A DNA stretch of 64,000 nt, from contig DASXUN010000004.1 of the NCBI GenBank assembly GCA_036504815.1, positions 186,001 to 250,000 of the forward strand, in the 5' to 3' direction. The translations under genes were made by a program, and so were the position numbers. This stretch comes from Gemmatimonadaceae bacterium (GTDB lineage: Bacteria > Gemmatimonadota > Gemmatimonadetes > Gemmatimonadales > Gemmatimonadaceae). Of the stretch, positions 1 to 64,000 are shown one piece after another; position 1 is the stretch's first letter; each line of letters begins with the position of its first letter. The notes beneath the pieces are model-generated. The model was given only the letters and a program-made list of their open reading frames with translations, did not search any database and was not told the origin of the DNA.

Positions 1-94
1 AGCGATCGAGTACCTGAAGAAGAAGATCGCCGAGGATCCGCGGCCGGTGCCGGCGCCGCCGGCCTATCCGAAGAAGGCGAGACCCTCACCGTAG
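1..94 (+). CDS. C-terminal end of an unidentified protein (5' truncated)
   Basis: An open frame enters from the left edge and reads AIEYLKKKIAEDPRPVPAP before continuing to a TAG stop at 92-94. The tail is charged and then Pro-rich, as at the end of a soluble or periplasmic protein. It converges on the amylase gene and their 3' ends overlap by 9 bases, which is normal for real convergent genes. Too little is present to name a family. The frame could be chance, but the Lys-rich helix and its neat ending argue for a gene end. Confidence 0.45.
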   Translation, partial: AIEYLKKKIAEDPRPVPAPPAYPKKARPSP

Positions 95-1654
95 CGGCTG
101 CGCAACCCCCACACGAATCGCCACCGCCGACGTCGCGGGCAACGTGACCGTTGCCGTGCCATCGGCGGCGACGGTCACGCGGAGCCCCGCGCATCCATCA
201 CCCACCCGTCCGCCGGCCAGCAGGTCGCAGTACATCCCCGCCGGCAATCCGGCGTTGATGGTCGCCGTCACGCTCGTCGCGCCGGCGTTGATCATCACCC
301 ACCCCTTGTCGCCGCGCGTGAACGCCACCGCGTCGGCGCCGTTGTCCCACGTGTGCGTGACGTCCAGCCCCGCCGTCGCCCGGCGGAACGCGACCATTGT
401 CACGATCCACGGGTCGCGATGGTCGCACGTCCATTGCCCCACCACCGCGGTCTGGAAGCTCGCCGCGCAGTTGAGCGTGGCGGCCGGCGCCGGGGGCCCG
501 GCGTCGCGCCCGGCCTGCGTGCTACGATCGAACGCGTACCCGGACATCACCACGGGATAGCCATACCCCTGCCCCAGCATCCAGACGTTCGCCAGGCGGT
601 ACGCCACGCCGTCGCGGTAATCCACCCCGTCGTAGCGCTGCGTGTCGTGGTTCTGCAGGAAGACCACGGCCTTGTTGCTGGCCATCAGCCCCCACGTGCG
701 CTGGGTGAACGAGCTCAGCTCGGAGGCGCGCTTGCCGCTCCCGGCGCGGAACCGCTCGCCCACCGCGCGGAAGTTGAACTCGGTGACGTCGGCCGCCCCG
801 CCGCTCGCGTAGCCGAGCCCGAAGTAGTCGGTCGCCTTCACGGCCTCGGTGCCGGGGTCGATGACCTCGAGGAAGAAGTACGGCGGCGCGCGCCCCTCGG
901 CGACGGCCGCGAGGTTCACCAGCCGGACAATGCTGTCGAGCTCCACCGGCTGGATGTGCTTGGCCGCGTCGATGCGGAAACCGGCGACGCCGAGCCGAGT
1001 GAGGCCGATGAGATAGTCGGCGATCTTCTGCCGGACGCTCGCCGATCCGGTGTTGAGATCGGGAAGCCCCAGCAGCTCGCAGTCCTGCACGTTGGCCGCG
1101 CTCTGGTAATTGTTCAGCGCGCAGGCAGGGTGAAAATCGGCCGGGCCGTACAGCGGCTGGTAGTTGTAGCGCGTGAACGGCGTGCCGGCGCTTCCCACCC
1201 CACTGCCCGGCGCCATGTGATTGATGACGGCGTCCACGTAGATGTCCACGTTCGCCGCGCGGCACTTGGCCACCATGTCAACGAACTCGGCGCGCGTCCC
1301 GAACTTGCCACGATCGATCGAATAACTGACCGGTCCGTAGACTTCGAACCACGGGCGCCCGTCGGCGATGTTGTGCTCCTGCGGCGGGCTCACCAACGCG
1401 GCGCGATAGCCGGCCGGGCCCAACGAGCGCCCGCACTCGGCGCCCACATCGGTCCAGTACCACGAGAAGAGCTGAACGAAGGTGTCGCCCGCTTCCGCGT
1501 GCCCGGTGGGACGATACGCCGGCGCGAGCACGGGACGCCCCACGGGGCCGGTGGAGCCGCCCGGCGCCGCTGGGCCGGACGGCGTATCGGAGCCCCCGCC
1601 GCACGCCGCTACGAGCGCAACGCACAGCGCGGCGCACGAAAGCGCCACGCGCAT
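86..1654 (-). CDS. Secreted alpha-amylase, GH13 family, lipoprotein
   Basis: The product (522 aa) should hydrolyse alpha-1,4-glucans outside the inner membrane. The start is placed at MRVALS because this gives a lipoprotein signal ending LVAAC (Cys18); an upstream ATG at 1735 would add an arginine-rich stretch with no signal character. All four GH13 motifs are visible: DAVINH (141-146), GFRIDAAKH (225-233, nucleophile D229), the acid E263 in FLEVID, and FLQNHD (332-337, D337). A Gly/Ser/Pro-rich linker follows the lipid cysteine. The gene lies downstream of SusD and SusC in the same direction, so it probably forms a small starch or glycogen utilisation locus with them. Lipidation is inferred from the motif only. 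Confidence 0.9.
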   Translation of the reverse strand: MRVALSCAALCVALVAACGGGSDTPSGPAAPGGSTGPVGRPVLAPAYRPTGHAEAGDTFVQLFSWYWTDVGAECGRSLGPAGYRAALVSPPQEHNIADGRPWFEVYGPVSYSIDRGKFGTRAEFVDMVAKCRAANVDIYVDAVINHMAPGSGVGSAGTPFTRYNYQPLYGPADFHPACALNNYQSAANVQDCELLGLPDLNTGSASVRQKIADYLIGLTRLGVAGFRIDAAKHIQPVELDSIVRLVNLAAVAEGRAPPYFFLEVIDPGTEAVKATDYFGLGYASGGAADVTEFNFRAVGERFRAGSGKRASELSSFTQRTWGLMASNKAVVFLQNHDTQRYDGVDYRDGVAYRLANVWMLGQGYGYPVVMSGYAFDRSTQAGRDAGPPAPAATLNCAASFQTAVVGQWTCDHRDPWIVTMVAFRRATAGLDVTHTWDNGADAVAFTRGDKGWVMINAGATSVTATINAGLPAGMYCDLLAGGRVGDGCAGLRVTVAADGTATVTLPATSAVAIRVGVAQPLR

Positions 1655-1738
1655 GCGCGCGTGGCGCCTCGTGGGCCAGACGCCAAACACCCGGCCCGAG
1701 ACAGGGCCTCGGACCGGGTGCTGGTCACACATCACGCC

Positions 1739-3322
1739 TTAGTACCCCGGATTCTGCTTCAGATTCGGGTTCGCCGTCAGCTCGCTCGCCGGCAGCGGGT
1801 ACAGGTCGCGGAAGGCTTCCGTCAACTTGCCGTTGACCGTGTTGCCCTTCCACTGCCAGATGCCAGCCGTGCTGAACTGGCCATAGCGGATGAGGTCGGT
1901 GCGGCGCGTCCCTTCCCAGAAGAGCTCGCGCGCGCGCTCATCGAGGATGAAGGCGGTCGTCAGCTGCGCGTCGGCAATCTGCCCCGACGGGTTGCCGTAC
2001 GCCCGGTCCCGCAGCGCGTTGATGTAGCCCAGCGCCGTGGCGCGCGAACCGCCGCCGCCACGCAGGTGCGCTTCGGCGTACATCAGGTAGGCATCGGCCA
2101 GGCGGAAGACCGGGAAATCGGTATCCACGAAGGTCGAGTTCTTGCCCGAGGCGCCCGACGACGTCTTGTTGGTGAACTTCGGCGAACCGATGCCGGTGGT
2201 GTAATCGGTCAGGTTCGTCATGCTCCCCGAGAAGCCGGTGGTCGTGAAGAACGACGACCGCTTGTCCGGGCTCGAGGCGCCGCCATTGTTCGGGTAGAGC
2301 GCCGCGAGCGACGGCTTGGTGCGAATGCCCCACCAGCCGCCGTCAATGCCGTAGTCGCCGGCGTTGATGCTCGCGCCCACCGAGGCGTGAATGAGGAAGG
2401 TCATCCCGCCCCACGTCTGGATCTTGTCGCCGTCCTGCTGGATGGCGAAGATGATTTCCGGCGACGTGTTGTTGTCGGCGGAGAACATCCGGCGGAAGTT
2501 CGCGTCGAGCCGGTACGGCCCGGCGATCACCTTCGACGCCTCCGAGAGCGCCTCGGCCCACTTCGGCGTGCCCGTGTAGACGCCGGCGTTCAGGTACATC
2601 TTGGCCAGCAGCATCGACACCGCGCCCTGGTCGACGCGGCCGTACTCGGCGGCGCCCATCGCCGGGAGTTCGGTGCGAATGGCGTTCAGCTCGCTGACCA
2701 CATAGTCAAAGAGCTGGGCGCGCGTCGCCGGCTGCGGCGGCGTCTTGCCGATCACGTCCGTCTCCTTCACGAGCGGGATCGGGCCAAACAGGCTGATGCC
2801 GTGGAAGTAGCTGTACGCGCGGAGGAAGCGCGCCTCGGCGCGGAACTTGGCCACCTCGGCGCGGGTCGCCGCCGAGACGTTGCGCGACGCCAGCTTCTCC
2901 GGCGTGGTCTCACGCAGGAACTCGTTGGCCATCGCCACCTGGAAATAGATGCGGTAGTACATCGAGCCCAGGAACGAGTTCGACGACGACCAGATCTGGG
3001 TGTTCAGTTCCTGGATGGGACCGTCGTTCCAGGAGACCGCCGCCTCGTCGGTGGGCAGCTCTTCCATCTGCCACCAGAGGCGCATGTACTGCGAGAAGCC
3101 CTCGTCGAGCCCCGAGATGTCGCCGTTGCCCGCCGGACCCTGCTGGCCGCTGACCGCGAGGCCCGCATAGATCTTGGCGAGGAACGACTTGTACGACGTC
3201 TCCTCGGAGAAGATGTTGGCGCTGCTGACGCTGCTCTTCGGCGCCACCGTCGGATCGGTGCACGCGGCCGCCACCAGCAGCGCGCTGGCGGCGACGAGCA
3301 TCGAGCGAATCATGTTCTTCAT
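1739..3322 (-). CDS. SusD/RagB-family nutrient-binding outer-membrane lipoprotein
   Basis: The product (527 aa) is the glycan-binding lid that works with the SusC channel. A signal peptide ends in LVAAAC (Cys21). The RagB/SusD body shows the helical segment with LWWQMEELPTDEA near residues 83-95, the sequence KFRAEARFLRAYSYF in the TPR-like region, and the C-terminal FRLADAYLMYAEAHLR and ERARELFWEGTRRTDLIRYG typical of the family, ending NPNLKQNPGY. It lies 14 bases after the SusC gene and 84 bases before the amylase start. The amylase next door suggests alpha-glucan as the ligand; that is inference. Confidence 0.93.
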   Translation of the reverse strand: MKNMIRSMLVAASALLVAAACTDPTVAPKSSVSSANIFSEETSYKSFLAKIYAGLAVSGQQGPAGNGDISGLDEGFSQYMRLWWQMEELPTDEAAVSWNDGPIQELNTQIWSSSNSFLGSMYYRIYFQVAMANEFLRETTPEKLASRNVSAATRAEVAKFRAEARFLRAYSYFHGISLFGPIPLVKETDVIGKTPPQPATRAQLFDYVVSELNAIRTELPAMGAAEYGRVDQGAVSMLLAKMYLNAGVYTGTPKWAEALSEASKVIAGPYRLDANFRRMFSADNNTSPEIIFAIQQDGDKIQTWGGMTFLIHASVGASINAGDYGIDGGWWGIRTKPSLAALYPNNGGASSPDKRSSFFTTTGFSGSMTNLTDYTTGIGSPKFTNKTSSGASGKNSTFVDTDFPVFRLADAYLMYAEAHLRGGGGSRATALGYINALRDRAYGNPSGQIADAQLTTAFILDERARELFWEGTRRTDLIRYGQFSTAGIWQWKGNTVNGKLTEAFRDLYPLPASELTANPNLKQNPGY

Positions 3323-3336
3323 TGTTTCGTCTCCGC

Positions 3337-6300
3337 TCAGAAGCCGATGTTGAGGCCGGTGGTGAACGTGCGCGCCAGCGGGTACAGGTTGTTGTCGATG
3401 CCGTTCACGCCGGCCATCGGGTCAACGCCCGTGTACTTGGTGCTGGTAAAGACATTCTGGATCGCGCCGTACACCCGCAGCGACTTCAGCTGCGGCACGG
3501 TCTTGAAGGTGTAGCCGACGCTGATGTTGTCGAGGCGGAAGAAGCTCGCCTTCTCGACGTACAGGTCGGAGAAATACTGCGTGGACGTGAAGCCGTACTT
3601 GAGCACCGACGCGTGCAGGTTGTTGGGCGCCTGCGTCCCCTTGAGCGCGCGGTACGTGCCGAGCGTCGAGGCGACGTTGTTGTAGACGTAGTTGCCCAGG
3701 TGCATGCGGGCCGTCAGCGACATGTCCCAGTTCTTGTACGACACGTTCGACGTGTGGCCGATGATCCACTTCGGATCGGGGCTCTTGTACGCCACCTTGT
3801 CGCTCTGGGTGATGGCGCCGTCGCCGTTGATGTCCTGGTACAGTTCCTTGTCCGGCTTGTCGCCCGTCACCGGCTTGCCATCGGCGCCGGTCTTGTGCTT
3901 GAAGACGAGGAAGGCGTAGCGCGGCTGGCCCGGCTGCAGCACCTGGATGGTGTTGCCCACGCCGCCCGCGATGCCGCCGACGAGGATCTTGTCGGTCCCC
4001 GAGTTGCTGACCGACACGATCTTGTTGTTGTTCATGCCCGCCGAGAAGCTGGCATCCCAGCGCCACGGCGAGGTGCGGCCCTCGAGAATCACGGCACTCA
4101 GGCCGAGTTCCACGCCGTTGTTCTTCATGCTGCCGATGTTCGTCGTGACGTAGTTCGACAGGTTCGTCCCCGCCGCCACCGGGACCGTGAAGATCAGGTC
4201 GTCGGTCGTCTTGCTGTAGACGTCGAGGGTGCCGGTCACGCGGCTGTTGTAGAGGCCGAAGTCGAGGCCGAAGTTGGTCGACGCCGTCTGCTCCCACTTG
4301 ATGTTCGGGTCCACCGCGCTCGGGCGGATGGTCGTGACGAACTGGTTCCCGAACTGGTACTGCGCCTTGCTGTCACCCGTCGTGTAGGTGGACAGGAACA
4401 GGTAGTTGCCGAACGACTGGTTGCCGTTGACGCCCCACGAGAAGCGCAGCTTCAGGTCGGACAGCTGCGGGAACTTCTGCATGAAGGGCTCTTCGATGAC
4501 GCGCCACGCGGCGGCGAAGGCCGGGAAGACGCCCCACTGGTTGCCGGGGCCGAAGCGCGACGACCCGTCGCGGCGCAGCGAGCCGGTCAGCAGGTACCGG
4601 TCCTTGAAGGTGTAGTTCACGCGGCCGAAGAACGAGATGAGCTTGCTATCCTCGACCGTCAGGTAGTTCTGCTGCACCTGCGCGCCCGGCACGCCGTTCC
4701 CCTTCAGCAGGTTCGTCGAGAGCTTCTCGGCGTAGAACCAGGGATAGTCGCCGTGCGATCCGCCGTAGCCGTAGCCGGCGGTCACGTCGAACGAGCTGGC
4801 GATGTCCTCCATCTTGCGCGTGTAGGTGCCGAAGACCTCGAGCACCGTGTTGACCTGGCGCGGGTTGTTCTTGTCGAACCGGCCGCCGCGCCCGTTCTCG
4901 ACGTCGAACTGCGCGGTGCTGGGCGAGAAGGTGACGCGCGAGGCCTGCGTGAAGTCGTAGCCCGTGCGGAGCGTTGCGTTCAGCCCCTCGATCCACGGCA
5001 GCGTGTACTTGGCCTCGATGTTGCCGACGCTGCGGAACGTCGAGCCCTGGTCGCTGATCATCGCCTGGTCGGCGACGGGGTTGTTGGGGCCAAGCCAGTC
5101 GGCCCACTGAAAGTACGTGCCGTTGGCGTTGTAGATGGGCTGCGTCGGCGCCATCGAGGTCGCCGACCCCATGCCGCCGGCCGCGAACGTGTCGAGCGCC
5201 CGGCTTCCCTTGAGGTTCGCGCGGAACTCGAGCTTGTCGCTCATCAGCACGTCGCTGTAGGTGAGGCCCATCGACTCGCGACGGGTGCTCGATCCGGTGA
5301 CGATGCCGTCCTGCGACATGCTGCCGATCGACAGGCGGTAGCGCATGTCGTCCTTGGCGCCCGCCATCGACAGGTTGTTCTCGGCGCCGGTGCCGTTGTG
5401 CGTGATGGCGTCGATCCAGTCGGTGTTGGCGCTGCCGAGGCGCGCCGTGTTCTCCGGCGCGTACTGCGCCACGGCCGCCTTGAACTGCGTCGCGTTCAGC
5501 ATGTCCGGCTTCTTCACGATCTTCGACGTCGAGTAGCTGCTCCCGAACGACACGGTGGAGGCGCCGCCCGAGACACCCGACTTGGTCGTGATGAGGATGA
5601 CGCCGTTGGCGCCGCGCGACCCGTAGATGGCCGCGGCCGATGCATCCTTGAGCACCGTGATGCTCTCGATGTCGGCCGGGTTGAGGAAGTTCATCGGGTT
5701 GCGGCCCGCCGCGACGCCGCCGCCCGTCGGAAGCGGCACGCCGTCCACGACGAAGAGCGGTTCGTTGCTGGCGTTGATCGAGGTGCCGCCGCGGATGCGC
5801 ATGGCGATGCCCGCGCCCGGCTCGTTGCTCGTCACCACCTGCACGCCCGGCACCTTCGCCTGGATCAGCTGCTCGGGGCTGGTGATCTTGCCGATATTGA
5901 AGTTCTTCTCCCGGATCGTCTCGGCCACGCCGGTGCGGTCGCGCACGTCCTTCTGGCCATAGCCGGTGATCACGATGCCGCCGAGCTGGGCCGCCATCAC
6001 CTTGAGCTCGAAGTCGACCGTCACGGTGCGGCCTGCCGCCACCGTCACCGGCTGCGTGAGCGGCGCGAAGCCGATGCGCTTCGCCGTCACCTGATACGTT
6101 CCGGCATCGACCGCCAGCGTAAAGCGGCCGTCGTCGCGCGTAATCGCGCCGCGCTTGGTGCCCACGATCGTGACCTCAGCCCCGGCGATGGGGCCAGAGC
6201 CGTCATTGGCACGCACGGCACCGGTGATGCGCGTCTGCGCCAGCGCTCCCTCGCTGACACAGAGTGCCGCGAACAGAGCTGCCACTCCAGTCCGCCACAT
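3337..6300 (-). CDS. SusC/RagA-family TonB-dependent outer-membrane transporter
   Basis: The product (987 aa) forms the TonB-driven channel of a SusCD pair. It has a cleavable signal peptide ending near GALAQ, a carboxypeptidase-regulatory-like beta-sandwich (about 24-105), a plug with the SusC-type sequence VITGYGQKDVRDRTGVAETI and FVVDGVPLPTGGG, then a long barrel ending in Phe (GLNIGF). The start is supported by GAGGAG about 9 bases upstream of the ATG. It is the first gene of the locus and a candidate promoter lies about 110 bases upstream. It is somewhat shorter than many Bacteroidota SusC proteins but no barrel segment is obviously missing. Confidence 0.93.
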   Translation of the reverse strand: MWRTGVAALFAALCVSEGALAQTRITGAVRANDGSGPIAGAEVTIVGTKRGAITRDDGRFTLAVDAGTYQVTAKRIGFAPLTQPVTVAAGRTVTVDFELKVMAAQLGGIVITGYGQKDVRDRTGVAETIREKNFNIGKITSPEQLIQAKVPGVQVVTSNEPGAGIAMRIRGGTSINASNEPLFVVDGVPLPTGGGVAAGRNPMNFLNPADIESITVLKDASAAAIYGSRGANGVILITTKSGVSGGASTVSFGSSYSTSKIVKKPDMLNATQFKAAVAQYAPENTARLGSANTDWIDAITHNGTGAENNLSMAGAKDDMRYRLSIGSMSQDGIVTGSSTRRESMGLTYSDVLMSDKLEFRANLKGSRALDTFAAGGMGSATSMAPTQPIYNANGTYFQWADWLGPNNPVADQAMISDQGSTFRSVGNIEAKYTLPWIEGLNATLRTGYDFTQASRVTFSPSTAQFDVENGRGGRFDKNNPRQVNTVLEVFGTYTRKMEDIASSFDVTAGYGYGGSHGDYPWFYAEKLSTNLLKGNGVPGAQVQQNYLTVEDSKLISFFGRVNYTFKDRYLLTGSLRRDGSSRFGPGNQWGVFPAFAAAWRVIEEPFMQKFPQLSDLKLRFSWGVNGNQSFGNYLFLSTYTTGDSKAQYQFGNQFVTTIRPSAVDPNIKWEQTASTNFGLDFGLYNSRVTGTLDVYSKTTDDLIFTVPVAAGTNLSNYVTTNIGSMKNNGVELGLSAVILEGRTSPWRWDASFSAGMNNNKIVSVSNSGTDKILVGGIAGGVGNTIQVLQPGQPRYAFLVFKHKTGADGKPVTGDKPDKELYQDINGDGAITQSDKVAYKSPDPKWIIGHTSNVSYKNWDMSLTARMHLGNYVYNNVASTLGTYRALKGTQAPNNLHASVLKYGFTSTQYFSDLYVEKASFFRLDNISVGYTFKTVPQLKSLRVYGAIQNVFTSTKYTGVDPMAGVNGIDNNLYPLARTFTTGLNIGF

Positions 6301-6410
6301 GGTGCTTACTCCTCAGAAGTTTGGGGATGATCCGCCGAACTCGGGCCTTCCATCCCGAAGCCGGTAGGACGGGCCTCGGGTGCTCGGATCGGCTGGGGGA
6401 ACCGGGAAAA

Positions 6411-6439
6411 CATATATATGGAGCACGCACGTATGACAG
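6411..6439 (-). promoter_or_regulatory. Candidate sigma70-type promoter for the SusC operon
   Basis: On the minus strand CTGTCA is followed by a 17-base spacer and TATATG. Each box matches 4 of 6 consensus positions, and this is an unusually AT-rich island in a GC-rich gap. Transcription would begin about 105 bases before the SusC ATG. Assigned by consensus only. Confidence 0.35.
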
Positions 6440-6732
6440 GGCGACATTGCCCATTTCGTGTCAGGTGAATGCCCCGGCCTTTGGAGCGGGAACACCGCCA
6501 GAAACGTCAGCCGAACGCGACCGGTTCCCGGGGCGGCATGCTCCGCTTGAAGTACCTTCCACCTTCCGCCGGGCGTCACGCGGCGAAGGCGGACAGATTG
6601 CCACCCCGGCACTGCCTCACGGTCGATCAATAGGGACGGCGCGGGCGGCGGCCCAGCGCAGCGACAGGTGGCGCCGGAGGCGCCATCGGGTGATTTTCCA
6701 GACCGCCCGCGCGGTGTCGCCCGGGCGCCGTT
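6440..6732. other. Gene-free stretch upstream of tRNA-Ser
   Basis: I see no convincing coding frame, RNA or repeat array here. The only structure is a short hairpin at 6669-6685 (TGGCGCC, loop GGA, GGCGCCA) followed by TCGGGTGATTTT on the plus strand. The segment presumably holds the promoter of the tRNA gene, which I could not identify. Confidence 0.4.
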
Positions 6733-6819
6733 GGGCAGGTGGCAGAGTGGTTTAATGCTCCGGTCTTGAAAACCGGCGTTCCTGCAAGGGAACCGGGGGT
6801 TCGAATCCCTCCCTGCCCG
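6733..6819 (+). tRNA. tRNA-Ser (anticodon UGA)
   Basis: This 87-base cloverleaf has a perfect acceptor stem GGGCAGG/CCTGCCC with discriminator G, an anticodon arm CCGGT-CTTGAAA-ACCGG (TGA), a long variable arm as in class II tRNAs, and a T-arm GGGGGTTCGAATCCCTC. CCA is not encoded. It decodes UCA and, by wobble, other UCN codons. Confidence 0.96.
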
Positions 6820-6912
6820 TCCTCGCGCCCGTCGCGCCGGCCTTCAACGCCGCCGACCCGCCGCGCGTTTCGAATTCGCCCGGCCCCCACCACCCGAGCC
6901 CAGGGAATTCGC

Positions 6913-8106
6913 ATGCAATTCTCGTCGCGCGTCGCTCGTTCTTCGCTGCTGGCCGGCCTGCTGGCTGCCACCGGCTGCTCCGCATTCACCACCCGGAAGC
7001 CCGAGACGGCGCCCCCCGCGCCGGTTCCGGCCGCCGGCGCAGTGACACCCCGCCCGACCGGCGGCCCCGAGCGCAGCTTCACCGTCGCCATGGACTCGGT
7101 CCGGGCCCGGCAGCTCTACGTGAGCAAGGACCCCAAGGACCTGCCGCCGGGGAACTACGCTCGCGACATGCAGAACAAGGCGCGCACCGACAGCATCTAT
7201 GCGGCGCGCTTCAGGGGCATCGCCGAGTTCCGCAAGGTGACCTACAAGAGCACCGCCGACGGAATGGAAATCCCCGCCTATCTCTTTGCCCCGCTCGACA
7301 AGCGCGGTGCCAAGGGGCACGCGGCGATGGTCTGGGTGCACGGCGGCGTGCACGGCGACTGGGGCCCGACGATGTTCCCGTTCGTGAAGGAGGCGGTGGA
7401 GCGCGGGTACGTGATCATCACGCCCGACTACCGCGGCAGCACGGGCCACGGCGAAGCGCATCACCAGGCCATCGATTACGGCGGCATGGAGGTGGACGAC
7501 GTCCTCTCGGCCCTCGAATACCTGAAGACGCTCCCGTACGTGGACATGGATCGCGTGGGGATGATGGGGTGGAGCCACGGCGGATTCATCACCATCCTGA
7601 ACGCCACGAAGCCCGGCACGCCGCTCAAGGCCGCGGCCGGCATTGTGCCGGTGACGAACCTCGTCTTCCGGCTTTCGTACAAGGGGCCCGGATACCAGCG
7701 CAGCTACGCCGCCGAGCCGACCATTCTCGGCTTGCCGTTCGAGAAGCCCGACGAGTACATCAAGCGCTCGCCGCTCTACCACGTCGAGAACCTCAACATC
7801 CCGCTCCTCGTGCACGTCTCGACGAACGACCTCGACGTGAACTATGTCGAGGACCAGCAGATCGTCTGGAAGCTGCGCGCGCTCAAGCCCGAGCTGTCGG
7901 AGACGAAGATCTATGTGGATCCGCCGGGCTGGGGCGCGTCGGTCGGCCACTCGTTCAGTCGCCGCGTCGATCCCGTGACGCTGCAGCGCGTGGACTCGCC
8001 CGAACAGATCGACTCGTGGAACCGGACCTGGGCGTTCTTCGAGTGGAATCTGAGGCCCTATGAGGACCGGTCGAAGCCGGCGGCGCCGGTGAGGGTGACA
8101 CCGTAG
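6913..8106 (+). CDS. S9-type prolyl-oligopeptidase-fold hydrolase, lipoprotein
   Basis: The product (397 aa) is an alpha/beta hydrolase of the S9 peptidase group, exported and probably lipid-anchored. The start at ATG 6913 gives a signal peptide ending LAATGC (Cys22) followed by a Pro/Ala linker. Catalytic residues fit the fold: Ser221 in GWSHGG, Asp306 in STNDLDVN and His346 in VGHSF. WVHGGVHGDWG near residue 140 forms the oxyanion loop. There is no beta-propeller, so it is a single-domain peptidase or esterase rather than a full DPP-IV or POP enzyme; its substrate cannot be read from the sequence. It lies 93 bases after tRNA-Ser and is followed by a repeat hairpin, so it looks monocistronic. 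Confidence 0.85.
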   Translation: MQFSSRVARSSLLAGLLAATGCSAFTTRKPETAPPAPVPAAGAVTPRPTGGPERSFTVAMDSVRARQLYVSKDPKDLPPGNYARDMQNKARTDSIYAARFRGIAEFRKVTYKSTADGMEIPAYLFAPLDKRGAKGHAAMVWVHGGVHGDWGPTMFPFVKEAVERGYVIITPDYRGSTGHGEAHHQAIDYGGMEVDDVLSALEYLKTLPYVDMDRVGMMGWSHGGFITILNATKPGTPLKAAAGIVPVTNLVFRLSYKGPGYQRSYAAEPTILGLPFEKPDEYIKRSPLYHVENLNIPLLVHVSTNDLDVNYVEDQQIVWKLRALKPELSETKIYVDPPGWGASVGHSFSRRVDPVTLQRVDSPEQIDSWNRTWAFFEWNLRPYEDRSKPAAPVRVTP

Positions 8107-8112
8107 GGGCGG

Positions 8113-8197
8113 AATACCACAGAAAACGACAGAGTACCACGGAGTGCGGCGGTAACTGCCGTACTCCGTCGTACTCTGTGCCATTCTGTCGTCTTCT
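8113..8197. repeat. Decamer-word hairpin (family A) after the S9 peptidase
   Basis: Arms at 8129-8150 and 8158-8179 pair over 22 bases with two mismatches around a 7-base loop. Both are built from the words ACAGAGTAC and CACGGAGT, seen also at 15987-16257 and 44502-44767. It sits between the peptidase stop and tRNA-Ser(GCU). A terminator role is plausible but there is no long T-run. Confidence 0.75.
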
Positions 8198-8254
8198 CCC
8201 TTTACATCCGCCCCGCTCACGCCCATTTTTCTCAGTCTGCGCGCTCGCGCGCAT

Positions 8255-8345
8255 GGAGACGTGGCCGAGAGGCTGAAGGCGACGGTTTGCTAAACCGTTA
8301 TACGGGCTTAAACCTGTATCGAGGGTTCGAATCCCTCCGTCTCCG
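8255..8345 (+). tRNA. tRNA-Ser (anticodon GCU)
   Basis: This 91-base class II tRNA has acceptor stem GGAGACG/CGTCTCC with discriminator G, anticodon arm ACGGT-TTGCTAA-ACCGT (GCT), a long variable arm (TATACGGGCTTAAACCTGTATC) and T-arm GAGGGTTCGAATCCCTC. CCA is not encoded. It reads AGC and AGU. Repeat blocks flank it on both sides. Confidence 0.96.
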
Positions 8346-8413
8346 CTGAGCGGGTCTGCTGGGGACGCCCCGGTGGACCCGCTTTGCTTTGCTGGGATTC
8401 TTGTTGGGGAGAG

Positions 8414-8540
8414 TGATGGCAGAGGGCGGAAGGCGGATGGCGGATGGATGGCCGCCTCGAGCGGTGTCCCCACGCCTTCGTTCGTCGTCCGCCCTCCGCC
8501 CTCTGCCATCCGCCCTCCGCCATCCGCCATCCGCCATCAC
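8414..8540. repeat. GCCATCC/GCCCTCC heptamer-word inverted block (family B)
   Basis: The left arm (8414-8450, GATGGCAGAGGGCGGAAGG...) and right arm (8486-8540, runs of CGCCATC and CGCCCTC) are complementary as tandem words, with about 35 unrelated bases between them. The same family, again opening GAGTGATGGC, follows tRNA-Gln at 30046. The right arm ends about 30 bases before the gltX start, so it may lie in the gltX leader. Confidence 0.75.
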
Positions 8541-8570
8541 TCAGCCCCCACTCGAAACTAGCCTCGCCCC

Positions 8571-10031
8571 GTGCCTACTCCCCGCCTAAGATTCGCCCCG
8601 TCGCCCACCGGCTATCTCCACGTCGGCGGCGCCCGCACGGCGCTGTTCAACTGGCTCTATGCCCGGCGGCATGGGGGGCAGTTCCTGCTCCGCGTGGAGG
8701 ACACCGACAAGGCGCGCAGCACGGACGAATCGACGCGCGCGATCTTCGAGGGACTGCAGTGGCTGGGCCTCGACTGGGATGAGGAGGTCGTCTATCAGGG
8801 CGCCAACGTCGCGCGGCACCGCGAGGACGCCGAGCGCCTGGTGGCCAACGGGCACGCGTACCGCTGCTTCTGCACGGCCTTCGAACTCGACGCCCGCCGC
8901 AAGCAGGCCGAGGCCACCGAGGGCGCGTTCAAGTACGACCGGCGCTGCGACCTGCTGGACCGCGCCGACGTCGCGCGCCGCGTGGCGGCCGGCGAGCCGA
9001 GCGTGATCCGCTTCCGCGTCCCCGACGGAAGCTCGGGATGGACCGATCTCGTGCACGGCGACATCAGCTTCCCCAACCGCGACATCGAGGACTTCATCAT
9101 CCTCCGCTCGGACGGCACGCCCATCTACAACATGGCCGTGACTTCCGACGACATCGCGATGCGCATCACCCTCGTGATGCGCGGCGACGACCACATCTCG
9201 AACACGCCCAAGCAGATCATGCTCTACCAGGCGCTGGGCGCGGCGCTGCCGCAGTTCGCGCACCTGCCGATGATCCACGGCACCGACGGCAAGAAGCTGT
9301 CCAAGCGCCACGGCGCCACCGCGGTGGCCGACTGGCAGCACGAGGGGATCCTGCCGCAGGCGATGGTCAACTTCCTCGCGCTGCTGGGCTGGTCGCCGGG
9401 CGGCGAGTTCAACGAGGTGATGACCATCGACGAGCTGGTCGCGAAGTTCGAGAGCGACGGCCTGCTCAAGAAGGCGTCGGTCTTCGACACGAAGAAGCTG
9501 GAGTGGATGAACGGGCAGCACCTGGCCCGGATGCCGCTCGCCGACCTCGCCCCGCTCGTGGCGCGCAAACTCGCGGAGGCGGGGCTCGCGTCGGAGCGCG
9601 ACGTCGCCGCGCGCGCCGCCTGGTATCACCCCCTGTTCGACCTGCTGCGCGTGCGCTCGCGCACGGTGGACGACATCGTGCGGCAGGCGCGGCCGTTCCT
9701 CGCGGCCACGGTCGCCTATGATGAGCACGCGGCCGCGAAGGCGTGGAAGGACGCCGCCGACGCGCGCGCGCTGATCGCCGCCGCCCGCGAGTCGCTGGCC
9801 GCCGCCCCGTCGTGGACCGCGGCGGAACTGGAGCCCGCGCTCAAGGGTCTCGCCGAGGCGCGCGGCCTCGGCACCGGCAAGCTCTTCGGCCCCATGCGGG
9901 TGGCCCTGACGGGGGAGACCAACAGTCCGGGCCTGTTCGACGTACTAATGGTACTTGGCCGAGGGGTGGCACTCGCCCGCCTCGACGCCGCCATCGCCGA
10001 ACTCGACCGCCGGACTGCCGGCACATCCTGA
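8571..10031 (+). CDS. gltX: Glutamate--tRNA ligase
   Basis: The product (486 aa) charges tRNA-Glu with glutamate and ATP in the cytoplasm. The class I synthetase signatures are intact: the HIGH-type motif APSPTGYLHVGG (9-20) and the KMSKS-type motif KLSKRHG (near 242-248). The Glu-specific insert with RVEDTDKARS and the C-terminal anticodon-binding helical domain are present and the length is normal. Translation starts at GTG 8571, the first in-frame start giving the conserved N-terminus. The LexA-like gene begins 4 bases after the stop. No tRNA-Glu is in the window, and I cannot tell whether this enzyme also charges tRNA-Gln. Confidence 0.96.
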   Translation: MPTPRLRFAPSPTGYLHVGGARTALFNWLYARRHGGQFLLRVEDTDKARSTDESTRAIFEGLQWLGLDWDEEVVYQGANVARHREDAERLVANGHAYRCFCTAFELDARRKQAEATEGAFKYDRRCDLLDRADVARRVAAGEPSVIRFRVPDGSSGWTDLVHGDISFPNRDIEDFIILRSDGTPIYNMAVTSDDIAMRITLVMRGDDHISNTPKQIMLYQALGAALPQFAHLPMIHGTDGKKLSKRHGATAVADWQHEGILPQAMVNFLALLGWSPGGEFNEVMTIDELVAKFESDGLLKKASVFDTKKLEWMNGQHLARMPLADLAPLVARKLAEAGLASERDVAARAAWYHPLFDLLRVRSRTVDDIVRQARPFLAATVAYDEHAAAKAWKDAADARALIAAARESLAAAPSWTAAELEPALKGLAEARGLGTGKLFGPMRVALTGETNSPGLFDVLMVLGRGVALARLDAAIAELDRRTAGTS

Positions 10032-10035
10032 TCTG

Positions 10036-10665
10036 ATGCGCGCCCCGCTGACCGCTGTTGAAGAGCACGTCTATCACTATCTGCTCGACCACCTGGCTCA
10101 GCACACGTTCCAGCCGAGCGTACGGGACATCGGGCGGCATTGCCGCATTGCGTCCACCAAGAGCGTCACCGATGTGCTCGCCTCGCTCGAGGCCAAGGGG
10201 TACATCGAGCGCGTACCCGGCCGTTCGCGCGGCGTCAAGCTCATTGGCCACGGGGGGCCGTCCGGCGTGATGCCGGTTCCGGTGGTGCGCGTCGCCGCCT
10301 TCCAGCGCGCGCCCGAGACGACGTCGTTCCTCGCGCTCGACCGCTCGCTGGTGCCGAGCGCCGAGTGCTTCCTCGTCCCCATCGCCGGCGACGACGCGCG
10401 CGCCCTCGGCGCGCAGGCGGGCGACTTTGCCATCGTGCACCCCGTGGCCCGCTCCAGGGACGGGGAACCGGTCGTGGTGCGGCTTGGCGATCGCGCCGTG
10501 GTGCGGACGATGGTGCGCCGCGGACAGGCGGTGGTGCTGCACACCGGCAACGGGCAGGCGCCCACCGAGGTGGGGCCGCAGGATGACTATGCCGTGCTCG
10601 GAGTCCTGGCCGGCGTCATTCGGCCGCCCGTGCCGACGCCCACCACCACGTCGGCCGAAAGCTAG
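10036..10665 (+). CDS. LexA-like repressor with inactivated self-cleavage domain
   Basis: The product (209 aa) aligns along its whole length with LexA. Residues 5-70 form the winged helix (QPSVRDIGRHCRIAS, then EAKGYIERVPGRSRGVKL) and about 80-196 the S24/LexA peptidase fold. The residues needed for SOS autocleavage are all changed. The Ala-Gly scissile pair is A88-F89, the nucleophile Ser of GMSM is Asp120 (AGDDAR), and the general-base Lys is Arg157 (AVVRTM). The DNA-binding half is well preserved, so this is probably a non-cleavable repressor rather than the SOS switch. It follows gltX by 4 bases and may be co-transcribed. Its targets cannot be read from this window, and a canonical lexA could lie elsewhere. 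Confidence 0.85.
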   Translation: MRAPLTAVEEHVYHYLLDHLAQHTFQPSVRDIGRHCRIASTKSVTDVLASLEAKGYIERVPGRSRGVKLIGHGGPSGVMPVPVVRVAAFQRAPETTSFLALDRSLVPSAECFLVPIAGDDARALGAQAGDFAIVHPVARSRDGEPVVVRLGDRAVVRTMVRRGQAVVLHTGNGQAPTEVGPQDDYAVLGVLAGVIRPPVPTPTTTSAES

Positions 10666-10668
10666 ACG

Positions 10669-11532
10669 CTACGGTTTGGCGGGCGGCGCGGGCGGTTCGG
10701 CCTTCGCCTTGTCCGCCGCCTCGCGACGCTCGCGGTCCTTGCGCGCGCGCAACGCGCGCACCGCCGCCTTGAACTCCTCGTCGCGCGTGTACCGCGCCGA
10801 CTGTTCCTGGATCTGCCGCGTCATCTCGTTCATCGTGCGCTGGCGTTCGGCCTGGATCGGGTTGGCCTGCGCGTTCAGCGGCAGGAGCGCGAGCACCGCC
10901 GTCGGGATGGAGAACTTGCCGAGGCGGATGTACTGCTGGTCGATGCCGTACTTGCGTCCCTTCTTGTCGGTGAAGGTCCAGTCGCCGGGCGCGCGCTGCG
11001 GACCGAGGGCGGCCACCGAATCGTTGAGGACGCGAATCTTGTCGGCGAGCATGTCGTGCAGCGAGTCGGCCTTGGTGCGGGGGGTCCGCATGGGCGCCGA
11101 GACGACGGGGCCGGGCGGGAACCAGAGCCGCGGGTCGCTGTAGTTGGGCCGGATCCCGCGCGTTGCCCCGCCCTCGCCGACGATGTCACCCGCGCCGCCT
11201 TCCGGCTTGGCCGCCGGTGCGGCCGGCGCGCTGGGCACCGCGGCCGGCACCGCAACTGGCGCGACCACCTCGGGCGCTGGCGCTTCGGTCGTCTTGCCGC
11301 GATCCGGGCGGCCGTCCCCCCCGCTGCGCATGGCGCGCGCCGGGCCGCCGTCGCCGCGGGGGAGCGCGATGAATCCGATGCGTTCGACGACCACGGGCTG
11401 ACCGCGATTGCTGAAGAGCTCCGTGAGCACCGACGGGATCTCCAGCGAACGCAACAGCACCACGCCGATCACCACGTGCAGGATGATCGAGACCGTGAAC
11501 GCGCGGATGCCTCGCGGCTGGCGAGGAATCAC
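10669..11532 (-). CDS. TonB-like membrane-anchored periplasmic protein, function unknown
   Basis: The product (287 aa) starts at GTG 11532, whose GTGA overlaps the stop of the FAH-hydrolase gene, so the two are translationally coupled. Residues about 9-28 (AFTVSIILHVVIGVVLLRS) form one N-terminal membrane helix that looks like the anchor of TonB. A long Pro/Ala/Gly-rich stretch follows (about 60-115), then a compact charged region and a Lys/Arg/Glu-rich helix at the C-terminus. I do not see the TonB C-terminal fold (YP motif), so calling it TonB would be unsafe. It faces the LexA-like gene tail to tail, with 3 bases between stops. Confidence 0.7.
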   Translation of the reverse strand: MIPRQPRGIRAFTVSIILHVVIGVVLLRSLEIPSVLTELFSNRGQPVVVERIGFIALPRGDGGPARAMRSGGDGRPDRGKTTEAPAPEVVAPVAVPAAVPSAPAAPAAKPEGGAGDIVGEGGATRGIRPNYSDPRLWFPPGPVVSAPMRTPRTKADSLHDMLADKIRVLNDSVAALGPQRAPGDWTFTDKKGRKYGIDQQYIRLGKFSIPTAVLALLPLNAQANPIQAERQRTMNEMTRQIQEQSARYTRDEEFKAAVRALRARKDRERREAADKAKAEPPAPPAKP

Positions 11533-12143
11533 GCCTCGGCTTCCACCGGGTTGCGGACGGCGCTGTAGCCCACCAGTTCGACTTCCACCACGTCGCCCGC
11601 TTGCAGCGGCGCGATGCCGGACGGCGTGCCCGTGGCCACCACGTCGCCCGGTTCGAGCGTCATGACGTGGGAGATGTACGAGAGGAGGTCGGGAATCGGG
11701 AAGACCATCTCGCCGGAGATGGCCCGCTGCTTTTCGATGCCGTTGACGCGCGTGACGACGGTGATGGCGTCGAGCGGCGGCACCCCTTCCCAGAGCGGGC
11801 CGATGGGGCAGAAGGTGTCGAAGCCCTTGCCGCGGGTCCACTGGCCGTCGCTCTTCTGCAGGTCGCGCGCCGTCACGTCGTTGAGCGCGACGATGCCGCG
11901 AATTCCCGCCGTGCACTGCGCCGGGCTCGCCTTGCGGAGCGGCACGCCGACCACCACCCCGATTTCGCCCTCGAAGTCCACCCGCTGCGACGCCTTGGGC
12001 ATCACGATCGCCGCGCCCGGCGCGAGCACGGCCGACGGCGGCTTGAGGAAGAGCAGCGGCGCGGAGGGCACCTCGTTGCCGAGCTCCTTGGCGTGTTCGC
12101 GGTAATTCCGCCCCACGCAGACGATCTTTCCGGGTCTGGTCAT
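11529..12143 (-). CDS. Fumarylacetoacetate-hydrolase-family protein
   Basis: The product (204 aa) is a single FAH domain, as in small acylpyruvate or oxaloacetate-decarboxylase-type enzymes that act on beta-keto acids with Mg2+ or Mn2+. Visible motifs are VGRNYREHAKELG near the start, the metal-binding DFEGEIGVVVG around residue 56, the central ALNDVTARDLQ and the terminal ATGTPSGIAPLQAGDVVEVE. ATG 12143 is chosen; an in-frame TTG lies 9 bases upstream. The substrate cannot be set by sequence alone. It is coupled to the membrane-anchored gene downstream. Confidence 0.88.
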   Translation of the reverse strand: MTRPGKIVCVGRNYREHAKELGNEVPSAPLLFLKPPSAVLAPGAAIVMPKASQRVDFEGEIGVVVGVPLRKASPAQCTAGIRGIVALNDVTARDLQKSDGQWTRGKGFDTFCPIGPLWEGVPPLDAITVVTRVNGIEKQRAISGEMVFPIPDLLSYISHVMTLEPGDVVATGTPSGIAPLQAGDVVEVELVGYSAVRNPVEAEA

Positions 12144-12185
12144 GACTCGCAATTTACCCCCGAGGGCGTTGAAAGGTGCGACGGA

Positions 12186-14708
12186 CTAGCTGTCCGGGTC
12201 CGTTACACCATCGACGGCGCGGCCGTTGGCGTAGAAGTCGCGCAATGTCTCCCGCAATGAGGCCCACGGCGCCACGACGCGGCGGGCCGGTGGCAGGGCG
12301 TCGAGCAGGTGAGCGCCGTACCCTTTGCGCAACACCCGCGGATCGCACAGCACCACCGCGCCGCGATCGGCCGTGGACCGCACGAGCCGCCCGAAGCCCT
12401 GCTTCAGGCGCAGCGCGGCGTGCGGAATCATGTAGGACATGAAGCTGTCTCCGCCGCTCTTCTCGATGGCCTCGCATTGCGCCGCCGTCACCGGCTCGGT
12501 CGGCACGCGGAACGGAATGCGCGCCAGGAGCAGGGCGTGCAGGGCGCGTCCCGGGACATCCACGCCCTCCCAGAAGCTGGACGTGCCCACGAGCACCGCA
12601 TTGCCGTGCTCGCGAAAGCGCTGCAGCAGCTGGTCGCGCGGCGCCTCGCCGTGCACCAGCAGCGGCCAGCGCGACTCGACGTCCAGCGCGCGCAGCGTGG
12701 CCGCCGCCTCCTTCACGTCGCGATGACTGGTGAAGAGCACGAAGACGCCGCCGTCGGCGACCTCGATCAGATCGTGCGCGGCAGCCAGCACCTGCCCAAA
12801 GTGCGCCCGGCCGTCGGTGTTGGGCGCGACGAAGTCGCTTGGCACCGCGAGAATCGCCTGCGACGCGTAATCGAAGGGCGACGCGAACTGGCGCGTCACC
12901 GGCTCGGTGCGGTCGTCGTCGAGGCCGAGTCGGCGCGCAATGAAGGCGAAGCCATCGCTGGTGGCCAGCGTCGCGCTGGTCACCACCGCGGTGTCGAGGC
13001 GCACGAACAGGTCCTCGCGCAGGATCGGCGCGAGGTCGAGCGGCACCGAGGCTGCGCCCACGTTGCCATCACCGGGGCGGCGCTCCAGCCAGCGCACCAG
13101 CTGGTCGGCATCGCGCCCGGAGCGGAGCGCGCCGCGCAGCGCATCGCCGGCGTGCGCGAGCCGCCGTGAGACGCCGCGGATCTCGCCGAGCAGCGGCGCG
13201 AGTTCCTCGGCCCGTGTGGGCTCCGTCTCGAGGCGGCTGCCGATGGTGCGCAGGCCGTCCTCCAGCAGGGCGATCTCGCGCAGCAGGTCGTCGAGCGCCG
13301 GACCCAACCCCTCACGCCAGACGGGATCGTCGTCGAACGCGTCGGTGAGCCGCACCTGCGGCTCGTTGCGCGCCGAGAGCCAGGCGTCGAGCAGGTCGCA
13401 CACCACCTGCGCCTTGTCGCGCGCCGCGCGCGTGCCGTCCACCAGGCGCACGCGCACGAGGTCGAGCGAGGCGACGCTCAGCAGGTCGGTGGCGCGCGAC
13501 AGTTTGCGCTCGAGCGCGGGAAGCAGCCCCTTGCCCTTGCGCTCAAGCCGAGCGAAGAGGCGCTGGAGGCCGCGGCGCGAGACGGTGTGCCCCAGGTGCG
13601 CGGCGGCGGCATCTTCGAGATGGTGCCCCTCATCCACGACCAGTCGCGTGAACGGCGGCAGCACCGCCGCTTCGGTCCAGTTGCCGCTGGCCCGCCGCAC
13701 CGCGATGTCGGCCATCAGCAGGTGATGGTTCACGACCACCACGTCGGCCTCGGCGGCACGCCGCCGCGCGGCAAAGACGAAGCAACGATCGAAGTACGGA
13801 CAGCGCATCCGCGTGCACAGGTCGCCTTCGGCCGCCACTTCGTCCCACACGTCGGGGCGCGGCGCCGTCGTGAGATCGGAGAGCGAGCCGTCCTTGGTCT
13901 TCGCGGCCCACGCCGAAAGCATGTCGAGGTCGTTGGCCAGCTCTTCCTCGAAGAGCGACGCCCCTTCGGCGCGCGCGGTGTCGAGCCGCTGCAGGCATAG
14001 GTAATTGTGCCAGCCCTTGAGCAGGGCAAAACGGACCTTCTGGTCGGCGAGCGCTTCGGCGAGAATGGGAAGGTCCTTGCCGACGAGCTGCTCCTGCAGC
14101 GTGATGGTGTTGGTGGAAATGACCGTGCGTTCGCCGTTGGCGGCCGCCCAGCGGAGGGCGGGCACCAGGTAGGCGAGCGACTTGCCGACGCCCGTCCCTG
14201 CCTCGAGCAGGCCGATGCCACCCTTGGTGTAGAGGCCGGCGATGGTGGCGGCCATGTCACGCTGCGTCGGCCGGTCCTCGAAGCGTCCGAGGTGCGCGGC
14301 CACGGGGCCGTCGGCGTCGAGAATCGCCGCCACGTCGTCGGCGTCGAGCGGATGCTCCGGCTCGGCGCGCGGCACCTCGACCACCACGTACAGGCGCGTC
14401 GCCTCGTTGTCGACGATGGCAAAGCCGATGCCGTCGTCATGCAGCCGCGCGGCGACCTCGAGGTCGGCCTCCGACGGCTCCAGCAGGCCAGACGGGTGAT
14501 TGTGCACGAGCACTTCGCCGCGCCGCGCAAAGCCCGGCAGGGCCAGCACGCTGCGCGAGTCGCCGCGCGCGACGGCGCGCGCCGACTGGAGCATCCCGGC
14601 CTCGTCCATCGCGCCAACGAAGCAGACCTCTCGCCCGCCCGCCATGTGGATGGCGGTGCGAATCGCGTTGGCCACGCGCGGCAGGATGCGCAGCTCGCCG
14701 TGGCTCAA
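12186..14708 (-). CDS. DinG/XPD-type helicase fused to an N-terminal JAMM (MPN+) domain
   Basis: The product (840 aa) begins at TTG 14708, overlapping the upstream stop (TTGA); the frame upstream lacks family similarity. Residues about 8-112 are a RadC/JAB-like domain with a complete metal site: H69-N-H71-P-S-G, then S79 and D82 at JAMM spacing. Residues about 145-840 are an SF2 DinG/XPD helicase. It has Walker A EAGTGVGKS (169-177), four cysteines for a 4Fe-4S cluster (C238, C298, C303, C309), a DEGHH Walker B (359-363), and the C-terminal GTSSFWEGVDVPG and LKQGFGRLVRS motifs. The helicase should unwind DNA, probably at stalled forks, D-loops or R-loops. The role of the JAMM domain, a possible deubiquitinase-like protease, is not known here. 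Confidence 0.88.
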   Translation of the reverse strand: MSHGELRILPRVANAIRTAIHMAGGREVCFVGAMDEAGMLQSARAVARGDSRSVLALPGFARRGEVLVHNHPSGLLEPSEADLEVAARLHDDGIGFAIVDNEATRLYVVVEVPRAEPEHPLDADDVAAILDADGPVAAHLGRFEDRPTQRDMAATIAGLYTKGGIGLLEAGTGVGKSLAYLVPALRWAAANGERTVISTNTITLQEQLVGKDLPILAEALADQKVRFALLKGWHNYLCLQRLDTARAEGASLFEEELANDLDMLSAWAAKTKDGSLSDLTTAPRPDVWDEVAAEGDLCTRMRCPYFDRCFVFAARRRAAEADVVVVNHHLLMADIAVRRASGNWTEAAVLPPFTRLVVDEGHHLEDAAAAHLGHTVSRRGLQRLFARLERKGKGLLPALERKLSRATDLLSVASLDLVRVRLVDGTRAARDKAQVVCDLLDAWLSARNEPQVRLTDAFDDDPVWREGLGPALDDLLREIALLEDGLRTIGSRLETEPTRAEELAPLLGEIRGVSRRLAHAGDALRGALRSGRDADQLVRWLERRPGDGNVGAASVPLDLAPILREDLFVRLDTAVVTSATLATSDGFAFIARRLGLDDDRTEPVTRQFASPFDYASQAILAVPSDFVAPNTDGRAHFGQVLAAAHDLIEVADGGVFVLFTSHRDVKEAAATLRALDVESRWPLLVHGEAPRDQLLQRFREHGNAVLVGTSSFWEGVDVPGRALHALLLARIPFRVPTEPVTAAQCEAIEKSGGDSFMSYMIPHAALRLKQGFGRLVRSTADRGAVVLCDPRVLRKGYGAHLLDALPPARRVVAPWASLRETLRDFYANGRAVDGVTDPDS

Positions 14709-15967
14709 GTTTTGTGCGGCCGCTTCTTCGCCGCCGGGAAGAGCACGTTGTTGAGGATCAGCCGGTAGCCCGGCGAGTTGGGATGCAGCGCAAGGTCGGT
14801 GGGCGGCGCGCCGATGTTGTGCTGCGGGTCCTCGGGGTCGTGTCCGCCGAGGTAGGTCCATGCGCCCTTGCCGAGGTCACCGTGGATGTACTTGGCCCAC
14901 GGAGCGCCGTCTTCGTAGGCCAGCACCGTCACCGCCGGGCGCAGCACACTGCGCATGAACGAGGTGGTGACGCCGTAGAAGTCGGGGATCACGCTGCGAT
15001 GGTCCTGCACCAACATGGTCGCGACGGGATCGAGCTTGGCCGAGAAGGCGAAGAGCTGGAAGTTGCCCAGCGGCTGGCGGCGCGCGGGGACGTTGACCTG
15101 GTGCCCGTCGATGTCGCTCATCGCGTTGACGCCCGCCGACATCTCGAGGTGCGCCTTGGCCACCGCGAATCCGTTGGCCCAGTCCATCTTGTTGTCGGCG
15201 TCGGGATCCATCGGCGTGCCGTCCGAGTACGGCGACGCGATGTCCACGCCCTGCGAGGCAAGCGCGAGTTCCAGCGTTTCGGTGGCGCCGCACATCGCGA
15301 ACAGGAATCCGCCGCGCTCGACGAAGGCACGGATCTTCGCGGCCACGGCCTTCTTGAGCGCAGGGATGTTGGCGTCGCCGTGGCGGCGCGCCGTGGTGAG
15401 GTCGCGCTCGCGCTGGTCGATGAACCACGGCGCATCGCGGTAGCTGAGGTACAGCTTGTTCAGCTGGCCGGTGAAGTCTTCGTGGAAGAGGTGGATCCAG
15501 TCGTACTGCGCCAGGTCCTGATCCAGCACCTCATCGTCCCAGACGCGGGTGTACGGAATGCCGGCGTAGCGCAGCGCCAGCGTGACGGCGTCATCCCACG
15601 GCGGCGAGTTGGGCGGCGAGTAGACGGCGATGCGCGGCGCCTTCTCCAGCGGCACGGCGTCGGCATTGCCGTCGGCGATCTCGTTGCGGATCGCGGCGAC
15701 GGCCGCATCCGAGATGGCCTGAAAGGTCACGCCGTCGAGCGACGCGCGGCGCCGCACGAAGGGGACATCGGGAATCAGGAAGGCGCCGCCGCGGTAGTTG
15801 ATCAGCCACTCGGCGCGCACGCCTTCGGTGAGCGCGTTGAAGGTGACGCCGTACGCCTTCAGGTGATTGGCCTGCGCATCGTCCATCGGGACGAGCAGGT
15901 GCTGCGCCTCGGCGCGCGAGGCGAGCAGGACGGCACCAATCACAAGAAAGCGGAACGCTCGGGGCAT
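14705..15967 (-). CDS. Secreted protein of a conserved family without assigned function
   Basis: The product (420 aa) has a signal peptide ending near SRAEA and opens with HLLVPMDDAQANHLKAYGVTFNAL. I recall similar secreted Bacteroidota proteins, some labelled asparagine synthetase B in databases, but no synthetase PP-loop (SGGxDS) is present, so that label is not supported. A glutamine-amidotransferase-like region (about 110-260) contains AVYSPPNSPPWDDAV, DWIHLFHEDFTGQ and FVERGGFLFAMCGATETLE, reminiscent of ThuA/DUF4159 folds. Gln/Asn-poor, His/Asp-rich loops near the C-terminus (YIHGDLGKGAWTYLGGHDPED) could bind metal or sugar. It is coupled to the JAMM-DinG gene by a TTGA overlap. The function is open. 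Confidence 0.75.
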   Translation of the reverse strand: MPRAFRFLVIGAVLLASRAEAQHLLVPMDDAQANHLKAYGVTFNALTEGVRAEWLINYRGGAFLIPDVPFVRRRASLDGVTFQAISDAAVAAIRNEIADGNADAVPLEKAPRIAVYSPPNSPPWDDAVTLALRYAGIPYTRVWDDEVLDQDLAQYDWIHLFHEDFTGQLNKLYLSYRDAPWFIDQRERDLTTARRHGDANIPALKKAVAAKIRAFVERGGFLFAMCGATETLELALASQGVDIASPYSDGTPMDPDADNKMDWANGFAVAKAHLEMSAGVNAMSDIDGHQVNVPARRQPLGNFQLFAFSAKLDPVATMLVQDHRSVIPDFYGVTTSFMRSVLRPAVTVLAYEDGAPWAKYIHGDLGKGAWTYLGGHDPEDPQHNIGAPPTDLALHPNSPGYRLILNNVLFPAAKKRPHKT

Positions 15968-15986
15968 GCGTTGATGGGGAGATGCT

Positions 15987-16257
15987 GAGTACGACAGAGT
16001 ACGACAGAGTACGACAGAGTACGACAGAGTACGACAGAGTACGACAGAGTACGACAGAGTACCACGGATTCCGACGGACTACGAAGGAGCAATACGATTT
16101 GACGCGGAGACAGACGGAGCAGCGAGATGAACGCGTCTCGTGATGAAACCTAATGTGTATCGTTCGGCATTGACCGTGCTCATCCATGCCATTCCGTGGT
16201 ACGCTGTGCCATTCCGTGGTACTCTGTGCTATTCCGTCGTATTCCGTGGTATTCCGC
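15987..16257. repeat. Decamer tandem array with distant inverted partner (family A)
   Basis: The left arm holds seven head-to-tail copies of ACGACAGAGT (15991-16060) that decay into ACCACGGATT and CCGACGGACT. The right arm (16188-16257) is a degenerate run of ATTCCGTGGT/ACTCTGTGCT words, the approximate reverse complement. About 110 unrelated bases lie between the arms, and the block fills nearly the whole 308-base gap between two minus-strand genes. Otherwise I see no promoter or gene here. Confidence 0.85.
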
Positions 16258-16275
16258 GCAATTGCCGTCGGCGCT

Positions 16276-17988
16276 CTATGGCGCCATCCGCATCCGGTCG
16301 AGCGCGTCGCGCGCCTGGGGGACGAGCGCGCTGTCGGGCCACGTGAGGATCAGGTGTTCATAACGCGCCGTCGCCCCGGCGCGGTCGCCGCGCCGCTGCA
16401 GCGCGCGGGCCCACTCGAGATCGGCCTCGGGAGCTTCGGGCGACGCGGCGTACCCTTCGACGAGCCGCGTCCAGAGCGAGAGCGCCCGCGCATCGTCGCC
16501 CTTGGCGCTGGCCACGCGCGCGGCGAGGGCGAGCAGGAACGGCGCGGCCTCGGGGACGGAGTCGGCCGCCTGCTCGAAGGCGCGTGACGCCTGCACCGAA
16601 TCACCGCGCGCCAGCGCCAGGAAGGCGGCGCCGATCCCCGGCGCGCGGCTGCGCGCCGCGCGCGAGATGAAGGCGAGCGCGGTGAGCACCTCGGGGGTCT
16701 TGTCCTCGGCGGTCCGCAGGCCGCTGCGGGCGCCATCGAGGTCGCCATCGAACAAGGCCAGCCATCCCGACACCACATCCTCGTCCTCGCCCCCACCCTG
16801 CGCGGCCGCCTGTCGCGCCCGCGCGATGTCGCCCGCACGAATCCATCCCCACGCGAGACTGCGCGCGAACAGCCGCCGCTGCGCCGCCGTGACCCGCGTA
16901 CCGTAACTCGCGATGAGCTGCTCCGCGTCGCGCGAACGCCCCAACTCCGCGAGCGCCCGCACCCGCAGGGGGAGCGCGTCCGAGACGGCTTGCGCGCTGT
17001 CGAGTGCCGGAACCGCCAGCGCCGAGAGCCGCAGCGCCCCGGCCGCATCGCCACCCGGGAGTGCGGCGCCGGCCGCGCGCAGGGCCAGCGCCGGATCGCG
17101 TCGCACCTGATACGCCGCCTCGAGCGCGTCCCGCGCCACGAGCGCGCCCCCCATGTGCGCCGCTTCGTCCGCGAAATCGATCCACAACTGCGCGGTGCTG
17201 TCGGCCGCTGGGAGCGTGCGCAACGCGCGCCATCCCTCGCGCGGCGAGCCCCAGCGCAGCTCGAGCCAGGCGCGGGTGCGCGCCAGCGCCGCGACGAGCG
17301 CGGCCGGTGCCGTCAGCTGGGGCGTGAGCGCCGTGCGCACGCCCTCGCGCGAGGCGTTGGGCGCTCCCATCAGCGAGTACGCCGCCGACTGGTCGAGATA
17401 CGGCGCGTCGGCCATTGCATCTCGCCAGGCCGCGGCGGCCGCGTCCCAGCGCCCGCGTGTGGCGTACAGATCGGCGAACTCGGTGGCGAACTCGCGTGCG
17501 CCGCCGAGCGCCGCCACCGCTTGCTGAAGCACCGAGTCGGCAAGTTCGGTACGGCGATCGGTGAGGAGGAGCCGCACGTACTCGCGATACGGCGCCGCAT
17601 CGCGCGCGTCGAGCGCGCGCCATTCCTCGAAGGCCCGCCGCGCGGCCGCGTCGCGCCCCAGCGAGCGCAAGGTGCGCAGCAGCGCGCCGCGCAGCACCGC
17701 ATCGCGCGGCGTCGTGCGCAGCAGCGCGTCGAGCGTGGGGAGGAGCGAATCTTCCTGTCCCAGCGAACCGAACGAGCGCTCCATGCCGAGCACGCCCTGC
17801 GACACCGCGCCCAACTTCACCGCCTCGCGGTAGGCGGCAATCGCCTCGCGGTACTTGGCCGCGTTTTCCAGGTCGATGGCGCGCTTGAGCGCCATCTCCC
17901 CCGGCTGGGCTTGCGCGCGCAGCGAGGCTGGCGCCGCAAGCGCCGCCAGCAGCAGCGCGATGACCGGCCAGACGTGCCTGCGCTTCAT
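16276..17988 (-). CDS. Secreted TPR-repeat protein
   Basis: The product (570 aa) carries a signal peptide (MKRRHVWPVIALLLAALAAPASLRAQA) and is then almost entirely Ala/Leu/Arg-rich helical hairpins. The clearest TPR units are LKRAIDLENAAKYREAIAAYREAVKLG near the start and DLEWARALQRRGDRAGATARYEHLILTWPDSALV at the end, resembling YbgF-type tails. It probably acts as a periplasmic scaffold. It starts 1 base after the stop of the DUF4175-like gene, which indicates one operon with the DUF4159 and DUF4175 genes. No catalytic motif is seen. Confidence 0.8.
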   Translation of the reverse strand: MKRRHVWPVIALLLAALAAPASLRAQAQPGEMALKRAIDLENAAKYREAIAAYREAVKLGAVSQGVLGMERSFGSLGQEDSLLPTLDALLRTTPRDAVLRGALLRTLRSLGRDAAARRAFEEWRALDARDAAPYREYVRLLLTDRRTELADSVLQQAVAALGGAREFATEFADLYATRGRWDAAAAAWRDAMADAPYLDQSAAYSLMGAPNASREGVRTALTPQLTAPAALVAALARTRAWLELRWGSPREGWRALRTLPAADSTAQLWIDFADEAAHMGGALVARDALEAAYQVRRDPALALRAAGAALPGGDAAGALRLSALAVPALDSAQAVSDALPLRVRALAELGRSRDAEQLIASYGTRVTAAQRRLFARSLAWGWIRAGDIARARQAAAQGGGEDEDVVSGWLALFDGDLDGARSGLRTAEDKTPEVLTALAFISRAARSRAPGIGAAFLALARGDSVQASRAFEQAADSVPEAAPFLLALAARVASAKGDDARALSLWTRLVEGYAASPEAPEADLEWARALQRRGDRAGATARYEHLILTWPDSALVPQARDALDRMRMAP

Positions 17989-17989
17989 G

Positions 17990-20900
17990 CTACGGCTTCT
18001 TCCGCGGTTCTAGCGTCTGCCGTTTGCCGTCTTCCGTCTGCATCGGCGTCGGCTCGACGTTCAGCCGGCGGAAGTACTCCAGCACCGCACGGCGCTCCTC
18101 CGGCGCGAGTCCGCGCAGCTCGTCCCACGTCGGGGCGCGATACCGCAGCGCGTCGCGCCCGCGTCCGGCACCGTCGGGGGGCGCGAACGGCGACACCTTG
18201 TCACCCGGCTTCGACTCGCGCGGCCCCATCTCGTCGCGCTCCTCCTGCTGCAGCAGGCGGCCCGCGTCGAGCATCTTGCGGAAAAGCCGCTGCTGTCGGT
18301 CGAGCGTGGACGGATCGGCGACGCCCGCCTCGAGCGACTGGGCGAGCGTGCGCGCCTCGCGGGCGAGCTCGCGCGTACGGCCGGTCGCGTCGAGATCCTG
18401 CACGTCGTCGAGCGCCTTGGCGACGGCGCGCTGCTGGCGCGCGAGCACACGCGCCTTGTCGAGCGTCGCCGCGTCGGCCCCCGGCCGCTGGTTGGGCGTC
18501 GGGAAGAGCCCCGCCATCTGCGAGTTCAACTGTCCCTGCTGTTCCGCGAGCTTCTGCAGTTCGGCTACCATTTCGGGAACGCCGCTTCCCGACTGCGCCC
18601 CTTCCACGCGCTCGCGATCGCGCGCCAGCGCGCTGGCCGCCTGCCGCAGCGACTGCGCGGCCTCGCGCATCGCGCTGGCCTGCTGTGACGGACTGCCCTG
18701 CCCCTGCTGCGCGTTGTTCGCGTCACGCATCGCCTGGTCCACGCGCTGCTGCGCGTCCTTCATCGCCTGCTGCGTCCCCGGCGAGACCATCGCGCTCTTC
18801 TTCGCCTGCTCGGCGAGCCGCTCGCTCGCCCGCTGCACGCCCTGCTGCAGCGCGCTCTGCCGCGACCGCACGTCCCCCTGCTGGTCGCCGGCGCTCTTTC
18901 CCTGCACCTGCTCCGCCAGCTGCTCCTGCTGGCGCGCCATCTGCATCATCTCCTGCACGGCCTTGTCGAGCGAGCCGGTGACGTCGTTCTTCCACGCCGC
19001 CACCTGCCGCTCGCGCGCTTCGGACAGCTGGTTCCCCGCCTGTTGCATGGCCTGCGCCGCCTCGCGCGCCGCCTGCTCGCGCCCCTGCCGCGTCCCCTCC
19101 TGCGCGGCGCGCTGCATCGCCTCGCGCGACGCCTGCGCCTGGCTCGCCGCGCCTTCGGCCTGCCGCGCCGCGGCGTTCGCCCGCTCACGCTCGAGCCGCT
19201 GCTGCAGCTGCTGGATCTCGCGCGCGAGCTGCGCCGTCTGCTCCGCCACCGTCTTCGTCCGCGCCGGATCGCCCGCCCCGGAGTCGGCCAGCTGCCGCTG
19301 ACGGCGCGCCATCGACGTCGCGTCCTCGCGCAGCGTCTTCATCTGTCCCTCGAGCGCGGCGCGGCGCAGCATCTCGGCGCTCTTCTCGAGCGCCTCGCGC
19401 AGCCGCTTCTGTTGCTCCGCCAACTCGGCCATCGACTGCCGCGTGCGATCCTGCGAGAGGTCCTGCGCCGCCCCCTCGAGTTTCTTCATCGCGGCGAGCA
19501 GTTCGGGCGTGAGCGCATCGCGCATCAGCTGCTGCGCCTCGCGCAGCTGCGCCTGCAGCGAACTGTCCAGCCCGCCCGCGGCGCGCAGGCGCTCCTCCAG
19601 CTCGCGCGTCGCGTCCTGCACCTCACGCGAACGCTGCGCCATCTCGGCCTGCTCCTTCGCCAGCCCCTTCGCCTTCTCGGCCGCGTCATACGACATCGCG
19701 TCAGGCGCCGTGCGCTCGCCGGGCTTGGCCGACTCGGCGGGCGTCCGCGCGCGCACCGCTTCGTTGGTGCGCTGTTCCAGCCGCTGCTGGGCGCGGGCCG
19801 CGGCGAGCGCCTTGCTTACCAGCGAATCCGCCGCCGCGCGCGCTTCGCGTCGTTGGTCCTCGACCGCCGGCACGCGCAGCAGCAGCTCACGGCTCTTCCC
19901 CGCCTGTCCCCACGGCGTGTCGTCGTGCGCGCTCGCCTGCACGTGCACCACGTCCCCCGGCTGCAGCGCGAGCGCGCCCAGCTCGAGCGCGATCGCGCCG
20001 AGGTACGAGGGCGCGCCGCCCTCGAACAGTCGTCGCGACTGCGGCGCCGTCACCCGCCCGTCGGCGTGCCGCGTCCACACCGCCACCGACACGTCGCGCA
20101 GCACGCGATCGTCCACCGCCGCCACCCCAACGCGCACCGCGCCCGCGGGCGTGACATTGGAATCGGCGCTCGGCGTCAGGAAGTCCACCTGCGGCGCCGA
20201 ATCGGGAACCACCTCGAGCTGCAGCGGAACCGGCAGGTCCGCGATGGGGCCCGTTGCCCCGGACGCGCGCCACTGGAGCGTCGCGCTCGCGCGCGGCGTG
20301 AATCGTCCCGTGAACCCGCGCCCCGTGATCGTCAGCGGCACGCGCACCGCGTCGCCGCCCAGCGCGATGGCCGCCAGCGGTTCCGACGCCCGCCCCGCGA
20401 TGGTGAGTGCCGTTCCCTGCGGCACACGGAGCGTGCCCTCGAGAGCCAGAGTCTCTGGCGCGCGCGAGAGGTACGCTGGGAACTGCGCGGAGATCGTCAC
20501 GTCGCCGACGAACGAGCGCTCGGCCAGCCGCAGGCGCAGGGTGTCGGAGACGACGCGCCCGTCGGTCGCGATCAGCAGCACGTCGGCGTCGAGCGGGCCG
20601 ACGCGCCACGACGCCGCCCCATCGCGCACGACGAGCGTCGTGTCGCGCCACGCGCCGCCCGTCGCGCGCTGGCGCACCGTCAGCGCGCGGCGCCCCGGCG
20701 CGTGCACCCGCAGCGGGGCCGTGTCGCCACGCAACAGCCCCGCCGGCGGATCGTCGAAGGTGATCGCCGGCAACAGCGTGCCCGCCCACGCCGAGGCCGG
20801 ATGCAGCAGCGCGCGCCATCCATCGCCGTGCGATCCGCCCGTCCCCGCCGCCGCGGCCACGATGATGAGCGTCGTCCCGGCGGCGACGGCAAGCGCACGC

Positions 20901-21316
20901 TGGGTGGAGCGCTGCAATCGCGGCGCCAGCGGCGCATCGCCGAGGCGCGCGCCAAGGAGCGAGTCGGCGCGCGCCACAAATGGGCCACCCTGTGGCGCCA
21001 CTTCCAGGAGCGTGCGCGCCGCGCCATCGCGCAGCCCGCGCTCCAGCTCGATGGCGCGGGCCACGTCGCCCGGCGACGTCTGCGTGCGGCGCCGCCGACG
21101 CTGCAGCTCCCATCCGCCCCACGCCGCGGCGCCCGCGACCAGCCAGAGGAAGAGCGGGACGACTCGCGGCAGTGCCAGCCAGCGCGTGTTGCCGAGCGCG
21201 ATGGCGCCCAGCGTCAGCGTCGCCACGCCCACGGTGGCGACGCGCAGCACCACCGCCGCGCGCACCTGCCGGGCGACGCGGGCATGCTCGGCGAGCAGCC
21301 GTTCGACGGTCGTCAT
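17990..21316 (-). CDS. DUF4175-like membrane protein with long coiled coil
   Basis: The product (1108 aa) has two membrane helices near the N-terminus (about 23-68) and a third near 145-162. A beta-rich periplasmic part follows (about 165-460) with Ig-like strands, then a very long Gln/Arg/Ala/Glu-rich coiled coil (about 480-1000), including runs such as QRVDQAMRDANNAQQGQG. The C-terminus has DALRYRAPTWDELRGLAPEERRAVLEYFRRLN. This layout matches the DUF4175 group, commonly found beside DUF4159 and TPR genes as here. The exact role is unknown; a cell-envelope scaffold is likely. It overlaps the DUF4159 gene (ATGA), so the two should be coupled. Confidence 0.75.
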   Translation of the reverse strand: MTTVERLLAEHARVARQVRAAVVLRVATVGVATLTLGAIALGNTRWLALPRVVPLFLWLVAGAAAWGGWELQRRRRRTQTSPGDVARAIELERGLRDGAARTLLEVAPQGGPFVARADSLLGARLGDAPLAPRLQRSTQRALAVAAGTTLIIVAAAAGTGGSHGDGWRALLHPASAWAGTLLPAITFDDPPAGLLRGDTAPLRVHAPGRRALTVRQRATGGAWRDTTLVVRDGAASWRVGPLDADVLLIATDGRVVSDTLRLRLAERSFVGDVTISAQFPAYLSRAPETLALEGTLRVPQGTALTIAGRASEPLAAIALGGDAVRVPLTITGRGFTGRFTPRASATLQWRASGATGPIADLPVPLQLEVVPDSAPQVDFLTPSADSNVTPAGAVRVGVAAVDDRVLRDVSVAVWTRHADGRVTAPQSRRLFEGGAPSYLGAIALELGALALQPGDVVHVQASAHDDTPWGQAGKSRELLLRVPAVEDQRREARAAADSLVSKALAAARAQQRLEQRTNEAVRARTPAESAKPGERTAPDAMSYDAAEKAKGLAKEQAEMAQRSREVQDATRELEERLRAAGGLDSSLQAQLREAQQLMRDALTPELLAAMKKLEGAAQDLSQDRTRQSMAELAEQQKRLREALEKSAEMLRRAALEGQMKTLREDATSMARRQRQLADSGAGDPARTKTVAEQTAQLAREIQQLQQRLERERANAAARQAEGAASQAQASREAMQRAAQEGTRQGREQAAREAAQAMQQAGNQLSEARERQVAAWKNDVTGSLDKAVQEMMQMARQQEQLAEQVQGKSAGDQQGDVRSRQSALQQGVQRASERLAEQAKKSAMVSPGTQQAMKDAQQRVDQAMRDANNAQQGQGSPSQQASAMREAAQSLRQAASALARDRERVEGAQSGSGVPEMVAELQKLAEQQGQLNSQMAGLFPTPNQRPGADAATLDKARVLARQQRAVAKALDDVQDLDATGRTRELAREARTLAQSLEAGVADPSTLDRQQRLFRKMLDAGRLLQQEERDEMGPRESKPGDKVSPFAPPDGAGRGRDALRYRAPTWDELRGLAPEERRAVLEYFRRLNVEPTPMQTEDGKRQTLEPRKKP

Positions 21317-21999
21317 GCGCCCGGACGGCTGCTGATGGCGTACACGAAGAGATTCACGCCCATGCGCAGCGCCTGTTCATGCAGCTCCGGTGGATCATCC
21401 TTGTACGTGCCCACGTCTTCCCAGCCGTTGCCGAGGTCGCTCTCGTAGCTGTAGAAGACGGCGAGGCGGTCGCCGATGAACAGCCCGAGGCCGCGCGCCG
21501 GCTTGCCGTCGTGTTCGTGGATCTTCGGCACGCCCTGCGGAACGTCGTACACCGCGTGGTAGACCGGGTGCCGCAGCGGCACGTCCACCAGCTCGCGGTC
21601 GGGGAAGACGCGCTTGAGCTCGCGACGGAACGAATCATCGAGCCCGTAATTGTCGTCGGCGTGAAGGAAGCCGCCGCGCAGCAGGTACTCGCGCAGGCGC
21701 GCCACTTCCGGTTCGGTCAGCCGAATGTTCCCGTGCCCCGTGAGGTGCAGGAACGGATAGTCCCACAGCCGCTCGTCCATCAGCGTGACGCGCGCTTCCT
21801 TGGGATCCACGTCGAGCGTGGTCCGCTGACGGATGGCGGCGATCAGGTTGGGCAGGCTCGAGGGATTGGCGTACCAGTCGCCGCCACCGTCGTACTGCAG
21901 GCGCGCCACGGCGAGGCGCGGCGCCGCCGGCGCGTGCAGCGGGCGGGCCGCGCCGGTCGCGAGGGGAAGCGCGAGCAGGAGAATGTGGGAGAGGCGCAT
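21313..21999 (-). CDS. DUF4159 exported protein
   Basis: The product (228 aa) has a signal peptide (MRLSHILLLALPLATGAARP) followed by one DUF4159 domain, a glutamine-amidotransferase-like fold. Typical family sequences are LQYDGGGDWYANPSSLPNLIAAI, FLHLTGHGNIRLTEPEVARLREYLLRGGFLHADD and the terminal ELHEQALRMGVNLFVYAIS. The nucleophile of a true amidotransferase is not evident. Proteins of this family typically accompany membrane and TPR proteins of unknown purpose, which is the context here. It begins 2 bases after rsmI. Confidence 0.88.
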   Translation of the reverse strand: MRLSHILLLALPLATGAARPLHAPAAPRLAVARLQYDGGGDWYANPSSLPNLIAAIRQRTTLDVDPKEARVTLMDERLWDYPFLHLTGHGNIRLTEPEVARLREYLLRGGFLHADDNYGLDDSFRRELKRVFPDRELVDVPLRHPVYHAVYDVPQGVPKIHEHDGKPARGLGLFIGDRLAVFYSYESDLGNGWEDVGTYKDDPPELHEQALRMGVNLFVYAISSRPGA

Positions 22000-22001
22000 G
22001 C

Positions 22002-22841
22002 TCAGTCGTGGGCGAGGCGATACGCGAGATTGCGGGGGGCGCCGTCGTCCTCCATGAGAACGCGCACGACGTCCCGAGCGCTCAACCCCTCGGCGCGCAG
22101 CGCGGCCGCCCGGGCGCGCAGCGCCTCTTCGTCGAGCGGCGGCGCCTCGCCGCCCTGCACGACGATCACCACCTCGCCTCGCGGCGCCGCCTCGGCAAAC
22201 TGCGCGGCCAGCGCGCTCACCGCGCCGCGGCAGAACTCCTCGAACTGCTTGGTCAGTTCACGGGCCACCACGGCCAGCCGGTCGCCGGCGCCGGCCGCGG
22301 CGAGATCGCGGAGCGTGTCGGCCACCCGGTTCGGCGCCTCGTACAGCACGGCGGTGTGACGGAGCGCGGCGACGTCGGCGAGCAGCGCGCGGCGCTCGGG
22401 GCCCTTGCGCGGCACGAAGCCGAAGAACGTGAACCGATCGGCCGGCAGCGCCGCGCCGACGAGGGCGGCGAGCAGCGCCGATGCGCCGGGAATCGGCACC
22501 ACCGGCACGCCGGCCGACACCGCGGCCTGCACCAGCCGCGCGCCCGGATCGCTGAGCAGCGGCGTGCCGGCGTCACTCACCAGCGCCAGTCGCGCCCCGA
22601 TCTGCAGGCGCCCGACGAGCGACGGCGTGGTGGCCGCCTCGTTGTGCTCGTGATACGACTCGAGCGGCGTGTGGATGTCGAAATGCGACAGCAGGGCGCG
22701 CGTGTGCCGCGTGTCTTCCGCGAGGATCGCATCCACCGAACGCAGCGTCTCCAGCGCGCGCGCACTCAGGTCCCCGAGGTTCCCGATGGGCGTGCTGACG
22801 ATGTAGAGCGTGCCGACCGAGTCTACCACGGAATGTTCCAC
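22002..22841 (-). CDS. rsmI: 16S rRNA (cytidine1402-2'-O)-methyltransferase
   Basis: The product (279 aa) 2'-O-methylates C1402 in the 16S decoding centre with S-adenosylmethionine. It shows the tetrapyrrole-methylase fold with LYIVSTPIGNLGDLSARALETL, DAILAEDTRHTRALLSHF, the VSDAGTPLLSDPG loop and IPGASALLAAL, plus the C-terminal helical extension with LSARDVVRVLMED. Length and order are standard. Its start lies 19 bases inside the upstream gene, and DUF4159 follows 2 bases after its stop, so it sits in a tight minus-strand run. Confidence 0.95.
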   Translation of the reverse strand: MEHSVVDSVGTLYIVSTPIGNLGDLSARALETLRSVDAILAEDTRHTRALLSHFDIHTPLESYHEHNEAATTPSLVGRLQIGARLALVSDAGTPLLSDPGARLVQAAVSAGVPVVPIPGASALLAALVGAALPADRFTFFGFVPRKGPERRALLADVAALRHTAVLYEAPNRVADTLRDLAAAGAGDRLAVVARELTKQFEEFCRGAVSALAAQFAEAAPRGEVVIVVQGGEAPPLDEEALRARAAALRAEGLSARDVVRVLMEDDGAPRNLAYRLAHD

Positions 22842-23806
22842 GGCAGGGCTTCGAACAGCCCGGCCGCCTGGAACAGGTGCCGGCGCTGGCGCGTGACGTC
22901 GGCGAGCAGCTGCTCCGCCGTCACGCCCTCGGGCAGCGGCAGGTGCCAGAGCGTCTCGCCCAGCCAGGCCGCGATCGCCGCGGCGAGCGCCGGGGCGTCG
23001 ACGACCGGATCGCGCTGGTTGGGAATCGTGAGCGAGAACCGGTCGAGCGCCGGATGCTTTTCCATCAGGTGGTGGCGCGCATGCTCCGCCACGGCGAGCG
23101 CGCTCTCCGCGCCGCCCGCGTGCAGGCGATGGATGAGCGTGCCCACGAGCTCACGATATGCCGCGATGAGGGCGGGCGCCGCCTGGTTGGGGAGCACGGG
23201 CGGGACGTTCCAGCGTCGCGCCGACCCGCCGTTCTGGAACGCGCGGTCGAGCAGCGCGCGCACCCGCGATGCGCCGTCGAGCGCGGTTGAATCGTCGGCG
23301 AAGTAGCCGCGCAATGGCATGCCATGCTGGACGACGATGTAGTTCACGCCGCCGTCGGCGACAATTTCGACGAGGCCGTCGAACAGCGTCGCCATCAGGT
23401 TGCCGAGCAGCGCCGCGGTGCTCGCCGCCGGCAGCTCCGGCGGCCATCCCAGGTCGGGCGTCAGCTGCGAGTGGTACATCGCCGCCAGCTGCTCGTCCTC
23501 CGCCTCGTGAAAACAGATCTCGCCATACTCGGCGGCGCTCGGCACCTTGGCCACCGCCTCGCCGATCGAGAGCGCCCGCCACCGCCGGCCGTCGGAGGTG
23601 GCGGTCGCGTTCACCACGTCGCCCTCCTCCATGTAGAGCATCAGCAGCTCTTCGGGGAGCCAGATGGCGACGTACCCGAAGACCCGCGCCGCGCGATCGC
23701 GCTTGGCGTCGGTGAGCAGATTCTGCAGGTGCACGTACGCCAGGCGCGTGCGCGGCAGCAGCGCGCGAATCTTGGGGTACCGGGGATGTCCAGCGGCGAC
23801 AGGCAT
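22823..23806 (-). CDS. Conserved protein of unknown function
   Basis: The product (327 aa) has no signal peptide or membrane helix and I do not recognise it. Segments LPRTRLAYVHLQNLLTDAKRDRAARVFGYVAIWLPEELLMLYMEEGDVVNATAT and RWRALSIGEAVAKVPSAAEYGEICFHEA form an N-terminal alpha/beta part. A central part (NLMATLFDGLVEIVADGGVNYIVVQHGMPLRGYFADD) reads like a small ligand-binding or roadblock-like domain. The C-terminal half is helical and Ala-rich. It ends 19 bases into rsmI. A regulatory or motility accessory protein would fit, but that is a guess. Confidence 0.65.
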   Translation of the reverse strand: MPVAAGHPRYPKIRALLPRTRLAYVHLQNLLTDAKRDRAARVFGYVAIWLPEELLMLYMEEGDVVNATATSDGRRWRALSIGEAVAKVPSAAEYGEICFHEAEDEQLAAMYHSQLTPDLGWPPELPAASTAALLGNLMATLFDGLVEIVADGGVNYIVVQHGMPLRGYFADDSTALDGASRVRALLDRAFQNGGSARRWNVPPVLPNQAAPALIAAYRELVGTLIHRLHAGGAESALAVAEHARHHLMEKHPALDRFSLTIPNQRDPVVDAPALAAAIAAWLGETLWHLPLPEGVTAEQLLADVTRQRRHLFQAAGLFEALPWNIPW

Positions 23807-23824
23807 GGAGAGGAGGGCAAACGA

Positions 23825-23856
23825 AACCCGGGCGCGGCTCGTGCGGCACCCGGGTT
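23825..23856 (-). terminator. Terminator hairpin after trxA
   Basis: On the minus strand AACCCGGGTGC pairs with GCGCCCGGGTT (11 pairs, one G-T) around a 10-base loop, followed by TCGTTTGCC. A second short hairpin (TGCGGGG/CCCCGCA) lies just upstream at about 23863-23887. The block separates trxA from the next minus-strand gene. Confidence 0.65.
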
Positions 23857-23893
23857 CAATTCTGCGGGGTGGACGTCCCGCCCCGCAACGGCG

Positions 23894-24223
23894 TCAGGCC
23901 GTGTGCTGCTTGAACTTCGCTTCCAGCGCCGACTTCGGCACCGCGCCGATCACCTGATCCACGACCTTGCCGTCCTTGAAGAACAGCAGCGTCGGGATGG
24001 ACCGCACGTTGAAGCGCATCGACGTCTTCTGGTTCGTGTCGACGTCGAGCTTGGTCACCTTCACCTTGCCTTCGTACTCGACCGAGAGCTGCTCGAGCAC
24101 CGGCGCAATCATGCGGCACGGACCGCACCAGACCGCCCAGAAATCGACGACCGCCACTCCCTGATGCTTCTCGACTTCCTGCTCGAAGTCGGCGTCCGTC
24201 ACTGCAATCAGATTACCCGCCAT
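23894..24223 (-). CDS. trxA: Thioredoxin
   Basis: The product (109 aa) is a cytoplasmic disulfide reductase with the classic active site WCGPC (Cys33, Cys36), the preceding DFWA, the cis-Pro segment RSIPTLLFF and the C-terminal amphipathic helix. There is no signal peptide, so it is the general thioredoxin rather than a periplasmic one. It is divergent from mce and is closed by a hairpin terminator downstream, so it is likely a single-gene transcript. Confidence 0.96.
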   Translation of the reverse strand: MAGNLIAVTDADFEQEVEKHQGVAVVDFWAVWCGPCRMIAPVLEQLSVEYEGKVKVTKLDVDTNQKTSMRFNVRSIPTLLFFKDGKVVDQVIGAVPKSALEAKFKQHTA

Positions 24224-24308
24224 TCCACTCGCCTCCGCCGCGACGGTGCCGTGCAGCCGTCGTGATTGATAATGTTAGGCGCCCACCCTGTTGCCGGAGC
24301 ACCCTGCC

Positions 24309-24719
24309 GTGACCACCCCTGCCCGTCGTGGCACCCGCATCGCCCACCTCGGCGTTGCCGTGCGCGCGCTTCCCGATGTCCTGCCGTTGTACCGCGACGT
24401 GCTCGGCCTGCCCGCGGTGCCGCTCGATGATGCCGACGGCGCCCGCATTGCCGGCTTCGCCGCCGGCGACTCGCTGGTGGAACTCCTGGAACCCGCCGTG
24501 GCCGACTCTCCCATCGCGAAGTACATCGACCGGCGAGGCCCCGGCATCCACCACATCTGCTTCTACGTCGATGATCTCGACGCCACCCTCGCCAAGGCGA
24601 CGGCCGCCGGGATCACGCTTATCGATGACGTGCCGCGCATCGGCGCCGAGGGCAAGCGCATTGCCTTCCTGCACCCGAAGTCAACGAACGGCGTGCTCAT
24701 CGAACTGTCTGAATACTAA
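24309..24719 (+). CDS. mce: Methylmalonyl-CoA epimerase
   Basis: The product (136 aa) is a vicinal-oxygen-chelate protein that interconverts R- and S-methylmalonyl-CoA in propionate metabolism. Family features are RIAHLGVAVRALPDVLPLYRDVLGL, SLVELLEPAVADSPIAKYI, the metal-binding GPGIHHICFYVDDL and NGVLIELSEY at the end. GTG 24309 is taken as the start; an in-frame TTG 18 bases upstream is the alternative. No methylmalonyl-CoA mutase genes are adjacent. A hairpin follows the stop directly. Confidence 0.9.
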   Translation: MTTPARRGTRIAHLGVAVRALPDVLPLYRDVLGLPAVPLDDADGARIAGFAAGDSLVELLEPAVADSPIAKYIDRRGPGIHHICFYVDDLDATLAKATAAGITLIDDVPRIGAEGKRIAFLHPKSTNGVLIELSEY

Positions 24720-24720
24720 T

Positions 24721-24761
24721 CGGGGCGGCAAGCCCCGGATTGTCGGTGGCCTGCCGCCCCG
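24721..24761 (+). terminator. GC-rich hairpin after mce
   Basis: CGGGGCGGCA (24721-24730) and TGCCGCCCCG (24752-24761) pair over 10 bases and begin just after the mce stop. There is no T-run, so termination is likely but unproven. Confidence 0.5.
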
Positions 24762-24811
24762 CGCGCGCGGACGCCGCGTTTCGTCACATCGCGCCGGTCG
24801 TGGCGCGTACG

Positions 24812-25279
24812 CTACCGCGTGTTCGTCGCGTTTCCCGGAGGCGTGTTGCTCGCACCGCAGAAGCCGTGATCACGAAGCTGATCAAGCTCAAGGTTCTCCA
24901 CATACCAGCGGTTCGCCGGCCCCTTCACCACCGTGAACAACGGCGTGGCCTTGAGCGTCAGCAGCGTGAGCGTCACCGGAATGCGCAGGCGCCCGGCCTC
25001 GCCCGGCGTCGGCGCGCCGAGGGCGACTTGTTCATGCGCGAGGCACTGGATCATTATCAACTCACGCCGCTCCAGTTCCTTCTGGCTCATGGACGTGCTG
25101 GCGGGACCCTTGTCGGTTCCCCACACGTTCCCCATCGCCGTGAGGTCCTTGCGCTGGGAGGCGGCGAGGAACTGCTGGATGGCCGCGTTTGGCGACTCGG
25201 CGCCGGTGCCGGAGCCGCCACCCGGCAGGCTGGAACAGGCGGCGAGGACGGGCAGCAGCAGCAGGGCGACTCTCTTCAC
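24812..25279 (-). CDS. Small lipoprotein of unknown function
   Basis: The product (155 aa) has a short signal peptide with lipobox LAAC (Cys15), a Gly/Ser-rich linker, then a compact domain (about 30-140). That domain contains NAAIQQFLAASQRKDLTAMGNVWGTDKG and a beta-rich part TLLTLKATPLFTVVKGPANRWYVENLEL. This resembles NTF2-like or DUF4878-type lipoproteins, which usually have no catalytic role. It converges with mce and diverges from pdxJ; no partner can be inferred. Confidence 0.75.
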   Translation of the reverse strand: MKRVALLLLPVLAACSSLPGGGSGTGAESPNAAIQQFLAASQRKDLTAMGNVWGTDKGPASTSMSQKELERRELIMIQCLAHEQVALGAPTPGEAGRLRIPVTLTLLTLKATPLFTVVKGPANRWYVENLELDQLRDHGFCGASNTPPGNATNTR

Positions 25280-25324
25280 TGAAGACTCCCGCGGAGCGCG
25301 TCCGCGATCACGATGGGGTGGACT

Positions 25325-26071
25325 ATGGCATCATCTGGCGGCCCGGGGCATCTCCGCCTCTACATCAACATTGATCACGTCGCGACCATCCGTCAGGCGC
25401 GTCTCACCGACGAGCCCGACCCGGCGGCCGCGGCCGTGCGGTGCGAAGCGGCCGGCGCCGACGGCATCACCGCGCACCTGCGCGAGGATCGCCGCCACAT
25501 CCAGGACGCCGACGTGACCGCCCTGCTTGGCGTCATCCGCACGCCCTTCAATCTCGAGATGGCCCTCACCGACGAGATGCTGGCCATCGCCGAGCGGCTG
25601 CGCCCGCACCAGGTGACCCTGGTGCCCGAGCGCCGCCAAGAAGTGACGACTGAGGGCGGGCTCGACGTCACACTTGACCCCCTCCGCCTGCGCGACGGGC
25701 TGGCGCGACTTGCCGCGGCCGGCATCCGCACGTCGCTGTTCATCGACGCGGACCCGCGGATGATCGACCAGTCGGCGGCGGCCGGCGCCGCCGCGATCGA
25801 ACTGCACACCGGACGGTACGCGCACGCGCCGGCCGATCCCGCCACCCTGAAGGCGCTGCGCGATGGCGCGCTCCGGGGAAGGGCCGCCGGCCTCGCCGTC
25901 CACGCCGGCCACGGCCTGACCGTCCGCAACGTCGGCCCCGTCGCCGCCATCGCGGACATCGAGGAACTCAACATCGGCCATCACATCATCAGCCGCGCCG
26001 TGTTCGTGGGGATCGAGGCGGCGGTGCGGGAGATGAGAGGGGCGATGGACAACGCTCGACACAACGATTGA
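25325..26071 (+). CDS. pdxJ: Pyridoxine 5'-phosphate synthase
   Basis: The product (248 aa) condenses 1-deoxyxylulose 5-phosphate with 3-amino-2-oxopropyl phosphate in the DXP-dependent vitamin B6 route. Conserved parts are [75 protein letters not shown], and the terminal [26 protein letters not shown] 25325, preceded by GGGGTGG, is preferred; ATG 25313 would add four residues. The stop is followed immediately by a long inverted repeat. No other B6 gene is nearby. Confidence 0.95.
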
Positions 26072-26216
26072 GGATTGGGAATCCGGAATTCGATACGGGA
26101 TTCCGAATGCGGAATTCGACCGGCGATGACCGCGCCCGGGGGGCGCACTCCCACCAATCGCCAATTGCAATCCTCGATCCCAATCCTGAATCCCAATCCG
26201 GATTCCACATCCTCAG
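26070..26216. repeat. GATTGGGAATCCGGA-word long inverted repeat (family C)
   Basis: The left arm from 26070 (GAGGATTGGGAATCCGGAAT...) and the right arm ending at 26216 (...ATCCGGATTCCACATCCTC) are approximate reverse complements made of the words ATTGGG and ATCCGGA. It begins at the pdxJ stop. Related blocks occur at 48511 and 60376. A stretch of about 85 bases follows before the next gene, with no clear promoter. Confidence 0.75.
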
Positions 26217-26301
26217 TCGTGGTGACACCAAGCCCTCCCCTCTCGTCTATTAGTATGGCCTTATTGCCGCCCGTTTTCTCACCTCGTAGGTTGCTAACGC
26301 G

Positions 26302-27930
26302 ATGAGCAGCGGTCTCCTCGACTTCTTCACGCTGGAAGCGTCCGAGTACGTCGAAGACCTCGACGGCCTCGTCGCCGCGGCGCGCGGCGGCCCGCCGGAC
26401 GTCGAGGCCTGGATGCGCCACGCGCGCGCCCTGCGCGGCAGCGCGACGATGGCCAAGGTGGGCGGCATCGCCGAGGTCGCCACCGCCCTCGAGCGGGTGG
26501 CGCAGGCGGTGCGGCTCGGCACGCTGACGTGGAACGAGGCCCTGCGCGGTGCGGTGGTGGCGGCCATCGACGATCTCAAGCTCCTCATTCGCGGCGTGCG
26601 CACGTGGAGCGACACCGAGACCCGCCGCGCCGCCGCCCGCGCCCGCGAACTCGCCACCTTTGCCCCCGCCTCGTCGAGCGTCGGCGCGTCCGCACCCAAC
26701 GCGTCGGCCTTCCTCGCCACCGAGGCGGCCGAGATCGCGCGCGCCCTGATGGCCTTCGCCGACAACCCGGTCGGTCCGGCGGCCTTCGCCGCGACGCTGC
26801 AGCGCGTGCGCGGACTGCGCGGCATCGCCCTGCTCAAGGACGTGCCGCCGCTCCCCGAGGTGGTGGACGCGCTCGACCAGACCGCCAAGACCTTCGAACT
26901 GGGCGGGGCCGTCACGCCCGCCCTGCGCGCGCTCTTCCACGCGGCGGCGGTGGTGCTCGCCGACGGAAGCATTGCCCTCACGCGTGGCGACCGTCCGTCG
27001 ACCGCGTCGGACGCGTTGAGCGCCTTCGCGCGGGCCGCGGCCGAGTGCGGGGGCGGCGCCGCCAGCGCCGACGAGATCGTTCCGATCGGCACGCTCTTTC
27101 TCGATGATGGGGCCCCCGGCCTCGTCAGTGCCGCCCCGTCGCCGCCGACGACGGCCGCGCAGCGCTTCCGCCTCGAGGTGGTGAGCCACGCCGAGCACCT
27201 GCGGCGGCTGATCGCCGATGCGGGGCGCGCCGTGGACGCGGCCACGCGTGAGCGGCTCGCCCGCGAGATCGGCAGCGCCGCGCGGGCGCTCTCGCGCCTC
27301 GCCGTCTCCTTCAGCGAGGATCCGCTGGCCGCCTTCTTCGAGGAGCAGCGCAGTCAGGCGTCGCTCCTCGCCGGTGCCGCGCTCGGCACGCTCGACCACG
27401 CCTGCGAGCTGCTCTCGGCGCCGCACGGCAAATCGACGGCGGAGATCGTGCGCACGCTGCGCCAGGCGGCGGCGATGCCCGCGCCGGCGCCGGCCGTCGC
27501 CGCCGCCGCCGCGGCAGTGCCCGCCACACCCATCGTCGACATCGCCACGCTGGCTCCCGACGCCGTCGAGGGCGCGGCGTCCATGGGCGACGTCGTCGAG
27601 ATCGCCTCGCTCGCGCCCACGGGGCAGGCGTCACTCGTCTCGCGCGGCACCGCCGACGCCGGCACGGCGCCGACGGGTGATGCGCTGGCTGCCTTGCTGT
27701 CGAACGGACTCGCTGGACTCAGCAATCTCGAGGCCGAACCGCTCGTGACGCCCGTGGACTACAGCTCCGACGTGGTCGTGCCCATCGAGGACCTCGTCTA
27801 TCGCGGCCGCGATGCGCTCGACCGCGCCATCGAACTGCGCGACGTGATTCGACAGTCGGCAGGCGCTCCCGACCCGGCCGTGCTCGCCGAGCTGTTCGAC
27901 CTGCTCGAGCTCGCCGCCACGTCGGACTGA
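26302..27930 (+). CDS. Tandem Hpt-like helical protein lacking the phospho-histidine
   Basis: The product (542 aa) looks like the Hpt part of CheA/FrzE-type histidine kinases repeated without a kinase. The first unit (about 5-95) has YVEDLDGLVAAA and MRHARALRGSATMAKVGGIAEVA. In canonical Hpt domains (HxLKGSA) the phosphorylated His precedes Leu by two residues; here that position is Arg42. A second unit near 150-215 has RVRGLRGIALLKD and a third near 295-375 has RALSRLAVSF, again with Arg. An Ala/Pro-rich linker and an acidic tail follow. Phosphotransfer is therefore unlikely and a scaffold or sequestering role is more plausible. It is followed 3 bases later by the UPF0104-type membrane gene. 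Confidence 0.7.
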   Translation: MSSGLLDFFTLEASEYVEDLDGLVAAARGGPPDVEAWMRHARALRGSATMAKVGGIAEVATALERVAQAVRLGTLTWNEALRGAVVAAIDDLKLLIRGVRTWSDTETRRAAARARELATFAPASSSVGASAPNASAFLATEAAEIARALMAFADNPVGPAAFAATLQRVRGLRGIALLKDVPPLPEVVDALDQTAKTFELGGAVTPALRALFHAAAVVLADGSIALTRGDRPSTASDALSAFARAAAECGGGAASADEIVPIGTLFLDDGAPGLVSAAPSPPTTAAQRFRLEVVSHAEHLRRLIADAGRAVDAATRERLAREIGSAARALSRLAVSFSEDPLAAFFEEQRSQASLLAGAALGTLDHACELLSAPHGKSTAEIVRTLRQAAAMPAPAPAVAAAAAAVPATPIVDIATLAPDAVEGAASMGDVVEIASLAPTGQASLVSRGTADAGTAPTGDALAALLSNGLAGLSNLEAEPLVTPVDYSSDVVVPIEDLVYRGRDALDRAIELRDVIRQSAGAPDPAVLAELFDLLELAATSD

Positions 27931-27933
27931 CGC

Positions 27934-28983
27934 ATGCGAATCAGCGCTCGCGGTGCGCTCGGCATCGCCGTCAGTGCCCTCCTGCTGTGGTATGCGCTGA
28001 AGGATGTGCCCTTCGCGCAGGTCGTGTCGGCGCTGCGCGCAAGCGACCTGACGCTGTGGGCGCTCTGCACGGTGTCCTCGCAGCTCATCTTCCCGCTGCG
28101 CGCGCGCCGCTGGCGCACCATCCTCGACCCGGTGGCGCCCAACCTGCCGTTCGGTCCGCTCTGGCGGGCCACCGCCATCGGGATGATGGCGAACAACGTG
28201 CTCCCCGCCCGCGCCGGTGAACTGGTGCGCGTCTTCGTCCTCGTGCGCGAACGCAAGGAAGTCCCGTGGTCCACCGCCCTGGCCTCGCTGGCCGTGGACC
28301 GCGTCTTTGACGCCCTGTGCGTCGTGCTGCTGCTGGTGGCGGCGATGCTCGCCCCCGACTTCCCGCGCGACTTCATCATCGGCGGCCGCCCGGTGCAGTC
28401 CATCGCCGGGGTGATGGCGGCCGTGGTGGTGCTCTCATTCGGCGGGCTCTTCGCGGTGGCGCAGTGGCCGCACGCGATGGAACGCCTCGCGGTGCGCATC
28501 GCCGGCGCGGTGCTGCCGCGCACGCAGGAGCGGGTCGGCCTGCTGGTGCACGCGCTGGCCGCCGGCCTCGCCGTCGTCCGGGAGCCGTCGCGGTTCTTCG
28601 CCACGTTCTTCTGGGCGCTGGTGCACTGGCTGATGAACGCGCTCGCCTTCTGGTTCGGCTTCCGCGCCGTCGGCATCGTCGCGCCGTTCACCGCCGCCCT
28701 CTTCGTGCAGGGCATCATCGTGATCGGCGTCTCGGTGCCGTCCTCCCCCGGCTTCGTGGGCGTCTTCGAGACGGCGGCCAAGCTGGCGCTCCCCGTCTAC
28801 GGCGTCGCTCCGGTGCAGGCGGTCACGTGGGCGCTCGGCTTCCACTTCCTGTCTTACATTCCCATCACCGTGATCGGCGCGTGGTACTTCCTGCGCATGG
28901 GCGTGCATTTCGGTGACGTCGAAGCCGCGACGAAGGCCGCGGAACGGCGCGTCACCGGCGAGCACGAGGGGATGTCGCCGTGA
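27934..28983 (+). CDS. UPF0104/LPG-synthase-type flippase-like membrane protein
   Basis: The product (349 aa) is a polytopic inner-membrane protein of about eight helices. Family features are RARRWRTIL, NNVLPARAGELVRVFVLVRE, the DRVFDALCVVLLL helix and VSVPSSPGFVGVFETAAKLAL. It matches the transmembrane half of lysylphosphatidylglycerol synthase (MprF) without the synthase domain, a group thought to move lipids across the membrane. It overlaps ispE by 4 bases (GTGA), so translation is probably coupled. The substrate is unknown. Confidence 0.85.
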   Translation: MRISARGALGIAVSALLLWYALKDVPFAQVVSALRASDLTLWALCTVSSQLIFPLRARRWRTILDPVAPNLPFGPLWRATAIGMMANNVLPARAGELVRVFVLVRERKEVPWSTALASLAVDRVFDALCVVLLLVAAMLAPDFPRDFIIGGRPVQSIAGVMAAVVVLSFGGLFAVAQWPHAMERLAVRIAGAVLPRTQERVGLLVHALAAGLAVVREPSRFFATFFWALVHWLMNALAFWFGFRAVGIVAPFTAALFVQGIIVIGVSVPSSPGFVGVFETAAKLALPVYGVAPVQAVTWALGFHFLSYIPITVIGAWYFLRMGVHFGDVEAATKAAERRVTGEHEGMSP

Positions 28984-29894
28984 GCACGGCTCGGGTGCAG
29001 GCGCAGGCGAAGGCCAACCTCACCCTGCGCGTGCTCGCGCGGGAAGCGAGCGGCTTTCACCAGATCGAGACCCTCTTCCAGCGACTCGAGCTGGCCGACG
29101 TGACGACCGTTCGCGAGGCGCCGTCGCGCACGCTCGATGTTTCGTTCGGTGACGCGGAGCGCGCCAGCGATCTCGGTCCCGTCGAGCAGAACCTCGCCTG
29201 GCGCGCCGCCGACGCCTACGCCGCCGTGGCCGGGTGGCCGCGCGGCTTCGCGATTGAAATCGAGAAGTGGATTCCCGTCGGCGGCGGACTGGGCGGCGGC
29301 AGCGCCGACGCCGCGGCGGTGCTGCGCGCGCTTGACGCGCTCGCGCCGCGCCCGCTGGGTCCGTCGGCGCTCGTGGACATCGCGGCCCGGCTTGGCGCGG
29401 ACGTCGCCTTTCTCGTCTCGCCCTCGGAACTCGCCATCGCGTGGGGGCGCGGGGAGCGCCTGCTCGACCTGCCGCCGCTCGCCGCGGCGCCCGTCCTGCT
29501 CGTCGTGCCCACTTTTGGCGTCAACACCGCGGCGGCGTACGGTGCCCTCGCGGCCCATCGCGCGGAGCACCCGACGGCGGCGGGCGCGGCGTGGCGCTCG
29601 CCGCGCGACCTCGGCAGCTGGAGTGCCGTGGCCGCCGACGCGGTGAACGACTTCGAGCCGGTCATCTTCGACCAGCATCCCGAACTCGCCCAGGTGCGCG
29701 CCCAACTGGCGGCGTTGCCGCGCTCGGTCTTCGCCCGCATGAGCGGGTCGGGCTCGACGCTCTTCGCCGTGCAGGAATTCGGCATCTCGGTGCCGCCCCC
29801 CAAGGAGTCCGGCCCCGGCGTCCTCGCGCTTCCCGCCGGCTGGAGCATGGTGATGACGCGGACGGCGCCCGCCGCACCCGTCGAACTGGGCTAG
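28980..29894 (+). CDS. ispE: 4-diphosphocytidyl-2-C-methyl-D-erythritol kinase
   Basis: The product (304 aa) phosphorylates CDP-methylerythritol in the MEP isoprenoid pathway. GHMP-kinase motifs are present: AKANLTLRVLAREASGFHQIETLF at the N-terminus, the glycine-rich IPVGGGLGGGSADAAAVLRAL loop (about 99-119), and the C-terminal ARMSGSGSTLFAV. The GTG start at 28980 overlaps the preceding stop. It is the last protein gene before tRNA-Gln. The length is normal for the family. Confidence 0.95.
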   Translation: MSTARVQAQAKANLTLRVLAREASGFHQIETLFQRLELADVTTVREAPSRTLDVSFGDAERASDLGPVEQNLAWRAADAYAAVAGWPRGFAIEIEKWIPVGGGLGGGSADAAAVLRALDALAPRPLGPSALVDIAARLGADVAFLVSPSELAIAWGRGERLLDLPPLAAAPVLLVVPTFGVNTAAAYGALAAHRAEHPTAAGAAWRSPRDLGSWSAVAADAVNDFEPVIFDQHPELAQVRAQLAALPRSVFARMSGSGSTLFAVQEFGISVPPPKESGPGVLALPAGWSMVMTRTAPAAPVELG

Positions 29895-29940
29895 CGCCCC
29901 AGCTTCAATAGCGCCTCGGCGGCGGCTAACTTTGAACCGC

Positions 29941-30012
29941 TGCCCCCTCGTCCAATGGTTAGGACGCCGGTCTTTGGATCCGGTAATGGTGGTTCGAGTC
30001 CACCGGGGGCAA
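29941..30012 (+). tRNA. tRNA-Gln (anticodon UUG)
   Basis: This 72-base cloverleaf has acceptor TGCCCCC/GGGGGCA (the U1-A72 pair typical of tRNA-Gln) with discriminator A, D-arm CGTCCAATGGTTAGGACG, an anticodon arm with loop CTTTGGA (TTG) and T-arm GGTGGTTCGAGTCCACC. The top anticodon-stem pair 31-39 is U-U. CCA is not encoded. Confidence 0.95.
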
Positions 30013-30045
30013 CTCTGAGCTAGCTGGGATTGGTGTGAGGGCGAG

Positions 30046-30200
30046 TGATGGCGGATGGCGGAAGGCGGAGGACGGATAGCCCCAGCCATCGGCCGTCCGC
30101 CATCGGCCATCAGCCATCCGCCATCGGCCATCAGCCATCAGCCATCAGCCATCGGCCATCGGCCATCGGCCATCGGCCGTCCGCCATCTGCCATCGGCCC
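30046..30200. repeat. GCCATCG/GCCATCA heptamer array with inverted arm (family B)
   Basis: A short left arm (30046-30076, GATGGCGGATGGCGGAAGG...) faces a long right arm (30082-30200) of more than a dozen tandem heptamers such as GGCCATC, AGCCATC and CGCCATC. It starts 33 bases after tRNA-Gln and ends about 75 bases before the prs start. Its translation in one frame (repeated PSAIGHR) is not coding. Confidence 0.85.
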
Positions 30201-30275
30201 GCCCCACACAGCCGCCCCGCGCCGCCGCCACGCATCGCTTCCAATTGGATGCCAGATCGCTCATCTTTAGTGGCT

Positions 30276-31229
30276 ATGGACGGTCTCGCGGTTCCGCTGA
30301 AGGGCTTTCGGGTCCTGACTGGCACGGCAAACCGGGCGCTTGCCGAGAACATCGTCAAGCACCTCGATTGCGACCTCACCAAGTGCACGACCTCACGGTT
30401 TGCCGACGGTGAGGTCTTCGCGCGCATTGACGAAAATGTGCGCGGCGCGGACGTCTACATCGTGCAGCCGACCAACCCGCCGGCCGAGAACATCATGGAG
30501 CTGCTGCTCCTGATCGACGCGGCGCGCCGGGCCTCGGCGGCACGCATCACCTGCGTGGTTCCGTACTTCGGCTACGGCCGGCAGGACCGCAAGGACCAGC
30601 CGCGCGTGGCCATCGGCGCCAAGCTGATGGCGAACATGCTGACCGGAGCCGGCGCCGACCGGCTGCTCGCGATCGACTTCCATGCGCACGCGCTGCAGGG
30701 GTTCTTCGACATCCCCGTCGACCACCTCTACGCCGCGCCGGTGCTCACCGCGCATTATCGCAAGAAGAACCTCAAGGACCTCGTCGTCGTGGCGCCGGAT
30801 GTCGGGTCGGCCAAGATGGCGCGCGGCTTCGCGAAGCGCCTCGACGCGTCGCTCGCCATCATCGACAAGCGCCGCCCGCAGGCCAACGTCGCCGAGGTCG
30901 TGAACGTCGTCGGTGAAGTCGAAGGGCGCGATTGTCTCCTCGCCGACGACATGATCGACACCGCGGGCACGGTCAGCGAGTCGGCGCGCGCGCTCAAGGA
31001 ACTTGGCGCGCGCGACATCTACATCTGCGCCACGCACGCCCTGTTCAGCGGCCCCGCCGTGGAGCGGCTCAGCAACTCGCCGGTGAAGGAAGTGACCGTG
31101 ACCGACACGATCGCCCTCCCCGAGTCGCGGCGCTTCCCGCAGCTCAACGTGCTCTCCGTCGGCGAACTGCTCGCCAAGGCCATTCGCAGCACCCACGCCT
31201 ATCAGTCGGTGAGCTCGCTGTTCGAGTAG
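30276..31229 (+). CDS. prs: Ribose-phosphate pyrophosphokinase
   Basis: The product (317 aa) makes PRPP from ribose 5-phosphate and ATP for nucleotide, His and Trp synthesis. Motifs are RFADGEVFARIDENVRGADVYIVQ, YFGYGRQDRKDQPR with the flexible loop, the metal site DFHAHALQGFFDIPVDHLYAAP, and the PRPP loop LLADDMIDTAGTV. ATG 30276 gives the usual family length; an upstream ATG at 30249 would add 9 residues. Frames further upstream only translate the heptamer repeat. The gene precedes the L25 and pth genes, a common order in bacteria. Confidence 0.96.
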   Translation: MDGLAVPLKGFRVLTGTANRALAENIVKHLDCDLTKCTTSRFADGEVFARIDENVRGADVYIVQPTNPPAENIMELLLLIDAARRASAARITCVVPYFGYGRQDRKDQPRVAIGAKLMANMLTGAGADRLLAIDFHAHALQGFFDIPVDHLYAAPVLTAHYRKKNLKDLVVVAPDVGSAKMARGFAKRLDASLAIIDKRRPQANVAEVVNVVGEVEGRDCLLADDMIDTAGTVSESARALKELGARDIYICATHALFSGPAVERLSNSPVKEVTVTDTIALPESRRFPQLNVLSVGELLAKAIRSTHAYQSVSSLFE

Positions 31230-31257
31230 CCGGCCCCGCGCCGATCCCCGCCCCGCC

Positions 31258-31316
31258 GGTCTGTTGTCTGTCTGTTGTCTCTCTGTTGTTTGTCTGTTGT
31301 TTGTCTGTAGTTTCTC
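31258..31316. repeat. CTGTTGTCTGT-word array between prs and L25
   Basis: About five imperfect tandem units (CTGTTGTCTGT, CTGTTGTTTGT, CTGTAGTTTCT) form a T-rich run after the prs stop. Unlike the other blocks I see no inverted partner in the gap. It could serve as a U-rich terminator-like tract or a leader for the L25 gene. Confidence 0.7.
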
Positions 31317-31387
31317 TCCCCGTGCGACGCCGGGCCGGACCTACCGGGAACCCACGTAGCGCACATGTACTTCAGCAGGAACTTATC

Positions 31388-32059
31388 ATGGCTACCACTC
31401 CGCTTACCGCCGCCGGCCGCAGTGATGTCGGCAAGGGCGTCGCGCGCAAGCTGCGCGCCGCCGGCCGCACCCCCGGCGTCATCTATGGGCACGCCCGCGA
31501 GCCGCGCTCGCTCTCGCTCGACACGCACGAGTTCGAGTTGATGCTCGAGAAGGTCGCGTATCGCACGACGGTCTTCGAGCTCGACCTCGACGGCACCAAG
31601 TCCAACGCGCTGATCCGCGAGATCCAGCGCCATCCGTACAAGAAGGAAATCCTCCACGTCGACTTCCAGGAACTGGTCGCCGGCGAGAAGGTCACCGTGA
31701 ACGTGCCGCTCGCGTTCGTGGGCGCCTCCATCGGCGTCAAGGAAGGCGGCATCATCGACCAGATCATGCACGACTTCTCCATCCGCGTCGATCCGATGGC
31801 GATCCCGAGCAAGATCGAGGTCGACATCACGGCCCTCGCCATCGGCAAGTCGCTGCACGTCTCCGACATCGCGGTGCCGGCCGGCGTCGAGGTGCTGGAC
31901 GACGAGGACGCGACGGTCTGCACGTGCGCCGCGCCGAAGGAAGAGAAGGCGGCGGAGCCGCTGCCGGGTGCCGAGGTTGCGGCCGAGGCCGAACCGGAAG
32001 TGCTCAGCAAGGGCAAGAAGGAAGAGGAGGAGGGCGCCGAGGCCGAGAAGAAGGCCTAG
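31388..32059 (+). CDS. rplY: 50S ribosomal protein L25/general stress protein Ctc
   Basis: The product (223 aa) binds 5S rRNA. It is the long two-domain CTC form: an N-terminal L25 barrel (about 1-95, with GVARKLRAAGRTPGVIYG and ALIREIQRHPYKKEILHVDFQEL), a C-terminal beta domain (about 100-185) and a highly acidic Glu/Ala/Lys tail. AGGA lies about 9 bases before the ATG. The pth gene follows 14 bases later, the classic ctc-pth pairing. Confidence 0.93.
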   Translation: MATTPLTAAGRSDVGKGVARKLRAAGRTPGVIYGHAREPRSLSLDTHEFELMLEKVAYRTTVFELDLDGTKSNALIREIQRHPYKKEILHVDFQELVAGEKVTVNVPLAFVGASIGVKEGGIIDQIMHDFSIRVDPMAIPSKIEVDITALAIGKSLHVSDIAVPAGVEVLDDEDATVCTCAAPKEEKAAEPLPGAEVAAEAEPEVLSKGKKEEEEGAEAEKKA

Positions 32060-32073
32060 GCGATTCTCCGCTC

Positions 32074-32706
32074 GTGAAACTCGTCGTCGGCCTCGGCAAT
32101 CCGGGTCCCGAATACGAGGATACGCGTCACAACGTCGGCTGGTGGGTGGTCAACCACCTGGCCGACGTTTGGCGTTTCCCCCCGTGGCGCGCCGGCCCCG
32201 CGGCGCGCGCGACGGACGGCGCGGTCGAGGGGCGCCGCGTTCGCCTGCTCAAGCCGCAGGCGTTCATGAACCTGAGCGGCGACGCGCTCGCGCCGTACGT
32301 GGATCGCCCGTTCTGGGCGGTCGCCAACGACCTGCTGGTAGTCGTCGACGACGTGGCCCTCCCGCTGGGCACCTTTCGCTTTCGGGCGAAGGGTTCGGCG
32401 GGGGGACACAACGGGCTACGCAGCGTCGAGGAGGCGCTGCGCACGCAGGAGTACGCGCGGCTGCGCATCGGCGTCGGACGAACGGAACCGATCCCGGGTG
32501 AGGTGCTGCGCGATTTCGTGCTCGGCGCGTTCACCCACGACGAGCAGGCGGCCGTGCGCGAACTGTTCCCCGCCCTGCACGCCGGCGTCACGACGTGGAT
32601 CGTGGACGGGATTCTCGCCGCGATGAATCGTCATCCCGGACGCCCTTCACCCCCCGAGCCGCCACCCCCTTCGCCGCCGCCGGACGCACCCCCTCCCGCA
32701 GCTTGA
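32074..32706 (+). CDS. pth: Peptidyl-tRNA hydrolase
   Basis: The product (210 aa) releases tRNAs from drop-off peptidyl-tRNA. Motifs are KLVVGLGNPGPEYEDTRHNVGWWVVNHLA with catalytic His19, KPQAFMNLSGDAL, VVVDDVALPLGTFRFRAKGSAGGHNGLRSVEEAL and RLRIGVGR. The GTG start at 32074 gives the canonical N-terminus. The last 25 or so residues are an unusual Pro-rich tail whose DNA overlaps, antisense, the 3' end of a four-helix-bundle protein gene by 119 bases. Confidence 0.95.
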   Translation: MKLVVGLGNPGPEYEDTRHNVGWWVVNHLADVWRFPPWRAGPAARATDGAVEGRRVRLLKPQAFMNLSGDALAPYVDRPFWAVANDLLVVVDDVALPLGTFRFRAKGSAGGHNGLRSVEEALRTQEYARLRIGVGRTEPIPGEVLRDFVLGAFTHDEQAAVRELFPALHAGVTTWIVDGILAAMNRHPGRPSPPEPPPPSPPPDAPPPAA

Positions 32707-33103
32707 GCCGCACGGTGCGGTTGAGCGCACCGAGCATCGCCCGCAGCTGGTTGGTCCGCGCCTCGAGCTTCGCATAGGGCACCGCCTCCAGCACCGCCGC
32801 GTCGCGCGCCAGCCGCAGCAGGTACGCGAACTCGTCGGTCGCCAGCGCCGCCTCGCGCATCGCCTGCGAGAACGCCGCAGCCGTCTCGCCCTCACAGCCC
32901 CGCACGATCAGCACCGGCACGCGCACGGCGGCGCGGCGGACGGTCGCGAGCAGTTCCGATTCCCCCGAACCGGCCGACGGCGCCGTCGGGGAGGCAGCCG
33001 CCGCCGCATTCTCCCCAGCGCCTCGCACCCCGACGGCACGATGGACGTCGACTGCGAGTTCGTGCGCCTTGGTCCAGACATCCAGCTTCCGATAATCCTG
33101 CAT
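32588..33103 (-). CDS. Four-helix-bundle (S23/intervening-sequence-type) protein
   Basis: The product (171 aa) opens with MQDYRKLDVWTKAHELAVDVHRAV, the hallmark of the 23S-rRNA-intervening-sequence/four-helix-bundle family, and continues with helices around FSQAMREAALATDEFAYLLRLARDAAVLE and LEARTNQLRAMLGALNRTV. The start has GGAGG 6 bases upstream. Two departures from the usual family are seen: an Ala/Ser-rich insert (about 30-55) and a basic tail read antisense to the pth end. No rRNA is near, so it is not in an rRNA spacer. The function is unknown; relatives bind nucleic acid or form decamers. Confidence 0.8.
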   Translation of the reverse strand: MQDYRKLDVWTKAHELAVDVHRAVGVRGAGENAAAAASPTAPSAGSGESELLATVRRAAVRVPVLIVRGCEGETAAAFSQAMREAALATDEFAYLLRLARDAAVLEAVPYAKLEARTNQLRAMLGALNRTVRLKLREGVRPAAAKGVAARGVKGVRDDDSSRRESRPRSTS

Positions 33104-33230
33104 GGGCACCTCCGATGCGCCCATCTTCGCAGGTCCGGCGCCGGATGCCGTACCATACTTCCCCGCCTGGTTACCTTTCATTGCTGCTGTGGCACGTGGC
33201 GCCGTCGGCGCTCGACTCGGCCAACTGGAT

Positions 33231-33263
33231 ACGGACAACGGTGAACCGTTAACCGCTGTCCGT
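33231..33263 (+). terminator. Hairpin with T-rich tail just before ychF
   Basis: ACGGACAACGGT and ACCGCTGTCCGT pair over 12 bases with one mismatch, around GAACCGTTA, then TCTTGTTTCCC follows. It looks like a plus-strand intrinsic terminator, but the nearest plus-strand gene ends 525 bases upstream. It lies only 26 bases before the ychF start, so an attenuator or small-RNA end is possible. Confidence 0.5.
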
Positions 33264-33288
33264 TCTTGTTTCCCGTACCCCCCTGCTC

Positions 33289-34389
33289 ATGCTCTCGCTC
33301 GGTATCGTCGGTCTCCCCAACGTCGGCAAGTCCTCGCTATTCAACGCCATCACCTCCGCCGGCGCCGAAGCCGCCAACTATCCGTTCTGCACGATCGATC
33401 CGAACATCGGCGTGGTGGACGTCCCCGACCCGCGGCTCAATGCGCTCGCGGAGATCGTCAAGCCGATTCGCACGCTTCCGGCCGCCGTGCAGTTCGTGGA
33501 CATCGCGGGACTCGTGCGCGGCGCGTCGAGGGGCGAGGGGCGCGGCAACGCCTTCCTGTCGAACATCCGCGAGACCGACGCCATCGTGCACGTGGTGCGC
33601 TGCTTCGACGACCACGACGTGACGCACGTGGATGGCGCCATCGATCCGGTGCGTGACCGCGAGACCATCGAGTTCGAGCTGGCGCTCGCCGACCTGTCGT
33701 CGGTGGAGAAGCGCCTCGACAAGGCGCGGCGCACCGCCAAGACGGGCGACAAGACGGCCGCGGTGGAGGCCGCCGCGCTCGAGAAGGCGATGGCGCCGCT
33801 CGCCGAGGGACGCGCGCTCTGGCACGTGGCGCTCACGAGCGAGGAGCGCGCCTGGCTCCAGCCGCTGCAGCTGCTGACGCTGAAGCCGATTCTCTATGCC
33901 GCCAACGTCACCGACGCCGAACTGGCCGGCAACGAGGGACCGCACGTCACGGCGCTGCGCGCCGCCATCGAGCGCGACCACGAGCCCGCGGAAGTCGTCA
34001 CCTTCTCCGCCAAGATCGAGGCCGAGCTGTCGGAACTCCCGGTCGACGAGCGCGCCGAGTTCCTGTCGCACCTCGGGATCGAATCGGCCGGCCTCGACCG
34101 GCTGATCCGCGCCGGCTACCACCTCCTCGGCCTTCAGACCTACTTCACCGCCGGCGAGAAGGAAGTCCGCGCCTGGACCATTCATCGCGGCGACACCGCG
34201 CCCCAGGCCGCCGGCGTCATCCACTCCGATTTCGAGCGCGGGTTCATTCGCGCCGAAACGGCGAGCTATGACGATTTCGTGAAGCTCGGCGGATGGAAAG
34301 GCGCCAAGGAAGCCGGCGCGGTGCGCAGCGAGGGCAAGGAGTACGTCGTGAATGACGGCGACGTGCTGCTCTTTCGCTTCAACGTCTAG
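33289..34389 (+). CDS. ychF: Ribosome-binding ATPase YchF
   Basis: The product (366 aa) is an Obg-family P-loop protein that prefers ATP and associates with ribosomes. The G1 motif [15 protein letters not shown] (8-22), switch segment [22 protein letters not shown] and a G4 region reading NVTDAEL instead of NKxD (the basis of ATP preference) are present. The C-terminal TGS domain reads [42 protein letters not shown]. The length is standard. It converges on the lasso exporter gene with 42 bases between stops. Confidence 0.96.
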
Positions 34390-34431
34390 CGGTCGGCCGC
34401 GGCGCGGGCGGCCGTGGCTGACGCGACGGGC

Positions 34432-36123
34432 TCAGGCGAGCGCCACCACGCGGTCGGCGATCGCCTGCGGCCCCGCGCGATGCGCAATGAGCAGCACGGT
34501 GCAGCGTCCTCGCAGCGACGCCACCGACGCGAGCACGCGAGCCTCGGTCTCAAAATCGAGCGCGCTGGTCGCTTCATCGAGCACGAGCAGGCGTGGGGCG
34601 CGCAGCAGCGCGCGCGCGAGCGCAATGCGCTGGCGCTCCCCGCCGCTCAGTTGCACGCCGCGCTCGCCGATCGCCGCGTCGAGGCCACGCGGCAGCGCGT
34701 CCACGAAGTCGCAGGCGGCGGCCGCCAGCGCCCCCCGCATCTCGGCGTCGGTGGCCGTCGCGCGCGCCAGGAGGAGGTTTTCGCGAATCGTGCCGTGCAG
34801 GAGCATCGGCTCCTGCGCCAGGTAGCCGATCATCCCCCGCCACGCCTCGGGCGACCACGTGCGCAGCGGGCGCCCGTCCACGAGCACGTCGCCCGCGGTT
34901 GGCCGGAGCAGGCCGAGCACGAGATCCCCGATGGTGGTCTTGCCCGATCCCGATTCGCCGGTCACCACCGTGATCGCGCCGGCCTCGAGGGTGAGATCCA
35001 CGCCGCGCACCGCGTCTGCCGCGGCACCGGGATAGCGGAACCGCACGCCGCGCAGTTCCACCAGCGGCGGAACGTCGGGCGGCGCGTCGGCAGACACGGG
35101 TTCCAGCGGCGCCTGCGCTGCCGCCTCCTCGCAGCGCTGCAGGAGCCGCTGCACCGAATCGTACGACGCGAGGCACTGCTGCAGATGGCTGAACAGCGAT
35201 TGCAGGTCCGCGAGCCGCGGGACGAGGCGCGCGCAGACGGCGAGCAGGACGAGCAGCGGCGCCGCGGCAATGACGGACGTGCGCACGGCCAGCACGACGA
35301 GCGCGGCGAGTCCCAGCGCCGTGGCCACCGCGAGCGCGAACGACACCCCGGCGCGACGCGCCGCCACCCGACGCGTCAGCCGTGCCCAGAGGTCGGTTTC
35401 GCGACGCACCGTGTCCACCGCCGCGCGGCCGGCGTCATGCGCGTGCAGCATCTTGAGCCCGCCAAGAAATTCGCTGAGCCGCGCGAAGACGTCCTCGGAG
35501 GCGCGCAGAAGGTCCTCACCCTCGACGCGTCCCGGCGCGCGCAGCACCCGCGCCACCGCCAGCACCAGCAATCCGCTGGACACGACCGCCACGAAGAGGA
35601 GCGGCGAGAGCGCCAGCGCCGCGGCCGTGCCCGCGGCAAGGGTGGCGGCCAGCGAAGCCCCCTGCAGCACCATCACGAGCGCGCTGTGCACGTCATCCAC
35701 CTGCGGGCCCACCGCGTGCATCACCGCGCCGGGACGCTCCCCTGTGAAACGCGCCCACGGCATTCGGACGACGGCGGCAAACAGCCGCGTGCGCAGCGAC
35801 GCGACGAGGGTGGATTCGAGCCGCGCCTGTTCCTGCGCCAGCATCCACTGCGCCGCCGCGCGCAGCGCGACGAGCACCACCACGACGGCCAGGGCCGCCT
35901 CGAGCGTTGCGGGCACGCCCAGCGCTCCGAGCAGGCGATCGGCCAGCCCCGCAGCTCCGCTGCCGGCGCCGGCGTCAACGCCCGCGCCGCGCAGCACCAG
36001 CACCAGCAGCAACAAGCCGATCCCCTCAGTGAGCATCACTACCACGGTCAGCACCGCCACGAGGGTCATCGGCCGGCGATGCTCGCGCCACAGCGCGCGC
36101 ACGAACGCGATCAGTGCGCTCAT
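34432..36123 (-). CDS. Lasso-peptide ABC exporter (D protein)
   Basis: The product (563 aa) is a fused permease-ATPase half transporter that most likely exports the mature peptide and gives self-immunity. The membrane domain (about 15-310) has six predicted helices. The ATPase domain (about 350-563) has Walker A GESGSGKT (389-396), YLAQEPMLLHGTIREN, signature LSGGERQR and Walker B LLVLDEATSALD. ATG 36123 overlaps the stop of the nucleotidyltransferase gene (ATGA), making it the last gene of a coupled series. No N-terminal C39 peptidase domain is present, in line with lasso systems where the leader is removed by B1 and B2. Confidence 0.9.
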   Translation of the reverse strand: MSALIAFVRALWREHRRPMTLVAVLTVVVMLTEGIGLLLLVLVLRGAGVDAGAGSGAAGLADRLLGALGVPATLEAALAVVVVLVALRAAAQWMLAQEQARLESTLVASLRTRLFAAVVRMPWARFTGERPGAVMHAVGPQVDDVHSALVMVLQGASLAATLAAGTAAALALSPLLFVAVVSSGLLVLAVARVLRAPGRVEGEDLLRASEDVFARLSEFLGGLKMLHAHDAGRAAVDTVRRETDLWARLTRRVAARRAGVSFALAVATALGLAALVVLAVRTSVIAAAPLLVLLAVCARLVPRLADLQSLFSHLQQCLASYDSVQRLLQRCEEAAAQAPLEPVSADAPPDVPPLVELRGVRFRYPGAAADAVRGVDLTLEAGAITVVTGESGSGKTTIGDLVLGLLRPTAGDVLVDGRPLRTWSPEAWRGMIGYLAQEPMLLHGTIRENLLLARATATDAEMRGALAAAACDFVDALPRGLDAAIGERGVQLSGGERQRIALARALLRAPRLLVLDEATSALDFETEARVLASVASLRGRCTVLLIAHRAGPQAIADRVVALA

Positions 36124-37274
36124 TCGCCGCCCCCTAGGGCGCGACGCAGCAGTCGAAGCGCGCGCACCGGGAAGGCCAGCGGAAGCAGCGCGTCGGGAAG
36201 GCGGAGGGCCTGTCGTTCGCGCGTGGTCGGAAGACTCGCGGCATACATCACGTAGCGCACCTGCGGCCACGCGCCGGCAAGCCACTGGAGATCGTAGCGC
36301 GCGGTGGACTCCCGCCCGACGTCTTCGGTGGTCACCTCGCCTCGCAGTGCAGACACCGCCGCCCCGGCGAGTCGCGCCGCACGGTGGTCGGAGCGCGCGC
36401 GATCACGCATCGCGACCGGCACCGGCACCTCAAGCACGTCGTGCGCCACCAGCAAGGCGGTGTGCAGCGCGCACGCCTGACTCCACTCCGATGCGATTGC
36501 CGCAAGCCGCATCCAGTCAAAACCGTCACGCTGAACGGCGTGCCCAAAGTCCGCCACCCAGAGCAGCGATCTCCACGCGTGCTTCACGCCGTGCAGCGCG
36601 AGCAGCGCGGCCAGTTCCTCGCTGCCGGGCACCAGCACCTCGGCCCCGCCGAGCGCCATCGTGCGCGCCGTCGCGAACAGCGGCGCGGGATCCTGCGGCG
36701 CACCGTAGCGGCGCGCGTGGCATCGCCAGTGCAGTTCCACGGGCCAGACGCTCGCGTCGTGTTCGAGCAGATCCACGCCCTCCCACGCATGGTAGAAGCG
36801 CGCTTCGCGCTCGGTGAAGCCGGCGGGCGCGCGATAGCCGGCCGCCGCCAGTGCGCGGCGCGCGGCGGCGCGATCGCGTTTCGCGATGAGGATGTCGAGA
36901 TCCGTGAACCGGCGGGCCGCCAGGTCGCCGTGCACGTCGGCGGCGAGCGCGGGCCCCTTGTACGCGAGGGCGCGAACCCCGCCGTGCGAAAGCGCCTGGA
37001 GCACCGCGAGCAGTTCTCGCGTTCCCGCCATCGCGCGGCGCGCAAGGTCGCGCGTCTCATCCACCAGCGCGTCGCGCACCTCGGACGGGACGCTCTCACG
37101 GGGAAGCTCGCGCACCACCCACCACGGCACGTCGTGTTGCCGCGCGAGGTCCGCCACCCGACGCCAGTCGCCGACTGCCTCCGCCGCCAAGGCGCGCGCC
37201 GCGGTGGCGCCCGCGTCACGTCGCACGCAGGCGAGCACGAAGGCCAGTTCGGGATCTGCCGATGCCGCCATCAT
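36120..37274 (-). CDS. Nucleotidyltransferase-family tailoring enzyme (N protein)
   Basis: The product (384 aa) fits the uncharacterised nucleotidyltransferase family seen in lasso clusters with a peptide kinase. The pol-beta-type core is visible: LAYKGPALAADVHGDLAARRFTDLDILI with metal-binding Asp125 and Asp127, then a helical C-terminal part with HALHGVKHAW-like and LHTALLVAHDVLEV segments. In the pseudomycoidin system the equivalent PsmN further modifies the phosphorylated peptide tail. A similar step here is inference. The start ATGATG at 37274 overlaps the kinase stop (ATGA). Confidence 0.85.
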   Translation of the reverse strand: MMAASADPELAFVLACVRRDAGATAARALAAEAVGDWRRVADLARQHDVPWWVVRELPRESVPSEVRDALVDETRDLARRAMAGTRELLAVLQALSHGGVRALAYKGPALAADVHGDLAARRFTDLDILIAKRDRAAARRALAAAGYRAPAGFTEREARFYHAWEGVDLLEHDASVWPVELHWRCHARRYGAPQDPAPLFATARTMALGGAEVLVPGSEELAALLALHGVKHAWRSLLWVADFGHAVQRDGFDWMRLAAIASEWSQACALHTALLVAHDVLEVPVPVAMRDRARSDHRAARLAGAAVSALRGEVTTEDVGRESTARYDLQWLAGAWPQVRYVMYAASLPTTRERQALRLPDALLPLAFPVRALRLLRRALGGGE

Positions 37275-38233
37275 GCACTCCAATCTGCATCCCGGGCGGA
37301 TGCCCGGATGCAGTCCAACAAGGCGTCCAGCCGTACGGGATCCGCGTGTGGCACGAGCCGAAGCACGCGACGCCCGCGCATCATCGCGCCGAGCGAACGC
37401 ATCTCCTCGGCGCGCATGGCGTCGTCGAGCAGGTAGTTCGCATACGTGTTGGCCACCAGCGCCATCAGGCCGTCGGCGCCGCCCATTGGCTCCGCATACG
37501 GCGCGCGCGGCTCCGCGCTGCGCTCCGCCAGCACGAAGATGGCGCCGAGCGGCGCGGGCTCCGCACGAAAGGCGTAGTCGGCGCCCAGCGGCAGGCCGCG
37601 CTTGTCCCACGAGGGGGTGATGCGCGGCAACTGCTGCGACGTCCCGAACACCATGCGCTCGGATTCGTCCCACAGGCGCAGGAGCCGGTACGATGGGTAC
37701 GCCATCGCGATGCCATCCACCAGGCGCAGCGCCACGACATCGTCGGCGAGCACGGCGTCGCCGGCCGCCGCAAATGCCGCCGCGGTCGTGCTCTTCCCCG
37801 CCCCGGCCGGTCCGACCAGCAGCACGGCGCGCCCGTCGCGCATCACCGCGCTCGCATGCAGCGCGAGCACGCCGCGGCGGCGCAGGACAAATCCCAGCAC
37901 CGGGCCGAGCAGATAGGTGGCGGTGTCGGCCAGCGTCGAGTCGGTGGCCCACCAGCCGCGCACTTGGGTGGCCGCGCCGTTCACGGTGAAGCCCGTGCCA
38001 TCGGGATAGCGGAACCAGAACGTGCCCGCATCGTCTCGCCGGACGTCGCTCGCATGTCCCGTCGCGCCGCCGTCGCCATACGGCTGGGCACCGCGCGGCA
38101 CGGCCGGCGACGGCGCGCCCTGCGCCAGCGTGACCAGCACGTCGACGGCGCGCGCGTCGGCGGACGGCAGGTCCGGCAGCGGCACATCGGCACGCACGGT
38201 AAGACCGCAGATCTGGTAATCAGGCACGCGCAC
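37271..38233 (-). CDS. HPr-kinase-like lasso peptide kinase (K protein)
   Basis: The product (320 aa) resembles the catalytic half of HPr kinase/phosphorylase. It shows LALHASAV (His126), the P-loop GPAGAGKST (141-149), and VLADDVVAL with Asp164-Asp165. It has no HPr-binding regulatory context and no HPr gene beside it. In the paeninodin cluster the homologous kinase phosphorylates the C-terminal Ser of the precursor. The precursor here also ends in Ser, so the same reaction is the best prediction. The gene overlaps the cyclase by 14 bases and the nucleotidyltransferase by 4. Confidence 0.9.
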   Translation of the reverse strand: MRVPDYQICGLTVRADVPLPDLPSADARAVDVLVTLAQGAPSPAVPRGAQPYGDGGATGHASDVRRDDAGTFWFRYPDGTGFTVNGAATQVRGWWATDSTLADTATYLLGPVLGFVLRRRGVLALHASAVMRDGRAVLLVGPAGAGKSTTAAAFAAAGDAVLADDVVALRLVDGIAMAYPSYRLLRLWDESERMVFGTSQQLPRITPSWDKRGLPLGADYAFRAEPAPLGAIFVLAERSAEPRAPYAEPMGGADGLMALVANTYANYLLDDAMRAEEMRSLGAMMRGRRVLRLVPHADPVRLDALLDCIRASARDADWSA

Positions 38234-39995
38234 CCTCCATCCGCGCCATCCAGCGGTCGAGGAGAATCACGCGCCACGCCTCGACTGCCAGGTTCGGGGC
38301 GCCATCCCGCAAGATCGATTCGGCGCGCGCCCGATCCACCCAAGGCGCCACACGCGGCGAGAGCTTCACGACGGCGCCGCCCGCGGCGCGCCATTGCGCG
38401 ACCCGCGCCTCGTAGTAGCCGCGGAGCGGTGTCTTGGGCCGCGTGCGGATCGCCTCGGGCAGCCGTCCACGCATCGCCTCGCGAAAGAGCGTCTTGTGCT
38501 CCCCCCACGGCACCGCCGGGATCGCAAAGACGAACGCGATGACGCGCGGATCGACGAGGGGAAGCGTCGGCAGCGTCGCCGCGCGCGTGTACGATGGCGC
38601 GGTGGCCTGATACACGTTGTCCCACAACGGCGACGACAGCAGTCGCACCGAAGGTGCGCGCACCGGATGCGACACGAGCGCGACCGCGGACTGCGGCGCC
38701 CGGGCCCCCGCGAGCAGCCACGGCGTCCGATCGGGAATTCGTCCCAACGCGCGCCGCATCCGTGCCCGCCACTCGAGGCCAATCCATGGCCGCGCGCCCG
38801 TGGCGCGCCAATACGCCCACCATGCCGTCGCAACTTCCGCGAGGCCCCGTTCGCGGACCTGTGACGCAAGCGTCGGTGGACGCATCAGGGTGTCGCCGTC
38901 CTCGCCGATGAACATGACCGGCGCGTGACGCGCGAGCGCCGCATGGCTTCGCCGAACGACGCCGAGGTCGGGTTCGTCGAGCGGCTCCGGCGCATACGGC
39001 GCCGCATCATCCAGCCAGGCCAACGGCAGTTCGTCGTCGCCCAGGAGTGTGTCGTGCGCCAGGCCCAGCTGGCGGGCCACCATAGGCGCCAGCTGATCGT
39101 CGTCGCAGGGCACCAGCCGCGGGAAGCTGACCGTTTGCGCAAAGAGCGGGAGCTGCGGTGCGACCGCCCGCACCATCGCGGCAAGCATCGGGCTGTCGAG
39201 CCCCCCGCTCAGCTGGATGCCGGCCGTCGGTGCGCGCAGGCGGTCGCGCACGGCCTCGCCCAGGACAGCCAGGAATCCCTCGACGTACTGTCCACCATCA
39301 CGGTAACGAAGCGGCTCGGGAACCGGGTATTCCCAGCAGCGCCGCAGTCGCGGATCGCCCCGACCGGAGAAGGTCGCGACATGCGCCGGCGGCACGCGAT
39401 GCACGTCACGCCAGACCGTCCCCGTCACGTCCTCGACGTAGCCGACCCGGAGAAAGGCAGCCATCGCCTCCTCGCGCCAGGCGGTGGCCAGCGGCGCGTG
39501 CGCGCGCACGCCCTCGATGGACGAGGCCAGCACGAGCCTCGAACCGTCGCGTCCCCAGTAGCACTGCCGGTTGCCGTGATGATCGCGGAACATGGTCAGG
39601 CGCCGCGAGGCCGGTTCCCAGATCCCAAAGGCGAAGTCGCCGATCAGGCGCTCGGCGCAGCGCTCACCCCATAGCTCCCAGGCCGCCATCGCGAGTTCCG
39701 CGTCGGCGGCCCCGGGAGGCGGCTCGGTCCCGGCCGTCCGCAGGGCGCGGCGCAGGTCGCCCTGCGCATCGAGCCGCAGCGCGCCAAAAAGAACCGCGCC
39801 GCGCGCCCCCACGCATGGCAGGGCGCGATCGAAATCCAGCGGCGCCGGGTGCGCGAGATGCGCGCCGCACAATCCCTCCGCGCGAAACGGCACGGTGACG
39901 GTGCCGTCAATCGCCAGTGCTGAGGCGAGCGGCACGGCCGCGTCGGCGGTGAGCGGCGCGCCATCGAGGTCCACGACCGCAGCGAAGCCGAGCAT
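38220..39995 (-). CDS. Lasso cyclase, asparagine-synthetase-like (C protein)
   Basis: The product (591 aa) should activate the core Asp side chain with ATP and close the isopeptide ring. The N-terminal half (about 1-200) is a class II glutamine-amidotransferase-like domain, but it starts MLGF and lacks the Cys2 nucleophile, so it cannot supply ammonia, as expected for lasso cyclases. The synthetase half carries the PP-loop SGGLDS (263-268). The start at 39995 overlaps the leader-peptidase stop by one base (TGATG). Ordinary AsnB is ruled out by the missing Cys and by the flanking B1, B2, K and N genes. Confidence 0.92.
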   Translation of the reverse strand: MLGFAAVVDLDGAPLTADAAVPLASALAIDGTVTVPFRAEGLCGAHLAHPAPLDFDRALPCVGARGAVLFGALRLDAQGDLRRALRTAGTEPPPGAADAELAMAAWELWGERCAERLIGDFAFGIWEPASRRLTMFRDHHGNRQCYWGRDGSRLVLASSIEGVRAHAPLATAWREEAMAAFLRVGYVEDVTGTVWRDVHRVPPAHVATFSGRGDPRLRRCWEYPVPEPLRYRDGGQYVEGFLAVLGEAVRDRLRAPTAGIQLSGGLDSPMLAAMVRAVAPQLPLFAQTVSFPRLVPCDDDQLAPMVARQLGLAHDTLLGDDELPLAWLDDAAPYAPEPLDEPDLGVVRRSHAALARHAPVMFIGEDGDTLMRPPTLASQVRERGLAEVATAWWAYWRATGARPWIGLEWRARMRRALGRIPDRTPWLLAGARAPQSAVALVSHPVRAPSVRLLSSPLWDNVYQATAPSYTRAATLPTLPLVDPRVIAFVFAIPAVPWGEHKTLFREAMRGRLPEAIRTRPKTPLRGYYEARVAQWRAAGGAVVKLSPRVAPWVDRARAESILRDGAPNLAVEAWRVILLDRWMARMEGARA

Positions 39996-40456
39996 CAGTC
40001 GCCGCGCTCGCCGGTCGCGCCGGGATCGCCGAAGACCGCGAGTCGCTGATACCGATCCAGATCGGTAGCGGCGCCGCTGACGATGACGCCGGCGCTCTCC
40101 ACCCAGGCGTGCGCCTCCAGCGGCCGTCCGTCGCGGGCCACTCCAATCGTGGTGCGAGCCGTGCATCCCGCGCGGCGCAGGAGCACCTCGGCCGTGAGCG
40201 CCTGCGCCAGACAGCGCGCGTCTGGGACCATCGCCGCCGCACGCGCCACGGCGCGGCGCACTTCGACGGCGTAGGCGGCGTCCTCGCGCAGCGCCTGCTC
40301 ACCCGCGAGCCATTCGGTGAACCGTCTCACGCGCGGAAAGGCGCGGACGAGCAGCAGCACCCGAATGACGGCCAGCAGGCCGAGGGCGCGCACGGCCAGG
40401 GCGCGTTCGCGCGGCGAAAGGCGCGCGAAGTTACGAAGCCGGCGCGGCAGGAGCAC
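39995..40456 (-). CDS. Lasso leader peptidase, transglutaminase-like (B2 protein)
   Basis: The product (153 aa from GTG 40456) belongs to the lasso-processing transglutaminase-like family that removes the leader. The catalytic Cys82 lies in DARCLAQALTAEVLLRRAG and His116 in LEAHAWVE, with Asp132 or Asp134 as the likely third residue. The N-terminus (PRRLRNFARLSPRERALAVRALGLLAVIRVLLLVRAF) is the basic then hydrophobic helix typical of B2. The start is inferred: GTG 40456 with AAGGG about 11 bases upstream gives the normal length and a 26-base overlap with B1. Confidence 0.9.
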   Translation of the reverse strand: MLLPRRLRNFARLSPRERALAVRALGLLAVIRVLLLVRAFPRVRRFTEWLAGEQALREDAAYAVEVRRAVARAAAMVPDARCLAQALTAEVLLRRAGCTARTTIGVARDGRPLEAHAWVESAGVIVSGAATDLDRYQRLAVFGDPGATGERGD

Positions 40457-40754
40457 GCACCACCAGACCCTTGGCCAGCAGCAGCTCGACGAAGGCCAGC
40501 ACATCGGCCGCGCACTCGGCGGGCTCGACGTCGTACTCATCGCAGATCGCCTGAACGACCTCATGAATCACGACCGGACGCTGCACCAGCGTCCAGATGC
40601 GGGCCGCCACGCGGTCCACACCGTAGTAGACGCCGTCTCGCATGCCGAGGATCACGGCCTCACCGGCGACGTCGGCCGACACTTGATCGCGCGACGCCAC
40701 GACCGCATCGGCGACGGTCAACCCAGACGTGATGGACACTCGCCGTTCCCTCAT
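40431..40754 (-). CDS. Lasso leader-binding PqqD-type protein (B1 protein)
   Basis: The product (107 aa) is a free-standing RiPP recognition element with the PqqD fold: a beta-hairpin (GEAVILGMRDGVYYGVDRVAARIWTLV, about 31-57) and a winged-helix part (VVIHEVVQAICDEYDVEPAECAADVLAFVELLLAKGLVV, about 61-99). It should hold the YxxPxL leader motif of the precursor and deliver it to B2 and C. It follows the precursor after a 127-base gap holding a terminator hairpin, and overlaps B2 by 26 bases. Confidence 0.92.
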   Translation of the reverse strand: MRERRVSITSGLTVADAVVASRDQVSADVAGEAVILGMRDGVYYGVDRVAARIWTLVQRPVVIHEVVQAICDEYDVEPAECAADVLAFVELLLAKGLVVRAPAAPAS

Positions 40755-40820
40755 CTGAAGAGATGATCCCGCCGGGCACGACTGCCGTGATGCGACCCAA
40801 CGCGGACCACCGTCCGAATA

Positions 40821-40860
40821 GAAAACAAACGGCCGTCCCGCACCAGCGTGCCAGACGGCC
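40821..40860 (-). terminator. Hairpin terminator/attenuator between precursor and processing genes
   Basis: On the minus strand GGCCGTC (40860-40854) pairs perfectly with GACGGCC (40837-40831) and is followed by GTTTGTTTTC. It is 21 bases past the precursor stop. Partial read-through would give much precursor mRNA and less B1-to-D mRNA, the arrangement expected for a substrate gene and its enzymes. Confidence 0.75.
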
Positions 40861-40881
40861 TGCTCCCGCGCTGACGGCGCG

Positions 40882-41034
40882 TCAGGACTTGATGTTGTTC
40901 GGCCCGCCGTCCTTGAGCGTGCCGGCCTTGGAACGCGTGGCCGTCACGGCCGCGACCGTCCCGTACTCGCGAAGGGTCGGAGCCGCGTACTCCTGCTTCT
41001 CGGGCAGGCACTGTTGCTCGTTTGACCGGTCCAT
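40882..41034 (-). CDS. Lasso peptide precursor (A peptide)
   Basis: The product (50 aa) has a leader with the lasso recognition motif YAAPTLREYGTVAAVT (16-31; YxxPxLxxxGxxxxxT) and a short core. Two cleavage sites can be argued. After Thr31-Ala32 the core would start at Thr33 with Asp42 at position 10, too far for known rings. After Thr33-Arg34 (Thr at -2) the core is SKAGTLKDGGPNNIKS, placing Asp42 at position 8 for a Ser1-Asp8 ring and an 8-residue tail ending in Ser50. The second is preferred. GGGGAG stands 5-6 bases before ATG 41034, and the gene has its own promoter and terminator. The C-terminal Ser matches the kinase gene in the cluster. Confidence 0.9.
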   Translation of the reverse strand: MDRSNEQQCLPEKQEYAAPTLREYGTVAAVTATRSKAGTLKDGGPNNIKS

Positions 41035-41083
41035 GCCCACTCCCCGCCGAAATGAAACTGACTGCGTTCGTGACACCGTTAGT

Positions 41084-41112
41084 AATATGGGCAATCGCGA
41101 GCTGAAATTCAA
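41084..41112 (-). promoter_or_regulatory. Promoter of the lasso precursor gene
   Basis: On the minus strand TTGAAT (41112-41107), a 17-base spacer and CATATT (41089-41084) match sigma70 boxes 4 of 6 each. It lies in the AT-rich 91-base gap after the methyltransferase and about 50 bases before the precursor ATG. Confidence 0.6.
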
Positions 41113-41125
41113 TGCAAAAAGCCTG

Positions 41126-42271
41126 CTACTCGACCCCGCGATCCCATCGCTTCGCCTGCTGAAATGATGCCTGGACCCAGCGTTCCGCCTCACTCTCGCT
41201 GGTGAAGAGCGCTGGCCAACGACGGCGAGCCTCGCCGGCCGCGGCGGCCACGGTCGTGGAGCGACCGAGCTGCGTCAAGAGCCACGCGAGCGCCTCCGAC
41301 CGCACGCCGAGCGTCGGCAGCGGCGACGCCACGGGCGGCGGCAGCAGCGTCGGATGCATGACCGTCTCTGCCAGCGAGTGGTGGTCGAACACGGTCGTGC
41401 CATCCAGGGTCTCGCCGCGCCACTGCCAGACGTAGCCGCCCGGCACGTGCCGCGCGCGAAGCTCCACCTGCATCCGCTGGCCCGCCTTCACATGGAAGGG
41501 TTTCGCCAGCGGAAGGAGCAGGTTGCGGTACATCTCGACGCTCGTGCCCGGCGCGTTGGAGAAACCGATGCCCGGCTGCAATTCGGCGTCGAACCAGAGC
41601 GTCAACGCCTCGAACAGTCCGTCACGCGCGACGGAGATCTCCACGCGTGTCTCGAAGTCGGGGGAACCGACGGTGGCATAGTCGATGGCGGCCCACTGCA
41701 CGCCCGCCCCGAGCAGCTGTCCCCTCTCCACGCTGGTGCGATACGGCACCGAGGCCACGTGCGAAAGAATAGGCGTGATATCGCAACGATCGGCGGCATG
41801 TGACTGCAGCACGTCCCGGCGGTACGTTGTCGACACCTCCGAAGGCGCCACCCAGAGCGTGTCGCGTTCCCAGACCAGGCGCGCACCGGGGCGCAGTTGG
41901 CGGTCGCGCACCGCCATGAAGACGGGAAGGTGATCACCGGAGATGGGGAGCGTCCCCCGCAGATCGCTGATGAGAACGTCCGGCGGCGCGGGCAGGGCCA
42001 CCCGCGCGCCGTCGGCGTGATACCAGGCGATGCGCGCCTCGCACCCGTTGGCCTTTGCGACCTGCGGGACGAGGGTTACGGCCGGATTGATGTCCACGGC
42101 GTCCACGTGCGCCGCGCCCGCCTGGCAGGCGATCACCGACCAGTAGCCGAAGCCGCATCCGAGGTCGAGTACGCGGTCTCCGGGACGGACCACCCGCCGG
42201 ATGGCGGCGTCCATGGCATCGGTCCGCGCGCGGTCGTTCACCATCGCGAGGAACTGGGAGACGGTGTACAT
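41126..42271 (-). CDS. PRMT-like class I methyltransferase at the head of the lasso cluster
   Basis: The product (381 aa) has SAM motif I VLDLGCGFGYWS (34-45), the acidic end of strand 2 (DAVDINP) and a region like the double-E loop of protein arginine methyltransferases, here VLISDLRGTLPISGDHL with Asp in place of both Glu. A beta-barrel part follows (about 150-300, with PLAKPFHVKAGQRMQVELRARHVPGGYVWQWRGETLDG). The last 60 residues form a separate helical tail that resembles the second half of PqqD domains (ALAWLLTQLGRSTTVAAAAGEARRRWP). It ends 91 bases before the precursor gene and points the same way. Whether it modifies the lasso peptide is inference. Confidence 0.75.
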   Translation of the reverse strand: MYTVSQFLAMVNDRARTDAMDAAIRRVVRPGDRVLDLGCGFGYWSVIACQAGAAHVDAVDINPAVTLVPQVAKANGCEARIAWYHADGARVALPAPPDVLISDLRGTLPISGDHLPVFMAVRDRQLRPGARLVWERDTLWVAPSEVSTTYRRDVLQSHAADRCDITPILSHVASVPYRTSVERGQLLGAGVQWAAIDYATVGSPDFETRVEISVARDGLFEALTLWFDAELQPGIGFSNAPGTSVEMYRNLLLPLAKPFHVKAGQRMQVELRARHVPGGYVWQWRGETLDGTTVFDHHSLAETVMHPTLLPPPVASPLPTLGVRSEALAWLLTQLGRSTTVAAAAGEARRRWPALFTSESEAERWVQASFQQAKRWDRGVE

Positions 42272-42292
42272 AAAACGAATCTCGCGCCCCGA

Positions 42293-42321
42293 TTGACCGG
42301 CGGCCAGTCGGGGAATAGCTT
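42293..42321 (+). promoter_or_regulatory. Candidate promoter for the rpsF operon
   Basis: TTGACC, a 17-base spacer and TAGCTT lie about 100 bases before the rpsF start. The -35 box matches 5 of 6; the -10 box is weak (3 of 6). Confidence 0.4.
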
Positions 42322-42362
42322 TAGAGGCTCAACATCACGCGGCCGTCCTGGCCGCCCTGCCT

Positions 42363-42389
42363 CCCCCCGCGTCGGCAACCCGCGGGGGG
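42363..42389 (+). promoter_or_regulatory. GC-rich leader hairpin before rpsF
   Basis: CCCCCCGCG (42363-42371) and CGCGGGGGG (42381-42389) pair perfectly around TCGGCAACC, 13 bases before the AGGAGG ribosome-binding site of rpsF. The position suits an S6:S18 autoregulatory leader, known upstream of rpsF in many bacteria. I could not confirm the conserved bulge. Confidence 0.4.
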
Positions 42390-42418
42390 CGCGAACGACC
42401 AAAGGAGGATTGCCATCC

Positions 42419-42781
42419 GTGACTCGTGAATACGAGGCGGTGTACGTCTTCGACTCGACGCTCGAAGACGCCGCCATCAACGACAAGATCGCCAAGCACC
42501 ACGCGCTGCTCAGCGCCGAGGGCGAGATTGCGCTCAACCACTGGGGCCGTCGCCAGCTCGCCTACAAGATCGGCAAGCGGGAGACGGGGTATTACGTCGT
42601 CGCCCGCTTCAAGGCGGACGGCAAGGTGCTCCCCGAGTTCGAGCGCTCGCTCAAGCTCGACGACGCGGTGGTCCGCTACCTCATCTCGATCCATGAGCAT
42701 GAGCTCGGCGCCCCGCCGATGACCGAAGAACAGCTCGCCGCCAAGCGGGCCCGTGACGACGACGACGAGGACGACGAATAA
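42419..42781 (+). CDS. rpsF: 30S ribosomal protein S6
   Basis: The product (120 aa) is a 30S platform protein that pairs with S18. It starts at GTG 42419 with AGGAGG 10 bases upstream. Family features are [53 protein letters not shown] and [16 protein letters not shown] strongly acidic tail (DDDDEDDE) ends the protein, longer than in many species. The stop overlaps the rpsR start by one base (TAATG). Confidence 0.96.
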
Positions 42782-43002
42782 TGCGCCGCCAGCGAAAGAC
42801 ATGCCCCATGGACGAGTTGCGCATCCGCCATGTGGACTACAAGGACGAGCGCTTCCTGTCGCGCTTCGTCACCGACAACGGCAAGATCCTTCCGAGCCGC
42901 CTGAGCGGCACGTGCGCGCGTCACCAGCGTCAGCTGGCGAGCGCCATCAAGAAGGCGCGCTACCTGGCGCTCCTGCCGTACACGCGCGGACAGTCGCAGT
43001 AA
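42781..43002 (+). CDS. rpsR: 30S ribosomal protein S18
   Basis: The product (73 aa) has the S18 core [50 protein letters not shown]. An N-terminal MRRQRKTCP extension has one Cys, with a second Cys in GTCARH. ATG 42781 shares one base with the rpsF stop. The DUF2232 gene follows with no gap. Confidence 0.96.
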
Positions 43003-44043
43003 GTGACGAATCCCGTCGCCGAACCCACGCCGGCCGCGGTTCCCCGCGAACGCGGCTGGCGCAGTGTCGGCGGCGGGCTGGTGTTGGTGCTCCTCCTGCC
43101 GGCCATGCCGCCGTTCTCGGTGATCCTGCCGGTGGCGGAGACGACGCTGGTGCTGGTCCCCGTGCTCGCGGCGTGCGCGCTGGCGGGATGGAAGGCCGGC
43201 GGGCGGCTCTTCCTCGCGGTGCTCTGGGTGGCGTTCGCCGCCTGGGTCGTGGCGACGGGGCCGGGGCGCACGGACTATGCGCTGCTGGCGCGGGGCTGGG
43301 GGGTGCTGGTGGCGGTGGCATTCGCGGTGTGGGCGCTGGTCTGGCCCGACCGGCCGTTCCTGCCGCGCGCGCTGGCCACGCTCGGACTGGCGCTGGCCGT
43401 GGGGGGCGTTTCGACCCTCGCGGTGCCCGGCGGCCCGGCCCGGGTGAAGCAGGTGTTCGCAAGCGAGGTCCTGCGGCGCGCCGACACGTTCGACGCGGAC
43501 TGGCGGGCCCGGCTGGCGACGAAGGACTGGCAGGATTTCCGCTCGAGCAATGCCGAATCCGCGGCCTGGTTCGAGAAGACGCTGGAGGACCAGCGCGTGA
43601 TGGTTCGGCGCACCGCCGAACAGTCGCCGATGCTCTTCCCGGCCCTGCTGGCGCTGGAAACGATGGCCGCGCTCGCGCTGGCGTGGGCGGTCTATCACCG
43701 CGTGGGGCGCGCCCGCATCGGCGCGCCGCTGTCGCGGTTGCGGGAGTTCCGGTTCAATGACCAGTTCATCTGGGGCCTGGTCGGCGGGCTGGTGTTGGTG
43801 GTGGTGCCGGGGCTGGGGCCCGTGCGGGATGTGGGCGCCAACCTGCTGGTCTTCTTCGGCGCGCTGTACGCGCTCCGCGGGGCCGGGGTGGCCGTGTACT
43901 TCCTGGCCCCCGGGCGGATCATGACGGTCGTTCTGGTCGGTGCATCGGTGCTGTTCGCCGGTGCCGCCGGCGTGATATTCTTGGGGCTCGGCTTGGGCGA
44001 CACGTGGCTCGATTGGCGTCGCCGGACGCGCCCGTCAACCTGA
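43003..44043 (+). CDS. DUF2232 (YybS-like) membrane protein
   Basis: The product (346 aa) starts at GTG 43003 directly after rpsR. It is polytopic: five or so helices in the first 150 residues, a soluble charged segment (about 150-205, ending SNAESAAWFEKTLEDQRVMVRR), then three or four more helices with FRFNDQFIWGLVGGLVLVVVPGLG. A position between rpsR and rplI is characteristic of the YybS family. Its role is unknown; the final helices suggest an S-component-like or lipid-related membrane protein. Confidence 0.85.
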   Translation: MTNPVAEPTPAAVPRERGWRSVGGGLVLVLLLPAMPPFSVILPVAETTLVLVPVLAACALAGWKAGGRLFLAVLWVAFAAWVVATGPGRTDYALLARGWGVLVAVAFAVWALVWPDRPFLPRALATLGLALAVGGVSTLAVPGGPARVKQVFASEVLRRADTFDADWRARLATKDWQDFRSSNAESAAWFEKTLEDQRVMVRRTAEQSPMLFPALLALETMAALALAWAVYHRVGRARIGAPLSRLREFRFNDQFIWGLVGGLVLVVVPGLGPVRDVGANLLVFFGALYALRGAGVAVYFLAPGRIMTVVLVGASVLFAGAAGVIFLGLGLGDTWLDWRRRTRPST

Positions 44044-44058
44044 ACGTTGGGGTTTCCG

Positions 44059-44502
44059 ATGGAAGTCATTCTGCGAGAAGCGGTCGAAAAACTCGGGCAT
44101 CCGGGCGACATCGTGAAGGTGTCGGCGGGGTTTGCCCGCAACTTCCTGCTCCCGCGCGGCATCGCGTACGAAGCCACGCCGGGCAACAAGAAGCGCATTG
44201 CCCAGGAGAAGGCCACGCTCGAGGCGGCGGAGAACGCGCGCCGCACCGCGGCCGAGGAGTTCGCCGCGAAGATCGAGCCCATCTCCCTCACCTTCGCCGC
44301 GCGCGTGGGCGAGGAAGGCAAGCTGTTCGGGTCGGTGACGACCGCGGACATTGCCGCCCAGCTCGAGGCGCAGGGCATCCACATCGAGAAGCGGCAGATC
44401 GACCTGCACGAGCCCATCAAGGCGCTCGGCGTCTACAAGGTCGCCATCAAGCTGCATGCGGATGTGAAGCCCGAAATCAAGGTTTGGGTGATCAAGGGCT
44501 GA
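44059..44502 (+). CDS. rplI: 50S ribosomal protein L9
   Basis: The product (147 aa) has the two-domain L9 shape: an N-terminal RNA-binding part (MEVILREAVEKLGHPGDIVKVSAGFARNFLLPRGIAYEAT), a long connecting helix rich in Lys/Glu/Ala, and a C-terminal domain (GKLFGSVTTADIAAQLEAQGIHIEKRQIDLHEPIKALG). ATG 44059 is used; an in-frame TTG 12 bases upstream would add four residues and is less likely. The gene is closed by an 11-base-pair terminator. Confidence 0.96.
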   Translation: MEVILREAVEKLGHPGDIVKVSAGFARNFLLPRGIAYEATPGNKKRIAQEKATLEAAENARRTAAEEFAAKIEPISLTFAARVGEEGKLFGSVTTADIAAQLEAQGIHIEKRQIDLHEPIKALGVYKVAIKLHADVKPEIKVWVIKG

Positions 44503-44767
44503 GTACGACAGAGTACGACAGAGTACGGCAGAGTACGACAGAGTAGCACAGAACGGGGACAGCTTGCTGGCCCCGTTCTGTGTTTCTGGCATCGTGCCGG
44601 CGCGGCGGGCGCGATGGGGCGCGGGCGGGGTGTGCTCCGCCTTGGGCCGGCGGGTGTGCGCTGGGTCACTGCCGGCGCACGCGGGGCGTGCGAGGGCGAG
44701 ACTCACACGCTCGGCGCCGGGTATGTACCTCTGTCGTACTCTGTCGTATTCTGTCCTATTCCGTCGT
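44502..44767. repeat. Decamer arrays flanking a terminator (family A)
   Basis: The left arm (about 44502-44550) has tandem GTACGACAGA words starting at the rplI stop; the right arm (44730-44767) has their reverse complement (TCTGTCGTAC). Between them lie the rplI terminator and about 150 bases of GC-rich sequence in which I see no gene. With it, the 313-base gap to rsfS is accounted for. Confidence 0.85.
44548..44581 (+). terminator. Intrinsic terminator of the rpsF-rplI operon
   Basis: ACAGAACGGGG (44548-44558) and CCCCGTTCTGT (44571-44581) pair perfectly over 11 bases around a 12-base loop, followed by GTTTCTGG. Confidence 0.8.
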
Positions 44768-44815
44768 TCGCTTCCGTGCCGGAACTTTCCCTTCACGCCG
44801 GTGTTTCGTCCATAG

Positions 44816-45181
44816 ATGTCCCCCATCGCTGCTCCCGCCAAGATCGCCGAGCATGCGCGGCGTGCCGCGACGCTCTGCGTTGACAACAAGGCCCAGGACG
44901 TGGTGCTGCTCGACCTCCATGGCGTCACGGACATGGCCGACTACTTCGTGGTCGCCACCGGGACGTCCGACACGCACGTGCGCAGTGTCGCGCAGCACGT
45001 CGTCGAGGAGATGGCGCGGGCCGGCCTGAAGGCCTATCACATCGAGGGCGCCGACACCGGACGCTGGGTGCTGGTGGATTTCGTCGATTTCGTGGTGCAC
45101 GTGTTTCACCCGTCCATGCGGTCGTATTACCAGATTGAACGACTGTGGGGTGACGCCCCCGCCGTCGCCATCACGTCCTAA
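44816..45181 (+). CDS. rsfS: Ribosomal silencing factor RsfS
   Basis: The product (121 aa) binds L14 and blocks subunit joining in slow growth. The fold signatures are KAQDVVLLDLHGVTDMADYFVVATGTSDTHVRSVAQHVVEEM and GADTGRWVLVDFVDFVVHVFHPSMRSYYQIERLWGDA. Length and order are standard. The next gene begins 13 bases after the stop. The usual nadD partner is not next to it. Confidence 0.95.
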   Translation: MSPIAAPAKIAEHARRAATLCVDNKAQDVVLLDLHGVTDMADYFVVATGTSDTHVRSVAQHVVEEMARAGLKAYHIEGADTGRWVLVDFVDFVVHVFHPSMRSYYQIERLWGDAPAVAITS

Positions 45182-45194
45182 GCCGGGAGCGTTG

Positions 45195-48100
45195 ATGTCG
45201 AAGTTCCGCCTCGCTGGCCTGTGCCTGGTGGGCCTGTGCCTCGCACAGCCGCTCGCCGCCCAGGGGTACTTCGGCCAGAACCAGGTCCAGTTCCAGAAGC
45301 TGAACTGGCGGGTGCTGAAGACCGAGCACTTCGACATCCACTTCTACCCGGAGGAGGAGCGGATGGCGCGCCTCGCCGGGAGCCTGGCGGAGCGCTCGTA
45401 CGCGCGGCTGTCGCGCCTGATGAACTATCAGTTCAAGGAGCGCAAGCCGATCATCATCTTCGCGTCGCGCGGCGCCTTTGCCCAGAACAACGTCTTTGGC
45501 GACCTCGGCGAAGGGACGGGCGGCGTCACCGACGCGCAGCGCCAGCGCAACATGTTCTTCCTCAACGGCGACCTCGGCGAGGCAGAGCACGTGTTGACGC
45601 ACGAGATGGTGCACCAGTTCCAGTACGACATCTTCTCGCGCGGCCACGCCGGCCAGGGGCTCGAGACGCTGCAGCAGCGCATGCCGCCGCTCTGGTTCGC
45701 GGAAGGCATGGCCGAGTACCTGTCGGTCGGCCCCGACCACCCGGCCACCGATGGCGTGATCCGCGACGCGGCGCTGAGCGGCAAGTTCCCGACGGTCGAG
45801 GACCTCGAACGGCGCCCGGACCAGTACTTCCCGTACCGCTACGGCGAGTCGCTGTGGCGCTACATCGGCACGCGCTGGGGCGACGAGATCGTCGGCGAGA
45901 TCATGCAGTCCACGCCGACGGTCGGCTACGACCGCGCCTTCAAGCGGCACACGGGGCTCTCGCTCGAGGAGCTCGGCGCCGACTGGAAGGACGCCATGCA
46001 GTCGCAGTACCTGCCGCAGGTGGAGCGGCTCGACCGGCCGCGGAAGATCGCGACGTCCCTGCTCACCGAGCGCAAGACCGGCGGCATCATCCCGGTCTAT
46101 GTCGCCCCCGCGCTCTCGCAGGACGGCAAGTACATCGCGTACATCTCGACGGGCAGCCTGGTGAAGGCCGAGGTCTTCCTCGACCTCTACCTGGCCGACG
46201 CCGAGTCGGGCAAGCGGCTCAAGCGGCTCACCAAGAGCACGCTCAATCCGGAGTTCGAGGAGCTGCGCTACGCCTATTCGCAGAGCGCGTTCTCCCGCGA
46301 TGGACGGTATCTCGCCTTCACGGCGCAGCGCAGCGGCAAGGACGTGATCTACGTCGCCGACGTGCGCAGCCACGACATCGTGCGCCGCCTCGACACGGGG
46401 CTCGACGCGATGGTCGGCCCGAGCTGGTCGCCCGACGGGCGGCAGATCGTCTTCAGCGGCCTCAGCGGCGGCATCTCCGACCTGTACATCATCGACGCCG
46501 ACGGCAAGAACCTGCGCCGCCTCACCAACGACCTCTACGGCGACCTGATGCCGGCGTGGTCGCCCGACGGCAAGCAGATCGCCTTCGTGAGCGAGCGCGG
46601 CCCGCAGACGCAGCTCGACGTGCTCAAGTTCGGGCGGTGGCGCATCAGCGTGCTCGACCTCGCGTCGGGGCAGACCGAGGTGCTCCCCGGGCAGAGCGGC
46701 AAGAACCTCAACCCGCAGTGGGCCCCCGATGGCAAGTCGCTGGCGTTCATCAGCGATCGCGTGGGCATTCCGCAGGTCTTCCTCTACGATTTCGCCGACG
46801 GCCAGCACTACCAGCTGACGCGCCTCGTGGGCGGCGTCCAGTCCGTGACCGAGAACAGCCCGGCGCTCACGTGGGCCGCGACCGCCGACCGCCTGGCGTT
46901 CGTGTACAGCGAGGGGAGCGGATACACCGTCTGGCAGGTGAGCAACCCGCGCGCGCTCAAGGGCGCGCCGTTCCGCGAGGAGGCGGTGGTTGCCGCGTCG
47001 GGAGCGGTGGAGGCGCGCGTCACGCAGGACACCGCCGAGATGCGGCGCCGCAGTGAGCGGGCGGCCGCGGAAGCGAAGGTCAGCGCCATCGTGGCGAAGG
47101 CGGCCGCGGGTCGCGACTCGGTGCTCGCGCCGCCGCAGCCCGCGCAGCCGCCGCAGGCCGCACCGGCGCCGAGCCGCGATCCGCGCCGGCAGTCCGTCTA
47201 CCGCGGCGAGGGCGGGCTGCGTCCCACGGATCGCCTGCCCGAACGCACGGGAGCGCCGGGAGCCGGCGTGAGCGTGGCCTCACTGCTCGACAACGCCACC
47301 TTCGCCCTTCCCGACACCACCAAGTTCCGGGAGACGCGGTATCCGGGCTCGCTGCGTCCCGAGTACATCGCGCGGCCGCAGGTGGGATACGCGCAGGACA
47401 ACTACGGCCGCGGCGTCTACGGCGGCACGGCCATCGTGCTCTCCGACCTCGTCGGCAACCGGCGACTCGCACTCGCGGGTAGCATCAATGGCCGTGTGGA
47501 AGAGGCGCAGCTCTTCGCCGCGTACCAGTCGCTCGCGCATCGGTTCCAGTACACGGTCGGCGTCCAGCAGTCCCCGAGCTTCTTCCTCGCGGGATCGGCG
47601 CTGACCCCCGTGTCCAACACGCAGGCCGTGCAGCAGCAGGTGATCGCCCGGTACATCCAGCGCTCGATGTTCCTGGCCGGGCTCTATCCGCTCAACCGCT
47701 TCAAGCGGTTCGAATACGGCATGAGCCTCAACAACATCGACCGCTCGCTGATGTTCGTCAGCTACGGCGTGGACTACGCCTACGGCTACACGACGCAGCT
47801 CTACATTGACAGCATCGTGAACGCGTCGTCGCTGAACTTCGCGGCGCCGTATGTCGCGTTCGTGCACGACAACTCGATCATGGGTTATACCGGGCCGATC
47901 TTCGGACAGCGGTACCGCTTCGAGATCGAGCGCGCGATGGGGAACCTGAGCTGGACCAACTACAACGCTGACTACCGGCGCTACGACGCGATCCTGTTCA
48001 GCTACCTCACCCTCGCCACGCGCCTGCAGACGGCCATCTCGGCCGGCAGCGGCGAGTTCGAGTTCCCCAAGTACATCGGGCGCGCCGACATCATCCGCGG

Positions 48101-48509
48101 CTACGACCGCGAGAACTACTACTCCAACGCCTGCTCCACGGCCCCGGGCGGCACTGGCGAGTGTTCGGCCACGCAGCTGCTCGGCAGCCGCGTGGCGTTC
48201 GGCAACATGGAGCTGCGCTTCCCCGTTGTCCGGCCGTTCAAGTTCCGGAAGACGCTGGTGCAGTTCCTCCCCGTCGACGGACTCATCTTCGGCGACGCGG
48301 GCGTGGCGTGGAGCAAGGGACAGTCCGTGACGCTCTCGCGGCCCAAGAACTACGACTGGACCACGCAGCGCTATCCATTGCGCAGCTACGGCTATGGCTT
48401 CCGCGTCAACCTGTTCAACTTCGCCATCCTGCGGATCGACCGGTCGTACCCGCTCGATGCGGCCTCGAAGAAGGGGTACTGGTTCTGGACGCTGGGGTCG
48501 AGCTTCTGA
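45195..48509 (+). CDS. Exported peptidase-MA/TolB-propeller/beta-barrel protein
   Basis: The product (1104 aa) has a signal peptide ending PLAAQ and three parts. Residues about 25-290 are a peptidase-MA-like zincin with HEMVHQ (His136, Glu137, His140) and the downstream WFAEGMAEYLS. Residues about 300-600 form a TolB-type WD40-like propeller with repeats such as GPSWSPDGRQIVFSGLSGG and MPAWSPDGKQIAFVSERG. A Pro/Ala/Arg-rich linker leads to about 750-1104, an outer-membrane barrel of the surface-antigen type ending GYWFWTLGSSF. It probably sits in the outer membrane and processes or sorts surface proteins. Its substrate is unknown. Confidence 0.85.
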   Translation: MSKFRLAGLCLVGLCLAQPLAAQGYFGQNQVQFQKLNWRVLKTEHFDIHFYPEEERMARLAGSLAERSYARLSRLMNYQFKERKPIIIFASRGAFAQNNVFGDLGEGTGGVTDAQRQRNMFFLNGDLGEAEHVLTHEMVHQFQYDIFSRGHAGQGLETLQQRMPPLWFAEGMAEYLSVGPDHPATDGVIRDAALSGKFPTVEDLERRPDQYFPYRYGESLWRYIGTRWGDEIVGEIMQSTPTVGYDRAFKRHTGLSLEELGADWKDAMQSQYLPQVERLDRPRKIATSLLTERKTGGIIPVYVAPALSQDGKYIAYISTGSLVKAEVFLDLYLADAESGKRLKRLTKSTLNPEFEELRYAYSQSAFSRDGRYLAFTAQRSGKDVIYVADVRSHDIVRRLDTGLDAMVGPSWSPDGRQIVFSGLSGGISDLYIIDADGKNLRRLTNDLYGDLMPAWSPDGKQIAFVSERGPQTQLDVLKFGRWRISVLDLASGQTEVLPGQSGKNLNPQWAPDGKSLAFISDRVGIPQVFLYDFADGQHYQLTRLVGGVQSVTENSPALTWAATADRLAFVYSEGSGYTVWQVSNPRALKGAPFREEAVVAASGAVEARVTQDTAEMRRRSERAAAEAKVSAIVAKAAAGRDSVLAPPQPAQPPQAAPAPSRDPRRQSVYRGEGGLRPTDRLPERTGAPGAGVSVASLLDNATFALPDTTKFRETRYPGSLRPEYIARPQVGYAQDNYGRGVYGGTAIVLSDLVGNRRLALAGSINGRVEEAQLFAAYQSLAHRFQYTVGVQQSPSFFLAGSALTPVSNTQAVQQQVIARYIQRSMFLAGLYPLNRFKRFEYGMSLNNIDRSLMFVSYGVDYAYGYTTQLYIDSIVNASSLNFAAPYVAFVHDNSIMGYTGPIFGQRYRFEIERAMGNLSWTNYNADYRRYDAILFSYLTLATRLQTAISAGSGEFEFPKYIGRADIIRGYDRENYYSNACSTAPGGTGECSATQLLGSRVAFGNMELRFPVVRPFKFRKTLVQFLPVDGLIFGDAGVAWSKGQSVTLSRPKNYDWTTQRYPLRSYGYGFRVNLFNFAILRIDRSYPLDAASKKGYWFWTLGSSF

Positions 48510-48510
48510 C

Positions 48511-48660
48511 GATCGAGGACCTGGAATCCGGAATCGGATCCCGGATCACGAACTCGAATCGCGACGGGCGATTGGGCGCTGCGGTGGCTGACGCGGCGCC
48601 CAATCGCGTGTCGGGATCTTCAGTCGCACTCCCTTGTCCAGTTCCGAATTCAAGATCTTC
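48511..48660. repeat. Family C inverted repeat with GCGATTGGGCGC core stem
   Basis: The inner stem GCGATTGGGCGC (48568-48579)/GCGCCCAATCGC (48596-48607) is perfect over 12 bases, and outer arms made of GGAATCCGGAATCGGATC-type words pair imperfectly. It starts right after the stop of the barrel protein. The core stem is shared with the block at 60376. Confidence 0.8.
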
Positions 48661-48699
48661 CATCGCCTTTCATCCCACTCGCCCGACGTCCAAATTGGA

Positions 48700-50181
48700 A
48701 TGATGCGCCGCGCCGCCCTTCTCCTCTCTGCCCTGCTGGCGGCCGCCTGCGGCCGCGTGCCGGATGCGGGCGTGGCCGGCGGGGCCGCCGCGACGGCCGC
48801 AGGTCCCGACGCGGTGCTCCTGCGCTTCGCGCGCGGCGGCGGCGTGGCCCGTGCCTACCGCTGGTGGAGCGACAGCACGGTCTGGTCATCGTCGCAGCGG
48901 GCCCCGGCCGTGGCCGAGGCGCTCGCCTTCGACGCGCAGCAGGGCGTGCTCGTGGTCCTCGATGCCGCGCGCATGCCGGTGCGCGTGGAGCTGCGACTCG
49001 GCCGCGTCACGCCATCCACGACGGAGCGACTGCGCGGCATCAGCTCGGCGGACGGCTACTCGGTCTTCGGTATCGCGCCCACCGGCGAGGTCGTGCGGCT
49101 CACGAGCAGCGGCGCCTGGCGTTTCCGCCCGCCGGTCGCCGCGCGAACCCTGGTCCCCCTGCCCGACGGCGCGCTGCTCATCCTCAGCGACGCCGCCGAC
49201 GGACGGGTCACCGTCCGCAAGCTGCATCCGCCGGAGACGCGGATTGCCGACAGCGCCACCGCCGTGGGCGCCGACCTGGTGATTCCGACCGTCGTGGGCG
49301 ACCGGATCTACTTCGCCAGCAGTGACCGACTCGAGGGACTCCGCACGCGCGACCTCGAACGCTCGCTCGCCATCACTTTCAGTGATCCGGTGCGGGCCGT
49401 GGCCCCGACGCCGAGCGGCGACCGGCTGTACGTCGCGGTGAAGGGCGGCACCACACTGTACGTGGTGGACCGGTACGAGTCGGCGGTGAGTGACAAGATT
49501 ACCCTGCCGGGGCCGGTGGACGCCCTGCGCATGGATCCCGACGGCCAGTACCTGCTCGCCCACAGCGAGCGCGGCGACTCGGCCTATGTGGTCGCCATCG
49601 GCACACATCGCGTGATCGGCGGCGTCGCGACCGCGTGGCGCGGTGACCTCCCGTTCGTCGCTCCCGACGGATCCCTGGCCCTCGCCGTCGACGGCGCGCT
49701 CGTCATCGTGGACGCCGAGACCCGGCGCGAACATGGCCGCGTGGCGAACGGTGCGGCGGACGTCTGGACCCTCGTCCGGTGGAATGGCTTCCGTCCGCGC
49801 TCCTCCACGCTCGACGAGCCAGTGACCTTTGCCGAGGCGATGGGCGATACCCTCGGCGTCGACTCGCTCACGCCGGTCGTCGAGCCGCTCCCCGAACCTG
49901 GCGCGGCCGCGCCAAGCCCCGTGCCGCCGCCCGCGGCGCGCGCCGAGATGCGCGGGCATGGCTGGATGCTCAGCTTCGCGGCCGTGCTCTCCGAGAGTCG
50001 CGCCCGCGCGATGGCGGCGGCGGTGCGCGTGGACGGGGCGACGGCCCGCGTGCAGTCGAGTGAACGCGAGGGCACGATGGTGTATCGCGTCGTCGCGGGC
50101 CCATTCGCCACGCGCGAGGCGGCCGACGAAGCCGGACGGCGCAGCGGCCTCCCCTATTGGGTGTTCGAGGCGTCGCCGTGA
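48700..50181 (+). CDS. Lipoprotein with beta-propeller-like body and C-terminal SPOR domain
   Basis: The product (493 aa) starts at ATGATG with lipobox LAAAC. Residues about 30-390 are beta-rich repeats with the rhythm of a propeller (YSVFGIAPTGEVVRLTSSGAWRF, RAVAPTPSGDRLYVAVKGGTTLYVVDRY, DALRMDPDGQYLLAHSERGDSAYVV). The last 75 residues (GHGWMLSFAAVLSESRARAMAAAVRV...YRVVAGPFATREAADEAGRRSGLPYWVF) match a SPOR domain, which binds denuded peptidoglycan at division sites. It overlaps the next gene by 4 bases, and that protein also has a SPOR-like end, so the two probably act together at the envelope. Confidence 0.8.
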   Translation: MMRRAALLLSALLAAACGRVPDAGVAGGAAATAAGPDAVLLRFARGGGVARAYRWWSDSTVWSSSQRAPAVAEALAFDAQQGVLVVLDAARMPVRVELRLGRVTPSTTERLRGISSADGYSVFGIAPTGEVVRLTSSGAWRFRPPVAARTLVPLPDGALLILSDAADGRVTVRKLHPPETRIADSATAVGADLVIPTVVGDRIYFASSDRLEGLRTRDLERSLAITFSDPVRAVAPTPSGDRLYVAVKGGTTLYVVDRYESAVSDKITLPGPVDALRMDPDGQYLLAHSERGDSAYVVAIGTHRVIGGVATAWRGDLPFVAPDGSLALAVDGALVIVDAETRREHGRVANGAADVWTLVRWNGFRPRSSTLDEPVTFAEAMGDTLGVDSLTPVVEPLPEPGAAAPSPVPPPAARAEMRGHGWMLSFAAVLSESRARAMAAAVRVDGATARVQSSEREGTMVYRVVAGPFATREAADEAGRRSGLPYWVFEASP

Positions 50182-51509
50182 TCGGCCGCCGGCGTGAGCC
50201 AGCGCCGGGCCCCGATGCGTGGGAAGACGAAGGGCGGCGGCTCGCGCCGCAACTCGCTGGACTTTCGGTGGCCGTGGTGCTGGGCACCGACGCTAGCGCT
50301 GCCGCGCGCGTCGCCATCGGCGCGGCGCGCGCCACGGCGCGCGAGCGCCACGTCGCCGTGGCCGATCTCACGGGCGCGACCGCCGCGCTCGGCGTCATCG
50401 CGCCCGGCGCGACGGGTCCGGGCATCACCGAAAGCTTCGTGCACGGCATCTCGCTGAACGACGTGGCGCGCCCCGCGGCCGACCAGACGCCGTCGCTGTT
50501 CATCCTGCCGCGCGGCGCGGAGCCGCTGACCGCCGAACTGGTGCGGAGCGAGCGCTGGGGACGACTGGCCGCGGGATTCGCCGAGGCGGGCGCGTTGCTT
50601 CTCATCCTCGCCCCGTCCGACGTCCCCGGCCTCGAAACGCTCGTGCCGCGGACGGACGGTGTCATTGCCGTCGGCACGGCCGACGTGCCAATGGCCTGGC
50701 GTGTCATCGCGCAGGTGGGCGACCAGCGAAGCACCCCTGCGGAGCCAGCCATCGCACCAGCGCCGCGCGCGCCCTCACGGCGTCGGGCCGCGATCGTGAT
50801 CGTGACGGTGCTGGCGCTCGCCGCGGGAGGGCTTGCCCTCTGGCAGCGTGGCTGGACGGGGATGGGGCTACCCGCGTCGGTCGCCCGCACGACGCCGGCA
50901 TCCGCGGGACGCGCCGCCGGGCAGGCGGTGGGTACCCGTGCGCTAACGGTGGGACCCGGTGCGCCGGCTCCGACTTTGCCGGCCGACACAGTGCCGGTCG
51001 CCGAGCCTGTCAATCCCTCGGACAGCGCGATTGCCGCGCAATTCGCCGTGGAAATTGTGGCGACAAACACTGCCGCGGGTGCAAATTTGTGGCTTCGCGA
51101 GCGCGGCGCTCGCCTCCCGGGCGGCACGGTGTCTCCCGTCGTGATGGGCGCCGCACGCGTGCGTTGGCACAAGGTGCTGGCGGGCGCGTGGCGCGATCGA
51201 TTCGGTGCGGACTCCATGCTCGCCGCCCTGCGCCGTGATGGCGTGCTGGGCGCGGGTGCGGGCCTGGTGGTGCGGGTGCCGATGGCGTTGTTGCTGGAAG
51301 CGGAGATGCCGCGCGCGGACGCGGCGGCGCGCGTGGCCGCGCTCGCCGCCCGCGGTGTGGAGGGTTACGCGTTGCTGCAGGACGATGGAAGCGTGCGCCT
51401 GTACGCAGGCGCGTTTGAAACGGCCGCTGCGGCGGTGCCCCTCGACGCGGAGCTTCGCGCCGCCGGGCTCCACCCGCAGCTGGCGTACCGAACCGGGAGA
51501 ACGTTCTAA
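50178..51509 (+). CDS. Membrane-anchored protein with P-loop-like N-domain and SPOR-like C-domain
   Basis: The product (443 aa) starts at GTG 50178 inside the previous stop (GTGA). Residues about 20-180 resemble the ATPase core of tyrosine-kinase/MinD-like proteins in strand order (SVAVVLGTDASAAARVAIGAARATARERHVAVADLTG). The Walker A Lys is missing (GTDASAAARV), so nucleotide hydrolysis is doubtful. A membrane helix follows basic residues near 205-222 (RRRAAIVIVTVLALAAGGLALW). The C-terminus (VRLYAGAFETAAAAVPLDAELRAAGLHPQLAYR) is SPOR-like. It is followed immediately by smc, suggesting co-expression. Confidence 0.65.
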   Translation: MIGRRREPAPGPDAWEDEGRRLAPQLAGLSVAVVLGTDASAAARVAIGAARATARERHVAVADLTGATAALGVIAPGATGPGITESFVHGISLNDVARPAADQTPSLFILPRGAEPLTAELVRSERWGRLAAGFAEAGALLLILAPSDVPGLETLVPRTDGVIAVGTADVPMAWRVIAQVGDQRSTPAEPAIAPAPRAPSRRRAAIVIVTVLALAAGGLALWQRGWTGMGLPASVARTTPASAGRAAGQAVGTRALTVGPGAPAPTLPADTVPVAEPVNPSDSAIAAQFAVEIVATNTAAGANLWLRERGARLPGGTVSPVVMGAARVRWHKVLAGAWRDRFGADSMLAALRRDGVLGAGAGLVVRVPMALLLEAEMPRADAAARVAALAARGVEGYALLQDDGSVRLYAGAFETAAAAVPLDAELRAAGLHPQLAYRTGRTF

Positions 51510-54500
51510 GTGCGATTGACCAGACTCGAGCTGCACGGCTTCAAGTCGTTCGCGGACCCCACGGACCTGTCGTTCAATCCGGGGGTCACCGCGATCGTCG
51601 GCCCCAACGGCTGCGGCAAGTCCAACGTCTCGGACGCCGTGCGCTGGGTGCTCGGCGAGCAGCGCGCGCGGCTGCTGCGCGGCGCCAAGATGGAGGAAGT
51701 CATCTTCCAGGGGTCGTCGGCGCGCAAGCCGGTCAACATCGCCGAGGTCTCGCTGCACTTCTCCAACGAGGAGGGCGTGCTCCCCATCGCGTACCGCGAA
51801 GTGGTGATCACGCGCCGGCTCTCGCGCTCGGGAGAGAGCGAGTACCTGCTCAACCGCACGCCGTGCCGCCTGCGCGACATCCACGACCTGCTGCGCGGCA
51901 CGGGGCTCGCCGCCGACGTGGGGGTGGTGATCGAGAGCAAGATGATCGACGCGCTGCTCAGCGATCGTCCCGATGACCGGCGTGAATTGTTCGAGGAAGC
52001 CGCGGGCGTGGGGCTGTATCGCGATCGCCGCCGCTCCACCGAGCGCCGCCTCGAGGAGACGTCGGCCGACCTGGCGCGCCTGGACGACCTCATCAACGAG
52101 GTCGGCAGCCAGGTGCGTTCGCTCGCGCGCCAGCGGAAGAAGGCGGAGCGCCACACCGAGGTGATGAAGCGCCGCCGGTCGGTGGAGCTCACGCTCGCCG
52201 AGCGGGAGATGGCGTCGTGGATGGACGAGCTGTCGCGACTCGACGGCGAACTCGCGGCGCTGCGCGAACGCGTCCCCGAGGGCGAGCAGCGCGTGCGCAC
52301 CGCCGAGCTGTCGCGCGATGCGGCGCACGCGGCGCGCGCGGCGGCCGATACGTCGCGGCAGGAACGCACGCGCGTCGCCACGCAGCTGCGCGAGTCGCAG
52401 CAGCTGCTGCAGCGCGAGGTGGCCGTGGCCGAGGAGCGCCACCAGAACGCCCTGGCGCGCCGCGAGCGCGCCGAGCAGGAGCGCAGCGAGGGGGCCGCGT
52501 TCGGCGACCGCCTGCGCAATGAGTGGGATGCCGCCCGCGCCGAGGAGGCGCAGTGCGAAGCCGCGGTGCGCGAGGCGGCCGAGTCGCTGCAGCGCGCCGT
52601 CGCGGCCGAGGAAGAGACGCGCGGTGGCGTGGCGGCGGCGCGTGATGCGCTGGGGCTCGCCGATGCCGCCGTGCGTGAGGCGCGCGATCGCATCCATCGC
52701 ATCCAGCTCGAGCGCGAAGGCGCCGAGCGTGAGGCCGGCGAAGTCGCCCAGCGCAATGTGATCCTGGCCGGCGAACGCGAGCGGCTCGCCGAGCAGCTGC
52801 AGCTGGCCGAGCGCGAATTTGCCGTGGCCGCCGAGGCGCTCGCCGTCGCGCAAGGCGCCGCCGGGCAGGCCACGGGCTCGCTCGACGAGGCGCGGGCGCT
52901 CGCCCGCCGACTCGGCGAGCAGGAAGCCGCGGCGCGTGCCGACCTTCGCCGCGTGGAAGAGGAACACACCGGTCTCCAGGGCAAGCTGAGCGCCCTCGAA
53001 GGACTCGAACGCGAGCGCGTCGGCCTCGCTCCCGCGGCCGCGCGCCTGCTGCGCGAGCGCGAGCAGTTCGGCGAGGGGGCGGTGCTGGGACCGCTCTCCG
53101 ACTTCATCGGCGCCGACGCCGCGGCCGCGGCGCTCGTGGAGCGCTTCCTGGGCGCCACGGTGCACGCGGTGGTCGTCCGCGACCGCGCGGTCGCCGATGC
53201 CGTGCGCCACTGGCACGCGCGCACCACGCCGGGAGCGCTGCTGCTCCTTCCGCTCGACGCGCTCACCGTCGCCGACGAAGGGTCGGATGGCGAGGAGCTC
53301 GCGGGACGCGTGCAGGCCGAAGGACCGGTGCGCGCCTGGGTGCGCGCGCTGCTCGGCAGGGTGCGCAGCATGGACGAGGGAACCGCCTTCGTGGATGCGC
53401 GCGGCGCCGTCTGGCTGCCGGGTACCGGCACCGGGGCGGGTCCGCTGCGCCGCAAGGCCGAGCTGTTCCAGCTGCGTGCCGACCTGCAGACCATCGGCGC
53501 CCGCCGCGAGGCGGCGCTGTCCGCCCTGCAGCGGGTGCACGCCGACGTCGTGGCCGCGGAGGGCGCGGCGGCCGCCGCGGCGCACGCCGACAGTCTCGCG
53601 CAGCAGGAGGCCCAGCGCGCTTCATCGGTTGCGGCTGAGCGGGAACGCACCGTGCAGCGGTTGGAGCGCGATGTCGCCGAGGCCGAGGCGCTGGCCCAGC
53701 GGCTCGCGGCGCGCCAGGCCGAGCTGTCGGCTCGCGCGGCCGAAGGGGCGGCGCGCATCGAGCAGGAGAACGAGGCGCTCGCGTTCGCCGAGCAGCGCGC
53801 GATCGAGGCGCGCGAAGCGCTTGGCGTCGCCGAGGCGCGCCAGGATGCGGCGCGCGAGGCGCGCTCCACCGCGCAGGTGACACACGCGCAGGCCGAGGCG
53901 CGCCGGCAGGTGGCCACCGAGCGCGAGGAACGTCTGGCCTTCGAGCAGGCCGGCGCGGCCGCGCGGCTCGAGGCGCTCACGCAGGAACTCGCGGCCATCG
54001 ACGCCGCCGATGATGAACTGGCCCGCCAGATGACCGCCTGGCGCGACGACCTCGCGGGGCGCACGCAGTCGCTCGCATCGGCCGAACAGGCGCTCGAGGA
54101 TGCCGAGGCGAACGTGCGCGCGGCGGACGCGGCGCTCGGGGCCGCCGAGCACGAGCTCGACGCCGCGCGGCGCGACGGCACGCTCGCGGCGGAGACGCTG
54201 CACCAGGCGGAGCTGCGCCACACGGAGCTCGGCGGCAAGCGGGCGGCGATTCGCGAACGCCTCGAGGCGGAGTGGCGCAAGCCGCTGGAGGAATTGCTCG
54301 CCGACTACGTGGCGCTGGACGTCGAGGACGACGCGCTGCGCGCCGAAGCCGAGCAGCTGCGCGCGCAGCTCGAGGCGCTTGGCCCGGTGAACGAGCTCGC
54401 CATCGAGGAGCACGACGAGACCGTCAAGCGCCTCGAGTTCCTGACGACGCAGCGGGCCGACCTGTCGGATGCGCAGAAGGCGCTGCGCGAGGCCATTCGC

Positions 54501-55019
54501 GAGATCGACACGACGGCGCGCGAGATGTTCCTCAAGACGTTCGCCGAGGTGCGCGAGCACTTCCATCGCATTTTCATGACGCTGTTCGGCGGCGGCGAGT
54601 GCGACCTGCGGCTCGAGAACCCGGAGATGCCGCTCGACTGCGACATCGAGATTCACGCGTCGCCGCGCGGCAAGCGCACGCAGCGCATTCACCTGCTCTC
54701 GAGCGGCGAGCGCGCGTTGGTGGCGCTGTCGCTGCTCTTCGGCATCTTCCTGACCAAGCCCAGCCCGTTCTGCCTGCTCGACGAAGTGGACGCGCCGCTC
54801 GACGACCAGAATGTCGGCCGCTTCGTGAAGATGCTGAACGAGTTCAAGGTGAACACGCAGTTCATCGTCATCACGCACAACCCGCGCACCACCACCGAGG
54901 CCGCCGACGCCGTGTACGGCGTCACCATGCAGGAGCCGGGCGTGTCGTCGCTGGTGAGCGTGCGCATGTCGGGACAGCCGGTGGACGAGGGCGCGCCGGA
55001 GGAAACCCCGGTCTCGTGA
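51510..55019 (+). CDS. smc: Chromosome partition protein SMC
   Basis: The product (1169 aa) is the condensin ATPase that compacts and segregates DNA with ScpA and ScpB. It has the N-terminal ATPase lobe (LTRLELHGFKSFADPTDLSF, Walker A GPNGCGKSN), two very long Ala/Arg/Glu coiled coils and a central hinge (about 510-640). The C-terminal lobe has the signature LLSSGERALVALSLLF and Walker B FCLLDEVDAPLDD. The GTG start directly abuts the preceding stop. scpA and scpB are not in the window. The gene overlaps the next by 4 bases. Confidence 0.96.
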   Translation: MRLTRLELHGFKSFADPTDLSFNPGVTAIVGPNGCGKSNVSDAVRWVLGEQRARLLRGAKMEEVIFQGSSARKPVNIAEVSLHFSNEEGVLPIAYREVVITRRLSRSGESEYLLNRTPCRLRDIHDLLRGTGLAADVGVVIESKMIDALLSDRPDDRRELFEEAAGVGLYRDRRRSTERRLEETSADLARLDDLINEVGSQVRSLARQRKKAERHTEVMKRRRSVELTLAEREMASWMDELSRLDGELAALRERVPEGEQRVRTAELSRDAAHAARAAADTSRQERTRVATQLRESQQLLQREVAVAEERHQNALARRERAEQERSEGAAFGDRLRNEWDAARAEEAQCEAAVREAAESLQRAVAAEEETRGGVAAARDALGLADAAVREARDRIHRIQLEREGAEREAGEVAQRNVILAGERERLAEQLQLAEREFAVAAEALAVAQGAAGQATGSLDEARALARRLGEQEAAARADLRRVEEEHTGLQGKLSALEGLERERVGLAPAAARLLREREQFGEGAVLGPLSDFIGADAAAAALVERFLGATVHAVVVRDRAVADAVRHWHARTTPGALLLLPLDALTVADEGSDGEELAGRVQAEGPVRAWVRALLGRVRSMDEGTAFVDARGAVWLPGTGTGAGPLRRKAELFQLRADLQTIGARREAALSALQRVHADVVAAEGAAAAAAHADSLAQQEAQRASSVAAERERTVQRLERDVAEAEALAQRLAARQAELSARAAEGAARIEQENEALAFAEQRAIEAREALGVAEARQDAAREARSTAQVTHAQAEARRQVATEREERLAFEQAGAAARLEALTQELAAIDAADDELARQMTAWRDDLAGRTQSLASAEQALEDAEANVRAADAALGAAEHELDAARRDGTLAAETLHQAELRHTELGGKRAAIRERLEAEWRKPLEELLADYVALDVEDDALRAEAEQLRAQLEALGPVNELAIEEHDETVKRLEFLTTQRADLSDAQKALREAIREIDTTAREMFLKTFAEVREHFHRIFMTLFGGGECDLRLENPEMPLDCDIEIHASPRGKRTQRIHLLSSGERALVALSLLFGIFLTKPSPFCLLDEVDAPLDDQNVGRFVKMLNEFKVNTQFIVITHNPRTTTEAADAVYGVTMQEPGVSSLVSVRMSGQPVDEGAPEETPVS

Positions 55020-56110
55020 CCCGCGCCGCAGGAGGGCAACCGCCGGCGGCGCCGGCGCGGAGAGCGACGCTCGGCGGAAGCCGCTGGCGTGCCGCGGCGG
55101 CCGTCGCCGTGGGCGTCCTCTGGGCGGTGCCCGCCGTCGCCCAGCGAACCGTCACCGTTATCGGCCCGACGCAGAACCCGCTTCGCGAGGGCATACCGGC
55201 GTTCACGATCGTGGGCTCGGGCTTCACCGCCGCGGACATGCCGCTCCGGTTTACGTTGCAGGTGGGAACCAACCCGTCGTTCGCGTCTGGCATGCTCACC
55301 GACACCACGGTGTCGAGCGCCGGGACGAGCCGAACCATCGCGCCGCGACGGCTGTTGCCGGAAAAGAGTTCCGTGTACTGGCGCGGCGTCGTAACCACCA
55401 CCTCTGGGCTTCAGGTAAACTCCGCGATCACCGGTCCCATCCTCACCGCCCCGTGGCTGACGCTCGTCGCGCCGAACAATCCGAACGGCGCGGTGGTCTA
55501 CTCCAACCGGCCGCCATTCACCTGGTCGTCGGCGCGCATTGACGCCTCCGCGGGACGCTGGCAGTACGAGATTCGCATCACCGCTTCGAACGGCCAGACG
55601 GTGCTGGTCGGCCGCCTCGACGACACCGTGTATGTCCCGGTGCGCGATCTCGAGGGCAACACGTCGTATCGCTGGTCGGTGCTCGCCTGGACGGCGGCGG
55701 GCGACTCGACGCACGTGGCCAGCATCGCATCCTTTGTGGTGCTCGATCCTTCCGTGCCGTTCGCGACCATCCTGTTCCAGAACTTTCCGAATCCGTTTCC
55801 GAACGCGCGCATGAACGCCACCTGCATCTGGTTCGACCTGCGCATGGCGTCGCGCGTGGAGCTGCAGGTCTTCGACCTGCGCGGCAATCAGGTGCGGTCC
55901 CTGATTCCCGGCTCCGCCTTCAGCTCCGCCAGCCTGCCGGCCGGCCGCTATGGTCGCGCGAGTGAGGGGAGCAACGCCGGCTGCGACCCGCGGCTCTCTT
56001 GGGACGGCACGGATGAGTATGGACACACCGTCCCCACCGGCGTCTACCTGATTCGCCTGCGGGCGGATGGCGTCGAGACATTCCGGAAGGCGTTGTTCAA
56101 GGGCAGGTAA
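55016..56110 (+). CDS. Exported protein with C-terminal FlgD-Ig/sorting-type domain
   Basis: The product (364 aa) starts at GTG 55016 overlapping the smc stop (GTGA). After an N-terminal basic-hydrophobic signal (WRAAAAVAVGVLWAVPAVAQ) come two Ig or fibronectin-like segments (about 45-230). The last 100 residues have the FlgD-Ig/type A sorting pattern: FQNFPNPFPN, LRMASRVELQVFDLRGNQVRSLIPG and SWDGTDEYGHTVPTGVYLIRLRADG. In some phyla such tails direct secretion. Whether a type IX system exists in this organism cannot be seen here, so a periplasmic or surface location is left open. Confidence 0.78.
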   Translation: MTRAAGGQPPAAPARRATLGGSRWRAAAAVAVGVLWAVPAVAQRTVTVIGPTQNPLREGIPAFTIVGSGFTAADMPLRFTLQVGTNPSFASGMLTDTTVSSAGTSRTIAPRRLLPEKSSVYWRGVVTTTSGLQVNSAITGPILTAPWLTLVAPNNPNGAVVYSNRPPFTWSSARIDASAGRWQYEIRITASNGQTVLVGRLDDTVYVPVRDLEGNTSYRWSVLAWTAAGDSTHVASIASFVVLDPSVPFATILFQNFPNPFPNARMNATCIWFDLRMASRVELQVFDLRGNQVRSLIPGSAFSSASLPAGRYGRASEGSNAGCDPRLSWDGTDEYGHTVPTGVYLIRLRADGVETFRKALFKGR

Positions 56111-56112
56111 CG

Positions 56113-56258
56113 GCGCGGAACGAGGAGGAGGTAGAGGCTCAGCGAGGGGGGACGAGAGGTGGAACGAGGAGGGAGTTCATCGGTGCGCCCGGGAACTCCC
56201 TCCTCGTTCCGTATCTCCACCCCCGTCCCTTCGCCTCCATCCCCTCCTCGTTCCGCGC
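56113..56258. repeat. Nested palindrome of GGAACGAGGAGG words (family D)
   Basis: The inner stem 56161-56178 pairs perfectly with 56193-56210 (18 bases, 14-base loop). The outer stem 56113-56128 pairs perfectly with 56243-56258 (16 bases). Both stems contain the same 12-mer GGAACGAGGAGG, so the block is at once a direct and an inverted repeat. It lies between the FlgD-Ig gene and aroF and ends 69 bases before the aroF start. Confidence 0.85.
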
Positions 56259-56327
56259 TGTTCCCATCAACTGACTATATTTCAAGTCTGTAGCCAAAAC
56301 GGCTCGATACCCGCAGCGGAGCACGGA

Positions 56328-57362
56328 ATGCTCGTCGTCATGCAGGCCACCGCGACATCGGCAGACATTGAACGCGTCTGCACCGCCATCGTCGAGATGG
56401 GCTTCCAGCCCCTCCCGATGCCGGGCGCGCAGCGCACGACCGTCGGCCTGGTGGGCAACGATCGGCGCGTCGACGGTTCGCACATCGAGGCGCTGCCGGG
56501 CGTCGCGGAGATCATCTACGTCTCGAGCCCGTTCAAGCAGGTCTCGCGCGAGTGGCGCAGCGAGAACACGCTGGTGGCCATCGCGCCCGGGGTGACCTTC
56601 GGCGGCACCGAGGTCCCGGTCATCGCCGGCCCCTGCTCGGTGGAGAGCGAGAAGCAGATCCTGCAGGCGGCCACGCTGGTGCGCGCGGCGGGCGCCGTGG
56701 CGCTGCGCGGCGGCGCCTTCAAGCCGCGGTCGTCGCCGTACTCGTTCCAGGGGCTGGGCAAGAAGGGGCTCAAGCTGCTCCAGCGCGCCAAGGAGGAGAC
56801 GGGGCTGGCCATCGTCACCGAGGCCATGGACGACGAAGGGGCCCGGCACGTCGCGGAGTACTCCGACTGCATCCAGATCGGTGCGCGCAACATGCAGAAC
56901 TACTCCCTGCTCAAGACGGTCGGCAAGCTGCGCAAGCCGGTGATGCTCAAGCGCGGCATGGCCGCCACCGTGCAGGAGCTGCTGCTCAGCGCCGAGTACA
57001 TCCTGGCCGAGGGCAATGACCAGGTCATCCTGTGCGAGCGCGGCGTGCGTACGTGGGACCCGTCGTCGCGCAACATGTTCGACCTGAACGCGATTCCGGC
57101 GGTGCAGAAGCTGTCGCACCTGCCGATGATCGCCGACCCGAGCCACGGCACCGGCGTGCGCGACCGCGTGGGACCGATGGCGCGCGCCGCCTTGGCCGCG
57201 GGCGCGGACGGGTTGCTCATCGAGGTGCATCCCGACCCGAACCGGGCGTTGAGTGACGGCGCCCAGTCGTTGTTCCCGCAGCAGTTCAGCGACCTGATGG
57301 ACGAGCTCAGGACGATTGCCGCGGCGATCGGCCGGCAGATCGCCGCCATGCCGCCGCGGTAA
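56328..57362 (+). CDS. aroF: 3-deoxy-7-phosphoheptulonate synthase (type I-beta)
   Basis: The product (344 aa) joins PEP and erythrose 4-phosphate at the entry to aromatic amino acid synthesis. It is the Thermotoga-like form with an N-terminal ferredoxin-like regulatory domain (about 1-75) and a barrel. Motifs include VIAGPCSVESEKQILQAA, LRGGAFKPRSSPYSFQGLG, QIGARNMQNYSLLK, KPVMLKRGM, ILCERGVRTWDP and DPSHGTGVRDRVGPMARAALAAGADGLLIEVHPDP. The start was chosen where the regulatory domain begins. lolA starts at its stop (TAATG). Allosteric control by Tyr or Phe through the N-domain is known for the family. Confidence 0.95.
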   Translation: MLVVMQATATSADIERVCTAIVEMGFQPLPMPGAQRTTVGLVGNDRRVDGSHIEALPGVAEIIYVSSPFKQVSREWRSENTLVAIAPGVTFGGTEVPVIAGPCSVESEKQILQAATLVRAAGAVALRGGAFKPRSSPYSFQGLGKKGLKLLQRAKEETGLAIVTEAMDDEGARHVAEYSDCIQIGARNMQNYSLLKTVGKLRKPVMLKRGMAATVQELLLSAEYILAEGNDQVILCERGVRTWDPSSRNMFDLNAIPAVQKLSHLPMIADPSHGTGVRDRVGPMARAALAAGADGLLIEVHPDPNRALSDGAQSLFPQQFSDLMDELRTIAAAIGRQIAAMPPR

Positions 57363-58120
57363 TGCGGCACGTCGCCGAACAGGACGTGAGGGCGCGTCGC
57401 GTGCGGCGCGCCCTCGGTGCGTGCCGCGTCCTCGCGGCGGTCGCCATCCTGCTGACGGCCAGCGCATCGCGCGCCGCGGCGCAGTCCCGCAGCGACACCG
57501 CCGCCGCGATGACGCTCTATCGCGAGGCCGTCGCCAGGTTTGCCGGCGCGAAGACCATGCGCGCCGGCTTCGAGCAGACGCTGGTCAGCCCGGTCATCAA
57601 GACGCCGCGCCTCTCGCGCGGTGAACTGATGCAGCGTCCACCCGATCGCTTCGCCTTTCGCTTCACCGACCCCGCCGGTGACGTGGTCGTCTCCGATGGC
57701 GCGGCGCTTTGGGTCTACCTGCCCAGCACCGCCAAGGGACAGGTGCTCAAGCTGCCGCGCGAAGTGGGCGGCGCCTTCGACGTCGTCGCGCGCCTGCTGG
57801 CGAATCCGGGCGATCGCATGCAGGTGCGCGTCGTCCCGGAGCGCGACCGGGTGGGCGGCGACGTCGTGACCGCGTTCGTGCTCACCCCGCGCGCGGACGG
57901 CGCGCCATTCCAGAGCGCCAGGGTCTGGATCGGCGCCGACCGGCTCCTGCGCCAGATCGAGATCGAGGAGCCGGGCGGTCTCCGCCGGCGCATGCGCTTC
58001 ACCGACATGCGACTGGGCGTCGCGCTGCCGAAGCGCGCGTTTGTCTTCGACGTGCCGGACGGCGTGCGCGTCATCGATCAGGCGGCGCTGATGGGACCGG
58101 GCGCCCCGCGCCGCCCCTGA
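57362..58120 (+). CDS. lolA: Outer-membrane lipoprotein carrier protein LolA-type
   Basis: The product (252 aa) carries lipoproteins across the periplasm to the outer membrane. A signal peptide (about 17-40, ending RAAAQ) precedes a LolA fold: MRAGFEQTLVSP, RGELMQRPPDRFAFRF, DGAALWVYLPSTAKGQVLKLP, a central helix GGAFDVVARLLANPGD and RMRFTDMRLGVALPKRAFVFDVPDGVRVID. No LolB or LolCDE gene is adjacent. ATG 57362 overlaps the aroF stop by one base. The window has many lipobox proteins, which fits the need for a Lol route. Confidence 0.87.
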   Translation: MRHVAEQDVRARRVRRALGACRVLAAVAILLTASASRAAAQSRSDTAAAMTLYREAVARFAGAKTMRAGFEQTLVSPVIKTPRLSRGELMQRPPDRFAFRFTDPAGDVVVSDGAALWVYLPSTAKGQVLKLPREVGGAFDVVARLLANPGDRMQVRVVPERDRVGGDVVTAFVLTPRADGAPFQSARVWIGADRLLRQIEIEEPGGLRRRMRFTDMRLGVALPKRAFVFDVPDGVRVIDQAALMGPGAPRRP

Positions 58121-58218
58121 TTCAGCGACCAGCGCGGGGCAGTCGTAGAATTGAAGACGGCACCGCGGGCACGCTCGCCGCGCACGCTGCCGTTTCGCTT
58201 CCATCGACTGAGGTCCGC

Positions 58219-60375
58219 ATGCGCTTTCGCACCGCCCTCGCCACCGTCGCCCTCCCTGTGCTCGCCGCGAGCGCCCACGCACAGTCCAGCGCGCCCGAAC
58301 TCTGGCGCCAGGTTGAGATCATCCGCACCACCACGGGCGTCCCGCACGTCCGCGCCGAGAACCTGAAGGCCGCCGGCTACGCGCTCGGCTGGCTGATGCT
58401 CGAGGATTACGGCCCGCGCACCGCGCTCGGCGTGCTGCGCTCTTCGGGGCGCATGGGGCTCGTCTTCGGCCGCGACAGCATGGAGACCGACTTCCTCGAG
58501 CGCATCACCCGCGCGCGCGCCGTGGAGAGCTACGTGAAGCTCGAGCCGGCCACGCGCGAGGTGTACGAAGGCTTCGCCGCCGGGCTCAACCGGTACATCG
58601 CGCTGCACCCGGCGGAGTATCCCGCGGCCTTCCCGACCGACTTCACCGGCTACGACATTCTCGCCGGCGACATGGGCGGCCCCGCCTACGGCTCGGTGCG
58701 CCGCTTCCTTTCGAAGCTCGACCCGGCGCAGTTCCCGCCCGAGCGCGGCCGTTTCGGCGCGTCGCCGAGCGAGGGCGATGCCGAGTCCGAATGGACGCGC
58801 GACAACGTGGGCTCCAATGCGTGGGCGTTCGCGCCCAGCCGCACCAAGAGCGGCAAGGCAATCCTCCTGCGCAATCCGCACCTCGTCTGGACCTCCGGTT
58901 ACTACGAGGCGCACGTCACCGTTCCCGGTGTGCTCGACTTCTACGGCGATTTTCGCATCGGCGGGCCGCTCACCCTCATCGGCGGCTTCAACGCGCACCT
59001 TGGCTGGGCCACCACCAACAACAACCAGCGGCTCCAGGAGTTCTACGCCCTCGACGCCGACCCGGCGAACGCCGACCACTATCTCATCGACGGCACGTCG
59101 GTCCCGCTGCGCCGGGAGCTCGTCACCGTGCTCTACCGCAACGGCGCCGGCCTCTCGTCGGAGACGCGGGAGTTCTGGTTCACGAACGCCGGCCCCGTGA
59201 TCCACCGCGCGAACGGCAAGATCTACGTCCTCAAGACGGCCAACGACGGGGAGTATCGCAACGGCGAGCAGTTCCTGCGGCTCATGCGCGCCGCGTCGCT
59301 GGACGAGTGGAAGACGGCCATGCGGCTGCGCGCGCGCGGCACGTCGAACTACACGTATGCCGACCGCGCCGGCAACATCCTGATGGTGTGGAACGCGACG
59401 CTCCCCCTGCTTCCGCATCCGTCGGGCGGCGACACCGTGGCGACGCCGGTGTCGCGCACCAGCGACATGTGGACGCAGTACGTCCCGTGGGACTCGCTGC
59501 CGCAGTTCCTCAACCCCAAGGGCGGCTACACGCACCAGGAGAACAGCTCGCCGCATTTCACCAACATGCGCGAGCCGGTGGACACGACCAACAAGTATCC
59601 GGGCTTCGAGAAGCCGTCGCTCTCGCTGCGCAGCCAGCTCGGGTGGCAGATCGTGGGCGGCACCAACAAGGTGACGCTCGAGGACGTCGTGCGGATGAAG
59701 CACACGTACCGCATGCTGCTCGCGGACCGCGTGAAGCCCGACCTGATCACCGCGGTGAAGGCCACCAACCCGACCGGCGAGGTGGCGGCGGCGCTCGCGC
59801 TGATCGAGAAGTGGGACAACACCGCGGCGCCCGACTCGCGCGGCGCGATGCTCTTCGAGACGTGGTGGATGCGGTACGGCGCGGCCCTTCCCGACTCGCT
59901 GCGGTACACCAAGGCGTGGACGTCGGCCGACCCGACGCGCACCCCGTACGGCCTCTCGCAGCCCGCCAAGGCGGCCGAGGCCTTCGCGTGGGCGGTGACC
60001 GAGACCGCCCGCCGTCACGGATCGTATGACGTGGCGTGGGGCGAGGTGCATCGCGTGCGCCGCGGCCCGGTGGATGTCCCCGTCGGCGGCTGCGGCGGCG
60101 CGCTCGGCTGTTTCCGCGTGCTCAACTTCGCGCGCGATCCCGACGGCAAGCTGTCGGCCAATGGCGGCGACGGCTGGGTGCTCGCCGTGGAGTTCGGCGA
60201 CACGCCGCGCGCCTATTCCGCGCTCGCCTACGGCAACAGTTCGCGCCCCGAGTCGCCGTGGTACTCCACGCAGGCCGAGCTCTTCGCGAAGGGTGACCTC
60301 AAGCCGGTCGCCTGGACGGCGGCGGATGTCGAGAAGGCGGCGGTGGTCAGGTACCGGCCGGGGGAACTGAAATAG
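58219..60375 (+). CDS. Penicillin-acylase-family (S45) Ntn hydrolase
   Basis: The product (718 aa) is an exported acylase that cuts itself into alpha and beta chains. The signal peptide ends SAHAQ. The beta-chain N-terminal nucleophile is Ser199 in VGSNAWAFAPSRTKSG, and typical parts are IIRTTTGVPHVRAENLKAAGYALGWLMLEDY and LGWATTNNNQRLQEFYAL. The size and signal sequence are close to acyl-homoserine-lactone acylases and aculeacin acylases, so the substrate may be an N-acyl signal or antibiotic. It cannot be fixed from sequence. It is followed directly by a long inverted repeat and faces ctpA. Confidence 0.9.
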   Translation: MRFRTALATVALPVLAASAHAQSSAPELWRQVEIIRTTTGVPHVRAENLKAAGYALGWLMLEDYGPRTALGVLRSSGRMGLVFGRDSMETDFLERITRARAVESYVKLEPATREVYEGFAAGLNRYIALHPAEYPAAFPTDFTGYDILAGDMGGPAYGSVRRFLSKLDPAQFPPERGRFGASPSEGDAESEWTRDNVGSNAWAFAPSRTKSGKAILLRNPHLVWTSGYYEAHVTVPGVLDFYGDFRIGGPLTLIGGFNAHLGWATTNNNQRLQEFYALDADPANADHYLIDGTSVPLRRELVTVLYRNGAGLSSETREFWFTNAGPVIHRANGKIYVLKTANDGEYRNGEQFLRLMRAASLDEWKTAMRLRARGTSNYTYADRAGNILMVWNATLPLLPHPSGGDTVATPVSRTSDMWTQYVPWDSLPQFLNPKGGYTHQENSSPHFTNMREPVDTTNKYPGFEKPSLSLRSQLGWQIVGGTNKVTLEDVVRMKHTYRMLLADRVKPDLITAVKATNPTGEVAAALALIEKWDNTAAPDSRGAMLFETWWMRYGAALPDSLRYTKAWTSADPTRTPYGLSQPAKAAEAFAWAVTETARRHGSYDVAWGEVHRVRRGPVDVPVGGCGGALGCFRVLNFARDPDGKLSANGGDGWVLAVEFGDTPRAYSALAYGNSSRPESPWYSTQAELFAKGDLKPVAWTAADVEKAAVVRYRPGELK

Positions 60376-60523
60376 AGGATTGGGAATCCGGAACGGGATC
60401 AACGATTCCGAATTCGGACAGTGATACGCGATTGGGCGCCATGGCAGCGAGCCGAGGCGCCCAATCGTAATTCGCAATCCTGATTCGCGATCCTTGATCC
60501 CGTTCCGGATTCCAAATCCTAGA
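60376..60523. repeat. Family C long inverted repeat between convergent genes
   Basis: Outer arms of 27 bases starting AGGATTGGGAATCCGGAACG at about 60378 pair with ...CCGTTCCGGATTCCAAATCCT ending near 60521 with few mismatches. The inner stem CGATTGGGCGCC (60429-60440)/GGCGCCCAATCG (60456-60467) is perfect. The block fills the entire gap between the stops of the acylase and ctpA, so it can serve as a two-way terminator. Confidence 0.85.
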
Positions 60524-62107
60524 TCATTTTGGTGCCGTATCACCCGCCGGAATCTTCTCCAGCAGCTGCTTCGGCTCCGTCACCTTGCGCAGCAGTTCGG
60601 CGGCGCGCTGCACCACCTTGTCGTTCCGCGTGATCCGGCGGCCGGCGTAGGGCAGGCCGAACGCCTGCCGCGCGAGTTCGTTGCCCAGTTGACGGTCCAC
60701 CAGCGCCGCGGCGTCATCGTACATCACGCGCGGCACCTCCACGCCCCGGCGGACCGCCAGGGCCCAGAGCGCGTCGCGCATCGCCGGCGTGACGGTGAAC
60801 AGCGTGTCGCGCAGTGCGCCGCGCCGCACCTCCGTCGCCGCGAAGTCCTTCATGGCCTCGCGGAACCTGGGCGCCCCCGCCCCGAGCGCGACGACGAAGG
60901 CGCGTTCCCCGAGCGGCGGCACACTATCGCCCGCCTGCAGGTCCGGCGAGATGCCGCCGCCGCCGAAGACCTTGCGTCCCGCATCGGTCTTGAAGACCGG
61001 GCGCTCCGGCCGGTCGTTCACGACGCGCGGCGCGCCGTCGTCCGCGCGCACCGGACGGCTGATGCTGCGCCCCGACGGCGTGAACCAGCGCGCCGTGGTC
61101 AGCTTCAGCCCGCTGCCGCCCTCGAGCTCGAAGACATTCTGCGCGCTTCCCTTGCCGTACGAGGTGCGCCCGAGCACGAGCGCGCGGTCATGATCCTGCA
61201 GGGCGCCGGCCACGATCTCGGCCGCGCTCGCCGTGCCGCCGTTCACCACCACGGCAACCGGCAGCCGCGGCCAGCGCTGCTCCGCGCTGTCCACGAAGAC
61301 CATCTGGCGCTTCTGTCCGCGCTGGCGCACCTCGACGATCTCCTGCCCCTTGTCGAGGAACAGGTCGGCGATGGCCACGCCCTGGTTCAGCAGGCCGCCC
61401 GGATTGCTGCGCAGGTCCAGTATCAGCGAGCGGGCGCCGGCGGCGCCCAGCGAATCGACCGTGCGGGTCAATTCCTGGCGCGCCGAATCGCTGAACGTCG
61501 AGAGCAGCACGTAACCCACGCCGCCGTCGAGCACGAAGGCGCGCGATATCGAGGGGACGTGAATCTCGCCGCGCTCCAGGTCGAACGGAATGCGCGCCGT
61601 CCCCCGCTCCACCACCAGGCGCAACCGCGTGCGCGGCGGGCCGCGCATCGCATTGCGCGCCTCTTCCATCGTCCATCCGCGCATCGACTGCCCTTCCACC
61701 TCGATCAGTCGGTCGCCCGCCTGCACCCCCGCATGCTCGGCGGGAGAGTTGGGCCGGACCGCGAGCACCACCACGTAGCCTTCGCGCCGGTCCGCCTGGA
61801 TGCCGACGCCGCTGTACAACCCTGACGTCGCCTCGGTGAGGCGCTTCAGGCGGTCGGGCGGGAGATATGTGCTGTTGGGATCGCCCAGCTCGTCCACGAG
61901 GCCGATGGCGGCCATGCGCCAGAGTTCGTCCACCGCCAGGGAATCGACATAGCTGTCGCGCACGCGCTCCATCACCGCCGCGAGCAGGCGTGCGCCGCCG
62001 ACCGTCGGACGCGCGGTGCGCCGCAGCGCGCGTTGCACCAGCCAGCCCCCGGCGATCGCGCCGGCGGCAAGGACCAGTAGGGTGATGATGAGGCGGTTGC
62101 GGCGCAC
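60524..62107 (-). CDS. ctpA: C-terminal processing peptidase (S41)
   Basis: The product (527 aa) is a membrane-anchored periplasmic Ser/Lys protease. It has one helix (7-25), an N-terminal helical cap, a PDZ domain (about 92-175, with GVGIQADRREGYVVVLAVRPNSPAEHAGVQAGDRLIEVEG) and the S41 core with Ser294 in NGGTASAAEIV and Lys319 in TSYGKGSAQ. About 130 extra C-terminal residues form a helical tail. Family members trim C-termini of envelope proteins or peptidoglycan hydrolases. tmk lies 42 bases upstream. Confidence 0.92.
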   Translation of the reverse strand: MRRNRLIITLLVLAAGAIAGGWLVQRALRRTARPTVGGARLLAAVMERVRDSYVDSLAVDELWRMAAIGLVDELGDPNSTYLPPDRLKRLTEATSGLYSGVGIQADRREGYVVVLAVRPNSPAEHAGVQAGDRLIEVEGQSMRGWTMEEARNAMRGPPRTRLRLVVERGTARIPFDLERGEIHVPSISRAFVLDGGVGYVLLSTFSDSARQELTRTVDSLGAAGARSLILDLRSNPGGLLNQGVAIADLFLDKGQEIVEVRQRGQKRQMVFVDSAEQRWPRLPVAVVVNGGTASAAEIVAGALQDHDRALVLGRTSYGKGSAQNVFELEGGSGLKLTTARWFTPSGRSISRPVRADDGAPRVVNDRPERPVFKTDAGRKVFGGGGISPDLQAGDSVPPLGERAFVVALGAGAPRFREAMKDFAATEVRRGALRDTLFTVTPAMRDALWALAVRRGVEVPRVMYDDAAALVDRQLGNELARQAFGLPYAGRRITRNDKVVQRAAELLRKVTEPKQLLEKIPAGDTAPK

Positions 62108-62149
62108 GAAATTCCTACGCGGGCATCGGGGGGCGGGTTCCAGCCGGTT

Positions 62150-62809
62150 TCAACCCTGCACCTCGGGACACGCGGACGCAACCACCTGCCAGACCCGCTC
62201 CTCGACGGTGTCCATTTCGCCATCCGCGGAAACGGCGACGATCGGTCCGCACTCCGGATGCGCGGCCTGCCACGACGGATCGGCGAAACGCGCGAACGCC
62301 GACTCGACCCGGTCATGGAAGGCGCGCTCGGCCTGCTCCATGCGGTCGGCCGATCCGCGCTGTGCCGCGCGCGTGAGCCCGACGTCCGCCGCGAGCGTCA
62401 GCAGCACCGTGACATCCGGGACGAGGCCGCCCGTCGCGAACCGGTTGGCCTCACGCACCTCGTCCTCGGGGAGCCCGCGGCCCCCGACCTGATAGGCGTA
62501 CGTGCTCAGGAAGAACCGGTCGAGCAGGACGATGTCGCCGCGCTCGAGCGCCGGACGCACCTGCTCGCCGACCAGCGCGGCGCGCGAGGCCATGAAGAGC
62601 AGCGCTTCGGTGCGCGGGGGGATCAGCGCGCCGGGGCGCAGCAGCAGCGCGCGGATCTCGTCGCCGACCGGCGTGCCGCCCGGCTCGCGCAGCGTGCGCA
62701 CCTGCGCGCCGTGCCGGCCCAGGCGCAACGCCAGCCGCTCGAGCTGCGTCGTCTTGCCCGCGCCTTCACCTCCCTCGAACACCACCAGCCGACCGGGCAC
62801 CGGACTCAC
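62150..62809 (-). CDS. tmk: Thymidylate kinase
   Basis: The product (219 aa) phosphorylates dTMP to dTDP. Motifs are the P-loop FEGGEGAGKTTQLERLA, LREPGGTPVGDEIRALLL, LLDRFFLSTYAYQVGGRGL with the DR motif, and the LID region RAAQRGSADRMEQA. GTG 62809 overlaps the stop of the YlbF-like gene (GTGA), which gives the proper N-terminus. It belongs to the minus-strand series prmC, ylbF-like, tmk, ctpA. Confidence 0.95.
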   Translation of the reverse strand: MSPVPGRLVVFEGGEGAGKTTQLERLALRLGRHGAQVRTLREPGGTPVGDEIRALLLRPGALIPPRTEALLFMASRAALVGEQVRPALERGDIVLLDRFFLSTYAYQVGGRGLPEDEVREANRFATGGLVPDVTVLLTLAADVGLTRAAQRGSADRMEQAERAFHDRVESAFARFADPSWQAAHPECGPIVAVSADGEMDTVEERVWQVVASACPEVQG

Positions 62810-63159
62810 CCGAGCGTGATGATGCCGCTGGTCGCGCCCTTCTTGATCCCGTCGAGGATCCACTGGTTCACCTGCATCATGATCTTGTCGAAGTTCTCCT
62901 GCGCGACAATCATGCGCTGGTACAGCGGATTCACCTGCACCTGGCCCAGCAGCTGCTCGAGCTCGCGCTCCATCTCGGCCGTCGGCTGTTCGCCGCCATC
63001 CATCATCGTCGCGGCCTCGCGCCGCAGCTCTTCCATCCGGCGCAGCAACGCCATGGCGTCGGCGTCCGCGCCCAGCGCGTCATTGGCCCGTCGCACGGCC
63101 TTGTACTCGTCACTCTGTCCGATCAGGCGGCCCAGGTCCACGGCGCGCTCACTCAGCAT
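62806..63159 (-). CDS. YlbF/YmcA-family (Com_YlbF) protein
   Basis: The product (117 aa) is all-helical, with ERAVDLGRLIGQSDEYKAVRRANDAL and LRRMEELRREAATMMDG, then EMERELEQLLGQVQVNPLYQRMIVAQENFDKIMMQVNQWILDGIKKG, matching the DUF964/YlbF family. In Bacillus the relatives help RNase Y processing and competence. Here the function is unknown. It overlaps prmC and tmk by 4 bases each, so it is translationally coupled on both sides. Confidence 0.85.
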   Translation of the reverse strand: MLSERAVDLGRLIGQSDEYKAVRRANDALGADADAMALLRRMEELRREAATMMDGGEQPTAEMERELEQLLGQVQVNPLYQRMIVAQENFDKIMMQVNQWILDGIKKGATSGIITLG

Positions 63160-63998
63160 CACGTCTCCTTGCGTCGGGCCACGACGAACCGCTCGCGGCC
63201 GGTCAGGTCCTTGTGCACCACCACCTGCTCGTATGCCCCCGATTCCTGCACCAGCGCCGCCGCATCGTGCGCGCGCCGCGCGTCGACTTCGAGCGCGAGG
63301 ACGCCGTGCGCGGCGATCACCGGGACCGCCCCGGTGACGATGGCGCGAACGGCCGCCATGCCATCCCGCTCCGCGAACAACGCGAACGACGGTTCCCAAT
63401 TGCGCACGAGGTCGGGCAGCTCTCCCGCCTCCGCTGGCGCAATATACGGGGGGTTCGCCACCAGCGCGCCCAAGGTCTCCCCCGCCAGCGGCGCACACCA
63501 GCTCCCCGCGCGGAACTCCACGAGCGTCCGGCGCTCGGCGGGCACGGCTCGCAGGTTGTGCCGCGCCACCGTGAGGGCATCGGAGGAGATGTCGGTGGCG
63601 ATGACCTTCTCGTACCGCCCCTCGGCGGCCAGGGAAAGCGCGATGGCGCCCGAGCCGGTGCCGACGTCCGCAATCAGCCCCGCGCCAGTCGTCGCCGCGA
63701 GCACCAGGTCCACCAGCAACTCCGTCTCGGGGCGCGGAATCAGGACCCGCTCGTCCACGTACAGCGTCAGCGTGCGAAAGTCGGCGCGACGCACCGCGTA
63801 CTGGAACGGCATCCCGCGCCGCAGGCGCTCGGCGGCCTCGCTAAGCGCCACCAGGGCGGCCGGGGCCAGCGGTTCGTCACGATGCGCCGTGGGCCAGAAC
63901 TTGGGCTGGCCCAGCACCGCGGCGATCAGGTCGCGCGCCTCTTGCCGCGCCGCGAGACCGCCTGTGCCGCCCAAGTCCTCGGCGAGCGCATCGAGCAT
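63159..63998 (-). CDS. prmC: Peptide chain release factor N5-glutamine methyltransferase
   Basis: The product (279 aa to the first visible ATG) methylates the GGQ glutamine of RF1 and RF2. Motifs are the N-terminal helical part with RLRRGMPFQYAVRRADFRTLTLYVDERVLIPRPETELLVD, SAM motif LIADVGTGSGAIALSLA and the catalytic ALVANPPYIAP. ATG 63998 lies 2 bases from the window end, so the real start may be further upstream. prfA is expected upstream in many genomes but is out of view. Confidence 0.93.
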   Translation of the reverse strand: MLDALAEDLGGTGGLAARQEARDLIAAVLGQPKFWPTAHRDEPLAPAALVALSEAAERLRRGMPFQYAVRRADFRTLTLYVDERVLIPRPETELLVDLVLAATTGAGLIADVGTGSGAIALSLAAEGRYEKVIATDISSDALTVARHNLRAVPAERRTLVEFRAGSWCAPLAGETLGALVANPPYIAPAEAGELPDLVRNWEPSFALFAERDGMAAVRAIVTGAVPVIAAHGVLALEVDARRAHDAAALVQESGAYEQVVVHKDLTGRERFVVARRKET

Positions 63999-64000
63999 CT

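Follow-up and report, generated by a model that had tools for sequence, protein, structure and literature searches.

Where does the leader of the lasso precursor at this locus end, and how large a ring would its cyclase then have to close? The window analysed here is a stretch of 64,000 nucleotides from a Gemmatimonadaceae bacterium. A canonical cut of its 50-residue precursor places the sole acid of the core at position 10, and an acid at positions 7–9 is obtained only if the core starts at residues 34–36. Reviews up to mid-2026 describe natural lasso rings of 7–9 residues (PMC8498205, PMC9266682, PMC13352647), and genome-mining tools and reviews alike assume that the ring-closing acid lies 7–9 residues past the cut. 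That range is empirical. Literature searches, in which subscription literature was partly covered, found no natural lasso ring of ten residues or of any size above nine. The initial annotation had counted correctly that the usual spacing makes residue 33 the first of the core and Asp the tenth, and had then moved the cut downstream, which gives Ser1 and Asp8. The features needed for the argument are as follows.

41126..42271, reverse strand: PRMT-like methyltransferase, upstream of A (PDB PRMT matches at 1e-14; present in most related clusters)
40882..41034, reverse strand: lasso precursor gene A, 50 aa plus stop (translation, NF033521 lasso_leader_L3, homologues)
40939..41034, reverse strand: predicted leader, residues 1-32 (homologue alignment; Tyr-17/Pro-14/Leu-12 ruler from PMC10368454)
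40885..40938, reverse strand: preferred core, residues 33-50, TRSKAGTLKDGGPNNIKS (predicted from the invariant Thr31 at Y+15, 54/54 precursors)
40909..40938, reverse strand: predicted ten-residue ring Thr33-Asp42 (Asp42 the sole core acid; Asp aligned in 28/28)
40885..40932, reverse strand: rival core Ser35-Ser50 with a Ser1-Asp8 ring (needs Thr33 as -2)
40885..40887, reverse strand: C-terminal Ser50, likely phosphorylation site (relatives' [KR][ST]x0-3 ends and an HPr-kinase homologue in the cluster)
40431..40754, reverse strand: B1, PqqD-like RRE protein (PF05402, 2.7e-17; TbiB1, 3e-11; TfuB1, weak)
39995..40564, reverse strand: B2, transglutaminase-like leader peptidase (NF033537, 3e-21, over cut-off; Cys and His conserved)
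38220..39998, reverse strand: C, asparagine-synthetase-like lasso cyclase (PF00733, 2.1e-18; invariant SGGxDS)
37271..38233, reverse strand: K, HPr-kinase-like peptide kinase (TIGR04352, 3.7e-11, below cut-off)
36120..37274, reverse strand: N, NTP_transf_5 nucleotidyltransferase-like protein (PF14907, 3.4e-45)
34432..36123, reverse strand: D, ABC transporter (PF00005, 1.6e-29; PF00664)

The gene order methyltransferase-A-B1-B2-C-kinase-nucleotidyltransferase-ABC transporter makes up a complete lasso-peptide cluster in which every reading frame is intact. The arrangement is far beyond chance, since B1, B2, C, the kinase, the NTP_transf_5 gene and the ABC transporter all lie co-directionally downstream of A. 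The lasso enzyme set is present in full, with an RRE protein as B1, a transglutaminase-like peptidase as B2 and an asparagine-synthetase-like cyclase as C; Tyr44 of B1 belongs to a conserved Y[YF]G motif, which can be aligned with TbiB1 and, though weakly, with TfuB1. B2, which probably starts inside the annotated frame, is encoded once in the genome and has no match among solved structures, while the kinase has weak matches there. Aligned with its relatives, the kinase keeps the His, the P-loop GKS and the Asp-Asp that mark the kinase-tailored class.

Translation of the reverse strand of gene A gives MDRSNEQQCLPEKQEYAAPTLREYGTVAAVTATRSKAGTLKDGGPNNIKS followed by a stop, and GGGGAG stands a few bases 5' of the ATG start. 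The leader scores 21.1 bits against NCBIfam lasso_leader_L3 (NF033521, cut-off 19), with Tyr16, Pro19, Leu21, Gly25, Thr31, Thr33, Asp42 and Ser50 as landmarks, each at the place given in the initial annotation. Under the preferred cut, Tyr16, Pro19 and Leu21 become -17, -14 and -12, and Thr31 and Ala32 become -2 and -1, so that the peptide combines a YxxPxLxxxG leader with Thr at -2. Judged from these sequence features and the neighbouring genes, gene A encodes a lasso precursor of the kinase-tailored type, which bears out the initial annotation of the frame as a lasso precursor with a consensus leader.

Related precursors were collected in phylum searches with the precursor alone and with the B2 family, and by running the precursor alignment against 179 family genomes. 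The 54 that resulted mostly adjoin the same gene set and share as fixed points the leader Tyr/Trp, Pro, Leu, Gly and Thr together with one core Asp. An Asp aligns with Asp42 in all 28 precursors of the alignment, in agreement with the earlier choice of this residue, the only acid after the cut, as the ring acid. The proposed match between the C-terminal Ser and the kinase at 37271-38233 also held: 52/54 relatives end in [KR][ST]x0-3, mostly Arg/Lys-Thr, and in many cases one to three further residues come after it. Counted from the canonical cut, the Asp stands at position 9 in 31 precursors, 10 in 17, 11 in four and 8 in two; L053, KVDTIGKNDGGSGTMKRT, is an Asp9 example and L073, SAGTRNSAAGDGGTGFRRKTR, an Asp11 example. 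Two spacings can occur beside a single cyclase, 9 and 10 in L170, L171 and L179 and 10 and 11 in L073 and L173. Predicted ring length in this Gemmatimonadaceae cluster family would vary over 9, 10 and 11 residues. In some Asp10/11 precursors (L054, L174, L173) the ring and the tail each contain a single Cys, for example TRTCAKSYNDGTSAGC..., a pattern that fits a ring-tail disulfide by which a large ring would be held. One genus also contains similar precursors that lack adjoining B or C genes (L166, L167, L169, L178 and L182, in genomes G024, G129, G210 and G416) and read KVGTRGKKDGG... or TVGTKGRRDGRRS...RRTGY, which suggests that its dispersed precursors are served in trans.

Conservation of the leader bears directly on the position of the cut. 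In 54/54 related precursors Thr31 is found at +15 from the leader Tyr/Trp and at +6 from the Gly. Because the pattern used to extract these 54 itself demanded Thr31, a control scan of the same loci left this residue free and asked for no more than YxxPxL, an Asp and a C-terminal [KR][ST]; Thr31 was kept in 53/53 leader-like peptides, which speaks against circular selection. Residue 33 is in contrast variable (K15, T11, R10, A9, S4, V3, N2). If Thr33 acted as the -2 residue and so rescued precursors whose Asp lies far from the cut, Asp10 precursors should have it more often, and they do not (4/17 against 6/31 in Asp9 precursors; Fisher p=0.73). Nor does a second Thr act as a general rescue of a 7–9 ring: it would work in 6/21 Asp10/11 precursors, and the other 15 have no second Thr able to give such a ring. 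The initial annotation had proposed aligning homologous precursors to see which Thr is conserved; it is Thr31 rather than Thr33, which would place the cut two residues earlier than had been suggested.

The same ruler was applied to 35 precursors from other phyla, hand-picked among the pattern matches. The first suitable acid falls at position 7 in two, 8 in eight, 9 in 20, 10 in two, 11 in two and 12 in one, so that 30/35 lie within 7–9; on these acid positions the Tyr ruler is widely applicable, and outside the family too a minority goes beyond nine. Lasso-like precursors with a first suitable Asp 10–12 residues past the canonical cut (L186, L195, L196, L214, L239) come from Porphyrobacter, Rokubacteria, Elainella, Pleurocapsa and an acidobacterium; in the one from Pleurocapsa a later Thr-Val-Gly would restore a Gly1-Asp8 ring. 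For BsfA, from another kinase-containing cluster, mass spectrometry places the cut 17 residues after the leader Tyr, the distance that the preferred cut would have here, although its -2 residue is Ile (PMC10368454).

The position of the additional residue argues against a longer leader. By sequence, the window cyclase falls within a group of Asp9 cyclases from its genus (97/97 support), the closest of which is 53% identical. The Gly at core position 6, counted from Thr31, is in register in the window precursor and in 26/31 Asp9 precursors, and relative to its nearest relatives by cyclase, all of them Asp9, the stretch from Gly38 to Asp42 is one residue longer in the window precursor. The spacing from Gly25 to Thr31 is constant across the relatives, so the claim that the leader had grown by two residues fails. 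Whatever the true start, the predicted ring is one residue longer than those of its relatives and the leader is not longer; Asp10 in the window appears to have arisen inside an Asp9 cyclase clade through one added residue between Gly38 and Asp42.

The most reasonable explanation, to which we assign a probability of about 0.57, is that the precursor is cut after Ala32 to release TRSKAGTLKDGGPNNIKS, which would be closed into a Thr1-Asp10 ring and phosphorylated on its C-terminal Ser. The tail, GGPNNIKS, lacks a bulky aromatic residue that could act as a plug, and this counts against a lasso with a ten-residue ring. The earlier alternative, in which B2 cuts after Arg34 with Thr33 at -2 to give SKAGTLKDGGPNNIKS, has the appeal of a Ser at position 1 and a classical eight-residue ring, and Thr33 is indeed present; because all four Asp10 precursors of the window's genus have it, this register is not absurd for that subgroup. 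Residue 35 is moreover one of Gly, Ser, Ala and Thr in 35/54 precursors, residues of the type with which lasso cores usually begin, and a start there would yield rings of 7–9 in all but the two Asp8 precursors, which counts against a start at Thr33. Against the Ser35 register stand the invariance of Thr31, the presence of Thr33 in just 11/54 precursors with no association with Asp10, the unchanged leader spacing and the products that it implies elsewhere, namely Asp1-Asp7 rings in 14 relatives and an N-terminal Pro in L099. We therefore regard a Ser1-Asp8 ring in the window peptide as unlikely. A start at residue 34 would give an Arg1-Asp9 ring here but Val1 in most relatives, with a residue other than Thr at -2 throughout, and was given little weight.

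An invariant Thr31 could also be reconciled with a ring of 7–9 if B2 cut after Ala32 and an aminopeptidase from outside the cluster then trimmed Thr-Arg, or Thr, before cyclisation. Profile searches found no peptidase gene in the cluster besides B2, and B2 cleavage and cyclisation by C are thought to be coupled, so we consider such two-step processing very unlikely. More remote still, in our view, is a canonical cut of a precursor that is a poor or dead substrate on which the ring never forms: the single precursor copy and its Asp10 within a clade of Asp9 cyclases would fit, but all cluster genes are open and 20 other Asp10/Asp11 precursors exist, of which three belong to the same genus and the others to the wider family.

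For the window peptide we infer the cut, ring closure, threading and phosphorylation site, and maturation by way of a Thr1-Asp10 ring might proceed as follows. B1 would bind the YxxPxL leader motif, B2 would cut after Thr31-Ala32, and C would join the Thr33 amine to the Asp42 side chain, so that ten residues form the ring and eight the tail. A first residue other than Gly has a precedent in Asn1 of metanodin (PMC12670498), and a ten-residue-ring analogue was made in vitro by the fusilassin enzymes according to a review (PMC8498205); in reviewed work, a ring one residue larger or smaller is usually obtained in lower yield. The kinase could phosphorylate Ser50 on the precursor, ahead of maturation or in its course, following the paeninodin example (PMC8498205, PMC9266682). 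A cluster kinase may instead target a Ser within the ring, as BsfK does (PMC10368454). Such BsfA-like modification of core Ser3 (Ser35) is disfavoured here, since Ser occupies position 3 in 6/54 precursors against 52/54 with a C-terminal [ST]. Finally, the nucleotidyltransferase-like N may add a sugar to the Ser50 phosphate, perhaps a hexose, which PsmN reportedly adds to phosphate.

Under the best-supported cut 21/54 precursors break the 7–9 rule, so either larger natural rings exist or the cut is not set by the -2 Thr, and either outcome would change core prediction. That these loci represent a natural, mainly Gemmatimonadaceae family with rings of 10 and 11 beside 9, sometimes from one cyclase, and with a window product that is Thr1-Asp10, phosphorylated and possibly glycosylated on its C-terminal Ser, we put at even odds. 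A cyclase tolerant of 9–11-residue rings would be useful for engineering. What appears to be new is an Asp10/Asp11 lasso family that carries kinase, nucleotidyltransferase-like and methyltransferase genes.

The PRMT-like methyltransferase (window 41126-42271) recurs in L053, L054, L057, L059, L060, L066, L073, L080, L099, L104, L107, L109, L115, L163, L170-L172, L174 and L179, and no such enzyme turned up in the literature on lasso clusters that was searched. At the putative double-Glu substrate loop, the window has ISDLRGTLPISG against VED[VL]RG in most relatives. Arg methylation is a doubtful role, as the cores of L066, L107, L099 and L172 are without Arg. Elsewhere in the window, ten-base tandem arrays (GAGTACGACA) lie at 15987-16084, 44501-44552 and 44729-44767, one pair near 44.5–44.8 kb being in opposite orientation; genome-wide the array has 129 overlapping 30-base matches on both strands and a reversed control has none. 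A seven-base array of GCCATCG, about 16 copies at 30085-30199, lies just after a tRNA-Gln gene.

Among known systems, the paeninodin/ThcoA-type kinase-tailored peptides of Firmicutes, with SyanA in Sphingobium, share with the window split B1/B2, C, an HPr-kinase homologue and a C-terminal Ser as phospho-acceptor (PMC8498205, PMC9266682); their cores are unrelated in sequence and their ring is classical, and they differ from the window's relatives, most of which have Arg/Lys-Thr ends, often extended. BsfA of Bradymonas sediminis likewise has a kinase-containing cluster and a Tyr-17/Pro-14/Leu-12 leader whose cut was measured at Tyr+17, whereas its Ile at -2, Gly1-Asp8 ring, phospho-Ser3 and terminal Asp set it apart (PMC10368454). 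The psm cluster for pseudomycoidin resembles the window in pairing a kinase with a nucleotidyltransferase-like N gene; it differs in its Bacillus host and its core, and the text consulted on it describes no PRMT-like methyltransferase. Metanodin, an uncultured-soil lasso peptide, shares a first residue other than Gly but has a classical ring and a proteobacterial ABC-type cluster (PMC12670498). Among fusilassin/fuscanodin analogues a ten-residue macrolactam has been made, the ring size predicted in the window (PMC8498205), yet these are engineered in vitro products rather than natural ones. Caulosegnins I-III, in which one enzyme set yields ring sizes 8 and 9 (PMC13352647), provide a precedent for mixed spacings, although both of their sizes fall within the classical range.
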